This document shows positions 1 through 40,218 of a DNA stretch of 40,218 nucleotides, piece by piece. Position 1 is the stretch's first letter; each line of letters opens with the position of its first letter. Position numbers and translations under genes: made by a program. This stretch comes from Ruminiclostridium sp. (GTDB lineage Bacteria > Bacillota > Clostridia > Oscillospirales > Ruminococcaceae): assembly GCA_017941355.1 (NCBI GenBank), contig JAGAWN010000158.1:1-40218 (forward strand). Direction: 5' to 3'. Under the pieces are notes generated by a model that had not been told where the DNA came from, did no database searches, and was given only the letters and a program-made list of their open reading frames with translations.

Positions 1-180
1 ACGCTTCTTGGTAGATGTTCCGGTGATACCTTCGTCGTAATAGACCTCGATGAGCTCCCAATCTTCGTGACCGCCGATATACTCGGTGAAGTACGCTATC
101 TGAACGGAAAGCGAATTGAGCTGATCCTGAAAATCAGTGCTGACGCGGCAATATGCCGCAACTTTTGTTTTAGTGTTCAT
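1..180 (-). CDS. Large serine recombinase, N-terminal fragment (cut by window edge)
   Basis: Only the first 60 residues are inside the window; the gene continues leftwards. The start ATG is at 178-180 behind a very strong GGAAGGAGG ribosome site. The segment AAYCRVSTD near residues 8-16 is the classic resolvase/invertase N-terminus, with the nucleophilic serine inside RVS. The YYDEGITGTS stretch near residue 48 is typical of the catalytic domain of large serine recombinases (TndX/TnpX type). Such enzymes excise and integrate conjugative and mobilizable elements through a phosphoserine intermediate. The neighbouring relaxase and SHOCT-like gene on the same strand fit an integrative mobilizable element. 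It has its own promoter and a leader with competing hairpins. What lies beyond the edge, including the zinc-ribbon and coiled-coil domains, cannot be seen. Confidence 0.9.
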   Translation of the reverse strand, partial: MNTKTKVAAYCRVSTDFQDQLNSLSVQIAYFTEYIGGHEDWELIEVYYDEGITGTSTKKR

Positions 181-222
181 TTTCCTCCTTCCCCCATTTA
201 TCGGGGATCAAGCAAATCCCCC
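181..222 (-). promoter_or_regulatory. Recombinase leader with mutually exclusive hairpins over the ribosome site
   Basis: In transcript order the leader has a G-run (216-222), a C-run GATCCCC (203-208) and a second G-run (191-196) that is continuous with the Shine-Dalgarno sequence (181-190). The C-run can pair with either G-run. The first pairing leaves the ribosome site free; the second pulls it into a hairpin. This is seen directly; that it regulates translation is inference. Confidence 0.4.
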
Positions 223-231
223 TGCAAGTAT

Positions 232-260
232 ATTTTACTCCTTTAAAGCAATTTTGTCAA
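232..260 (-). promoter_or_regulatory. SigmaA promoter of the serine recombinase
   Basis: On the minus strand a consensus -35 TTGACA (255-260) and -10 TAAAAT (232-237) are separated by 17 bases. Transcription should begin near 225, giving a leader of about 45 nt before the recombinase ATG. This is the best sigmaA match at the left end and makes the recombinase its own transcription unit. Confidence 0.75.
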
Positions 261-300
261 GAGATATTTTTGCCTACAAGGGGATAATTTCATTGTCTAA

Positions 301-528
301 TTATGCAGCGTTATCTGTCTGTGAAGTCGGAGCGCTCGGCTGCATTGCGAGCAACTGCTCCAACTGGTCGGCGGTGATGATACCGCGTCTGTAAAAATCC
401 TTGTAATAAGCAATCTTCATCGCGGTGACGATAGACTGCTTCTGCTCCTCCGTGAGCGTAGGTGCTGGTGTGCTATTAACATCAGCATTATTATCTACGG
501 CGGAATTCGTGAGTTCATTTCTTCTCAT
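301..528 (-). CDS. SHOCT-like small element protein (75 aa)
   Basis: This is a small, soluble, acidic-to-neutral protein. Its C-terminal half (about residues 38-62) contains YYKDFYRRGIITADQLEQLL, which resembles the SHOCT short C-terminal motif: an aromatic/basic helix, a G-I-I/L-T turn and a second helix. The N-terminal 25 residues are low-complexity N/D/P/T. Start ATG at 526-528 has a GGAGG four bases upstream. It lies between the relaxase and the serine recombinase on the same strand, a common arrangement in clostridial mobilizable elements, so an element-associated role is likely. The biochemical function is unknown. The upstream 27-codon ORF overlaps its start, which suggests translational coupling. 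Confidence 0.7.
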   Translation of the reverse strand: MRRNELTNSAVDNNADVNSTPAPTLTEEQKQSIVTAMKIAYYKDFYRRGIITADQLEQLLAMQPSAPTSQTDNAA

Positions 529-598
529 TTAACCTCCATTCCTTACCGGCAAGCCGTATATATTTTGGCTTGTCCGGCCTTATTGCTTCTTCTCCCAT
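515..598 (-). CDS. Possible 27-aa basic peptide overlapping the SHOCT-like gene
   Basis: ATG at 596-598 opens a 27-codon frame containing RPDKPKYIRLAGKEWRLNEK and ending TGA at 515-517, 14 bases inside the next gene. The composition (basic, with aromatic anchors and no low-complexity) looks protein-like, and its stop overlaps the next start, as in coupled genes. The ribosome site is weak (GAAAGA). No family is recognised. It could equally be a leader that delivers ribosomes to the next gene. Confidence 0.35.
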   Translation of the reverse strand: MGEEAIRPDKPKYIRLAGKEWRLNEKK

Positions 599-647
599 AT
601 TTATATCTTTCTGTATGCCGTTGTGCCTGTGACTGGGCACAGCAAAG

Positions 648-680
648 CTACGGCGGCACGCCTCCGAATATGTAGAGCAT
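648..680 (-). CDS. Ten-residue micro-ORF behind a perfect ribosome site
   Basis: Nineteen bases after the relaxase stop comes GGAGGTGATG, a textbook anti-16S match, then ATG and ten codons (MLYIFGGVPP) ending TAG. A hairpin follows at once: 650-654 pairs with 617-621, and 636-641 with 622-627. The ribosome site is stronger than those of most real genes here. The peptide could be a leader peptide, a translated spacer that keeps ribosomes on the mRNA, or chance. Product function is unknown. Confidence 0.35.
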   Translation of the reverse strand: MLYIFGGVPP

Positions 681-698
681 AAACATCACCTCCGTTCA

Positions 699-2282
699 TC
701 AATGCTTGAGACCGCGGGAAGTGGTCTTTGTTTTCGGCTTTTGTACAGGCTCGTCCGGTTTGGGTTCAGATTTCTCCGGTGCGGATTCCTGCTGCTTCGG
801 TTTCGGTGCTACGTCCTGCACGGTTGGCTTCGGCGCAGATGTATCATGCTTGGGTACAGACATATCCTGCGAAGAAGCACGGCGTTCAGCTTCAAGCTCC
901 TGCTCGGACTTCATCAGATTGCTGATATAGTCGCCCTTGGAGATACCGTTATAGGTGTCGGAAATCTCTTGCAGTGCTTTTACAAGATTATCGTTGCTTT
1001 CAATCTTTCGTTGTAGCTCAGCGGCATGCTCGTCGTATTCATGTTTCTGCAATTCAAGCTGCCGTGCGTCTTCCGAAGATTTTATTCCGTGACGGGAAAG
1101 CGACTGCTTTGCAAGCTGCAGCTTCATCTTTTCTGCCAAAGTTTTGTTCGGCTTGTTCTCCAGAGTACAATAATTATCATACTGAATAAGCAGGTCATTG
1201 AGCCTATGGTGCTCTTCCGTGATCGCGTTAAACTCCTTGACCGCAGAATCGTAAGCTGCCTGCGCTTCTTCCATTTTGGCTTCAAGCTCACCTATGGAAT
1301 GAATATTCAAACGGTTGATAAGTGCCAATTGCGCACCGAGCTGGAACACGTCGCGGTCGTTATGCGGCAGGTACGGCAATTCTTCATCGCGTTTTGCTTC
1401 GCGCTTTTTTCCCTCGACTATACGTTTAGCGAGTTGTGCAATAATGCCCGCAAAACAGATCGTAAGCATTTGCCCCTTGTTGTAAGCGTCCTCACGAGAA
1501 GCGTTGCCGAGGTCATCTTTCCACAAAATGCGCGTGTTGATATTTCCGACAGTATAGTCGTCGCCGAGAGTTTTGAAGCACACAAAACGCTGCTGCCCCG
1601 GCGCTTTAATTGCGGGACGCTCGCCGTACCGAATCGTATAACCCCTCTCTTCGAGAGTCGCGGCAAGCTCGTCAAAATTCTTTGATGTTAGCACAAGCGT
1701 GTCGATCTCGCGGCGTATCTTTTCCTTCCATGAAGTACCCCGCTTGTGGTGCAGCCATTCTCCGTAGGACATACCACGCTTGTGTTTCGGCTCAAGGTAC
1801 GGCACCCCGAACGCAAGGCAGACTCTGTCCGAGTGTTCGCGTATTTTGCGGCGCGTCGTATAGTTGTCGTTGAACTTATGCCCGTCGATGCCGTAAGTGT
1901 TGATCAGGATGTGGTTATGATAGTGCGCCTTGTCGATATGAGTAGCGATTACTGCCTGCACGTTATCACCGAACGCCTTGCGTATAAACGCGCAGCCCAT
2001 GCGGTGAACAAGTTCCGGCGTGAGGTTCGGGTCGGACTTGAAAGACTGGATGTAGTGTATCGCCTTGACCCGGCGTTTGCCGACTGCCGGCAGGGGCTCA
2101 TTAAACTTGTGGTGGGTGTAGTTCTCGTAAATGTACTTCATATTGAGGTAAGCGTCCTCGGCGTTCGTGAAGCAGTTCAGGGAGTTGCATAAAAACAAGC
2201 CTTCCGTCTTTTCGGGATTTAATATGTACTTCAATGTTGCCTTGACATTATCATGTATCGCTATGGATTTTACTATTGGCAT
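699..2282 (-). CDS. MobP/VirD2-like relaxase
   Basis: This 527-residue protein is a relaxase that would nick oriT and pilot the strand during mobilization. The N-terminus MPIVKSIAIHDNVKATLKYI carries the likely catalytic tyrosine near residue 19. Motif III, HIDKAHYHNH at about residues 115-124, gives the metal-binding three-histidine cluster of Pfam Relaxase proteins. Residues 300-470 are predicted coiled coil. The tail (about 475-527) is a P/K/E-rich disordered segment. The ATG at 2282 has AAGGAGAAAG upstream. An inverted-repeat cluster directly upstream is a candidate oriT. The C-terminal coiled-coil portion is homologous by eye to the truncated fragment on the plus strand at 4049-4537, so two related relaxases once lay near each other. 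Confidence 0.9.
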   Translation of the reverse strand: MPIVKSIAIHDNVKATLKYILNPEKTEGLFLCNSLNCFTNAEDAYLNMKYIYENYTHHKFNEPLPAVGKRRVKAIHYIQSFKSDPNLTPELVHRMGCAFIRKAFGDNVQAVIATHIDKAHYHNHILINTYGIDGHKFNDNYTTRRKIREHSDRVCLAFGVPYLEPKHKRGMSYGEWLHHKRGTSWKEKIRREIDTLVLTSKNFDELAATLEERGYTIRYGERPAIKAPGQQRFVCFKTLGDDYTVGNINTRILWKDDLGNASREDAYNKGQMLTICFAGIIAQLAKRIVEGKKREAKRDEELPYLPHNDRDVFQLGAQLALINRLNIHSIGELEAKMEEAQAAYDSAVKEFNAITEEHHRLNDLLIQYDNYCTLENKPNKTLAEKMKLQLAKQSLSRHGIKSSEDARQLELQKHEYDEHAAELQRKIESNDNLVKALQEISDTYNGISKGDYISNLMKSEQELEAERRASSQDMSVPKHDTSAPKPTVQDVAPKPKQQESAPEKSEPKPDEPVQKPKTKTTSRGLKH

Positions 2283-2373
2283 TTTCTTTCTCCTTCCTTT
2301 TTCCGTTTGTTTTCTGTGCCGCAGTTAGCGGCGTATTACAGGTTCGGTCGTAAGCATGAATCTATGGGGGTAA

Positions 2374-2449
2374 GGCAGTTTTGAGAAGCAAAACTGCCGC
2401 GGTTTTTTTGGGGCAAGCCAAAAAATCCGGAAAGTATCCGTATACTTTC
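2374..2449. other. Triple inverted-repeat cluster upstream of the relaxase, candidate oriT
   Basis: Three hairpins lie within 76 bases. A perfect 10-bp stem GGCAGTTTTG (2374-2383 with 2389-2398). Then TTTTTTGG with CCAAAAAA (2404-2411 with 2418-2425), extendable past one mismatch to 2401/2428. Then GAAAGTAT with ATACTTTC (2430-2437 with 2442-2449). Origins of transfer usually sit just upstream of the relaxase gene and are built from such repeats. The first hairpin with GCGG and T7 could also serve as a rightward terminator. Confidence 0.4.
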
Positions 2450-2553
2450 TCTCATTGATGTAACGCAGAGAAGTTTTTCGGAAACATAGTAAAAGACCGA
2501 TTACAGTGGGATTTATAAGTAATTCAACATCTTTTACTACGGAGGAAAAACCT

Positions 2554-2826
2554 ATGTACAGCACCATTAGCAAGTTATATTATGGAGAAATAAGCCCTTG
2601 TAAGGAACCATCACCGAACACGAAGCGCTACAAGGAGACTTCCGGACGCATTTCCGAGATACAGAAAACGCTCACTGACAAGTATCCCGATATTACCGAT
2701 CAGCTTGACGAGCTCCTCGATGCCGAACATATTATAACAGCATTGGAGAGTGAAGCGGACTTTGCCCGCGGATTCAGATTAGGCGTATTGCTTATGTATG
2801 ATACCTTATATAATGTAGAAGAATAA
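2554..2826 (+). CDS. DUF6809 family small protein
   Basis: The chosen ATG at 2554 follows ACGGAGGAAAAACCT, which contains a strong ribosome site; an in-frame ATG at 2506 has none. The 90-residue product begins MYSTISKLYYGEISP, and has a central acidic helical region and an ending with FARGFRLGVLLMYDTLY. This matches the layout of DUF6809 proteins: an N-terminal LY-GEI-P motif and a C-terminal F-GFRLG-LM motif. These are common in clostridial integrative elements and their function is unknown. It is the only gene in the left element on the plus strand and is divergent from the relaxase. An intrinsic terminator follows within 10 bases. Confidence 0.8.
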   Translation: MYSTISKLYYGEISPCKEPSPNTKRYKETSGRISEIQKTLTDKYPDITDQLDELLDAEHIITALESEADFARGFRLGVLLMYDTLYNVEE

Positions 2827-2834
2827 GCTCGAAG

Positions 2835-2866
2835 GCACCCGACCCATTTCAGGTCGGGTGCTTTTT
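2835..2866 (+). terminator. Intrinsic terminator of the DUF6809 gene
   Basis: A perfect 10-bp stem, GCACCCGACC (2835-2844) with GGTCGGGTGC (2852-2861), and a 7-base loop, followed directly by a T-run. Confidence 0.9.
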
Positions 2867-3089
2867 CTCAATAAATCTATCATGTATCATATTTCAGATA
2901 CGACAAAAGAGCCGCGTTATTACAGGCAGCTTGCAAAATGTATATAGTAGATGCACGAAAAATATCACTTGTATTGCATTTCCGGATAAGAATAATTACC
3001 TGCTTTCCTGAGCATGGCAAACAAAGCGTCTGCAATAAGAACAGAAGCACTTTTCTCGGACATCTATTTTCGATTATTATAATCTCATT

Positions 3090-3363
3090 TCAAAGCATTT
3101 CAGTTTAATATCATTCATGATGTCTGAAACTACTCGGCTAATGCAGTCTCAAAATAAGAATGATTAATAAAGGCAAAGCGAAATCGTTCTGTTGGTATAA
3201 ATGTGGTGTTTCTCCGGCTATAGAAACACATTATCCCACGAATCGGATAATGCTGCATTTATGCCAACAAACATATTGCTTAAACATTTATGCTATGAAA
3301 CATATAACGTTACAGTATATTCGGTACTTGGCGCAGATCATCAAAATGGTCTGCGCCTTTTCC
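3090..3363 (+). ncRNA. Candidate structured RNA with a three-way junction
   Basis: No convincing gene lies between 2867 and 3411. The plus strand instead shows nested structure. A hairpin at 3098-3129 has TTTCAG pairing with CTGAAA around ATCAT/ATGAT. A three-way junction at 3191-3268 has P1 of 13 bp (3191-3203 with 3256-3268), P2 of 8 bp (3206-3213 with 3222-3229) and P3 of 7 bp (3230-3236 with 3245-3251). P2 and P3 are flush. An intrinsic terminator at 3330-3363 closes the region. The only imperfect pair in the junction is a G-U that is valid on the plus-strand RNA but would be A-C on the other strand. A TATAAT at 3078-3083 could be the -10, but no good -35 is visible. I do not recognise the class. 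Confidence 0.45.
3330..3363 (+). terminator. Intrinsic terminator closing the candidate RNA
   Basis: GGCGCAGA (3330-3337) pairs with TCTGCGCC (3350-3357); further inner pairs form and the loop is small. TTTTCCTTT follows on the plus strand. No plus-strand gene precedes it, which is why a non-coding transcript is proposed. On the minus strand no T-run follows, so it is not the antirepressor's terminator. Confidence 0.75.
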
Positions 3364-3411
3364 TTTGGTTCAATTGGTTCTTGTTTATCAGATTACTGAG
3401 GACAAGGAATT

Positions 3412-4077
3412 TTATTCATCATCATCCGGAACATCATTAGAAGCAAGGGGGCTTTTTGACTTCGGGAGTATCCCGTGAGATTTGAGCAATCTGTATAAAA
3501 ACTCGCGTCCCTTTTCCGTCCAGTACATTACCACCACGGTTCTGTCACCTGATTTGTCCGGGATCACATAAGTCTTTGTCTTGGTATATCCCAGGTTCTG
3601 ATATTTGGCATATAATGCCCATACACCGTTCTGTGACCTGTACTGAACCTTGAACGCATTCAGGAGTATGTTCATTTTTACGGCAGACATACCGTAGTCC
3701 TTCGCTATAAGTGTCATAGCAGTCAGGGACTCGCTGCTCTGCAGCACTTTGTCGTAGTATTCGCCCTTGTATTCAAGCGCGGCATTTCTTGTTTCAAGCA
3801 ATGCAGTTTTATGATTCGCATCATTGAGAGCACGGAGAAGCATATTGGCTTTGTCCGCGTCCTCAATGATCTCTTTCATTTTTGATTCGGATATATACGC
3901 GCCATACCTGTGAACTGACGGCAGTATCTCTGAAGTGACCCAATGCTTGAATTTTCTTGCATTCAGCATTTTGCTTCCCAGGATAAGGCTGTATAAGCCG
4001 CTCTCGTTTATAAGTGCAGCACCCTTTAATTCGGAAAGCCAGCATGACTTCGTATCAGTTCTCAACCACGACAACAT
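3412..4077 (-). pseudogene. Phage antirepressor, N-terminally truncated (BRO-N remnant plus KilAC)
   Basis: The frame encodes the end of a BRO-N domain (INESGLYSLILGSK, then ARKFKHWVTSEILPSVHRYG) and a complete KilA-C/ANT domain (about residues 85-205, including MTLIAKDYGMSAVKMN and YTKTKTYVIPD). Phage antirepressors of this family bind DNA or repressors to trigger lytic genes. A full BRO-N domain needs some 60-70 further residues before INESGLYS. Here the preceding 18 residues are unrelated and run into the antisense of a relaxase fragment, so the 5' part has been lost. The ATG at 4077 is simply the first in frame and has no good ribosome site. It is probably non-functional, although a truncated KilAC protein might still be made. 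Confidence 0.8.
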
Positions 4078-4537
4078 TCATTCAGTTGAGGAGCTCGAAC
4101 ACAGAATGTCTGATCTTAAGGAACGATATGAATCTGCACTTAGGGAAATAAATAGCTATACACCAAGCAATACTCGTTTAGACGGAATAATAGAACAGGC
4201 GGAACAATATTTTGAGCTGTCTGCAAAGCAAGTACTTTCCGAGGCTGAAAAAATACGGCTGAATATTTTCAGGCATACTGTGACCGCGAATAACATCCAC
4301 TCTGCTGATGATCTCCAGCAACTTAAAAATGAACGGGAAATTGCAAATAAAAAAATAACAGCTCTCAGAAAAGGATTCGAGAGCTGTAAAAAGCAATATG
4401 AGGTTTATAGTGGTATTGCCGCGACTTATAGAGATATAGCTTGCAGCGATTACATCAGTAAGTTGGTGCTTGCTGAAAAAGAGAAGCAAGAATTTCAGCC
4501 AAAAGGTATTGACATGAAAAAAGGACAGATGATATAG
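4049..4537 (+). pseudogene. Relaxase C-terminal fragment
   Basis: From about 4049 the plus-strand frame reads LNHDNIHSVEELEHRM and continues through a coiled coil to CSDYISKLVLAEKEKQEF. This parallels the intact relaxase's INRLNIHSIGELEAKM through KGDYISNLMKSEQELEAE, with the same spacing over about 150 residues. The relaxase catalytic half is absent: upstream of 4049 the frame is antisense to the antirepressor fragment and has no relaxase similarity. It is therefore the tail of a second, diverged relaxase, opposite in orientation to the intact one. The stop is at 4535-4537. It is unlikely to be expressed. Confidence 0.75.
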
Positions 4538-4604
4538 TGAGTCTAACTCCGGGATTTAGCCGGACTCTCAAGTCAACCCAACTGTGTCTGCAGTTCCATG
4601 ATCC

Positions 4605-4928
4605 TTATCCTGCGGCGGAAACAAGTGCATCCATAATTTTCAGAATACGCTCTTGTTCCTTTTCCGGAAGATTATTTACTCTTTCCATTATGCCATTATT
4701 GGAAGGCTTGTTTTGGTTTTCAACATAATCGCATAACAATGTATCGGTTGATACATTCAGCGCGTTCGACAACAGCACGAGCGGTTCCAGCGCAGGAAGG
4801 CGCTTGCCTGTCTCGTATGAATATATTGCCATTTCGCTGAGTCCCGTTTTTTCTGCAAGCATGACCTGTGTCATTTTGTTTGCAAGCCTGTACTCTTTAA
4901 TTCTTTTTCCAACCATTGAATACTCCAT
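4605..4928 (-). CDS. XRE-family helix-turn-helix regulator
   Basis: This 107-residue protein has an N-terminal Cro/C1-type HTH at about residues 8-62 (IKEYRLANKMTQVMLAEKTG, then a recognition helix around SEMAIYSYETGKRLP). It ends with a short C-terminal helix (LPEKEQERILKIMDALV). It would bind operator DNA as a dimer and probably represses element genes. ATG at 4926-4928 has TAAGGAGG seven bases upstream; that TAA is the stop of the preceding frame at 4940, so the two genes are tightly coupled. It lies between relaxase debris and the frameshifted gene and may be a remnant control gene of a prophage or integrative element, but it looks intact itself. Confidence 0.85.
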   Translation of the reverse strand: MEYSMVGKRIKEYRLANKMTQVMLAEKTGLSEMAIYSYETGKRLPALEPLVLLSNALNVSTDTLLCDYVENQNKPSNNGIMERVNNLPEKEQERILKIMDALVSAAG

Positions 4929-4939
4929 AGTAATCCTCC

Positions 4940-5757
4940 TTAAGCCGTGTAAATAGTTTCATCGCTGTTTTTGATCTCGATAATATCGGCAATATTGATG
5001 ATCAACTTATCTTTGTATGTAAACGGTTCATCATTTTTTATAATATGAAGCAGCTGCTCTTTTTCGATGCTGATATTGTTTATAACTGCTCCCTCAAAGC
5101 TACCGAAATTATAAAATCATTTCCGGCAGTCTGCTTTATTTTGCCGTAAAGGGATATTTTTTTCAGCATGCCTTCGTCCCGAAGCATTTCGGCTGCACGT
5201 TTGTATGCCATGTCCTCAGAAATCAGAGTGAAATTAAGCTCATCTGCATGCTCATTTATATCAGCCTTTACAGCATCATCAATACTTTTATTCCCGAGGA
5301 GAAGATACCGCAGGAACAATGGTTCAAAATAGCTGTGATCCACCGGTTTATCCTGTATTTTGAGGCTGCCAAAAATAAGGTCAAATGCCATATTTTGCAA
5401 ACGGTTTTGTCCAAATTCTTTAAGACGCAGCTCAACCAATACTGAAGTTTTACCGCCTATGGGATTTTGCGCGCTGTAACGATTCAATTGTTTGTCGAAA
5501 GCGCTGTTGTAAAGCTGCTCGAACGCATCAAGCTCCTGCATTAAATTCTTGCCTGCGCTGTTGTATTCCGGCGATAACGAATAGAACACGCCCACCGCGT
5601 AAATGCCGATAAGATGTGCGTTATGTGTGCTGCTGTCGGCAAGTTTAACTTCTCCGACATCGTATATGTACCTTATGTTATCCCGCACAAATGACATAAA
5701 GCCTGCGCCGGAAAATCCGCCGGAAATATAGTCTTTTAAATCCTTTTTACTTCCCAT
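4940..5757 (-). pseudogene. Unrecognised protein gene broken by an apparent one-base deletion
   Basis: Frame one runs from ATG 5757 to TAA 5080 (225 residues). It is a soluble helical protein starting MGSKKDLKDYISGG, with an N-terminal G/F-rich segment and a long helical middle. Near its end, at NDFIIS, a second frame opens immediately: 58 residues beginning FYNFGSFEGAVINN and ending ETIYTA at 4940. The FYN-x-EG-VIN pattern is protein-like, and its TAA forms part of the next gene's TAAGGAGG site, exactly where the real gene end is expected. Adding one base to the A4 run at 5113-5116 (plus strand) joins the two frames into a protein of about 272 residues. Family not recognised. The cause could be mutation or a homopolymer sequencing error. 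Confidence 0.6.
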
Positions 5758-5893
5758 ATTACTTAGTCTAAACTTGATTATTCTTCAAAAGTTCTTTTAC
5801 AATATTAATGATCTCGGTCTTCTCTGTTTCCGAATATATAAACATATAAGTTTAGATTTGAGACATTGTTGATATCATCATAAGACAAATACA

Positions 5894-6676
5894 TCAATAT
5901 TTACTCCATTTCTTCCAGGGCGCATTTCCCGATTTCCACATTTTTTCAAGTCGAAGCTTCTCAATCTTCGTGTCCATGCACTGCCAGAATCCATTGTGGG
6001 TATATGACATAAGTTGTCCCTCGTCGGCAAGTCGACCAAGAACACCAGTCTCGAAAACGGTGCTGTCTCCTTCGATATAATCGAAAACTTCCGGTTCAAG
6101 AACCATATATCCGGCATTTATAGATATTGAGTCCTTGAACTCTTTTTCTCTGAACGCTCGGACGGAATTGTCATAGTTTATGTCAAGAGCGCCCTTTGTC
6201 TGCTGCTGAATGACCGAGGTAAGCGTGGCAAGCTTGCCCTTTTCACGATGAAATATCAGCAGCTGCTCGATATCCACGTCACAAACTCCGTCACCGTATG
6301 TCATCATAAATGTCTCATTCCCGATATATTTTTGTACACGCTTGATACGACCTCCGGTCATCGTATCTGCACCCGTATCTATCACCGTTATCTTCCAAGG
6401 TTCCGTTCGGCGCTGAAGTATTTCTATACTGTTATCATCTGTCAAATCGAAACAAATGTCAGAGCTGTAAAGATAATAATCCGCGAACCATTTCTTTATG
6501 TAATGCTGCTTATATCCGGCGCATATTACGAAGTCATTGAACCCATAGTATGAATACTCCTTCATTATATGCCAGATTATCGGCATACCGCCTATTTCGA
6601 TCATGGGCTTCGGTATAAGCTCGGATTCCTCATATATGCGGGTTCCGTAGCCGCCGGCAAGAATTACGACTTTCAT
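5894..6676 (-). CDS. rfbF: Glucose-1-phosphate cytidylyltransferase
   Basis: It makes CDP-glucose from CTP and glucose-1-phosphate, the entry step to CDP-3,6-dideoxysugars and related CDP-sugars. The 260-residue length is typical. It starts MKVVILAGGYGTR (nucleotidyltransferase signature, residues 1-13), then IPKPMIEIGGMPIIWHIMK and MMTYGDGVCDVD (about residues 126-137, metal/substrate aspartates), and ends with the family's NGFWQCMDTKIEKLRLE segment. ATG at 6676 lies three bases after the stop of the preceding glycosyltransferase gene, with GGAAAG upstream, so it is the last gene of the flagellin-glycan run. The usual partners rfbG (CDP-glucose 4,6-dehydratase) and rfbH are absent; mobile-element debris follows. 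Confidence 0.95.
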   Translation of the reverse strand: MKVVILAGGYGTRIYEESELIPKPMIEIGGMPIIWHIMKEYSYYGFNDFVICAGYKQHYIKKWFADYYLYSSDICFDLTDDNSIEILQRRTEPWKITVIDTGADTMTGGRIKRVQKYIGNETFMMTYGDGVCDVDIEQLLIFHREKGKLATLTSVIQQQTKGALDINYDNSVRAFREKEFKDSISINAGYMVLEPEVFDYIEGDSTVFETGVLGRLADEGQLMSYTHNGFWQCMDTKIEKLRLEKMWKSGNAPWKKWSKY

Positions 6677-6679
6677 TTT

Positions 6680-8200
6680 TTACTTTCCGACCTTTTCAAG
6701 TTCTCGTCTTATCCTAATTATTTCATCATTGTCCTCAACGCCCATTTCATATAGATCGTTTATTTCTGTTCTGCATTCGTCATATTTTTTGCAATAAAGA
6801 TGATAGCCAGCGGAGCAAAGTTTGCCGTACAAAAATTTATCTGTACTGTTTGTGAGAGCTGTAATATTGAGGTATAACTGCAAAAATGTTTCGTCTATTT
6901 TTTCGCCTTTTTGTAATACATCAGTCATCATATTCAAAGAACTATTATATTGTTCTCTCCATATAGCAAGGTATATGCTAGCGTATCTTCGGATAAACTT
7001 ATTATCGTCACAGTTTTTTAACAACAACTTATCTGATGACAGTGAACGAACCATACTAAAAAGATCATATTTTTTTGTTAGTTCATTTTTACCGATCATA
7101 TCTAGCAGAACTGAAAGAAGTGCATCCGGATCATCAGCGATAAGCGCATTGGCAAGTTGTGGCTTCATAAGAATCAACGATATACATTCTAATTTAATCG
7201 CAGGAGCACATTTAGGTGTAAGACTATTAAGAATTTCATCAAGATTTTCTGACTTATCAATATTCTTAAAAAGTACAGACAGTAATGTATCGCGAGTGTG
7301 ATATATATCTGGATGTCTAAATCTTAGCGCATCTACCGTAAGTGGGTGTTTAGTGATCTTTTTCAGTTCATTGATTTTTTCTGCTGGCTTCAAATTTGAA
7401 TTAGACAACGTTTCAACTGTCATTCGTATGGAATTCGCATGAACCAGTATTAGCCACTCTTGCTTTTTTGTATCCAAAGTATTATGTTTTTTTAAAAAAT
7501 TGGAAATACTATTATAGTAAGCGATGTTGGAATTAAAGCGATTCAGATCGTAGTTGTATGAAACGTTTTTACTGTGAATGCGGTAGTGATACAATGTTGT
7601 ATTATCTATACCAATATAGTCGCATTGCTCTATATATCGAAGCATTATCATTGTATCAACGCCATATGTATATTTATTGTCAAACGAAGGGAGCAACCTG
7701 TATAGATCCATTTTGATTACATTACCCCAAATAGTACTCGGAAAGGTCCAATAGTACTGGTATTGTTGTGCAAATTGACGCTGTGACATTATTACAGGCT
7801 CTTCTAATTTTCTTAATACACGACTGGTACCGTCTGTATCAAAATAATTGATTACTCCTGTAATTGCTATGCTAAGATTGTTATCATCAAGAAACGAAAT
7901 CATCCTTTCAAGAAAATTGGGCTCCCACCAATCATCAGAATCAAGTATAGAGCAGTATTCACCTGTAAACTCAGAAAAATGTGTTATTCTCAGTCCTGAG
8001 GTATTCTCATCATAACAAATCAGTTTTATTCGTTTATCAATATCAGCATAATTTTGAAGGATCTTACGCGTTCCATCCGTACTACCGTTATCAATCAGTA
8101 TATACTTAAAATCAGGAAACGTCTGGTTGAGAACGCTCTCAATACATACTGAAACATACTTTTCAACATTATAAGCTTGTGTATAAATCGTAACCATCAC
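6680..8200 (-). CDS. GT2 glycosyltransferase with a long C-terminal extension
   Basis: This is a 506-residue family-2 glycosyltransferase. The GT-A fold occupies about residues 1-230: VTIYTQAYNVEKYVSVCIES at the start, IDNGSTDGTRK for nucleotide-sugar binding, and the metal-binding DSDDWW near residue 89. The remaining 270 residues are helical and unrecognised, ending with a repeat-like helical segment. It probably adds one sugar of the flagellin glycan in the cytoplasm. The start is GTG 8200 or ATG 8197; GAGG upstream suits either. It is AT-rich compared with the flagellin gene, as glycan loci often are. It directly follows the radical SAM gene (9-base gap). Confidence 0.9.
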   Translation of the reverse strand: MMVTIYTQAYNVEKYVSVCIESVLNQTFPDFKYILIDNGSTDGTRKILQNYADIDKRIKLICYDENTSGLRITHFSEFTGEYCSILDSDDWWEPNFLERMISFLDDNNLSIAITGVINYFDTDGTSRVLRKLEEPVIMSQRQFAQQYQYYWTFPSTIWGNVIKMDLYRLLPSFDNKYTYGVDTMIMLRYIEQCDYIGIDNTTLYHYRIHSKNVSYNYDLNRFNSNIAYYNSISNFLKKHNTLDTKKQEWLILVHANSIRMTVETLSNSNLKPAEKINELKKITKHPLTVDALRFRHPDIYHTRDTLLSVLFKNIDKSENLDEILNSLTPKCAPAIKLECISLILMKPQLANALIADDPDALLSVLLDMIGKNELTKKYDLFSMVRSLSSDKLLLKNCDDNKFIRRYASIYLAIWREQYNSSLNMMTDVLQKGEKIDETFLQLYLNITALTNSTDKFLYGKLCSAGYHLYCKKYDECRTEINDLYEMGVEDNDEIIRIRRELEKVGK

Positions 8201-8209
8201 TATACGTCC

Positions 8210-9454
8210 TCACTCAAAACTAACTACAAGTTTCTCTCCGGGAGCAAGTTGTTCTGCCGGCGGCACCTCTTTGTTTGTAAAACCTCGACCGTCACAGTGT
8301 CTGCACAACTCCGCAACAGGTCTCATTTCTAAAAATCTGTCTATTTTTTTCTGCATAGTCTCAGTATCCGGAACACGAAGATCAATATAGCTTTCTTCTT
8401 CTGACTTGAATATCCCAAGACGGTCTAAATTTGCCTGACTCGGGCATAGATACAGTTTTCCTCCCATACTGTAAGCGCTTCCGGAAGGCTGTAGCTTACA
8501 GCAGCTTGTAACTATTCTATTCATTGTCTCTGAGTCATTCTCATCTATCGAATATGCCGATAATTCATTCCATACTTGCAACTGAACCCAATACTTGATA
8601 TTTCGTTTACTGAATTCTTTTATCAATGCATCTATTTTAGAGAATTTTCCATAATCCGATATACGAACTGCAACCTTTGGATTGCTTAGCGCTTCCAACA
8701 ATTTATCGTCTGGGATTATTGTCCCGTTAGTAATAGTCACTATACGCATTATATTATTCAATTTACACAATTCATTTACCAAATCCGCCAAGGGTTTCCA
8801 CATAAAAGGTTCACCACCTTCAATATTAAAAATATGAAGCTGTCTGCTTCCGACCATTTTCAACACATCACTAAGCACATCTTCATATTCAAAATCAAAC
8901 GGCTTTTCATAACATGGCATAAAGCTCATACAGTTTTTACATTTTAGCGAGCACTTTTCTGTAACTGAAATCTCTAAATTGTATATTTTTTTATCTGTAA
9001 GAATATTAACACACTTTATAAGGAATTTTTCTATATTCAATTCTATTGTATCGGAATGATACCATTTTGGAAGTTCCGAAAGTTTATCAAATTCTTTTGA
9101 ATCAAAATCTAAGAACAGCGAAAATGGTGTTACTAAATTATTTAAGCAAAGATCATTTTTGAGATATGTCCATACATTTTCTAAACCATACGGTGTTACA
9201 ATTACAGTCTTATCAGAATACTTTTCCTTCAATTCTTGTGGAGAAATAACTGGTAACCCATAATATATAGTGCCCTGTTTTTTTTCGTCAATATCTGCAA
9301 AGCATATCACATTTATGCCCTGCTTCTTTAGAAGAAAAGCTGTTAAAAGGCCTTGAAAACCTGCGCCGTATATTACTAGTTTGCCACTTAGCCTCGTGAA
9401 ATCAGTATGCTCGACTCCATCAAAGAGCTTAGGATACTTAAATTTATAGTGCAA
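8210..9454 (-). CDS. Radical SAM protein with N-terminal Rossmann domain
   Basis: The proposed start is TTG at 9452-9454, eight bases after GGAGG; the first in-frame ATG (9505) lies deep in the upstream gene with no ribosome site. The start overlaps the upstream stop by 11 bases. N-terminal Rossmann-like domain: KLVIYGAGFQGLL, about residues 20-32. Radical SAM core: CSLKCKNC (about residues 168-175), which binds the 4Fe-4S cluster, then the EGGEPF motif. C-terminal cysteines (SCCKLQ, LCPSQ, LCRHCDG) suggest an auxiliary SPASM-like cluster. It probably modifies a sugar or a lipid/nucleotide-linked intermediate of the glycan; the substrate is unknown. The same N-terminal domain recurs in the next two proteins of the locus. 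Confidence 0.85.
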   Translation of the reverse strand: MHYKFKYPKLFDGVEHTDFTRLSGKLVIYGAGFQGLLTAFLLKKQGINVICFADIDEKKQGTIYYGLPVISPQELKEKYSDKTVIVTPYGLENVWTYLKNDLCLNNLVTPFSLFLDFDSKEFDKLSELPKWYHSDTIELNIEKFLIKCVNILTDKKIYNLEISVTEKCSLKCKNCMSFMPCYEKPFDFEYEDVLSDVLKMVGSRQLHIFNIEGGEPFMWKPLADLVNELCKLNNIMRIVTITNGTIIPDDKLLEALSNPKVAVRISDYGKFSKIDALIKEFSKRNIKYWVQLQVWNELSAYSIDENDSETMNRIVTSCCKLQPSGSAYSMGGKLYLCPSQANLDRLGIFKSEEESYIDLRVPDTETMQKKIDRFLEMRPVAELCRHCDGRGFTNKEVPPAEQLAPGEKLVVSFE

Positions 9455-10349
9455 AATTAACACCTCCAAAGATTTCTGACTTTTTAAACAACATAATAAC
9501 ATCATTTACGCATGTTCCATCCCCCAATGGTTCTATTATTCTCTCTTTAATTTCAAATCCATAACTTTTTATAATTTCAACAACTGCATTTTCGGACGTA
9601 AATCTAACAGCTTCTCGCATTAAATCATTTTTTAATCCGTCTGCGGTGTGTATGTGAAATGAAATTATAATTTTTTTATGTGTTGCACAGCATACATTTT
9701 TTAGAAGTCTTTCATAATCGCAAGCAGTAGTTAGAACATCTATCATAAGACTTACATCTGCAGTTATCTTAGGAAATGGATCTTTATTCCAGTCGTACAG
9801 AATATAGTTTCCTTTACGTTTTATGAAATCTGTTGGTGTATATTTCAGATGTAAAGGTAACAGCGTTTCTATATGTCCGTCTCCGGCGCCCCAGTCTATG
9901 ACTGAATTGTCATAGCGGTCAATCCATTTTGCAACGACGGTATGCCTATCATAGTTACCTTTTAAATCACATTCATTGTCTATATCTTCACTAGTAAGCC
10001 CTCCGCCTGTTTTCTCTTTAAGTGACTTAGCAATCACTTCCAAGTCAAAAATATACTCTTGAGATATTTTTTGATTAATCAGCTGTTTTCTCATATCTCT
10101 TCTTTTGATTGGACTTCCTACACATATTATTATAAAATGATAATTATAATTAATTAGTTCATCTGGTTTACATATCGGATTACCAGTATAATACTCCGGA
10201 CTTTTTTTATAGTTGTCACAAAATATCATTCCATCATTCTTTACATTCTGTTTCTTGAAATAATAATACAGTTGTATTGCGCTCCACGTCACGCCAAAAA
10301 GTACAATGCCATTACCTTTATTAATAATTCTGTCTATTACATTCATCAT
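9444..10349 (-). CDS. Rossmann plus methyltransferase-like protein, paralogue A
   Basis: This 301-residue two-domain protein has an N-terminal Rossmann-like module (GIVLFGVTWSAIQLYYYF, then IFCDNYKK; residues 13-110). The C-terminal class I SAM-methyltransferase-like module has VIDWGAGDGHIETLLP at about 148-163, then YTPTDF, YDWNKDPFP and ADVSLMIDVL. A KTGGGL linker joins them. It is a clear paralogue of the next gene: same domain order, the linker, PTD, the NKDPFP motif and the ending strand. The glycine-rich SAM motif is degenerate (WGAGDG), so methyl transfer is likely but not proven. The first N-terminal glycine motif is also altered (FGVTWS against FGAGRG). Confidence 0.7.
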   Translation of the reverse strand: MMNVIDRIINKGNGIVLFGVTWSAIQLYYYFKKQNVKNDGMIFCDNYKKSPEYYTGNPICKPDELINYNYHFIIICVGSPIKRRDMRKQLINQKISQEYIFDLEVIAKSLKEKTGGGLTSEDIDNECDLKGNYDRHTVVAKWIDRYDNSVIDWGAGDGHIETLLPLHLKYTPTDFIKRKGNYILYDWNKDPFPKITADVSLMIDVLTTACDYERLLKNVCCATHKKIIISFHIHTADGLKNDLMREAVRFTSENAVVEIIKSYGFEIKERIIEPLGDGTCVNDVIMLFKKSEIFGGVNFAL

Positions 10350-10376
10350 AATAATGCTCTTTTCCGCCTATCTTTT

Positions 10377-11273
10377 TCATACAACTCTTGTAAAGAGTAG
10401 ACCAATTTCTTTATCTATACTTCCATCAAAATTAGCTCCTTCGATTCTCTTTTTCATTCTCATTCCAAACTCGTTGAGAATATCAATGATTATATCTATA
10501 AACTTCGGACACTTTACATTAGCGTGTAATTCGTCGGCGTAGTCATATTTTACCGATTCATCTGTAGTGTTTACCGATGTGAATATAATAACCTTTCGAT
10601 TTGTGTGAGTACATACGTTCTTCAAAAATCTTTTTGTGTCAAGAGGGTAGTATAAGATTTGATTGAGTACAGATACATCGGCATATATATCAGGGAAAGG
10701 ATCTTTATTAAAGTCGTAGATCAGCGTTCTTTGCGATCTCCTTACATAATCAGTCGGAATATAATTTACATCAGGTGGCAATAGGGTTCCAAGATACTCT
10801 TCTCCAGCGCCTAGATCAATTATGGTTCTGTCGTAGTCATCTATCCAGTCTATAATCCGCAATATCTGTCCACGATGTATAGTCCAATCATATGTTTTTT
10901 CTATCTCCTGCCAACTCAGACCGCCGCCAGTTTCCGATCTTATCGCATCGACAAGTTCGGTGTATGAATAAATATCACAACTATATGCTTTACATTGTTC
11001 CGTTACTAACTCTGACGAAGTAGGTGAAATAACACAAATGCATATTATGTATTTTTCTGTATCTGTTTCAACAGAAACTGGCGGAGTTTCGATAGTAGCT
11101 GATGTTATTACATCAACTCCTTTCTTGTAATTATCCCAAAATTTAATTCGTTTCGACGATATCCCGGTTTCTGTTAAATAATTATAGATCAGTCTTCCTC
11201 CACGTCCAGCTCCAAAAAGTACAATTTCCTTTTTAGAATTTCGTATAACATCTAAAATATTGTTTTCAGACAT
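10377..11273 (-). CDS. Rossmann plus methyltransferase-like protein, paralogue B
   Basis: This 298-residue paralogue of the neighbouring gene has N-terminal EIVLFGAGRGGRLIYNYL (residues 15-32) with a canonical GxGxxG and an IKFWDNYKKG strand. An ETGGGLSW linker near 115 is followed by the methyltransferase-like half: IIDLGAGEEYLGTLLP (about 150-165), IPTDYVRRS, YDFNKDPFPD and ADVSVLNQIL. GAGRGG suggests nucleotide or dinucleotide binding in the first half. ATG 11273 has GAGAGG eight bases upstream. It sits 16 bases after the pyruvyltransferase-family gene. Tandem duplication and divergence of A and B suggests two related modifications of the glycan, perhaps methylation at different positions. 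Confidence 0.7.
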   Translation of the reverse strand: MSENNILDVIRNSKKEIVLFGAGRGGRLIYNYLTETGISSKRIKFWDNYKKGVDVITSATIETPPVSVETDTEKYIICICVISPTSSELVTEQCKAYSCDIYSYTELVDAIRSETGGGLSWQEIEKTYDWTIHRGQILRIIDWIDDYDRTIIDLGAGEEYLGTLLPPDVNYIPTDYVRRSQRTLIYDFNKDPFPDIYADVSVLNQILYYPLDTKRFLKNVCTHTNRKVIIFTSVNTTDESVKYDYADELHANVKCPKFIDIIIDILNEFGMRMKKRIEGANFDGSIDKEIGLLFTRVV

Positions 11274-11289
11274 TCATTTATCCTCTCAT

Positions 11290-12354
11290 TCATACAAGCT
11301 CTTCGACAACCCTTGATGACATTTTTCTTGCGTGGATATTTACCAGTACCTCGCGAGCTTCGATAAAACTGTTTGCTAAATTAAAAAATTTTTCTGAAAG
11401 TCTTTTTAATGAACCATCATGCATTTCACATAAACACATATCCATTCCTAAATCTCTTGCAATCCCAGATGCTTTCGTGCTGTATCCAATTGCAATCGTT
11501 GGAACCCTACATGACCACGCAGCAATTGTCACATGAGTCCGTGATGCGACACATATTTCAGAATGTCCGATAATGTATTTATACTGTGCTGCACACAGTC
11601 CGGATGGAACTCTGAATATTCTACTTTCATCACCGCGCAACTGATTTAATGCATCTATATCATTGTCGACCGAGACCTCAACGTGAGGAACAAATGCAAT
11701 ATCATAATCGGTTTTATCAAGTATCTCATCGACAAGTGCCTGATACGCAGTCAAAACTTCCGGATTTTTTCTGATAATAAGTGGACTTAAGTTAATTGAA
11801 ACATACTTATTAGAGGGTGTTTTCGTTTCTTCAGGTTCAAGTCCAAAAGCAATATCCGAAACACGTTCCACGTTTTTTAGTCCGAGATTTTCAAGCGCGT
11901 CAGCGGTAATACTTTCACGGGCAGTTATCAGATCGTGTGTTCGCAAAACGTCAAGCATTTCATCATCTATCATTGATGGTTCAAGCGAACTACTCCACAG
12001 AATACTCTTGGCGCCAATACTTTTGGCAGCATTATGTATTGTAGCATAACGCTGCCAGTTTGGATAACAATAGTTGTCCCCGCCAACGCTAATACATACT
12101 GTTTCTGGCGTAATTGAGGCAATAGTTTCTTCATACATTTTCCCATAACTCGATTCATTGAGGTTTCTTCCAATTATCTCGTCAGCATCAATATTAAACT
12201 GTCTATCCTGTTCTGGAAAATGTGACGAAAGGGTTATTCTACAGTCTGGAGATATTTTCCTTAGTAATTCGATGGTGCATTTTACTGATGCCTCTGCTCC
12301 ATGATTGTAGGAACCTCCGTGACCGTATAAAAGATAGTGTTTTTGTTTGCTCAT
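11290..12354 (-). CDS. Polysaccharide pyruvyltransferase family protein
   Basis: This PS_pyruv_trans family (CsaB/WcaK-like) protein of about 354 residues starts LLYGHGGSYNHGAEA, which is the conserved G-x-xNxGAEA motif. Then come VCISVGGDNY, ILWSSSLEPS, ITARESITADAL, a mid-protein domain boundary near KYVSINLSP and C-terminal GHSEICVASRTHVTIAAW. Members add ketal pyruvate to, or transfer onto, cell-surface polysaccharides using phosphoenolpyruvate. Here the acceptor is presumably the flagellin glycan. The start is chosen at ATG 12352-12354, overlapping the preceding TGA as ATGA, because it begins just before the conserved core; an in-frame ATG at 12375 is the alternative. Confidence 0.85.
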   Translation of the reverse strand: MSKQKHYLLYGHGGSYNHGAEASVKCTIELLRKISPDCRITLSSHFPEQDRQFNIDADEIIGRNLNESSYGKMYEETIASITPETVCISVGGDNYCYPNWQRYATIHNAAKSIGAKSILWSSSLEPSMIDDEMLDVLRTHDLITARESITADALENLGLKNVERVSDIAFGLEPEETKTPSNKYVSINLSPLIIRKNPEVLTAYQALVDEILDKTDYDIAFVPHVEVSVDNDIDALNQLRGDESRIFRVPSGLCAAQYKYIIGHSEICVASRTHVTIAAWSCRVPTIAIGYSTKASGIARDLGMDMCLCEMHDGSLKRLSEKFFNLANSFIEAREVLVNIHARKMSSRVVEELV

Positions 12355-13268
12355 GCTATATATTTTTTTATCCATTCTTTCTCGTAATCCTGTATTTCAT
12401 CGAATTCAAGAAACTCATTTCGATATTCTGTTAACTCAGTTATCATCTGTTTTAATTGAAGGTCACAGCCTTGTATATGCAGCCTATCTATCTTCTCGAC
12501 CATTGATATCATAAACGACCACTTGAAATAATACCAAACAGTTGTTTGTAGCGGATATTTTTCACATAACCACTTGGTTCGTTCTTTATATACATCAAGG
12601 TATTCCTGTAACGTATTTACATCTAACAGTTCGTGATTTTGTGTCCACGCAGAATTGTTATTACTGTGGCGTTCTATAATGTACTTTGAAAGTCCGTAAT
12701 AAACGACTTTTTTAGATTCTGCAACAATTTGTGGCATAAGATATATATCATCATATTTACTCTGCTCAGAAAAACGTACATTTTTAAACAAATCCTTATT
12801 AATCAATTTTGTGGGAAATCCTACATTAAAATAGGTTCTCCAAAGCATTATTTCCATTGCTTTCTCAGCGCTCATTATCATCTTTTTGTCAAATGTTTTT
12901 ACTGATGAACCACATACTGCAATATCCGCATTATTTTCGACGATAAGACTATATAGAAATTCAAGATAATCTGGCGTTATATAGTCATCATCGTCAACAA
13001 ATGCTATGTAATCTCCTTTTGCTTCATCAAGTGCAGTATTACGACCGGCTCCTATACTTCCGCGCTCACGGTGTATTACTTTTATCCGGTCATCCTTAGC
13101 TGCGTACTCGTCGGCGATCCGACCGCTGCTGTCGGTGGAACCGTTATCCACTATGATAAATTCAAAGTCAGTATATGTCTGAGCGAGAATACTTTCTATC
13201 GCTATTGCGACCATATTCTCACGATTGTATGTCAGCATCAGCACCGAGATCAAGCTTCTCACCACCAT
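12351..13268 (-). CDS. GT2 glycosyltransferase
   Basis: This is a 305-residue family-2 glycosyltransferase. ISVLMLTYNRENMVAIAIES opens the GT-A fold, IIVDNGSTDSSG binds the nucleotide sugar, and the acidic motif FVDDDDY near residues 91-97 replaces the canonical DxD with a run of aspartates. A helical C-terminal domain follows. No membrane segments are visible. It starts two bases after the TAA of the GT2-TPR gene with AAGGAAAATAAGA upstream, and its TGA overlaps the next start. The operon is therefore translationally coupled here. It probably extends the flagellin glycan. Confidence 0.92.
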   Translation of the reverse strand: MVVRSLISVLMLTYNRENMVAIAIESILAQTYTDFEFIIVDNGSTDSSGRIADEYAAKDDRIKVIHRERGSIGAGRNTALDEAKGDYIAFVDDDDYITPDYLEFLYSLIVENNADIAVCGSSVKTFDKKMIMSAEKAMEIMLWRTYFNVGFPTKLINKDLFKNVRFSEQSKYDDIYLMPQIVAESKKVVYYGLSKYIIERHSNNNSAWTQNHELLDVNTLQEYLDVYKERTKWLCEKYPLQTTVWYYFKWSFMISMVEKIDRLHIQGCDLQLKQMITELTEYRNEFLEFDEIQDYEKEWIKKYIA

Positions 13269-13270
13269 TC

Positions 13271-15151
13271 TTATTTTCCTTGCAGCATAGCTTCAAGCTC
13301 ACCTATTTCAACGTCCTTCGGATTTATTTGTCTGTACTCAGCAAGTGTTTTTCTCGCCTGCTCATAATTTCCTGAATCTATCATTGCTCTGATATTATTT
13401 TTTACGGCAGCCGCAAGTTGTTCCATTTCAGAAGCCGGCTTTGCTGCTTCGATGTTCTTTAAAAGTTTATCACAGTATTCCGAAACAATCGGAGCAATCG
13501 GTTCGTATTCCTTCACAGCGTCTTTCATTACGGTAACACAGCCCTTTATATCACCAGACTTCGCAAGCCTTACACTGTCCGCAATTTTTATTGCCGCACG
13601 TTCGGGAGCTGTGTATTCGCTGCAATTCTTTTCGGCAATAATGCCGCCTATTCTGGCAATATCATTAATTACCTTTCGGATATCTACAGCAAGTAAACTA
13701 CTATAGTGCATATTACAGATCTCCAAAGAATGGCAGGCTGTGCTAACTATAAACTCCACGATCTCCGCCAGTACAATGTTTTCCACATCTCTATCAAGGT
13801 ATTTCTTGTATGATGCGTATTTTATCAAAAGATTGTTATCCGCTGATTCATTTACTGCCGAAAAAATCGGTGCCTTTTCTTCAGATATATACATCCTGAC
13901 AAGAAGCAGCTCGGCAAGAAGTTTTTTTCCGGTTTCGTCAAGCTGACTGTAGTATTTATCTACGCTTTTATACCCAAAATGGTCGATGACGGTTATCTCA
14001 TTTATTATAAGGAGAGCGATCTCTTTGCTCTCAAAGGAATATTTATATAACGGATATGATGTCATATACGACTCGGCAGTATTAAATCTTCCTGCACTTA
14101 TACAGCAAGACAGAAAATCGTTGAATAACGGTAGCCAATTTATGTCTGTACACATAAAATTCGAGACGAGGTATGAGTCATAAGTAGCGAGACGTCCGCT
14201 GCCTATCTCCTTATATATGTCAAGAAATTTTTTGTATTCTGCTATAGCTTCATCAAATTTTCCAAGCACGCTCAACGATCGTGCCTTTATCGCGTAGATC
14301 TCGCCGTCAGTCGTAAGCTTATGTGGTCTTATCTTTTTACTTATGTTGAAATACTCCACGCATAGATCGACTGTGGCATCATAATTTTTTTCTGTATAAT
14401 AATAACTGATCTTATGAAAATACAAGGAAATGAGAACAATACTGTTCATCTTTGAAGCCAGCTTTATCCCCTCATCAAGATACGCGAGAGCCGTATCGGT
14501 CTCTTCGATTGCCATATAAGCTTCATAAAGCTGTACAAACAACATAGGAGAGGTTTCTTTTTCTGCTTCATATCTTTTCAGCAGCAACTCCGAGTTTCTT
14601 TTAAATTTGCTGTACCTCGCTTCATCATCTTCATATAAATACCCGTAATGATCTGCTATATCAGGCAAGTTCTTATACGGCGGATCGAAAGTCGTCAAGT
14701 ACTCATGCACATAACCTTCGTACCTTGTATTCTCCCTTATCTTTATAAGACGAGGCACCCATAGATCACTGTATCCGACACCGTTTTCGGTATTAAGCAG
14801 ATTCCGTGATCTGTATGTTGCTGCGTTGTATTTTTTATATTCACCGGAATTGAAAAACTCGATTATATTATCGCACGACCGAAAAATATCGTCCGCATCG
14901 AGCATCATGAACCACTCGCCATGAGCCTTTTTCAGCCCGAAATTTCTCGCCGCCGAGAAATCGTCACACCAATCAAAGTGCAGAATATTTTTCGTATATT
15001 TTTGGGCTATATCAACAGTTCCGTCGCTTGACCCGGTATCGGTAATAATAAGCTCGGAATCGACATTATCAAGAATAGGCTTGATCGCGCTAAGACATTT
15101 GTCAAGCCATTTTTCTTCGTTTTTGACTATCATTCCGATCGTGAGCTTCAT
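13271..15151 (-). CDS. GT2 glycosyltransferase fused to TPR-like repeats, likely flagellin glycosyltransferase
   Basis: This 626-residue protein has a SunS-like GT2 domain (about 1-230): GMIVKNEEKWLDKCL, ITDTGSSDGTVDIAQKY, the catalytic-site LDADDIF near 83-89, and the family's YEGYVHEYL acceptor-side motif near 160. The rest is tetratricopeptide-like helical repeats (about 200-620), for example TDTALAYLDEGIKLA, FDEAIAEYKKFLDIY and C-terminal YEQARKTLAEYRQINPKD. GT2-TPR proteins often glycosylate proteins or peptides directly, the TPR part binding the acceptor. As the first gene after flagellin, it is the best candidate for the enzyme that attaches the first sugar to Ser/Thr of flagellin. ATG 15151 has GGGGGAAACGA upstream. 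Confidence 0.88.
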   Translation of the reverse strand: MKLTIGMIVKNEEKWLDKCLSAIKPILDNVDSELIITDTGSSDGTVDIAQKYTKNILHFDWCDDFSAARNFGLKKAHGEWFMMLDADDIFRSCDNIIEFFNSGEYKKYNAATYRSRNLLNTENGVGYSDLWVPRLIKIRENTRYEGYVHEYLTTFDPPYKNLPDIADHYGYLYEDDEARYSKFKRNSELLLKRYEAEKETSPMLFVQLYEAYMAIEETDTALAYLDEGIKLASKMNSIVLISLYFHKISYYYTEKNYDATVDLCVEYFNISKKIRPHKLTTDGEIYAIKARSLSVLGKFDEAIAEYKKFLDIYKEIGSGRLATYDSYLVSNFMCTDINWLPLFNDFLSCCISAGRFNTAESYMTSYPLYKYSFESKEIALLIINEITVIDHFGYKSVDKYYSQLDETGKKLLAELLLVRMYISEEKAPIFSAVNESADNNLLIKYASYKKYLDRDVENIVLAEIVEFIVSTACHSLEICNMHYSSLLAVDIRKVINDIARIGGIIAEKNCSEYTAPERAAIKIADSVRLAKSGDIKGCVTVMKDAVKEYEPIAPIVSEYCDKLLKNIEAAKPASEMEQLAAAVKNNIRAMIDSGNYEQARKTLAEYRQINPKDVEIGELEAMLQGK

Positions 15152-15172
15152 TCGTTTCCCCCATAATTCCCC

Positions 15173-15206
15173 AAAAACCCCGCAGAGATTTTACTCCCCG
15201 CGGGGT
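15173..15206 (-). terminator. Intrinsic terminator after flagellin
   Basis: ACCCCGC (15177-15183) pairs with GCGGGGT (15200-15206), plus inner GAG/CTC pairs, followed by T5 on the minus strand. It should end most flagellin transcripts and let a minority read through into the glycan genes, which have no obvious promoter of their own in the 22 bases before ATG 15151. Confidence 0.85.
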
Positions 15207-15278
15207 CCAATTTGGTCAGTTAGTAACTAAACTTTAGGTCTAACCGTTTCTCAAGCTGCTTTGACCGATCTGTTGAGA

Positions 15279-16904
15279 TTAGCCGAGGAGCTGGAGAACG
15301 CCCTGAGGCTGCTGGTTAGCCTGTGCGAGCATAGACTGAGAAGCCTGCTGCAGAATGTTGCTCTTTGTGTACTTGATCATTTCAGCTGCCATATCAGTAT
15401 CTCTGATCTGAGACTCGGATGCTGTCATGTTCTCGTTAGCTGTGTTCAACGAGTTAACTGTGTGTTCAAGTCTGTTCTGAACTGCACCGAGCTTAGCTCT
15501 CTGTGTAGAAACAGTCTTGATAGCGTCGTCGAGCTTGTTGATAGCGTTGTTAGCGCCGTCCTGAGTTGCAACAGATACGTTAGCTATGCCAAGAGCATTT
15601 GCGCCCATGTTACCAACATTAACGGTAAGTCTCTGATCTTCAACGCCGTTTGCTCCGATCTGGAAAGTAAGACCTTCGCCAGTAGAAGCAACAAACTCCT
15701 TACCTACACCTGCGCCGCTGGCCATTGTTGCCTTCAGGCCTGCTGCAGTCTGGTTGGCATAAAGCTTGGTATCTCCATCGGGAGCATCTGCGTCAGAAAG
15801 TTCAACAGAGTAGTCAAGACCTTCCTTAGCAAGCAGCTTCTCGATATCGCTTTCGGAGTACTCTGTACCTGTAGAAAGATGTAAAGTATACTTACCAGTC
15901 TTCGTGTAATCGCTTGTTTCTGCTGTGGTGGTCTGTACGTTTTCTTTTCCTGCTGCTACGTCAAATGCCAATGTTATCTCACGAGTGTCTGCGCCATATG
16001 AATTCGATGTGAACTTAATCTTATCCGCATAAGAAACATTGCCTTGGGTGGCTGTCTTATCTGCAGAAATTTTACCAAGATCAACTTCATTAGAAACCGC
16101 TCTTACACCGCCAACAGTACCGGTAGCATCTGTTCTCGCAGTGCCGGCTGCTTTTGTAACTCCATTGCCAAGCTGAATCTGAAGACTAGGAGTACCACTC
16201 TGACCAGTCTTAGATGTGCTTGCGCCCTTTACGAGATCATCGATCTGTTCCTGAGTATAGGTCTGACCCGATGTGAGGTTAAGAGTTAAGGTCTTTCCAT
16301 CTGCACTCCATGCAGCGTTTTCGCCGCCTTTTCCGGATGCTGCAGTTGTTGAAACGACCTTCACACCTTCAATGTCTGAAGTTATAGTCGTACCAGCCTG
16401 GAATAAATTATCACTTCCAGTAGTGACTACCGAACCGTACTTTGCGCCGTACTCACCGGCAGCACCACTTGCGCCGTCCAGAGAACCGTCGAGAAGCTTC
16501 ATCTCGTTGTACTCTGTGGACTCAGCTATTCTGTCAACCTCAGCCTTGAGAGCGTCAACTTCGTACTGGATCTGCTCACGGTCTTCGTCTGTGTAAGTAC
16601 CGTTTGCGGACTGTACGGAAAGCTCTCGCATTCTCTGCATAATATCTTCTGTTTCCTGAAGACCGCCTTCAGCTGTCTGAATGAGCGAGATAGCGTCGTT
16701 AGCGTTAGCAGAAGCCTGTGTAAGGCCGCGGATCTGAGATCTCATCTTTTCGGAGATCGCGAGACCTGCTGCGTTATCAGCTGCACGGTTGATGTTGTAA
16801 CCTGTGGAGAGCTTTTCAGTCTGCTTCTTGAGACCTGCTACGTTCTTACGCATAGCCTCGTTTGCGTTCATTGCGCTAATGTTGTGCTGTACTACCATTC
16901 CCAT
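15279..16904 (-). CDS. fliC: Flagellin
   Basis: The flagellar filament subunit, 541 residues. Conserved N-terminal D0/D1 (1-145): VQHNISAMNANEAMRKNVAG, YNINRAADNAAGLAISEKM, and IMQRMRELSVQSANGTYTDE, the D1 helix recognised by TLR5 in related flagellins. Conserved C-terminal D1/D0 (about 435-541) ends ASQSMLAQANQQPQGVLQLL. The central 290 residues are surface-exposed and rich in S/T/G, so offer many O-glycosylation sites. They contain two copies of a module (LTSGQTYTQEQIDDLV near 208 and LSTGTEYSESDIEKLL near 341). ATG 16904 has AAGGAGGAAC upstream. No chaperone or second flagellin is in the window. Confidence 0.97.
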   Translation of the reverse strand: MGMVVQHNISAMNANEAMRKNVAGLKKQTEKLSTGYNINRAADNAAGLAISEKMRSQIRGLTQASANANDAISLIQTAEGGLQETEDIMQRMRELSVQSANGTYTDEDREQIQYEVDALKAEVDRIAESTEYNEMKLLDGSLDGASGAAGEYGAKYGSVVTTGSDNLFQAGTTITSDIEGVKVVSTTAASGKGGENAAWSADGKTLTLNLTSGQTYTQEQIDDLVKGASTSKTGQSGTPSLQIQLGNGVTKAAGTARTDATGTVGGVRAVSNEVDLGKISADKTATQGNVSYADKIKFTSNSYGADTREITLAFDVAAGKENVQTTTAETSDYTKTGKYTLHLSTGTEYSESDIEKLLAKEGLDYSVELSDADAPDGDTKLYANQTAAGLKATMASGAGVGKEFVASTGEGLTFQIGANGVEDQRLTVNVGNMGANALGIANVSVATQDGANNAINKLDDAIKTVSTQRAKLGAVQNRLEHTVNSLNTANENMTASESQIRDTDMAAEMIKYTKSNILQQASQSMLAQANQQPQGVLQLLG

Positions 16905-17025
16905 AATTGTTCCTCCTTGATTTTCCGAACATAGCTCTTGGGGGAGTCATGCTCTACTCGCCATAATTCCTTTACAGCGAGTCCGTTTGGTTTTGTTCGT
17001 ACTCTTTTAGTACATTAGAGGAAAA

Positions 17026-17055
17026 ATTATACATATTTTTGTGCAGTTTCTACAA
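17026..17055 (-). promoter_or_regulatory. SigmaA-like flagellin promoter
   Basis: On the minus strand TTGTAG (17050-17055) lies 18 bases before TATAAT (17026-17031). Transcription would start near 17019, about 100 nt before the flagellin ATG, giving a leader with two hairpins: GTACT with AGTAC, and ACTCGC with GCGAGT. No sigma28 motif was found in flagellin's own orientation, which is unusual for a flagellin gene. Confidence 0.5.
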
Positions 17056-17098
17056 CAAGAAGCTCTTACAATTGTAGGAGATAAACAAAGTTGTAGAA
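17048..17098. promoter_or_regulatory. Operator-like CTACAA/TTGTAG repeat array
   Basis: Three related elements lie in 51 bases: TTCTACAAC (17048-17056), the palindrome TACAATTGTA (17067-17076) and GTTGTAGAA (17090-17098). The outer two form a perfect 9-bp inverted repeat. The left element overlaps the flagellin -35. The spacing from the first to the centre and from the centre to the third is similar, as in a cooperative repressor or activator site. The protein that binds is unknown. Confidence 0.5.
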
Positions 17099-17114
17099 TT
17101 TTTTAATTTTACGC

Positions 17115-17141
17115 TAAAGTTTTTTCAAATCCTGCCGATAA
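17115..17141 (+). promoter_or_regulatory. Sigma28 (SigD) promoter pointing away from flagellin
   Basis: TAAA (17115-17118), a 15-base spacer, then GCCGATAA (17134-17141). This equals the Gram-positive SigD consensus, and it is oriented rightwards. Transcription would start near 17149. No plus-strand gene follows; an intrinsic terminator ends at 17311. Confidence 0.7.
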
Positions 17142-17148
17142 GATTTAT

Positions 17149-17311
17149 GTAAGCGGCAGAACAAAGGTTGCGCATAAACAAATCCCTTTGTTATCGCAGG
17201 AATAGCTAACTTGTGAGAGCCGCGGACACCAAAACACAAATCACAGATCATTATTCAAAGTTTGTACTATAAGATTAGAGAGTGCGCAACCAAGCGGGTT
17301 GTGCTTTTTTT
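17149..17311 (+). ncRNA. Candidate sigma28-dependent small RNA (about 160 nt)
   Basis: The interval between the sigma28 promoter and the intrinsic terminator has no credible ORF. GGTTGCGCA (17166-17174) is perfectly complementary to TGCGCAACC (17283-17291), which is the left arm of the terminator. The 5' and 3' parts can therefore pair, either closing the RNA or acting as an antiterminator. AACAAAGG (17160-17167) can instead pair with CCTTTGTT (17185-17192), competing for two of the same bases. It may be a flagellar-regulon sRNA, or an attenuator leader whose gene was separated by insertion of the integrase element. Confidence 0.45.
17284..17311 (+). terminator. Intrinsic terminator of the sigma28 transcript
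   Basis: GCGCAACC (17284-17291) pairs with GGTTGTGC (17297-17304) around a 5-base loop, one G-U pair included, followed by T7. It is oriented to the right; on the minus strand no T-run follows, so it does not serve the integrase. Confidence 0.85.
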
Positions 17312-17331
17312 ACGTCCAATTGACGCTCATT

Positions 17332-18501
17332 CTACGAGCAATCCCGGACCAGCTTCCCCATTTCGGAGATGAGGGAATTGGGGTCAACGTGGACATAATA
17401 ATCGGCAGTCGTCTTGAAGCTCGCATGACCGATGATGTGCTGCAAGCGCTCCGGTCGCATTCCCGCTGCCACCGACAATGACGCGAAGGTGTGTCGGGTG
17501 CTGTGCGGCGTGAGGTGCTTGTCGGTGTGAAATACCACCGCGCACTTCTCGTCGATGTGAGCGTCCACCATTCCGAGCTTTATCAGAGTTGCGTAGAAGA
17601 CTTTTGACCGGAATGTATGGACTGTCATCGGGAACAGCCGACTGCCCGGGAATGCGTTTCTCAGCCAAGATGCAACAAAGCCCTTTATCTCCGGAATGTT
17701 CGTTGGGAACGGCACGATCCTGTCCTTTCCGGCTTCGGTCTTGATGCCTCCGATGATGTAGCCTTCACTGAGATTTACGCTTTCGGTCGTGAGCGAGGTT
17801 ATCTCTCCGATTCGGAAGCCCATATATATCATCACGAGAATTGCTTGAACGCTCTTGTCGTGCGAGTTCCGCCACAACTTCGATATCTGTTCCGCCGAGA
17901 AGATCATCTTCTCGGTCTTTTCTATTTTCGGCAGCTTCACGAACTCCGCGTAGTTCTTGTTGATGAGGTCGTTCTCCATCGCGAATCGGCACAGCGCTTT
18001 TGCAAGCGTCTTGATGTTGCTCGAAACACCCGCGCCAACGTGCGCATCAACAAGTTGCTGAAAATGCACAGTCTTGACATCTTTCATCTTCATACCTGCG
18101 ATAGGCTTAAAATGCTTCCAGCTCGACTTGTAGCAATCAACGGTCTTTTTGTTGATCCGCTTGAAATGCGTGTCCGACCAAAGACTGTAAACTATTTCGA
18201 CAGTAGCATTGTAAAGTTCAGGGCATCCGAGCTTGATGAAGTTCTCAATCGCTTCTTCCGCAGCTTCAGCTGTCGGGTACGCACCGAGATATTGCCGTTT
18301 CGGCGCAGGACCGCGTGCAACAAATCCCTTTCGGTAGCGGGAATCGTATATCACCGTGCCGCTGCCGTGGTCACGCTTGCGGTGGGGAGGCTCGTCCGAA
18401 AACTGTCCCTTTGTACCACAATAACAACAGAAAACCGCATCAACAGGCACCTTTTTACCGCAATTTGTACAGTATTTGTACTGCATTTTCTCGTCATTCA
18501 T
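17332..18501 (-). CDS. Tyrosine integrase with an N-terminal zinc ribbon
   Basis: This 389-residue site-specific recombinase begins with a zinc ribbon of two CxxC pairs (CTNCGKK and CCYCGTK, residues 11-30), unusual for this family. Residues about 60-90 form an AP2-like/arm-binding DNA domain (FVARGPAPKRQYLGAYPTAE). A SAM-like core-binding domain occupies about 95-185. The catalytic domain carries Arg near 230 (MGFRIGEI), Lys in TEAGKDR, His-x-x-Arg in HSTRHTF near 335, His in HIIGHASF and the nucleophile in TTADYYVH near 367. All catalytic residues are present. ATG 18501 has GGAGG seven to eight bases upstream. Its 3' end lies 20 bases from the sigma28 terminator, so an attachment site may lie in that gap. 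Confidence 0.93.
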   Translation of the reverse strand: MNDEKMQYKYCTNCGKKVPVDAVFCCYCGTKGQFSDEPPHRKRDHGSGTVIYDSRYRKGFVARGPAPKRQYLGAYPTAEAAEEAIENFIKLGCPELYNATVEIVYSLWSDTHFKRINKKTVDCYKSSWKHFKPIAGMKMKDVKTVHFQQLVDAHVGAGVSSNIKTLAKALCRFAMENDLINKNYAEFVKLPKIEKTEKMIFSAEQISKLWRNSHDKSVQAILVMIYMGFRIGEITSLTTESVNLSEGYIIGGIKTEAGKDRIVPFPTNIPEIKGFVASWLRNAFPGSRLFPMTVHTFRSKVFYATLIKLGMVDAHIDEKCAVVFHTDKHLTPHSTRHTFASLSVAAGMRPERLQHIIGHASFKTTADYYVHVDPNSLISEMGKLVRDCS

Positions 18502-18559
18502 TTTGATACCTCCGTGTCAGACAAATCCATATATAAAGTATGGATTTTGTCATTCCTCC

Positions 18560-18588
18560 TTGAAAAAATCAGACATGTGTGGTATAAT
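18560..18588 (+). promoter_or_regulatory. SigmaA promoter between the two integrases, facing the second integrase antisense
   Basis: TTGAAA (18560-18565), a 17-base spacer and TATAAT (18583-18588). The RNA would start near 18596, pass AAGGATT-ATG with a four-codon MYR-stop frame, then the left copy of the 20-bp inverted repeat, and continue antisense to the second integrase. An imperfect 12-bp inverted repeat (18520-18531 with 18539-18551) lies just upstream. Confidence 0.55.
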
Positions 18589-18635
18589 ATCAAAAATCAC
18601 AAACAATTGCAAGGATTATTTATGTATCGTTAGGA

Positions 18636-18655
18636 TTTCGCAAAATAGTTCATTT
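18636..18655 (+). repeat. Left copy of a perfect 20-bp inverted repeat around the second integrase
   Basis: TTTCGCAAAATAGTTCATTT; its exact reverse complement is at 19931-19950. The two copies bracket the second integrase and lie 48 and 25 bases downstream of the -10 elements of two plus-strand sigmaA promoters. It could be a recombination site, a regulatory pairing site or a duplicated gene start (both copies encode MNYFAK in one direction). Confidence 0.75.
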
Positions 18656-18737
18656 CCCGCAAAAAATCGGAAACTCGCGGCTATAGTGAGGATTTCGGTG
18701 GCTCCGAAATGACAAGAAGATTACCAAAATTTGACGG

Positions 18738-19817
18738 TCACGCCGCCCACTTGACCATGTCCATACAAGCGCGTTTACGGTCGAGGGAGCTGTGAACGTA
18801 GCGGTTCAGCGTGATCTCGACGGAGCTGTGACCGAGAATTTCGGACAGCGTTTTAACATCGAATCCGAGAGCGATGCAATTGGTTGCAAAAGCGTGGCGC
18901 AGGCTGTGAAAGTGTACTGACGGTAAATTTGCTTTTTTCAGCACGGATGCAAATCTGTACTGCATGGTGCGCGGCTCAACGGGACTTAACTTGCTGGAAA
19001 GAATATATTTGTCGGCACTATCCTTGAACTTTTCGAGCATGGAGACAAGACATTCGGGAATTGGAATAACACGCACGGAGCTTGCGCTTTTCGGCTCCGT
19101 TATGACAAGTTTTGTTGCATTTTTACCGTCGTAGCTTTTTATGCGCTGAACGGTCTTTCTTACGGTTATGGTGCGGTTTGCGAGGTCTATGTCCTTCCAT
19201 TGAAGCGCGCATAGTTCGCCGATACGGATACCGATATGTAGCGACAGCGCGATACCGAGCGCGTTCAGGTCAAAGTCTCCGTTCAGATATGCCATAAGCC
19301 GCGACTGTTCGGACTTTGACAGCACTGCGATCTCAGGCTTTGTGCGCTTCGGCATAACAATACCTTCAAGGCAGTTATTGACACCATAAACTCGGCTGGC
19401 ATAGCGATACACGGATTTCAACAGCACGATAATGTCGCTGACATAACGCGCCGAAAGCCCCGATTTCAGCTTACTTTCGATAAATTGGTAAACATCATTC
19501 GCTTTCAGCAAACAACATTTCATATTACCGAACGCCGGAATTATGTGCTTTTCAGCTTTCATTCTGTAATTAACCTCGCTTGATTCTTTCAAGCGAGGCT
19601 TTATTACAGTTATGTACTCCATTGTCAGCTCTTTGACGGTCATTTCCGTTAAATCCGCCGAAACGGTGTCAGGCTCGCGTGCCGCAAGCATCTTAAATTC
19701 CGCTTCTTCCGCGGAGCTGCCGTAAAACGAGCGATAGCGCCGTTTACCGTTTTCGTCCTTGCCGAGCAGCACACGCGCTTCGTAACGCCCGTCCTTTCGT
19801 CTGTAAATATTTTTCAT
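18738..19817 (-). CDS. Tyrosine integrase of the right-hand element
   Basis: This 359-residue phage/ICE-type integrase has an N-terminal AP2-like arm-binding domain (YEARVLLGKDENGKRRYRSF, residues 12-32) and a core-binding SAM-like domain (60-160). The catalytic domain has Arg near 197 (IGIRIGELCAL), Lys in TEPKSASS, HSLRHAF near 304, LGHSS near 325 and the nucleophile tyrosine in LNRYVH near 336. All are present, so it should be active. ATG 19817 has AAAGGAGAAGATTGA upstream and a TATAAT at 19847-19852. It lies at the end of the right-hand ICE module on the same strand, as expected for that element's integrase. It is only distantly related to the preceding zinc-ribbon integrase. Confidence 0.93.
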   Translation of the reverse strand: MKNIYRRKDGRYEARVLLGKDENGKRRYRSFYGSSAEEAEFKMLAAREPDTVSADLTEMTVKELTMEYITVIKPRLKESSEVNYRMKAEKHIIPAFGNMKCCLLKANDVYQFIESKLKSGLSARYVSDIIVLLKSVYRYASRVYGVNNCLEGIVMPKRTKPEIAVLSKSEQSRLMAYLNGDFDLNALGIALSLHIGIRIGELCALQWKDIDLANRTITVRKTVQRIKSYDGKNATKLVITEPKSASSVRVIPIPECLVSMLEKFKDSADKYILSSKLSPVEPRTMQYRFASVLKKANLPSVHFHSLRHAFATNCIALGFDVKTLSEILGHSSVEITLNRYVHSSLDRKRACMDMVKWAA

Positions 19818-19877
19818 TCAATCTTCTCCTTTGTTATTTCCGACAAATTATACTGCCGTTTTTCTACGAATCGGATA

Positions 19878-19906
19878 TTGAAAATCCGCGCAATTTTTGC
19901 TATAAT
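19878..19906 (+). promoter_or_regulatory. SigmaA promoter facing the right-hand element
   Basis: TTGAAA (19878-19883), a 17-base spacer and TATAAT (19901-19906), oriented rightwards and divergent from the second integrase. Its transcript would contain the right copy of the 20-bp repeat, a possible 30-codon ORF and the 13-bp palindrome, then run antisense to the element's main operon. Confidence 0.55.
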
Positions 19907-19930
19907 AATTGCAGTTGATATTGTATCATA

Positions 19931-19950
19931 AAATGAACTATTTTGCGAAA
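19931..19950 (-). repeat. Right copy of the 20-bp inverted repeat
   Basis: AAATGAACTATTTTGCGAAA, the exact reverse complement of 18636-18655; the identity stops sharply on both sides. Confidence 0.75.
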
Positions 19951-20025
19951 GTCGATGTGAGCTTATGCTTTGAAAATCGGCTTTTTAATTTTTTCGGCGG
20001 CAAGTGCGAGCACTTGCCGCCGTGA
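19933..20025 (+). CDS. Possible 30-aa ORF downstream of the plus-strand promoter
   Basis: ATG 19933 opens a 30-codon frame starting MNYFAKVDVS, ending TGA at 20023-20025 inside the palindrome. It is in the right place relative to the sigmaA promoter but has no ribosome site, so translation is doubtful. Confidence 0.2.
   Translation: MNYFAKVDVSLCFENRLFNFFGGKCEHLPP
19995..20022. repeat. Perfect 13-bp palindromic arms with 2-bp centre
   Basis: CGGCGGCAAGTGC (19995-20007), GA, then GCACTTGCCGCCG (20010-20022). It is just past the 3' end of the element's last operon gene. On the minus strand A-rich, not T-rich, sequence follows, so it is not a standard terminator for that operon. It may be a transcription barrier, a protein-binding palindrome or a recombination site. 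Confidence 0.7.
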
Positions 20026-20037
20026 CGGTAATTCCCG

Positions 20038-20268
20038 TTATAACATCTCCGCTTCACCACCAAACCCGGTACCCGACCTCATTTCATACGCATAATCGAA
20101 GCTTGCATCTTTTAGCTTGATGATAAGTCCGGCGATAGTGCTGAAAAGTGATGAACTCACGGGAACTCTCCCGACCATATCACTGAGCACGGTCAATGCT
20201 TCCTGTCTGCTCTTGCAACCCAGTGACTGCAAAAGCACCCGTTCTTCTATTGTAAGTATGCTGTTCAT
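20038..20268 (-). CDS. Small element protein, possibly transposon-transfer-assisting family
   Basis: This 76-residue protein has the layout L-T-I/V-E-E near the N-terminus, an S-R-x-A-L helix, a mid helix ending in KLKD and then F, with a C-terminal FGGE. That resembles the small transposon-transfer assisting proteins found at the ends of clostridial conjugative elements, but the resemblance is by pattern only. ATG 20268 follows TAAGGAGG; that TAA is the stop of the upstream polyprotein gene, so the two are coupled. It is the last gene of the right-hand operon before the palindrome and the integrases. Confidence 0.5.
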   Translation of the reverse strand: MNSILTIEERVLLQSLGCKSRQEALTVLSDMVGRVPVSSSLFSTIAGLIIKLKDASFDYAYEMRSGTGFGGEAEML

Positions 20269-20280
20269 ATATTTACCTCC

Positions 20281-23200
20281 TTATAGCTTCATTTTTTTGC
20301 TGCTTACAAGCTTGTCCTGCTTTGGTGCTTCGGCAGAAGGCTGCGCATGACCTTTATCGCGCTTTTCAACTACTTCTGCCACACGAGCATCGGTTGACAT
20401 ATACAGAGCTTCTTTGAGTACAGCGCTCTCGATTCCAAGACGTTCACCTTTCTTGAATATATTATCCACACTTTCGGCGATTGCAGAATCAGATCTGCCG
20501 GAGAGCTCCGATACAATAGCAGGGAGATCCTTTATAAAGCGATCCTTCTCCCTCTCCGGGGGCAGAAAGTTTCCGAGAGCCTTGAAACCGACCCTGTCAA
20601 CGTAATACGCCTTTTCGTCCAAGACTATAACATCGCTGACACTTAATGAATGACCTCTGAAATCGTCGGGGCAGTCTATGTTGAATTTACGAAAAAAGTC
20701 GTCAAGCGTCTGTGCAAGCGTATTTCCGCGTATATTCAGGTCTGCGGTATTGCCCTCATAGACCTTCTCGTAAGATGAAAACTTAGGCTTTATGCCTTTC
20801 TGCAGTAATTCTTCCATAGGTCGGAAAGATATTTCAGCATTATCCTGCGAGATCCTGAGTTGATATATCTCAAAATTCGGTTTATGCTTTGCTACAGGCA
20901 TTGTTCGACGTATTTCTTCGGCTTTTTCTTGCAGCGTCTGTGGGTGAACAAGCTCCACACGGGCTTCATCTTTTCGTTCGTTATATATTTCAATCAGCGA
21001 CTTTTTAGCTTCGGCAACAGTGCTTATACCGGTTTTGACCGGCGTAACATTGCCGGTCGCGCTTATAGTGCATACCTCAAATCTGTCATGGCTGTCCATG
21101 CATACCGCATAATATTCAACCGGCTTCGGATCATTTCCCCTCATGCCGCTCTTTATCCCGTCCAGCGCAATTTTTGCTGCTTCAAGCGCGGCTTTGCCCT
21201 CCGGGGAGTATGTCTTTTCCGTAAGCATATCATATTCCTGCTTTGTCATATCTATCTGTCCGGTGCGCCCCTCGGGAGTTATGTATTTAGCATTGACCAT
21301 ATCTATTTTGTCAGCAAACTCTTTTACGCTCAGTCCGGACTTTTTCTGAACCGCGTCATATTCATATTCTTTCAGCCAACCATACCCCTCGACATGATAT
21401 TCATTAGCCGACGATTGATAAAAATGGGTTTCGGGAATACCTCTGTGGTCGTCCCGCAGCTCAACACACTCTGTAGAAAGCAGGAGCTTGTCCGCAAGAT
21501 GTGACGGTAACTGCTGTCGCTCGATCTCCGGCTGCGGCATTTTCAGTTCTTTCTCACGGTCGATAAGGCTCTCATAAAAGGCACAAAGCATAACAGGGTG
21601 TGCTTCCGTGAGGAGAGCGAGACGAGCTCTGTCGCTGTCAAAAGCATATTCACGAGCCCTTTCTTTAGCTTCGCGTGAAAACCGCAAGTCGCTGTCTTTG
21701 AGCTGCACAGTTGCGGCAATGCTGTACATAGTGCGTTCAAGCCCGAATTTTTCTTCCATATCTTTCACAAGACCTTTCAGATTCCGGGAATCATACGCAT
21801 CAAACAAATGCTCATTAAGATATTCTATACAAGCTTTTGATGCAGCAAGGCTGTCTCGCCATGCCTGCTCATTACCGCTCTGTTTTGCTTCCAAATAAGA
21901 CTGTGTGCATATCAGAACATCTTTAAGCGATCTCTGAATATCCGGTCTTTTCTCCGGAACTGCGGCTTTCGGTACTTTGGGCTTATCCGCGACAATATTA
22001 TCAGCGGCGCGATATGATGCTTTTACCTTTTCTACCGCAGCTTCATACCTCGGTACGTCTGCCTTGCTAATCCCGATATTTGTTACCGTCCCCTTATGAT
22101 AGACGGAATACTCGATTCCGTCAGCTTCAAGCTGTTTTATAACATTATCGGCATGGCGTTTTTTAAGCCCGTTGTAGTACACTTTTTCAGACTTTTCGGT
22201 GGGTGTTTTACTCGACAAATGGGTATCGGTACGCTCATGCTTATCTTTTGAAGCAGTTCTGTAGCTGTCCTTGACCTTCTGTTCTGCAGCTTCATAGAGC
22301 GAAATATCAGCCTTATTTATCGTGATAGTGGTAGTACCGTCACCCTTACGCAAACCGCTGAACCTCACTCCGTCCGCGTCAAGCTGTGCGGCTATGTTGT
22401 CAGCATGGCGGCTGTTCAATCCGGTAATATATTTGAGTTTGCTTTTTTCGCCCAGCTCTGCATACGGTGTATTGCCGATAGCATTGGGATTTGTCGGTGC
22501 TTGTTTTGTCTGAGAAGCATGGCTACGCTCCTGCTGCGGTTCGTGGCGGTCATTAGATGCCCGGTAGCTATCCTTGACTTTCCGTTCTGCGGCTTCATAG
22601 CGCGACATATCCGCTTTGTTTATTGTGATCGTAGTAGTTCCGTCGTCTTTACGCAAACCGCTGAACCTCACACCGTCCGCATCGAGCTGTGCTGCTATGT
22701 TGTCGGCATGGCGGCTGTTCAATCCGGTAATATATTTGAGTTCGCTTTTTTCGCCCAGTTCCGAATAAGGCGTATTACCGATAACATTAGGATTTTTTCC
22801 TGTGTCGGGCGGTGTCATTTTCTTATTTGCGTAAGTCATTTTGTTCTCCTTTCCCGGTGCTTTGGCAGGCTTATCAAAATCAAGTTCCGCTGCATACTGA
22901 TAGTCTGCAAGCATTATCTTAGCGTCCGGCGAAGCATTCTCAATTTGCTCACGGGAAAAAGCCGGTACACCATTGATATATACGTCTAAGTTATTATCCC
23001 ATTTTTCAAGTCCGACATCTTTTGTAACTTCTATAAGATGCTCGTCCGGTCTTACTTTCTTGATATCTTCCTCTTTATCAAGACCAAAGAATCCGTCAAA
23101 TTCCTCTATCTCATAACGTTCGTAAGCCAAACCCTCGGAATTGTCGGGATAGAGCAAATATACAGCTTCACCGCGGTCAAAGGCTTCAAGTGCGGCTTCC

Positions 23201-24402
23201 TTGCTGCCCAGCGGTATCATAGTGGAAAAAACATATCCATAACTCTCACGCTGCCAGAATATATCCTCAATGTCCGAAATGTATTTTACTGTTTCCCGAA
23301 TATCTTCGTTGTCAGCGGCGAACGCGAGAATGCTTTGTACTTCCTCCTCTGTGAATACAACACCTCTGTCCTCGCAGTCCTCAATTATAAACTCCGCTTT
23401 CTGAATATTGTTAAGCTCCGTGTCCGCTAACTTTTCTTCCATAGAAAGATCGCGCTTGCGCATTTTTAGCAGCTCCGATTCGATAGCACCGGATATTGTT
23501 TTGGCAGCTGTCTGTATCTCCTGCAATGCATTCAGCAGTTGTTCCTTCTGCTTTCCCTCGCTCCAGGTTGCTATATATGGGAAAGAATAATCGGAAGTAT
23601 CCATGCCGAACTTTTCAGCCACAATAAACGCGACCGATTCTGCCTGAACCTCTTTCTCGTTGCGCGGAGATTTAGCGGTTACTATTTTCTTGTCGGGGTC
23701 ATGCAAAAGGCTGTGCGCAGTCTCATGAAATGCTGTTTTAAGCGTCTGTAAGTCGCTCATTCCAGTCTGTATAACTATTCTGCCTTGCACCGAACTGTAG
23801 TAGCCCTTTGCACCGCTGCCTATGTTCTCAAAGTCAATATCTATACCGGAGACCTTTCTGAGAGCTGTAAATATCGCTGCTTTCTTCGCTGCATCTATAT
23901 CTCCCTGCAATTCCGTGACTGGGTCGGGAATATCCTTGCCGCTGGTCTGCGACAAGTCGAATACATACGCCGCTTTAAACGCGATATCCTTTATATTTTC
24001 TTGCACGGTCTCCATTTTTTCAGTACCGTCATCGTTATAGAGCTGATTTCCGAATTCGTCCTTTGCCGGGCGTTCGTATTCCTCATACTGATTTGTTTTG
24101 TACACCACCGGGGCAAGTATTTTTATCCCGGATTCGCCTTTGTTTACATAACGACCGAGCTTCTTCCAAGTGCTGAAAGTCCCTATAAAAGTAGCGTCGG
24201 GACGCTGCATACTTATAAGCATGGTATTTCTCGCGGAATAATCGGTGAATTTGGACGCGAATTTAAGATATTCCATGTATTTCTCGGAAGTGAACACCTT
24301 GTTCACGCCTTCATCTATCCGCTTGAATATATCTTCAATCTCAGCCTGCTTTTTAGCGGAATATTCGGCTTTTTCCTCTGCCGTAAACTCCTTTCTTGCC
24401 AT
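20281..24402 (-). CDS. ArdC-like antirestriction polyprotein with LPD repeats, DUF3849-like and YodL domains
   Basis: This 1373-residue protein has an ArdC-type N-terminal ssDNA-binding domain (about 1-150: FTDYSARNTMLISMQRPDAT, TWKKLGRYVNKGESGIKIL). A zinc-peptidase-like domain carries HETAH near residue 226. A repeat region has three copies of a roughly 100-residue module (about 535-800: RHADNIAAQLDADGVRFSG and TITINKAD). A DUF3849-like helical domain (about 830-960) ends RLALLTEAHPVML. A YodL-type domain (about 1170-1280) has FEIYQLRIS, FNIDCPDDFRGHSLSVSDV and YYVDRVGFK. ArdC proteins shield incoming single-stranded plasmid DNA from restriction. LPD modules are typical of proteins delivered or made early in conjugation. 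ATG 24402 has AAAGGAG upstream. Confidence 0.85.
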   Translation of the reverse strand: MARKEFTAEEKAEYSAKKQAEIEDIFKRIDEGVNKVFTSEKYMEYLKFASKFTDYSARNTMLISMQRPDATFIGTFSTWKKLGRYVNKGESGIKILAPVVYKTNQYEEYERPAKDEFGNQLYNDDGTEKMETVQENIKDIAFKAAYVFDLSQTSGKDIPDPVTELQGDIDAAKKAAIFTALRKVSGIDIDFENIGSGAKGYYSSVQGRIVIQTGMSDLQTLKTAFHETAHSLLHDPDKKIVTAKSPRNEKEVQAESVAFIVAEKFGMDTSDYSFPYIATWSEGKQKEQLLNALQEIQTAAKTISGAIESELLKMRKRDLSMEEKLADTELNNIQKAEFIIEDCEDRGVVFTEEEVQSILAFAADNEDIRETVKYISDIEDIFWQRESYGYVFSTMIPLGSKEAALEAFDRGEAVYLLYPDNSEGLAYERYEIEEFDGFFGLDKEEDIKKVRPDEHLIEVTKDVGLEKWDNNLDVYINGVPAFSREQIENASPDAKIMLADYQYAAELDFDKPAKAPGKENKMTYANKKMTPPDTGKNPNVIGNTPYSELGEKSELKYITGLNSRHADNIAAQLDADGVRFSGLRKDDGTTTITINKADMSRYEAAERKVKDSYRASNDRHEPQQERSHASQTKQAPTNPNAIGNTPYAELGEKSKLKYITGLNSRHADNIAAQLDADGVRFSGLRKGDGTTTITINKADISLYEAAEQKVKDSYRTASKDKHERTDTHLSSKTPTEKSEKVYYNGLKKRHADNVIKQLEADGIEYSVYHKGTVTNIGISKADVPRYEAAVEKVKASYRAADNIVADKPKVPKAAVPEKRPDIQRSLKDVLICTQSYLEAKQSGNEQAWRDSLAASKACIEYLNEHLFDAYDSRNLKGLVKDMEEKFGLERTMYSIAATVQLKDSDLRFSREAKERAREYAFDSDRARLALLTEAHPVMLCAFYESLIDREKELKMPQPEIERQQLPSHLADKLLLSTECVELRDDHRGIPETHFYQSSANEYHVEGYGWLKEYEYDAVQKKSGLSVKEFADKIDMVNAKYITPEGRTGQIDMTKQEYDMLTEKTYSPEGKAALEAAKIALDGIKSGMRGNDPKPVEYYAVCMDSHDRFEVCTISATGNVTPVKTGISTVAEAKKSLIEIYNERKDEARVELVHPQTLQEKAEEIRRTMPVAKHKPNFEIYQLRISQDNAEISFRPMEELLQKGIKPKFSSYEKVYEGNTADLNIRGNTLAQTLDDFFRKFNIDCPDDFRGHSLSVSDVIVLDEKAYYVDRVGFKALGNFLPPEREKDRFIKDLPAIVSELSGRSDSAIAESVDNIFKKGERLGIESAVLKEALYMSTDARVAEVVEKRDKGHAQPSAEAPKQDKLVSSKKMKL
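22000..22797 (-). repeat. Tandem module repeat inside the ArdC/YodL gene
   Basis: Unit 1 spans about 22550-22797 and unit 2 about 22250-22496, with near-identical DNA and protein (IGNTPY-ELGEKS-LKYITG, then RHADNIAAQLDADGVRFSG). A third, diverged unit lies at about 22000-22200. The period between units 1 and 2 is about 300 bases. High DNA identity implies recent duplication and a site for copy-number change. Confidence 0.8.
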
Positions 24403-24423
24403 ATATCATGACTCCTTTCGCAG

Positions 24424-24945
24424 TTATATTTCAAATTCATCAAGATAGCTCCCCGGCGAGATCTCTATGTATGGCGGCTTAAACGGCGGTGCAGAAGTAA
24501 CTTTCAGAGCATTTTCAGCCTGATGAATATACTGCGTCCCAACTGTTTCGACCACCGTTGAATCCACATTATGCAAGCGCCTTTCTCTCGCCGCTTTGTA
24601 GTAATCGTGCAGTTTGGTGTGCAGGCTGTCGGACATAAGTCCGAAGAAGCCCACGACCACATCACGAAGCAGGAATGATACCGACAAGATGCTGTTATTG
24701 TTGTAAACGGTATTGGAAACAACTTTGTATTTACCGCTGCCAACGGAATCGGTCTCTTCGATAACAAGTCTTCCGCTTATGTAGAGCGTAGCAGAAGCCG
24801 CGAATTTCCTCGCGTATATAGTTATTTTAGTTCTGTTCCTACGGGCTTCCACGGAGTATTCCTTGATACCGTGCAGAAGTGCTTCCGTCTGAACTGCGGT
24901 AACGCATACCTTCTGAAAATCCTCAAATAGTTTTCTGTCGATCAT
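24424..24945 (-). CDS. Unrecognised element protein (173 aa)
   Basis: ATG 24945 is chosen because GAGGAGG lies nine bases upstream; an earlier in-frame ATG at 24963 overlaps that site. The protein starts MIDRKLFEDFQKVC. A beta-rich middle (TKITIYARKFAASATLYISG, then RLVIEETD) is followed by a helix with HTKLHDYYKAARERR, and it ends in an acidic/aromatic tail. There are no membrane segments and no recognised motif. It sits between the DUF3848-like gene and the ArdC polyprotein in the same operon, so a role in conjugative maintenance is a guess from context only. Confidence 0.7.
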   Translation of the reverse strand: MIDRKLFEDFQKVCVTAVQTEALLHGIKEYSVEARRNRTKITIYARKFAASATLYISGRLVIEETDSVGSGKYKVVSNTVYNNNSILSVSFLLRDVVVGFFGLMSDSLHTKLHDYYKAARERRLHNVDSTVVETVGTQYIHQAENALKVTSAPPFKPPYIEISPGSYLDEFEI

Positions 24946-24959
24946 AATATTTATCCTCC

Positions 24960-26054
24960 TCATAACGATTTGTTTTTATGTGCCGGTGTAGGCTCAGGCT
25001 TCTGTTCTTGTGACTTTATCTGTTCATGTACCTGCCGGTCGATAGAAATTTGTATTTTATCTGCCGTTTCTTCAAGCGCCAGCCCTATATCATATAACCC
25101 GTGATACTCACCGTTGTCACGCCATTCCTCATACACTTCATCAAGGGTATTGCTGCTTGACAGCAGGGCATTGTACTGTTTATCGGAAAGCACCGGTGTC
25201 TGATACTCACAGTACGAAACGATCTCATTTTTGGTCGTGATCTCGTATGCAGCGGCTATTATCTCGTCCGCCGGCTTTGTCCGCAGATCCGCTATAAAGC
25301 TGTCATATTCCTGCTTGACCTTGTTGAATAGCAGTTCCATGTTCTTTTCCGCAGCAAACCGCACACGAAGCTCGTCGAGCTTGTTTCCGGTCAGAGAATC
25401 CATATCCCTTCCCATGACATGAGTAACGTATTCCTTGAAATGATGCCAGTCGGGGCTTTTCATATACTCATTGACCTTAACGGCGAGGTCGCGGTCGCCG
25501 ACAAATATTGCATCGTGATCGTTCAGCGACCTTTTTATATCATCAACATCATAGTAGTAATTGAAGCCCTCGCAGGCTCTTAACCTTACACCCATATCAA
25601 ATAGTTCTTTAGCGACATTTTCCGTAACAGTCACCGAAGCATATTCCGTTGGATAGAACGCGCCGCTTCTGACATACGCAAGTCCTTCATTGTAAGACAT
25701 ATCCTCATACTGGAGAGCTGTGAACAGGTCGGCTGCACAGCGGTGATATATGCCCTTGTCGATACTGTCAAGAAAATCATCGATATATTTCTCATTGGTG
25801 TTACTGAATTCGGCATATTCCATTATGTGCCAGAAGTCCGCGTCGTCTATCTTCTCCGCCTTTAATGCTTCGGTCAGCTTATTTACCGTAGATGCCGAAT
25901 AAACGCTGTTAGCGATACGTTTAGCCGAAGGAGCAATGCATTTTGCCATAAGCGACAGGGATATATCGCTATATCCCTGTGATATGACCTTTCGGAGCTG
26001 CCGTTCATCAAGTCTTTCCGTAAGTATTTCTATGTTCTCGTCTCTGTTTGCCAT
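24960..26054 (-). CDS. Element protein with DUF3848-like C-terminal region
   Basis: This is a 364-residue, mostly helical, acidic cytosolic protein. Residues about 230-340 (LLFNKVKQEYDSFIADL, then a helical stretch with KNEIVSYCEYQTPVLSDKQY and NTLDEVYEEW) match the shape of DUF3848, a short domain found in clostridial conjugative elements beside LPD polyproteins. The N-terminal 220 residues are unrecognised. Its ATG 26054 lies four bases after the stop of the giant polyprotein, and its ribosome site AAGGAG is inside that gene's last codons, so translation is coupled. Function unknown. Confidence 0.65.
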   Translation of the reverse strand: MANRDENIEILTERLDERQLRKVISQGYSDISLSLMAKCIAPSAKRIANSVYSASTVNKLTEALKAEKIDDADFWHIMEYAEFSNTNEKYIDDFLDSIDKGIYHRCAADLFTALQYEDMSYNEGLAYVRSGAFYPTEYASVTVTENVAKELFDMGVRLRACEGFNYYYDVDDIKRSLNDHDAIFVGDRDLAVKVNEYMKSPDWHHFKEYVTHVMGRDMDSLTGNKLDELRVRFAAEKNMELLFNKVKQEYDSFIADLRTKPADEIIAAAYEITTKNEIVSYCEYQTPVLSDKQYNALLSSSNTLDEVYEEWRDNGEYHGLYDIGLALEETADKIQISIDRQVHEQIKSQEQKPEPTPAHKNKSL

Positions 26055-26058
26055 TTTA

Positions 26059-29000
26059 TCATCTCCTTGTCTTGTGCGAGACCGTCCTTTGCGGCTCTTT
26101 GGGTGCAGCAGGCGTCGGTATCGGCTTCAACTGCGGTCTGTCAAATGCAGACGCGGTCATTGCGGCAGGCATTTTAACGGTCATGATAACACTTGTGGGC
26201 GGTACAGGGGCGCTTTTGGTATCGCGTTCACTTGCTGACGTTTCATCAATAAGTATAGGTTCGGGATCCTCTGTCTTTCCTCCGCTGAGTGCAGCATTTA
26301 CAAAATCAAGCCGAGCCTGCTTCTTTTCAAGCTCCTCCTCGCGCTCAAAAGGCTTTGTTACAGCCGTTCTTGCTTCTTCAAGATTTGCCTTTGCCTGTTC
26401 AAGCTGTTCAGAATACAATTGTATCTGTTTGTTTATACTTGTATCGGCAAGTATCTCCAAACGCCTTATGTTACCTAGCGCATTAGTCATTGTGACTTCC
26501 GTGGAATACTTCAGCTCACCGTTGAGAACTGCAACACAGCAGGTTTCATCACTGCTGCTCACCAGTTTTTTCTCTATTGTGACATCGAATCTGAAGTAGT
26601 TGCCCAAATGCTGCTGTTCTCCGGTAGCAGCACACTTGATGATAGCCTTATCAAGCATTTCTCCGGCTTCTTTACGCTCTGTATATATCTTTCCGTCGAT
26701 AGTAAGCGCAAATTCAGCTTTATCCGGGTGGTGTTCCTGATATGCTTTCAAGTCGTTGCTTGCCTTGTGAACAAGCCCAGTGAGCTGTTCTATTCTTTGC
26801 GGCAGGACACTTTCCGCCAGTTCCTGCATCTTATATACCGACTTCTTATGCTCGGATCTCAGCGTTTTAAGCATTGCAACATCATTGTCGAGCTGTATTT
26901 TCTCCTTTATCATGGGATTTCCGGACGCGATAGCCTGCATTTCGGAATATGTAAGGACTGTTTCGTCCACATCTTCCGAGACCCTCGCAGGTTCCTTGCT
27001 TGTCATTATCTGAGATATGAATTTTGCCTTGTTGGTTATAATGCCCATGAGATAGGCATCAAAGGTTTCCTCCGTAAGATAATGATAGATACCGATCTCG
27101 GAGAAATTGTTACCCTGACGCACTCCGCGGCCGTCCTGCTGCGTAAGATCCGCAGGCTTCCACGGAATATCAAGATGATGTATCGCACATATCCTGTCCT
27201 GTATGTTCGCACCTGTTCCGAGCTTTGATGTACTTGCAAGTATAAAGCGCTTTTCGCCCTTGCGAAGCTGCTCATACATATCCGCTCTCGCTTTATCGGT
27301 CTTAGCGTCCCCGGCAAAGCATATTTCCTCACGGGGGATACCGCGCTTGATAAGCTCGTCCTTTATCGCCTGATATATCGAAAAGTGCTCTGCATCTTCG
27401 TTTACGGCAATATCGCAGAATACTATCTGTACACCTTTTTCTTTTTCAGTCTGATGATACAGCTTTTCAAGATTTTCAAGCAGTTTATTGACTTTGCTGT
27501 CGGGAGCCGGTGTCGCGTTTGGATTCAGACACCTGCAATCAAGTCCGAGAAGCCTTGCCTCGTGCGTAATGCGAAGCATATTGTCCTCCCTTGGGTCAAC
27601 GCAGCCGCTGTGTATCGCTTCACTGCGTTTTGCAAGCTCCTGCATATACATTTTCTGAAACTCGTCCGGCTTTGATGATACTATTATAGGCTTTCCAGTC
27701 GTCAGCTCCGGAACTTTCAGCTTTACCATGTCCGGTGTCTGAATATCCGCAAATTCCTTGTACATCTGCATAAGCTCCGGGATATTCACAAATTTGGAGA
27801 ATCTGTTTTTCATCTGAAATCCGTCACCGGCAGGCTTTATTTCAAGCTGAGAGACTACCTCACCGAACGTGCTCGCCCAATCATCGAATGTTTCAAGACC
27901 TGCCTTTTCAAGCAGATCGGGGCGCAGATAACGCTGCATGACATAGAACTCCACCATGGAATTACTCACGGGCGTACCCGTACTGAATAAAATATTGTTG
28001 CAGCCGTATTTGTCGTTAAGATACTGTGTTTTCATCAGCATATCCTCTGACTTCTGCGCCGCTGTAGTCTGCACTCCGGCAACATTCGACATTTTTGTTG
28101 CAACGAAGCAATTCTTATAATTATGGGCTTCATCACAGACAAGATAATCGAATCCGAGCTTTTCAAAGCACAGCGAATTATCCTTTGGAGAGGACATAAG
28201 TTTTTCAAGCTGCTCCTGTATCCGCTTTTGCTGACGTTCAAGAGCCTTGATAGACGTTCTGTCACCGTCGTCTGCATCTTGTAAAGCGTCCATGATCTCG
28301 TTCAGTTCGCTCTCCATAAACTGCCTGCGGTACTCAAATGACATCGGTATGCGTTCAAACTGTTGAAATGACATTATAACTGCATCATAGTCGCCGGTCA
28401 CACACCGTGCAATGAACTTTTGTCGATTATCCTTTGTAAAGTCCTCCGGACGCGCCACAAGCAGCTTCGCATTGGGGTAAAGACGAAGCCATTCGCTCGC
28501 CGTTTGTAGTGTAAGATGTTTCGGGACTACGATACAGCCTTTGTTTATAAGACCAAGGCGCTTCTTTTCCATAGTTGCCGCGATCATCTCAAATGACTTT
28601 CCGGCACCGACACAGTGGGCAAGCAGAGTGTTTCCGCTCAGTTTTGCTCGGAGCACCGCGTTTTCCTGGTGAGGACGCAGTTTTATTGCCGGATTCATGC
28701 CTGCGAAGCTCTGGTGTGAACCGTCATACTCTCTGCCACGGATTCCGTTGAAAAGATAGTTGTACCGCTCGACGTATTTCTGCCTGCGGTCTATATCCTC
28801 CCATATCCATGATTTGAACGCTTCTTTCATCAGCCTCGCTTTTTCCTTTGCAAGCTGCGTTTCGGTAGGATTTATAACGTATGTCGTCTTTCCGTCATCG
28901 TCCTTGACAGAGTCTCGTATAACAATGTCTCTTTGGTTCAGCAGATTTTCAAAAATGTGATAACTCGACATTCTGCTTGTACCGTATGTTTCATTAGCTG

Positions 29001-32000
29001 AAACCCTTTTGTCAACGTATTTTCCTTCAATTTTATACTCACCCATTCGTGTTCTGGTCACGGGATGTCCGAATGGAGAAGTATCGGCTTTCGCGTATTC
29101 GCTAAGAAACCTGTTGTAATCTTCAACATCTATCCAGTTTGCGCCGATACGCACTGATATTTCACTTGCTTCAAGGTCTTTCGGTATGACCTTTGTAAGT
29201 GCGTCAACGTTCTTCTGAAATCCGCTGTCGATATGTTCTGTATAGCGCTGCGCTATTTTCAGCTTTTCGCGTACATTGCCGGACAGGTATTCCGAAGCGT
29301 CCACATATCCCGATAAAGGTTCATCGTCTTTTATCTTTGCAGGATCCCGGAACACATCATTGCCCAAGCCCTCTATGAGCTTTTCGGAAGTACAGTCCAT
29401 GAGTTTTGCCATATACGCAATATCGACTTTCCCCAAGCGGTCAAGCGACACCTGTAATGCTTCCTGCGGAGTATCGACCCTTGTTATCTCGACCTCGGGG
29501 AGTATTGTTCTTTTTGAGAATATTTCAGACTTTTCTACGGTTTTCTTTTCGACATCAATGATCTCCAGCGCCGCAAGTGTGTTATAATCATCGTCCTGCC
29601 TGAAGCAGCGCTCATTCACCGGATCTGTGATATATCCGTATTTCTTTACGAATCTGTCATATTCTATATTCAGCTCTAACTGCAGTCTCTCAAGTTCCTC
29701 ATCGGAACAAAGGGCAGCCTGTGCGTCAATGACCGCCATAGCAGCCTGTCTGATGTTGTGCAGCCCGATCATTCGTTCAAGCGTTTTACCCGTTTCCTGC
29801 ACCTCGGTCATAATCTCATTTTCACGGAAATAAAGCTTTCCATCAACGATAGTATGAGTGAAGTTTCTTACCGAAGGGTCGGCAGGGATAACGCTTATCT
29901 CACCTTGTTCCTGTTCTTCCGCTCTTGTAGTTTCAATTGCTCCCTTTATTTTGGCAATTGCAGCCTTGATCTGTTCGGAGAGAGGAATATCGGAATTGCC
30001 GTAGCAGACGGTCACTTTGCTGTCGTTGCCGTATTTGCCCTTCATACGTTCGTCCCAAGCCATTGTACCAAGCATCATATCGGGGTTGTCAACAAAATAC
30101 TGATTACACGGTATTCCGTCGGCGGTCTGTCCCATGTGTACCCATGCAGGGACTTCCACGGTAAGCGTATCACGCTTTTTGAAGAATAATATATCCGAAG
30201 TCGTTTCCGTTCCGGCATTTTTCTTAAAGGCATCGTTCGGCAAGCGGATAGCACCGAGAAGATCACAACGCTCTGCAAGGTATCTCCTTGCTTTATCGTT
30301 CATCTTATCCATAGTGAACTTGCTAGTCACAATAGCCACAATGCCGCCGGGCTTTACCTTATCCACCGCTTTTGCAGCGAAATAGTCATGTATCTTGAAG
30401 CCGAGTTTGTCGTAAGCCTTGTCAGAGACACGATAATCGCCAAACGGGATATTGCCGACGACTACATCAAAGCTGTTGTTATTGAAGCTTGTCTGCTCAA
30501 AGCCTTTTATCTGAATATGTTCCCGGGGATATAGCTGCTGTGCGATCCTGCCGCTTATGCTGTCGAGTTCGACACCGTACAGCCGGGAATTGCCGTGCAT
30601 TTCTTCGGGCATTTTGGCAAAGAAGTTTCCGACACCCATAGACGGTTCAAGAACATTGCCGCCCTCGAATCCGAACTGTTCAAGTGCCTGATATATTCCG
30701 TCCGTGATCTCCGGGGGAGTATAGAAGCTCGTCAGCGTTGATGCTCTTGCCGCCTTGTATTCTTCGGGAGTAAGCAGTTCACGCAATTCCTGTTGTTCAC
30801 TCTCCCAGCCGGACGGCGCGGCTTCACCGAGATTTCCTGCAAAGCTGTCTGCCGCACGGTCGGACGTGAATGCCTGCGGTATTCCGCCCCAGCCGACATA
30901 CCCGGCAAGCACGGACTGTTCTTCGGGAGTAGCATATCTGTTTTCGGATTCGAGCTTCTGCAAGAGCCTTATAGCTTCCACATTTGCCTTGAATTTGGAC
31001 TTTGCGCCACCCTGAACAATATCCTTTTCATGGAAATGGTATGTCACCGGCGTTCCGGCTTTCGGCTCTTTCTTTGGTGTAATCTGTATCTTTTCAGGGT
31101 TATTATCAGCAGTCTTATCCGCCGACGGTTCTTTGGCACTCGCCTTTGTCGGTTCGCTTATGTTCGGTTTATCATCTGTATCAAGCACCATTTGTTCAGG
31201 CTCGGTAACAGTGTCTTGCACCACTTCTGAAACAGTTTGCATTACCTCATGTTTCGCAATACTTTCAAATGCCGCCGCCTTCAACTTTGCAAGCTCCGCC
31301 GGAACATCGAGCTCGGTGTTCATATCCGCTATCTCAAAGAACATATCATAGTCGGTTATTTCAACAAAATTCGATATTTCCGAGCCGGAAAGCTGCGCGA
31401 CTGCTTCTGAAAGCGCGATAGCTTCCTCCATTTCCCACACACCACCGTCAATCGGCGTAAGGTCAGAAGCATACAGAGTGTACTCTATGCCCTCATCGAC
31501 CTGCATTACAGAAATAAAGGTCTCGTCACGAACGTCCATGAATACGGCAGCTTCTTCCTCGACTTCCGCAGGAAGTACCGGTTCCGGTGTTTCTATGCTG
31601 TCGGGCATATTATTAAGTGTGTCAGCTTTCAACTCCGCGAGCCTTACTGGAACATCACCGTCATATTCCAGTTCCGACAATTCCGAAAACAGTTCCGTAT
31701 CTCTGATCTCAGCGAGATTTTTCTGCTCCGTTCCCATAACCTGTGACGCAGCAAAACGAAGATCGGCAGTATTCATATTTTCCATAATACCGCCGTCTAT
31801 GACCATAAGGTCGGGAGCGTACATTGCATACTCCACGCCGTTCACAGTATTCGCCACATAGACAAAGCTCTCGTCGTTTATGTCCATGAAAATAGCGGAC
31901 TGTTTCTGTGTTTCATCAACCGCAGTCTGCACGGGTTCAGATATTTCCAGTTCCTGCTCAATTTCATCGGTATCGGGAACTGTCGGTTCTTCCTTCTGCT

Positions 32001-35000
32001 CTATTTCAGCAGTTTCAGTGACATCCTGCTCCGGTTCTTCCTGTACAGGCTCTTCGTTTTCAGCCGCTATTGCCTTTTTAGCAAGAATACCCGAATAGTC
32101 GATCCCGTATTCATCAAGGACCTTCTTTGCCTGCTCATAGGCGTACTGTTCAAGGAAATCGTTTGGGTCACATCTTTCAAGGTCGCGTTTCGCGTCCTTT
32201 ATGCGTTCTTCTGTTTCAGCCTGCGATATATACTTACCTTCGGCGATAAGGCGTTCTATACGCTCCGCGACCTCGTTCCACTTCATTTCCGTATTGCAGT
32301 AAATCTTACCAAGTGAAAAATCAGTTTTCACATAACGCATACCTTTTGAATTATGCGATTCATCGAATCCCATACGGCTTGAACCGCCCTCGCCGAACTG
32401 CTGTTTAAGAAAAGCTATGCGCTCCTTTTCGTCCTCATGCTGCTCAAAATATTTTGCTATGGCAAATTTGCCATGACTGTAACCGTAGTGTTCGAGCAGA
32501 AGCTTGTCCTTTTCATCTTCGGTAATAAAGAGCTTCGGAGCGTACTCAAAGTCAGCATTTGTAAGAAATTCTGTACGCTGCCTTTGCAGGTCTTTCAGCC
32601 AGAAAAGTGCATCTTTCGGCTTATGAAAACGAAACCGCATAATATTCGGGTTTTCCTCATACTTCCGGATAAAGTCCTCCATACCTGAGATATATTTTGA
32701 CAGCATTTCGGGGTCTGCAATATCAGCCATAATGCGCTTGTGGGAATCGGGATAACCGCCCTTGAACTTTTCTTCGGGAATAAAGTATTCAATCCCGGAA
32801 TCACGGTCAATGTCCTGATGAATATACCATAGCTGTGCAGCCAAATCGTTTATTTCGTTCTGCGGCGACCTGTCAATGATGTCCTGTGAACAATACTCGC
32901 CGTTTGCAAGCATTTCACCTATTCGCTTTGCGGCATCTTCCCAAGTGATATGCTCTTTGGTAACAATGTTAAAAGCGGTAACTCCCACGCCGAGCGTTAT
33001 TCCGTCTTTATCAAACCACACCGACAACTGCGTTTCGTCCGGCAGATAGAAACCACGTCCGTCTGTTCCGAACTCCTTACGGAGAAATTCAGCGTTTTCT
33101 GCATCTGTCTTGCCAAGCTGAAACTGATATGCTATCCTTTCAAGGCTCTGCGGTTTTCCGCTGCCGCCCCTTAACGCATAGTCGATCATACCCAGCGTTA
33201 CATTTGTTGCAGGATATACAAGGCGCAGTTTCTCGCGCTTTTTAGGCATTGCCGACTCTGCCAAATCCACAGGCTCACCGAAAAATGAAAGCTGTTCACC
33301 TCCGGATACTGGCGCAGGTTCAGACTTCCTTGCAGTCTGTTTTTTTGTTGCAGGTGCAGGAACATCAATGACCGGAGCCTTTTCGGGAATATACTCAAAC
33401 CCCTGCTGCGTCAGGGCTTCCTGCCAGTTATCATAAATGTGCTTGTCCAGTATGCCCTCATCGGTCTCGCGGGAAAGATGTATCATATTGTCGGTCTTTT
33501 TTTCGACCTTCCACATTTCCCCGTCAAGCCGGATATTGTCGCCCTCATCGAGATCATCGGCATAGTAACCGTTTTTATCGTGAACGATAGGCGAACGGTA
33601 AAGCTCGAATTGCTCCAGATCGTAGGTCTGATAATCGTTCAGCTTGTACGGCTTCTTCCCGTCAGTGATATACGGGATACCTTCGGCAGTACGTTCTACT
33701 GCTGTTTCAAAACGCTTGCCGCCGAGCTCGCAGGAAGCGACTGGGACGTCTGCTGCTTCATCAAATCGAAATGAATATATTATCAGCTTGTCCGGGCTTT
33801 CCTTGTTTTGTGCCGAACGTGTACTGCGGCTCTTTGTCCGCTGTTCAGAATCCAAATCCAGGTATTCATTCTTCTGTATCATGTCAGCGGTAAGGCTCTG
33901 CACGAGATCCCAGCTAAGTCCCGCTTCCTTGGTACGAGAGAGATAATTGCCCTCCCACACAACTATCACATCGGCAAAAGCCTTGTATCCTACACGTTTA
34001 TCACCTATGTCAAACTCACAGTATTCGGGATTTACAACGGTTTTCATGTATTCGGCTCTTTTATCACTGTCGGAATTTTCAATGAAAAACGCTGTTATCT
34101 CGTCTTTCTTTGCATGGAAGAACCTGTCATTGCGAAGTATTTCACGGATAAGCTGTTCATCGGTCATAGGCGGTATATCGGAAATCAGTATCATGCTGTT
34201 GTTTATGACCGTATGCTCGGTATTTTCCTCCGGTTCCATATCATCAACATCGGAAATAAGGTGTTCGTCTGTCTCTTCCTGTGTTTCAGCTTTCTCCTCT
34301 GTGCGCTCAGACTCAATTGATATTTCAGCATCTGCGTCCGGCAGCTCAACGACATTGACAGGCTGTTCCTTACCTCTTTCAATATCGCGGTTATGGAGAG
34401 CAGTTTCAAGAATAGTGCGTATTTCCTCACTCTGCAATGCGGAGTATCTGTCAGCAAAGAACTTATCAAACCATTCGACTGGAGTAATTTTTGCCCCCTC
34501 CGAATCGCCTAAAACCATTCCCGCAATCTCATAGCTGTCAAGTCTGCGGTTAAAATCGGAATGAAGATACATATCCTTGAGCTTTTTTACCGTTATGACC
34601 GAAGGTAAAATACTGTTTCTTCCATTATCTGATGCTCGATGTTCAGCAGGCGCATTTTCTCCCACGCCTGTATCTCCGCGAACGTTGCCGGACGTGGATT
34701 GCCCTTGCGGTATTGTTCGTCCAGCTCCGAGAACCGTGCCTCCGCTTCTCTGTCTATCAGACGGGGAATTATCTGCCACCGTCCTTCCGTTATATATATC
34801 TGTACTTCCGTCGGGTACTCGGTTTTCACCCATTCCTGCCACATTCTGCCCCATCTGCCTATCGGCTTGCGAAGTAGCTCCGCTTCCTGCCTGTCGTTCG
34901 TGTACGCGATCTGTGTCAGATACTGCCCGGTCACGTTCATTCTGTCGTTCATAAGTGTATTCCTTCTTTCTTTTCCTAATTTGTACGATCTCGCGCTCGA

Positions 35001-35670
35001 TCTCAAGTAATGCGCTTTTAGAAGCTCGTTGAACAATATCGCAGAAGCGTATAAAGTCCCGGCTGTTCTTGAACATATCCGCTGCATTAAGGTTTATGCC
35101 GCCGGATATTTTCATGTCGCCACCAAGTTCGCAGCGGTTGGATATCGTAAACCGTACAGCAGACACAAGAGAACGTTGATAATCGGATGTTTCCTTTTCT
35201 GATAAATTCATCTGCCCGACAGCGTGTTCCACGTCTGCCATCAACGGCTTTATATTATCCACAGATACCGCCGCAATGGTCTCCTGTATATTTTTGCAGC
35301 TCTTGCCGTACTTTTCGTTTATAGCCGCAGTTACCTCGGAAGCAAGCGAATCATCAAGATACCACAGCTCCGGTATTCGCTTACCGCTTGTCTGCGTAAT
35401 ATCGAACAAATGTTTGCATTTATCTTCCTCGCCGAATACGGCAATACTGTGCTCGCCGCGGTTGACGATACGACCAAGTCTGTTCCAGGTCTCAAGAGTA
35501 GCGACCTTTGTAGCACCGGGATCCTGATTGTATATAAGCACGGCATCTGAAAAAGACTGTTTATACATACGCGCGGCGAACCTGAGAAAATGCGCAAATT
35601 CCTGCTTGTCGTGCATAAGACGCTCGGTAACTTCTTTCCAACTATCACGAACACTTTTCAGTCTGCTCAA
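26059..35670 (-). CDS. Giant ArdC-LPD-N6 methylase-helicase polyprotein (about 3200 aa)
   Basis: The likely start is TTG 35670, seven bases after AAAGGAGAG; the first in-frame ATG (35763) lies beyond the divergent promoter. An ArdC/LtrC-like N-terminal domain (about 1-200: FLRFAARMYKQSFSDAVLIY, TWNRLGRIVNRGEHSI) is followed by several large-polyvalent-protein domains (about 370-1230), then a tandem repeat of about 115 residues (starts near 1262 and 1377: FMDINDESF, FMDVRDETF). An adenine-specific methylase has motif I VLEPSMGVGNFF near 1677 and catalytic motif NIPFGDY near 1741. A SNF2-like helicase has Walker A VGAGKS near 2355, DEAHN near 2513 and motif VI QQDGRGVRQGN near 2848. A coiled-coil C-terminus follows. 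Such proteins are known from conjugative elements; a role in protecting or remodelling incoming DNA is inferred. Confidence 0.9.
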   Translation of the reverse strand: MSRLKSVRDSWKEVTERLMHDKQEFAHFLRFAARMYKQSFSDAVLIYNQDPGATKVATLETWNRLGRIVNRGEHSIAVFGEEDKCKHLFDITQTSGKRIPELWYLDDSLASEVTAAINEKYGKSCKNIQETIAAVSVDNIKPLMADVEHAVGQMNLSEKETSDYQRSLVSAVRFTISNRCELGGDMKISGGINLNAADMFKNSRDFIRFCDIVQRASKSALLEIEREIVQIRKRKKEYTYERQNERDRAVSDTDRVHERQAGSGATSQADRQMGQNVAGMGENRVPDGSTDIYNGRTVADNSPSDRQRSGGTVLGAGRTIPQGQSTSGNVRGDTGVGENAPAEHRASDNGRNSILPSVITVKKLKDMYLHSDFNRRLDSYEIAGMVLGDSEGAKITPVEWFDKFFADRYSALQSEEIRTILETALHNRDIERGKEQPVNVVELPDADAEISIESERTEEKAETQEETDEHLISDVDDMEPEENTEHTVINNSMILISDIPPMTDEQLIREILRNDRFFHAKKDEITAFFIENSDSDKRAEYMKTVVNPEYCEFDIGDKRVGYKAFADVIVVWEGNYLSRTKEAGLSWDLVQSLTADMIQKNEYLDLDSEQRTKSRSTRSAQNKESPDKLIIYSFRFDEAADVPVASCELGGKRFETAVERTAEGIPYITDGKKPYKLNDYQTYDLEQFELYRSPIVHDKNGYYADDLDEGDNIRLDGEMWKVEKKTDNMIHLSRETDEGILDKHIYDNWQEALTQQGFEYIPEKAPVIDVPAPATKKQTARKSEPAPVSGGEQLSFFGEPVDLAESAMPKKREKLRLVYPATNVTLGMIDYALRGGSGKPQSLERIAYQFQLGKTDAENAEFLRKEFGTDGRGFYLPDETQLSVWFDKDGITLGVGVTAFNIVTKEHITWEDAAKRIGEMLANGEYCSQDIIDRSPQNEINDLAAQLWYIHQDIDRDSGIEYFIPEEKFKGGYPDSHKRIMADIADPEMLSKYISGMEDFIRKYEENPNIMRFRFHKPKDALFWLKDLQRQRTEFLTNADFEYAPKLFITEDEKDKLLLEHYGYSHGKFAIAKYFEQHEDEKERIAFLKQQFGEGGSSRMGFDESHNSKGMRYVKTDFSLGKIYCNTEMKWNEVAERIERLIAEGKYISQAETEERIKDAKRDLERCDPNDFLEQYAYEQAKKVLDEYGIDYSGILAKKAIAAENEEPVQEEPEQDVTETAEIEQKEEPTVPDTDEIEQELEISEPVQTAVDETQKQSAIFMDINDESFVYVANTVNGVEYAMYAPDLMVIDGGIMENMNTADLRFAASQVMGTEQKNLAEIRDTELFSELSELEYDGDVPVRLAELKADTLNNMPDSIETPEPVLPAEVEEEAAVFMDVRDETFISVMQVDEGIEYTLYASDLTPIDGGVWEMEEAIALSEAVAQLSGSEISNFVEITDYDMFFEIADMNTELDVPAELAKLKAAAFESIAKHEVMQTVSEVVQDTVTEPEQMVLDTDDKPNISEPTKASAKEPSADKTADNNPEKIQITPKKEPKAGTPVTYHFHEKDIVQGGAKSKFKANVEAIRLLQKLESENRYATPEEQSVLAGYVGWGGIPQAFTSDRAADSFAGNLGEAAPSGWESEQQELRELLTPEEYKAARASTLTSFYTPPEITDGIYQALEQFGFEGGNVLEPSMGVGNFFAKMPEEMHGNSRLYGVELDSISGRIAQQLYPREHIQIKGFEQTSFNNNSFDVVVGNIPFGDYRVSDKAYDKLGFKIHDYFAAKAVDKVKPGGIVAIVTSKFTMDKMNDKARRYLAERCDLLGAIRLPNDAFKKNAGTETTSDILFFKKRDTLTVEVPAWVHMGQTADGIPCNQYFVDNPDMMLGTMAWDERMKGKYGNDSKVTVCYGNSDIPLSEQIKAAIAKIKGAIETTRAEEQEQGEISVIPADPSVRNFTHTIVDGKLYFRENEIMTEVQETGKTLERMIGLHNIRQAAMAVIDAQAALCSDEELERLQLELNIEYDRFVKKYGYITDPVNERCFRQDDDYNTLAALEIIDVEKKTVEKSEIFSKRTILPEVEITRVDTPQEALQVSLDRLGKVDIAYMAKLMDCTSEKLIEGLGNDVFRDPAKIKDDEPLSGYVDASEYLSGNVREKLKIAQRYTEHIDSGFQKNVDALTKVIPKDLEASEISVRIGANWIDVEDYNRFLSEYAKADTSPFGHPVTRTRMGEYKIEGKYVDKRVSANETYGTSRMSSYHIFENLLNQRDIVIRDSVKDDDGKTTYVINPTETQLAKEKARLMKEAFKSWIWEDIDRRQKYVERYNYLFNGIRGREYDGSHQSFAGMNPAIKLRPHQENAVLRAKLSGNTLLAHCVGAGKSFEMIAATMEKKRLGLINKGCIVVPKHLTLQTASEWLRLYPNAKLLVARPEDFTKDNRQKFIARCVTGDYDAVIMSFQQFERIPMSFEYRRQFMESELNEIMDALQDADDGDRTSIKALERQQKRIQEQLEKLMSSPKDNSLCFEKLGFDYLVCDEAHNYKNCFVATKMSNVAGVQTTAAQKSEDMLMKTQYLNDKYGCNNILFSTGTPVSNSMVEFYVMQRYLRPDLLEKAGLETFDDWASTFGEVVSQLEIKPAGDGFQMKNRFSKFVNIPELMQMYKEFADIQTPDMVKLKVPELTTGKPIIVSSKPDEFQKMYMQELAKRSEAIHSGCVDPREDNMLRITHEARLLGLDCRCLNPNATPAPDSKVNKLLENLEKLYHQTEKEKGVQIVFCDIAVNEDAEHFSIYQAIKDELIKRGIPREEICFAGDAKTDKARADMYEQLRKGEKRFILASTSKLGTGANIQDRICAIHHLDIPWKPADLTQQDGRGVRQGNNFSEIGIYHYLTEETFDAYLMGIITNKAKFISQIMTSKEPARVSEDVDETVLTYSEMQAIASGNPMIKEKIQLDNDVAMLKTLRSEHKKSVYKMQELAESVLPQRIEQLTGLVHKASNDLKAYQEHHPDKAEFALTIDGKIYTERKEAGEMLDKAIIKCAATGEQQHLGNYFRFDVTIEKKLVSSSDETCCVAVLNGELKYSTEVTMTNALGNIRRLEILADTSINKQIQLYSEQLEQAKANLEEARTAVTKPFEREEELEKKQARLDFVNAALSGGKTEDPEPILIDETSASERDTKSAPVPPTSVIMTVKMPAAMTASAFDRPQLKPIPTPAAPKEPQRTVSHKTRR

Positions 35671-35696
35671 AATAATCTCTCCTTTCGTAAAAAGTA

Positions 35697-35725
35697 TTGA
35701 ATTTAGTTGTTGCTTGTAGTATAAT
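35697..35725 (+). promoter_or_regulatory. SigmaA promoter of the HEPN-like cargo gene
   Basis: TTGAAT (35697-35702), exactly 17 bases, TATAAT (35720-35725). The predicted start near 35732 gives a very short leader before GGAGG at 35732-35736, so the gene is an autonomous unit divergent from the giant polyprotein gene. Confidence 0.8.
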
Positions 35726-35744
35726 AAAAATGGAGGTTGATAAA

Positions 35745-36527
35745 ATGAATAATTATGTTGCATTTAATATGAAAGGTTTTAACACACCGAATTCTGATAA
35801 AACATATAAATTTGACCGGGATTTAGAGTTTGATTACAAAGATCACACTTTTTTAGAAAAAGCTGTCATTAATACATCTTTTGATGAAATAACATTTTAC
35901 TTAAAAGACGGCAAAAGTTATAATCAATACAAACAAGAAATAAGCCGCGAATTAGAAAGAATATGCTTTAATATTATTGCATACACGGGAATTCATACTT
36001 TTACTCCAATTTGTGATTTAAAAGCGGTTGTTGATCACGAAGGGAATAACATTACAGCAACATTTAATGACAGACTTGGATTAAGAGAATGTGTGATGAT
36101 TAATATAACATGCAATCCTAAAGAAATAGAAAACAAGATTTTTCTTACCGAATCCAATTTTGATGAACAATCAGCCAATTACAAAGAATTATTCTGGATT
36201 TTACATAATCCTCTTCCTGTAATTCAATTCTTAGGATTATATGATTTCATGTCAGGACTAATCAGTGAAAATAAAGCACAAAAGTACGTTCATACTTATT
36301 TCAGAAAAAACAAAGATAAGTATCCGAATGTTCATTTTGAGATTTCTGCCAAGGATAATAAAACAGAGGAAGATAATTTTACACATTTAAGAAATGTCAT
36401 TGCACATAGCAAACAAGCTGGTGTAAATGAATTTATTAATACAGCCGCATTCATCAATGAAGACCACATTAAGCAAATCCTCCAAGTCATCAATGATCTT
36501 TTGTGTAATAAGTACCCTAAATGTTAA
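35745..36527 (+). CDS. HEPN-like cargo protein, candidate toxin or defence gene
   Basis: This 260-residue protein is on the opposite strand to every other gene in the right-hand module. ATG 35745 follows GGAGG by eight bases; an earlier in-frame ATG (35697) is inside the promoter. The N-terminal half is beta-rich and unrecognised (FNMKGFNTP, DEITFYLKDGKSYN). The C-terminal half is helical and carries RNVIAH at residues 216-221, the R-x4-H signature of HEPN ribonucleases, after HLR and before more helices. This layout resembles MauJ/ApeA-type HEPN proteins by eye. One 60-base line (35761-35820) has 18 G/C, well below neighbouring topoisomerase DNA. It ends four bases from the convergent topB stop. 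Function is inferred; a non-catalytic role is possible. Confidence 0.6.
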   Translation: MNNYVAFNMKGFNTPNSDKTYKFDRDLEFDYKDHTFLEKAVINTSFDEITFYLKDGKSYNQYKQEISRELERICFNIIAYTGIHTFTPICDLKAVVDHEGNNITATFNDRLGLRECVMINITCNPKEIENKIFLTESNFDEQSANYKELFWILHNPLPVIQFLGLYDFMSGLISENKAQKYVHTYFRKNKDKYPNVHFEISAKDNKTEEDNFTHLRNVIAHSKQAGVNEFINTAAFINEDHIKQILQVINDLLCNKYPKC

Positions 36528-36531
36528 CGCA

Positions 36532-38586
36532 TTATTTTCTTTTTACGAAGCATTTTAGTCTTAAATTTACATATTTTCCCGTATCCTCCATACCGAATAC
36601 AGCACTGTATTTGTTTCCCTTTGATGAAGTGCAGTTGTTCAGCGTGACCTTGCCGGTTGACAACAGCTCGGATATTTCCGCAGCGGTGTAACTCCTGCCA
36701 ATCAGCTTGCTCTGCTTGAATATGCAGAATCCGCATTTGTCCCTGCCTTTCGTGCAATAGAATGTTTTAGGGCTTTCAGCGACCGGGCTGCCGCAGCGCG
36801 GACAATTACCTATGACGGTTTTATCCGTTACCGGGATACGGTCTGTCCTGCTTTTTTCATAGTTTATTGTTTCACGGAGATTATCGCATATCTCGTTCAT
36901 AAGCGCATCGGGACTTTCTTTTCCGTTTTCAATATCCGTCAGCATACGCTCCCAATGAGCGGTAAGCTCCGCTGATTTTACACGATCGGGCAGGGAATTG
37001 ACAAATTTTCTGCCGTATTCCGTCGATATGAGCTGTTTTTTACTTCTTGTGATATATCCGGCTGAAATAAGCTCCTCGATTATCGAAGCTCTTGTTGCCG
37101 GTGTTCCAAGACCGCGCTCCTTCACGAATCCTTTAAGCTCCTTGTCGTCAATAAGCCTGTCGATGTTTTCCATGACGGCAAGCAGACTGCTCTCTGTAAA
37201 GCGCTTCGGCGGCTTGGTTTCGCATTCCTTTATCATCATATTATCAGCGCTGAATGTGTCATTTTCGGAACAGATATATCTTCTGACGCTTTCATCATCC
37301 CAGCCTTTACTGTATCTGCGCCAACCCAATTCGACCGTCGTTTTGACTGTCAGCCTGAACGTTTCACCGAATACCGAAAACTCATACTTGTATTCGGCAT
37401 ATGTATATGGCTTGTCGAGAGCGCATAAAAAGCGGTTTATAACAAGATTTATGATATTGTTTTCCTGCTCCGTGAGCGGTTCGCTTTCGAGTCTGCTGAT
37501 AAGATTTGTCGGTATCAGAGCGTGATGATCCGAAACCTTGCTGTTATCAATAATACGCTTGTCGATGTTAAGTCCCTGCTTCTGCATCTGCTGTATACGT
37601 TCATTGTCAAAGAACGCAAGGCACTTAACAACACTCTCCACAAGTGGTATCATATCATCGGTAAGATAATTACTATCTGTGCGCGGATAGGTCAGCAGCT
37701 TCTTCTCGTATAGTGACTGCGCAGCTTTTAACGTATCTGCCGCAGTCATTCCATACACATCATTAGCTTCCTGCTGCAATGATGTCAGACTATGCAGCAG
37801 AGGACGTTGTTCCTTTTTCTGCTCCGACTTTGCCGAAACTATAGTTACCGTCTGACCGCTGCATTTATCCACTATCACCTGTGCCTTATCTTTTGTATCA
37901 AATGTGGTATCACACTCCGCGCCGTTTGAAATCAGCACCTTGAAATATGGCTTCCTGACAAAGTTTTCTATAGCCTCGTCACGCTTTGCAATGATGTTGA
38001 GCACAGGTGTTTTTACACGACCGACCCGGTGCTTGCTGTCATCAAGGATACTGTACAATCTTGACAGCGACATTCCGAGTATCCAGTCTGCTTTTGCTCT
38101 TGTGAATCCTGCCGAATAAAGGTTTTCCTTAGTCTTACCGTCAAGCAGGTTATTCATACCTTGCTTTATGCTTTCGTCGGTCAACGAGCTTATCCAAAGC
38201 CGCTTTACAGGCTTCTTACAGCCGAGATAGTTGTATATATACCTGAAAATGCACTCGCCCTCTCGTCCGGCATCACAGGCATTTATGATCTCAGAAACAT
38301 CATCGCGAGCGAATAACGATTTTAATAGCTTTATCTGATCTCCGTACCCGTTTATCGGTATCAGCTTGAATTTCTCCGGGATAAGAGGGAGCATTTCAAG
38401 CTCCCATTTATCCCAGCCGTAATCTTCGGGCATTCCTATACCAATAAGATGTCCGAGCGCGTTGGTGACAATGTACCCATTGCCCTGACGGTAGAATGTA
38501 TTGCCGTCAGTAATCTTTTCGGTCGCGCCCACGCAGTAAGCTATGGACGCTGCCACCGACGGTTTTTCAGCCAGTATTAAGCGCAT
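36532..38586 (-). CDS. topB: DNA topoisomerase III (element-borne, type IA)
   Basis: It relaxes and decatenates DNA through a 5'-phosphotyrosine, and many conjugative elements carry one. The N-terminal TOPRIM domain starts MRLILAEKPSVAASIAY and has the acidic CDAGREGE motif near residues 100-108. The active-site tyrosine lies in LLTYPRTDSNYL near 299. Further family motifs are GRVKTPVL and GLGTPATRASIIE. A four-cysteine zinc ribbon (CPRCGSP, YCTKGRDKCGFC) is near the C-terminus, for ssDNA binding. ATG 38586 begins the conserved sequence; an in-frame GTG three codons upstream is an alternative. Length (about 684 residues) is usual for element-borne TopB. It is transcribed with the small DUF genes upstream. 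Confidence 0.95.
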   Translation of the reverse strand: MRLILAEKPSVAASIAYCVGATEKITDGNTFYRQGNGYIVTNALGHLIGIGMPEDYGWDKWELEMLPLIPEKFKLIPINGYGDQIKLLKSLFARDDVSEIINACDAGREGECIFRYIYNYLGCKKPVKRLWISSLTDESIKQGMNNLLDGKTKENLYSAGFTRAKADWILGMSLSRLYSILDDSKHRVGRVKTPVLNIIAKRDEAIENFVRKPYFKVLISNGAECDTTFDTKDKAQVIVDKCSGQTVTIVSAKSEQKKEQRPLLHSLTSLQQEANDVYGMTAADTLKAAQSLYEKKLLTYPRTDSNYLTDDMIPLVESVVKCLAFFDNERIQQMQKQGLNIDKRIIDNSKVSDHHALIPTNLISRLESEPLTEQENNIINLVINRFLCALDKPYTYAEYKYEFSVFGETFRLTVKTTVELGWRRYSKGWDDESVRRYICSENDTFSADNMMIKECETKPPKRFTESSLLAVMENIDRLIDDKELKGFVKERGLGTPATRASIIEELISAGYITRSKKQLISTEYGRKFVNSLPDRVKSAELTAHWERMLTDIENGKESPDALMNEICDNLRETINYEKSRTDRIPVTDKTVIGNCPRCGSPVAESPKTFYCTKGRDKCGFCIFKQSKLIGRSYTAAEISELLSTGKVTLNNCTSSKGNKYSAVFGMEDTGKYVNLRLKCFVKRK

Positions 38587-38591
38587 ATATC

Positions 38592-38933
38592 TCACACTCC
38601 CTTATTCTTGTTTTCGTGAGCCTTTATCAGTCTTGTGCATATCTGAGCCGCAAGCCCATACACGAATCCCTCAAGACTGAAATCCTCGAACATATCAATA
38701 CGAACGCGGTACACGGTCGTTATATCGGAGTCTCCGTCAGTATCCGCAGCAACTATGTAAAGCAAAACGATCTCGTCCGCCGCTGGATCATATATAATGT
38801 CATATCCGGTAAACAGTATCGTATCTCCGCGTTCGATATATGAATCATCATCTATAAGGAATGAACCGAGCCATATACCTTCAGGGCAGATAACAGAATT
38901 GTCATGCATATCGTTATAGAGCAGTTCGTCCAT
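38592..38933 (-). CDS. Unrecognised acidic element protein (113 aa), possibly the rear half of a frameshifted gene
   Basis: A strongly acidic, beta-rich sequence (WLGSFLIDDDSYIERGDTIL, then YDPAADEIVLLYIVAADTDG) is followed by a helical tail ending ENKNKGV. No family is recognised. The ATG 38933 has a poor ribosome site and sits exactly where the upstream 91-aa frame becomes unconvincing. One extra A in the A6 run at 38934-38939 would join the two into a single protein of about 178 residues. Its end is separated from the topB ATG by a few bases. Confidence 0.6.
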   Translation of the reverse strand: MDELLYNDMHDNSVICPEGIWLGSFLIDDDSYIERGDTILFTGYDIIYDPAADEIVLLYIVAADTDGDSDITTVYRVRIDMFEDFSLEGFVYGLAAQICTRLIKAHENKNKGV

Positions 38934-39127
38934 TTTTTACCGTCAATTATGACGGTATAGCTAAGCACCTTCTCGGAATAAAACCGCGGAGACGGACACT
39001 TCATTATCATTCTTAATCCGTCTGCCACGACTGCATTTATTCTCTCGATGCCGACCCTGCCGTTTGACTGCTGTACACAGAACTCTACCAGTGCGTCATA
39101 GATCTTTGATACCTTTATTGTTGTCAT
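38852..39127 (-). CDS. Unrecognised element protein (91 aa), probable front half of a frameshifted gene
   Basis: ATG 39127 overlaps the DUF4315 stop as ATGA, with GGAGG upstream, so the start is secure. Residues 1-64 look protein-like (MTTIKVSKIYDALVEFCVQQ, then SPRFYSEKVLSYTVIIDGKK). The last 27 residues are antisense-like, overlapping the 113-aa frame by 82 bases. This pattern suggests either a one-base deletion in the A6 run at 38934-38939 or overlapping genes. Function unknown. Confidence 0.5.
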   Translation of the reverse strand: MTTIKVSKIYDALVEFCVQQSNGRVGIERINAVVADGLRMIMKCPSPRFYSEKVLSYTVIIDGKKWTNCSITICMTILLSALKVYGSVHSL

Positions 39128-39453
39128 CTTTTGTCCTCCTTTGTTGTGACCGTGTTTTCCGTTTCTACCGGAACTTCGGCTGCGTCTTTCTTTTTAACGT
39201 CAACCCCCGCGATACCGAATTTTCCTGTTGCTACTGCATTGCAGATAGCATCGAGATCAAGCCCGTTCTTGTTTATAGATGTTTTTAACGCCGCGAGCTT
39301 CTCATCTTCGAGCTTTGCAACGAGCCTTCCTTCTTTGGCTTCATAGATACGCAGCATCTTCTTGTGGTGCTCTATGTAGCCCTTTGTTTTCTGAATATTC
39401 CTCCTGCACCTTTCAAGTGCAGATGAATACTTTATTTCCTTATTTCCCACCAT
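39124..39453 (-). CDS. DUF4315 family protein
   Basis: This is a 109-residue, highly charged, coiled-coil protein. Residues 5-60 (SSALERCRRNIQKTKGYIEH and the following KKML/LEDEK heptads) match DUF4315, a small conserved gene of Tn916/CTn-type conjugation modules usually next to transfer membrane proteins. The tail is K/E/T/V-rich and disordered. ATG 39453 has AGGAGGAGAA upstream and overlaps the upstream membrane-protein gene by 14 bases. Exact role unknown. Confidence 0.8.
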   Translation of the reverse strand: MVGNKEIKYSSALERCRRNIQKTKGYIEHHKKMLRIYEAKEGRLVAKLEDEKLAALKTSINKNGLDLDAICNAVATGKFGIAGVDVKKKDAAEVPVETENTVTTKEDKR

Positions 39454-39700
39454 TTCTCCTCCTGTTGATCCTTATTATTATGTAAACTATGAACAGCAGA
39501 CCTATCACGATAGCGTCCACGATACTGAACCGGAAACTGAAAACATCAGCGACGTTCACCTCAGTTTCGGTACTGCCGGACGTTACGAACCCGATAATAA
39601 GTCCCGCAATCAGCACGACCGCGACAATTATCTTGCTTATCAGCTTTCGCTTATCGGATAGCTCGCCGCTGTGTTTTTTCGACCTGAAATAATCAAACAA
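39440..39700 (-). CDS. Small two-TM membrane protein of the conjugation module
   Basis: This 86-residue protein has a basic N-terminus (FRSKKHSGELSDKRKL), a first transmembrane helix (IIVAVVLIAGLIIGFV, about 24-40), a polar loop (STETEVN) and a second helix (AIVIGLLFIVYIIIRI, about 63-78). A basic end (RRRNGGK) keeps both termini cytoplasmic. The start codon appears to be TTG 39700, just after the stop of the upstream gene with a GGTGG-like site. Its neighbours are DUF4315 and the open frame at the right edge, so a transfer-complex role is plausible. No family is recognised. Confidence 0.7.
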   Translation of the reverse strand: MFDYFRSKKHSGELSDKRKLISKIIVAVVLIAGLIIGFVTSGSTETEVNVADVFSFRFSIVDAIVIGLLFIVYIIIRINRRRNGGK

Positions 39701-39702
39701 AT

Positions 39703-40218
39703 TTAACCACCCCCAAATGCCGTGACCTTTCCGTAGAACACATCGAACATATTCCGCTCGTCCTCGTTGAATCCGTAGCTTGCAAGAACATCATCAAGCG
39801 TATAGTTTATGACTTCTCCGTGCAGCCATTGATGATCCACATCGCAGTAAATGTACGTTCCGCCGTCATCGGTATGTCCCTCTTTGCAGCCGTCGCAATG
39901 ACCGTATGTGTAGTAATAATTGAAGTCGTAGTATCTCTCTATGACCTCCGCGATCTCTGCATCCGTAAACATCATCTCGCTGATACCTACGTCTGCATTA
40001 ACATCACGGTAACGAAGTGTTGCCAGTATCGCTATGACCTCGTTGCTGTCAATGTCGTTCAGCACCTTATTTCCGAACTGATTAAGCTCCGTTATTTCCT
40101 CATAAGGCGGGAACTGCCGCCTGTCACATACAAACTCATCAACTATGTGGTGAATATCCGCCTTTATTTCCGCTATCCGTGCTTCAGCCGAAGCAGTATA
40201 TCCCGCCGCGACTTCTTC
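39703..40218 (-). CDS. Unrecognised element protein, N-terminus beyond window edge
   Basis: The frame stays open to the right edge, so at least 171 residues are encoded and the true start lies outside. The visible part has an amphipathic helical start (EEVAAGYTASAEARIAEIKA), an acidic middle and a compact C-terminal portion with Y/H/C-rich YYTYGHCDGCKEG and YIYCDVDHQWLHG. That portion could bind a metal ion: CDGC, then the D/H-rich pair. No family is recognised. It is transcribed first of the operon genes seen here. Confidence 0.65.
   Translation of the reverse strand, partial: EEVAAGYTASAEARIAEIKADIHHIVDEFVCDRRQFPPYEEITELNQFGNKVLNDIDSNEVIAILATLRYRDVNADVGISEMMFTDAEIAEVIERYYDFNYYYTYGHCDGCKEGHTDDGGTYIYCDVDHQWLHGEVINYTLDDVLASYGFNEDERNMFDVFYGKVTAFGGG

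Follow-up and report, generated by a model that had tools for sequence, protein, structure and literature searches.

Salmonella Genomic Island 1, a mobilizable element, is described as encoding a small RNA, sgm-sRNA, in its mobilization region near terminator-like repeats; in that account the RNA lies between mpsA and oriT, originates as the 3' portion of a longer RNA and, as judged by deletion, is needed for transfer (PMC9299015). The oriT of pMV158 (relaxase MobM) is described as combining three inverted repeats with one direct repeat, with hairpins that extrude in supercoiled DNA (PMC5863519). A candidate RNA motif found by comparative analysis is presented as a three-stem junction with more hairpins after it, of which the last is a terminator, and adjoins genes that it possibly controls (PMC11109978). 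Here we compare with these systems a predicted three-way junction from Ruminiclostridium sp., located at 3190-3269 on the plus strand of the window, by which we mean the whole stretch of 40,218 nucleotides analysed, an entire contig (G000:C38).

If the fold is RNA, sgm-sRNA would be its nearest functional precedent, by likeness and not by membership. Both would be small RNAs (ours putative) of a mobilizable element with terminator-like repeats nearby, whereas our fold is at a distance from the oriT-like region, seems to stand alone and, in contrast to sgm-sRNA as so described, is known from sequence alone. If the site acts as DNA, its mode of action would resemble that of repeats clustered as in the pMV158 oriT, again as a likeness only. 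It likewise clusters three inverted repeats and one direct repeat, but its hairpins are compatible and flush, whereas those of the pMV158 oriT are described as mutually exclusive around the nick site, and it lacks a nick-like motif of the local oriT class. Like the candidate motif, it is a three-stem junction with a terminator-like hairpin after it; unlike that motif as presented, it has no downstream gene and yielded no homologue in our searches. Phage C4 antisense RNA controls antirepressors, and our fold resembles it in being a (putative) small structured RNA near an antirepressor gene. By contrast, C4 RNA is absent among the Rfam matches of the window, and the antirepressor gene here is convergent and truncated.

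In a single-sequence fold, the plus strand, if transcribed, would form a three-way junction with 0 unpaired junction bases. P1 pairs 3190-3206 with 3253-3269 (inverted repeat I1) and encloses two hairpins, P2 at 3207-3228 (8-nt loop 3214-3221, CCGGCTAT) and P3 at 3229-3252 (8-nt loop 3237-3244, CACGAATC). A preliminary description of this DNA had proposed three stems of 13, 8 and 7 bp, with P2 and P3 flush and a single G-U pair, valid only on the plus strand. The flush junction and the plus-strand G-U pairing stand, but the stems now measure 17 bp (P1), 7 bp (P2) and 8 bp (P3), and the core contains not one but three G-U pairs (3196-3263, 3204-3255 and 3205-3254), all of them G-U on the plus strand. 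P1 could extend outward by 11 more pairs (3176-3188 with 3270-3281, so that the whole spans 3176-3281), interrupted by one-base bulges at 3185 and 3189 and an A-A mismatch (3182/3275) and including a G-U pair (3180-3277). This extension occurs in the best folds of 3176-3283, 3170-3290, 3090-3363 and 3140-3363 and is absent from that of 3030-3363; its pair probability ranges from 0.40 to 0.83, varying with the length folded (four transcript lengths). The P1 pairs tested have probabilities of 0.91-1.00 over four transcript lengths, and pairs 3210-3225 in P2 and 3233-3248 in P3 reach 1.0 each. Across core and extension, 4/4 non-Watson-Crick G-U pairs fall on the plus side (one-sided binomial p about 0.06).

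The core (3190-3269, plus) folds at -33.9 kcal/mol, compared with -15.2 +/- 2.9 for dinucleotide shuffles, none of which was as stable (z -6.5; 0/2000). The minus strand of the same interval folds at -27.4 kcal/mol (z -4.5; 2/2000 shuffles as stable). For the longer stretch 3191-3363 the plus strand gives -59.1 kcal/mol against -33.4 +/- 3.8 (z -6.7; 0/200 dinucleotide shuffles as stable) and the minus strand a z of -6.1 (0/200). These values, with the scan described below, bear out the earlier claim of structure far above chance. A nested hairpin proposed upstream at 3098-3129 (plus) is weak (-6.4 kcal/mol, z -2.0) and drops out of the argument; taken together, the bases 3090-3175 show no more structure than their shuffles (z +0.4).

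To place the fold against its genomic background, flush junctions were scored as pairs minus unpaired junction bases over both strands of 726,395 bases, made up of the window plus 67 stretches of the same genome (68 sequences), with a slight overlap between two of the stretches. The window fold ranked first with a score of 32. The next scores were 28, 27 and 25, and one long hairpin dominates each of the junctions scoring 28 and 27. In Markov-random controls (two versions of all 68 sequences, 1.45 Mb) the top score was 23. When more branches were allowed (100-base windows, 422 kb), one five-way junction scored higher (34; L087 3061-3157), which by our reading seems to lie inside coding sequence, and the next score below the window fold was 25. 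In a further 320 kb, window included, the fold again had the top score, ahead of a four-way array of oriT-like appearance in L143 (30) and of a junction in L109 (27). Ranked by energy alone with a rough G+C correction, in windows of up to 50% G+C over 422 kb, all 26 entries listed (two of them one place under two names) stand above the fold, so its energy by itself is unremarkable in a genome with many long hairpins. The three-way junction is no chance product.

The surroundings are mobile-element debris, as the preliminary description had proposed and as Pfam searches and relaxase comparison bear out. To the left, a relaxase gene on the minus strand (699-2282), the oriT-like array of hairpins upstream of it (2371-2454) and a gene for a DUF6809 protein (2554-2826, plus; PF20648, E 2e-19) make up a mobilizable element, a sister of which occurs in L077 with an 86% identical relaxase. 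Downstream of the DUF6809 gene comes a G+C-rich inverted repeat (I5) with a T-run (2832-2864), which is not in the terminator-scan list; since that gene has a hairpin and T-run of its own, the stretch with the fold looks like a separate unit. DUF6809, which is not named in the literature searched, has 38 matches in this genome and occurs in 38/71 genomes of the genus and 0/14 control genomes, and it seems to be a marker of mobilizable elements that form a heavily amplified group. In L087, a pemK RNA match in Rfam (21-101, minus; 63.5 bits) also lies near a DUF6809 gene, which shares its contig.

To the right of the fold lies an N-terminally truncated phage antirepressor gene (3412-4077, minus) with a Bro-N remnant and KilAC (PF03374, PF02498), whose PF02498 match starts only at profile position 63. 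Next comes what is left of a second relaxase, its C-terminal part (4052-4537, plus), which shares 55% identity with the L098 relaxase, 48% with that of L077 and only 31% with the window's own relaxase. A repressor-like gene (4605-4928) is convergent with this remnant, in the same order as in L098. The truncated antirepressor and relaxase genes meet at their broken 5' ends at about 4020-4077, a junction that, judged from the sequence, is a scar of deletion or recombination between two mobile elements.

Homologue searches, which the preliminary description had proposed, returned the fold's own copy and short or chance matches. The covariance models of Rfam 15 gave 0 matches at gathering score in the whole window, in keeping with the earlier remark that the class was not recognisable; at E up to 5, 2800-3500 gave five sub-threshold matches, of which the best scored 21.9 bits where the gathering score is 111. 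BLAST against the own genome found the sequence itself and one 21-base chance match (E 0.85). Among 99 relatives, 71 gave matches at E up to 1, which apart from the own copy were 15-45 bases long; the best foreign match (E 1.2e-5, 27 bases) aligns 26/27 bases of a terminator arm with an L107 stretch read as a copper-transporting ATPase, and we take it as chance. There was no match in 72,556 plasmids; 50,697 phages gave 10 records with 32-57 bases, annotated as Staphylococcus phage DNA polymerase, and 398 genomes of the phylum gave the own copy and one 23-base match.

A covariance model (R1) built from the window sequence alone found one copy in the own genome, which was the sole match in 71 genus, 394 order, 396 family and 391 class genomes (these sets and the phylum set overlap). 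It gave one match in 62 sister-element and antirepressor loci (L088, E 0.48, a plain hairpin) and none in a further 12. Five pattern scans of viral contigs gave 0, 0, 1, 0 and 1 hits; neither hit matches the model, and both read as coding sequence by eye. One pattern scan of genome contigs gave three stretches, none accepted as a homologue: in L025 the match is confined to P1, L024, which reads as coding sequence by eye, agrees in P1 but has many broken pairs in the rest, and L023 does not match the model. These covariance searches pre-screen candidates, with stricter filters over 40 genomes, and the model is a single-sequence one, so a diverged homologue may have escaped and distant relatives may exist. 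In the searches made, the fold is a real single-copy orphan structure with no relative found.

On the plus strand, a consensus scan finds an intrinsic-terminator-like hairpin at 3330-3357 (12 pairs, 4-nt loop, tail TTTTCCTTTG), which begins 61 bases past the three-way junction; 3330-3363, which contains it, has a z of -6.3. The earlier claim of a plus-strand terminator with no gene to serve agrees with this result, as no plus-strand gene follows the fold; the gene nearest on that side (3412-4077) is a minus-strand one. The T-run of the hairpin is short (TTTTCC). Terminator-like sites number five in 2300-4600 against 1.7 +/- 1.2 in shuffles, and the scan also lists P3 as a minus-strand site (3253-3228). 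Upstream, the interval 2948-3190 holds no plus-strand promoter-like site that scores at least 9/12 with a spacer of 16-18 bp. The closest one with normal spacing is at 2919-2948 (9/12), and a site at 3057-3083 reaches 10/12 but is weak, with a 15-bp spacer. Pfam gives no match at E up to 1 for any of four open frames in 2880-3440, of which two run through the fold. The evidence for or against an RNA is strong on neither side. We tentatively read the locus as an orphan small RNA gene on the plus strand, ended by the terminator-like hairpin and left on or carried by mobile-element DNA, a reading that falls just short of an even chance. In its favor are a fold far above chance that is stronger on the plus strand than on the minus, G-U pairs on the plus side, a terminator-like hairpin with no gene to serve, the look of a separate unit and open frames that match no Pfam family; the weak promoters, the lack of a homologue that could show compensatory changes, the unused repeat described below, the good folding of the minus strand, the listing of P3 as a minus-strand terminator-like site and the short T-run count against a small RNA.

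Strong hairpins in nearly flush arrays (2-4 unpaired junction bases) precede mobC/relaxase genes in this genus, and some close into three- or four-way junctions. Examples on the minus strand are L077 2893-2961, L140 2774-2848, L143 1656-1745 and L061 1488-1577; the window array at 2371-2454 is of this kind, and L108 also carries a multi-hairpin oriT-like array. These arrays are probably oriTs with unusually elaborate single-strand structure. The motif GCAAGCANAGAAA stands before the hairpin array in 15/15 related upstream regions counted, a count that left out the L077 sister of the window relaxase and the distant relaxase loci L104 and L105. The window's own relaxase region matches the motif at only 10/13 positions, and the GCAAGCA part is missing from the window array (2371-2458) and from that of the 86% identical L077 sister.

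The most serious rival to an RNA acts at the DNA level. Repeats around small dyads typify protein-binding regions of origins, att sites or oriTs, and here a 21-mer occurs three times: R1 (3183-3203, plus) overlaps the 5' arm of P1 and is 16/21 identical to R2 (3256-3276, minus), which overlaps the 3' arm, and R3 (3285-3305, minus) is a direct copy of R2, 29 bp on, identical to it at 18/21 positions against a best of 16 in 2000 shuffles of 2870-3411. R3 plays no part in the three-way-junction fold, and this significant third copy of the P1 repeat hints at a role as DNA. The site could thus be a signal of a decayed mobile element, in which R1-R3 and the dyads P2 and P3 would bind a replication, recombination or mobilization protein or form a single-stranded DNA hairpin, the RNA fold then being a by-product of symmetry. 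Nearly flush hairpin clusters before the mobilization genes of the genus' relaxase-linked elements, a position amid relaxase and phage remnants, good folding of the minus strand and weak plus-strand promoters all fit this reading, whereas no replication initiator or recombinase adjoins the site (nine window proteins against Pfam), blastn of 2870-3411 against the collected loci gave short matches only and no locus with R1-R3, and the plus-only G-U pairs and the plus-strand terminator-like hairpin go unexplained. We consider a DNA signal possible but rather improbable, and an RNA slightly the more likely of the two. Duplication could leave such repeats with no present role, as a remnant of an insertion or repeat expansion by inverted duplication, and the near-copy R3 points to duplication at the site; debris all around and a single copy with no relatives found would also suit a remnant. 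Yet a simple inverted duplication should give one long palindrome and not three unrelated flush stems, and under neutral decay one would expect some of the 32 pairs to be disrupted by now, which makes a remnant quite unlikely. A repeat element of the MITE type should occur in several copies, and BLAST and the covariance model over 300 contigs of the own genome found one.

The genus arrays raise the narrower question of whether the fold is the oriT of a second mobilizable element, that of the relaxase remnant (4052-4537) on the same strand. Like the arrays of L077, L108, L140 and L143, in which strong stems are nearly flush and some are closed by an outer stem, it is a cluster of flush strong hairpins. 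The complete relative of that relaxase in L077 has a nearly flush three-way junction upstream (3 unpaired junction bases), and the 7-mer CGGCTAT is common to the P2 loop and the first hairpin of the relative L139. Unlike those arrays, however, the fold neither carries GCAAGCANAGAAA (best match in 2870-3411, 9/13, the shuffle level) nor precedes a mobC or relaxase start, with the antirepressor gene in between, and covariance model R1 finds nothing in sister loci. We judge an oriT extremely unlikely on the missing motif, which is strong though not absolute evidence, since the region of the window's own relaxase does not contain the full motif either. A leader or riboswitch that has lost its gene, with the terminator as expression platform, is very unlikely. 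Many leaders consist of a structured RNA and then a terminator, as here, and similar structured leaders precede secreted-protein genes in the sister elements L077, L081 and L037, but no plus-strand gene lies downstream, the junction lacks an unpaired core and no Rfam family matches at threshold. The ligand-binding RNA suggested in the preliminary description is unsupported for two of these reasons, the missing downstream gene and the lack of an unpaired core for a pocket. Plus-strand alignment with the three sister leaders scores 45, 45 and 39, below shuffle maxima of 68, 55 and 70, which stem from minus-strand alignments. In such an alignment, the L081 leader scores 71 against at most 68 in 200 shuffles, and the L037 and L077 scores were reached by 7 and 35 of 200; we do not accept a kinship. 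The L081 similarity concerns a stretch that lies to the left of the fold and on the opposite strand.

That stretch (2878-2934, minus) is 57 bases long and 70% identical to the L081 secreted-protein leader (E 0.001 in the collected loci), and is possibly leader debris. Separately, a minus-strand leader of L037, near a DUF6809 gene, contains a perfect tetranucleotide array of 17 copies (836-904), whereas the similar leaders L077 7960-7601 (minus) and L081 5201-5750 (plus) have about 2-3. The gene behind this leader looks to be of the secreted-protein type, and the array has the look of a switch by which a surface-protein gene on a mobilizable element would undergo phase variation.

If the locus is a small RNA gene, RNA polymerase would initiate at a point before the fold, read through it and terminate at the hairpin 3330-3357; transcription, its start and its strand are what we infer from the signals above. 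A start just past 3057-3083 would give an RNA of ~270 nt and one past 2919-2948 an RNA of ~400 nt. The 17-bp P1 stem would stabilise the RNA, and the two 8-nt loops, on perfect stems, would be offered to a partner, perhaps by pairing with a target RNA or by binding a protein; action through the loops is our guess. A bolder version, in which this is an undescribed small RNA of mobilizable elements, a flush Y with two 8-nt loops and its own terminator that would act in trans on transfer, integration or immunity of its element in the manner of sgm-sRNA, we think unlikely. The 12-mer ACGAATCGGATA occurs both in P3 (3238-3249) and at 19866-19877, just upstream of a minus-strand integrase gene (18738-19817). 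Such an RNA could pair with the integrase-gene leader, a weak lead given that 32% of random sequences match as well.

The fold, its non-randomness, the terminator-like hairpin and the single copy come directly from computation. As a single copy with no relative, the fold alone cannot carry the small-RNA claim, and it will be of moderate to low interest as long as neither a transcript nor a homologue is shown. It is useful meanwhile as a seed sequence for larger metagenome collections. To our knowledge, the non-coding parts of mobilizable elements have been little studied. If the small-RNA reading is true, a free-standing structured RNA would offer a testable handle on the control of this genome's many mobilizable elements.
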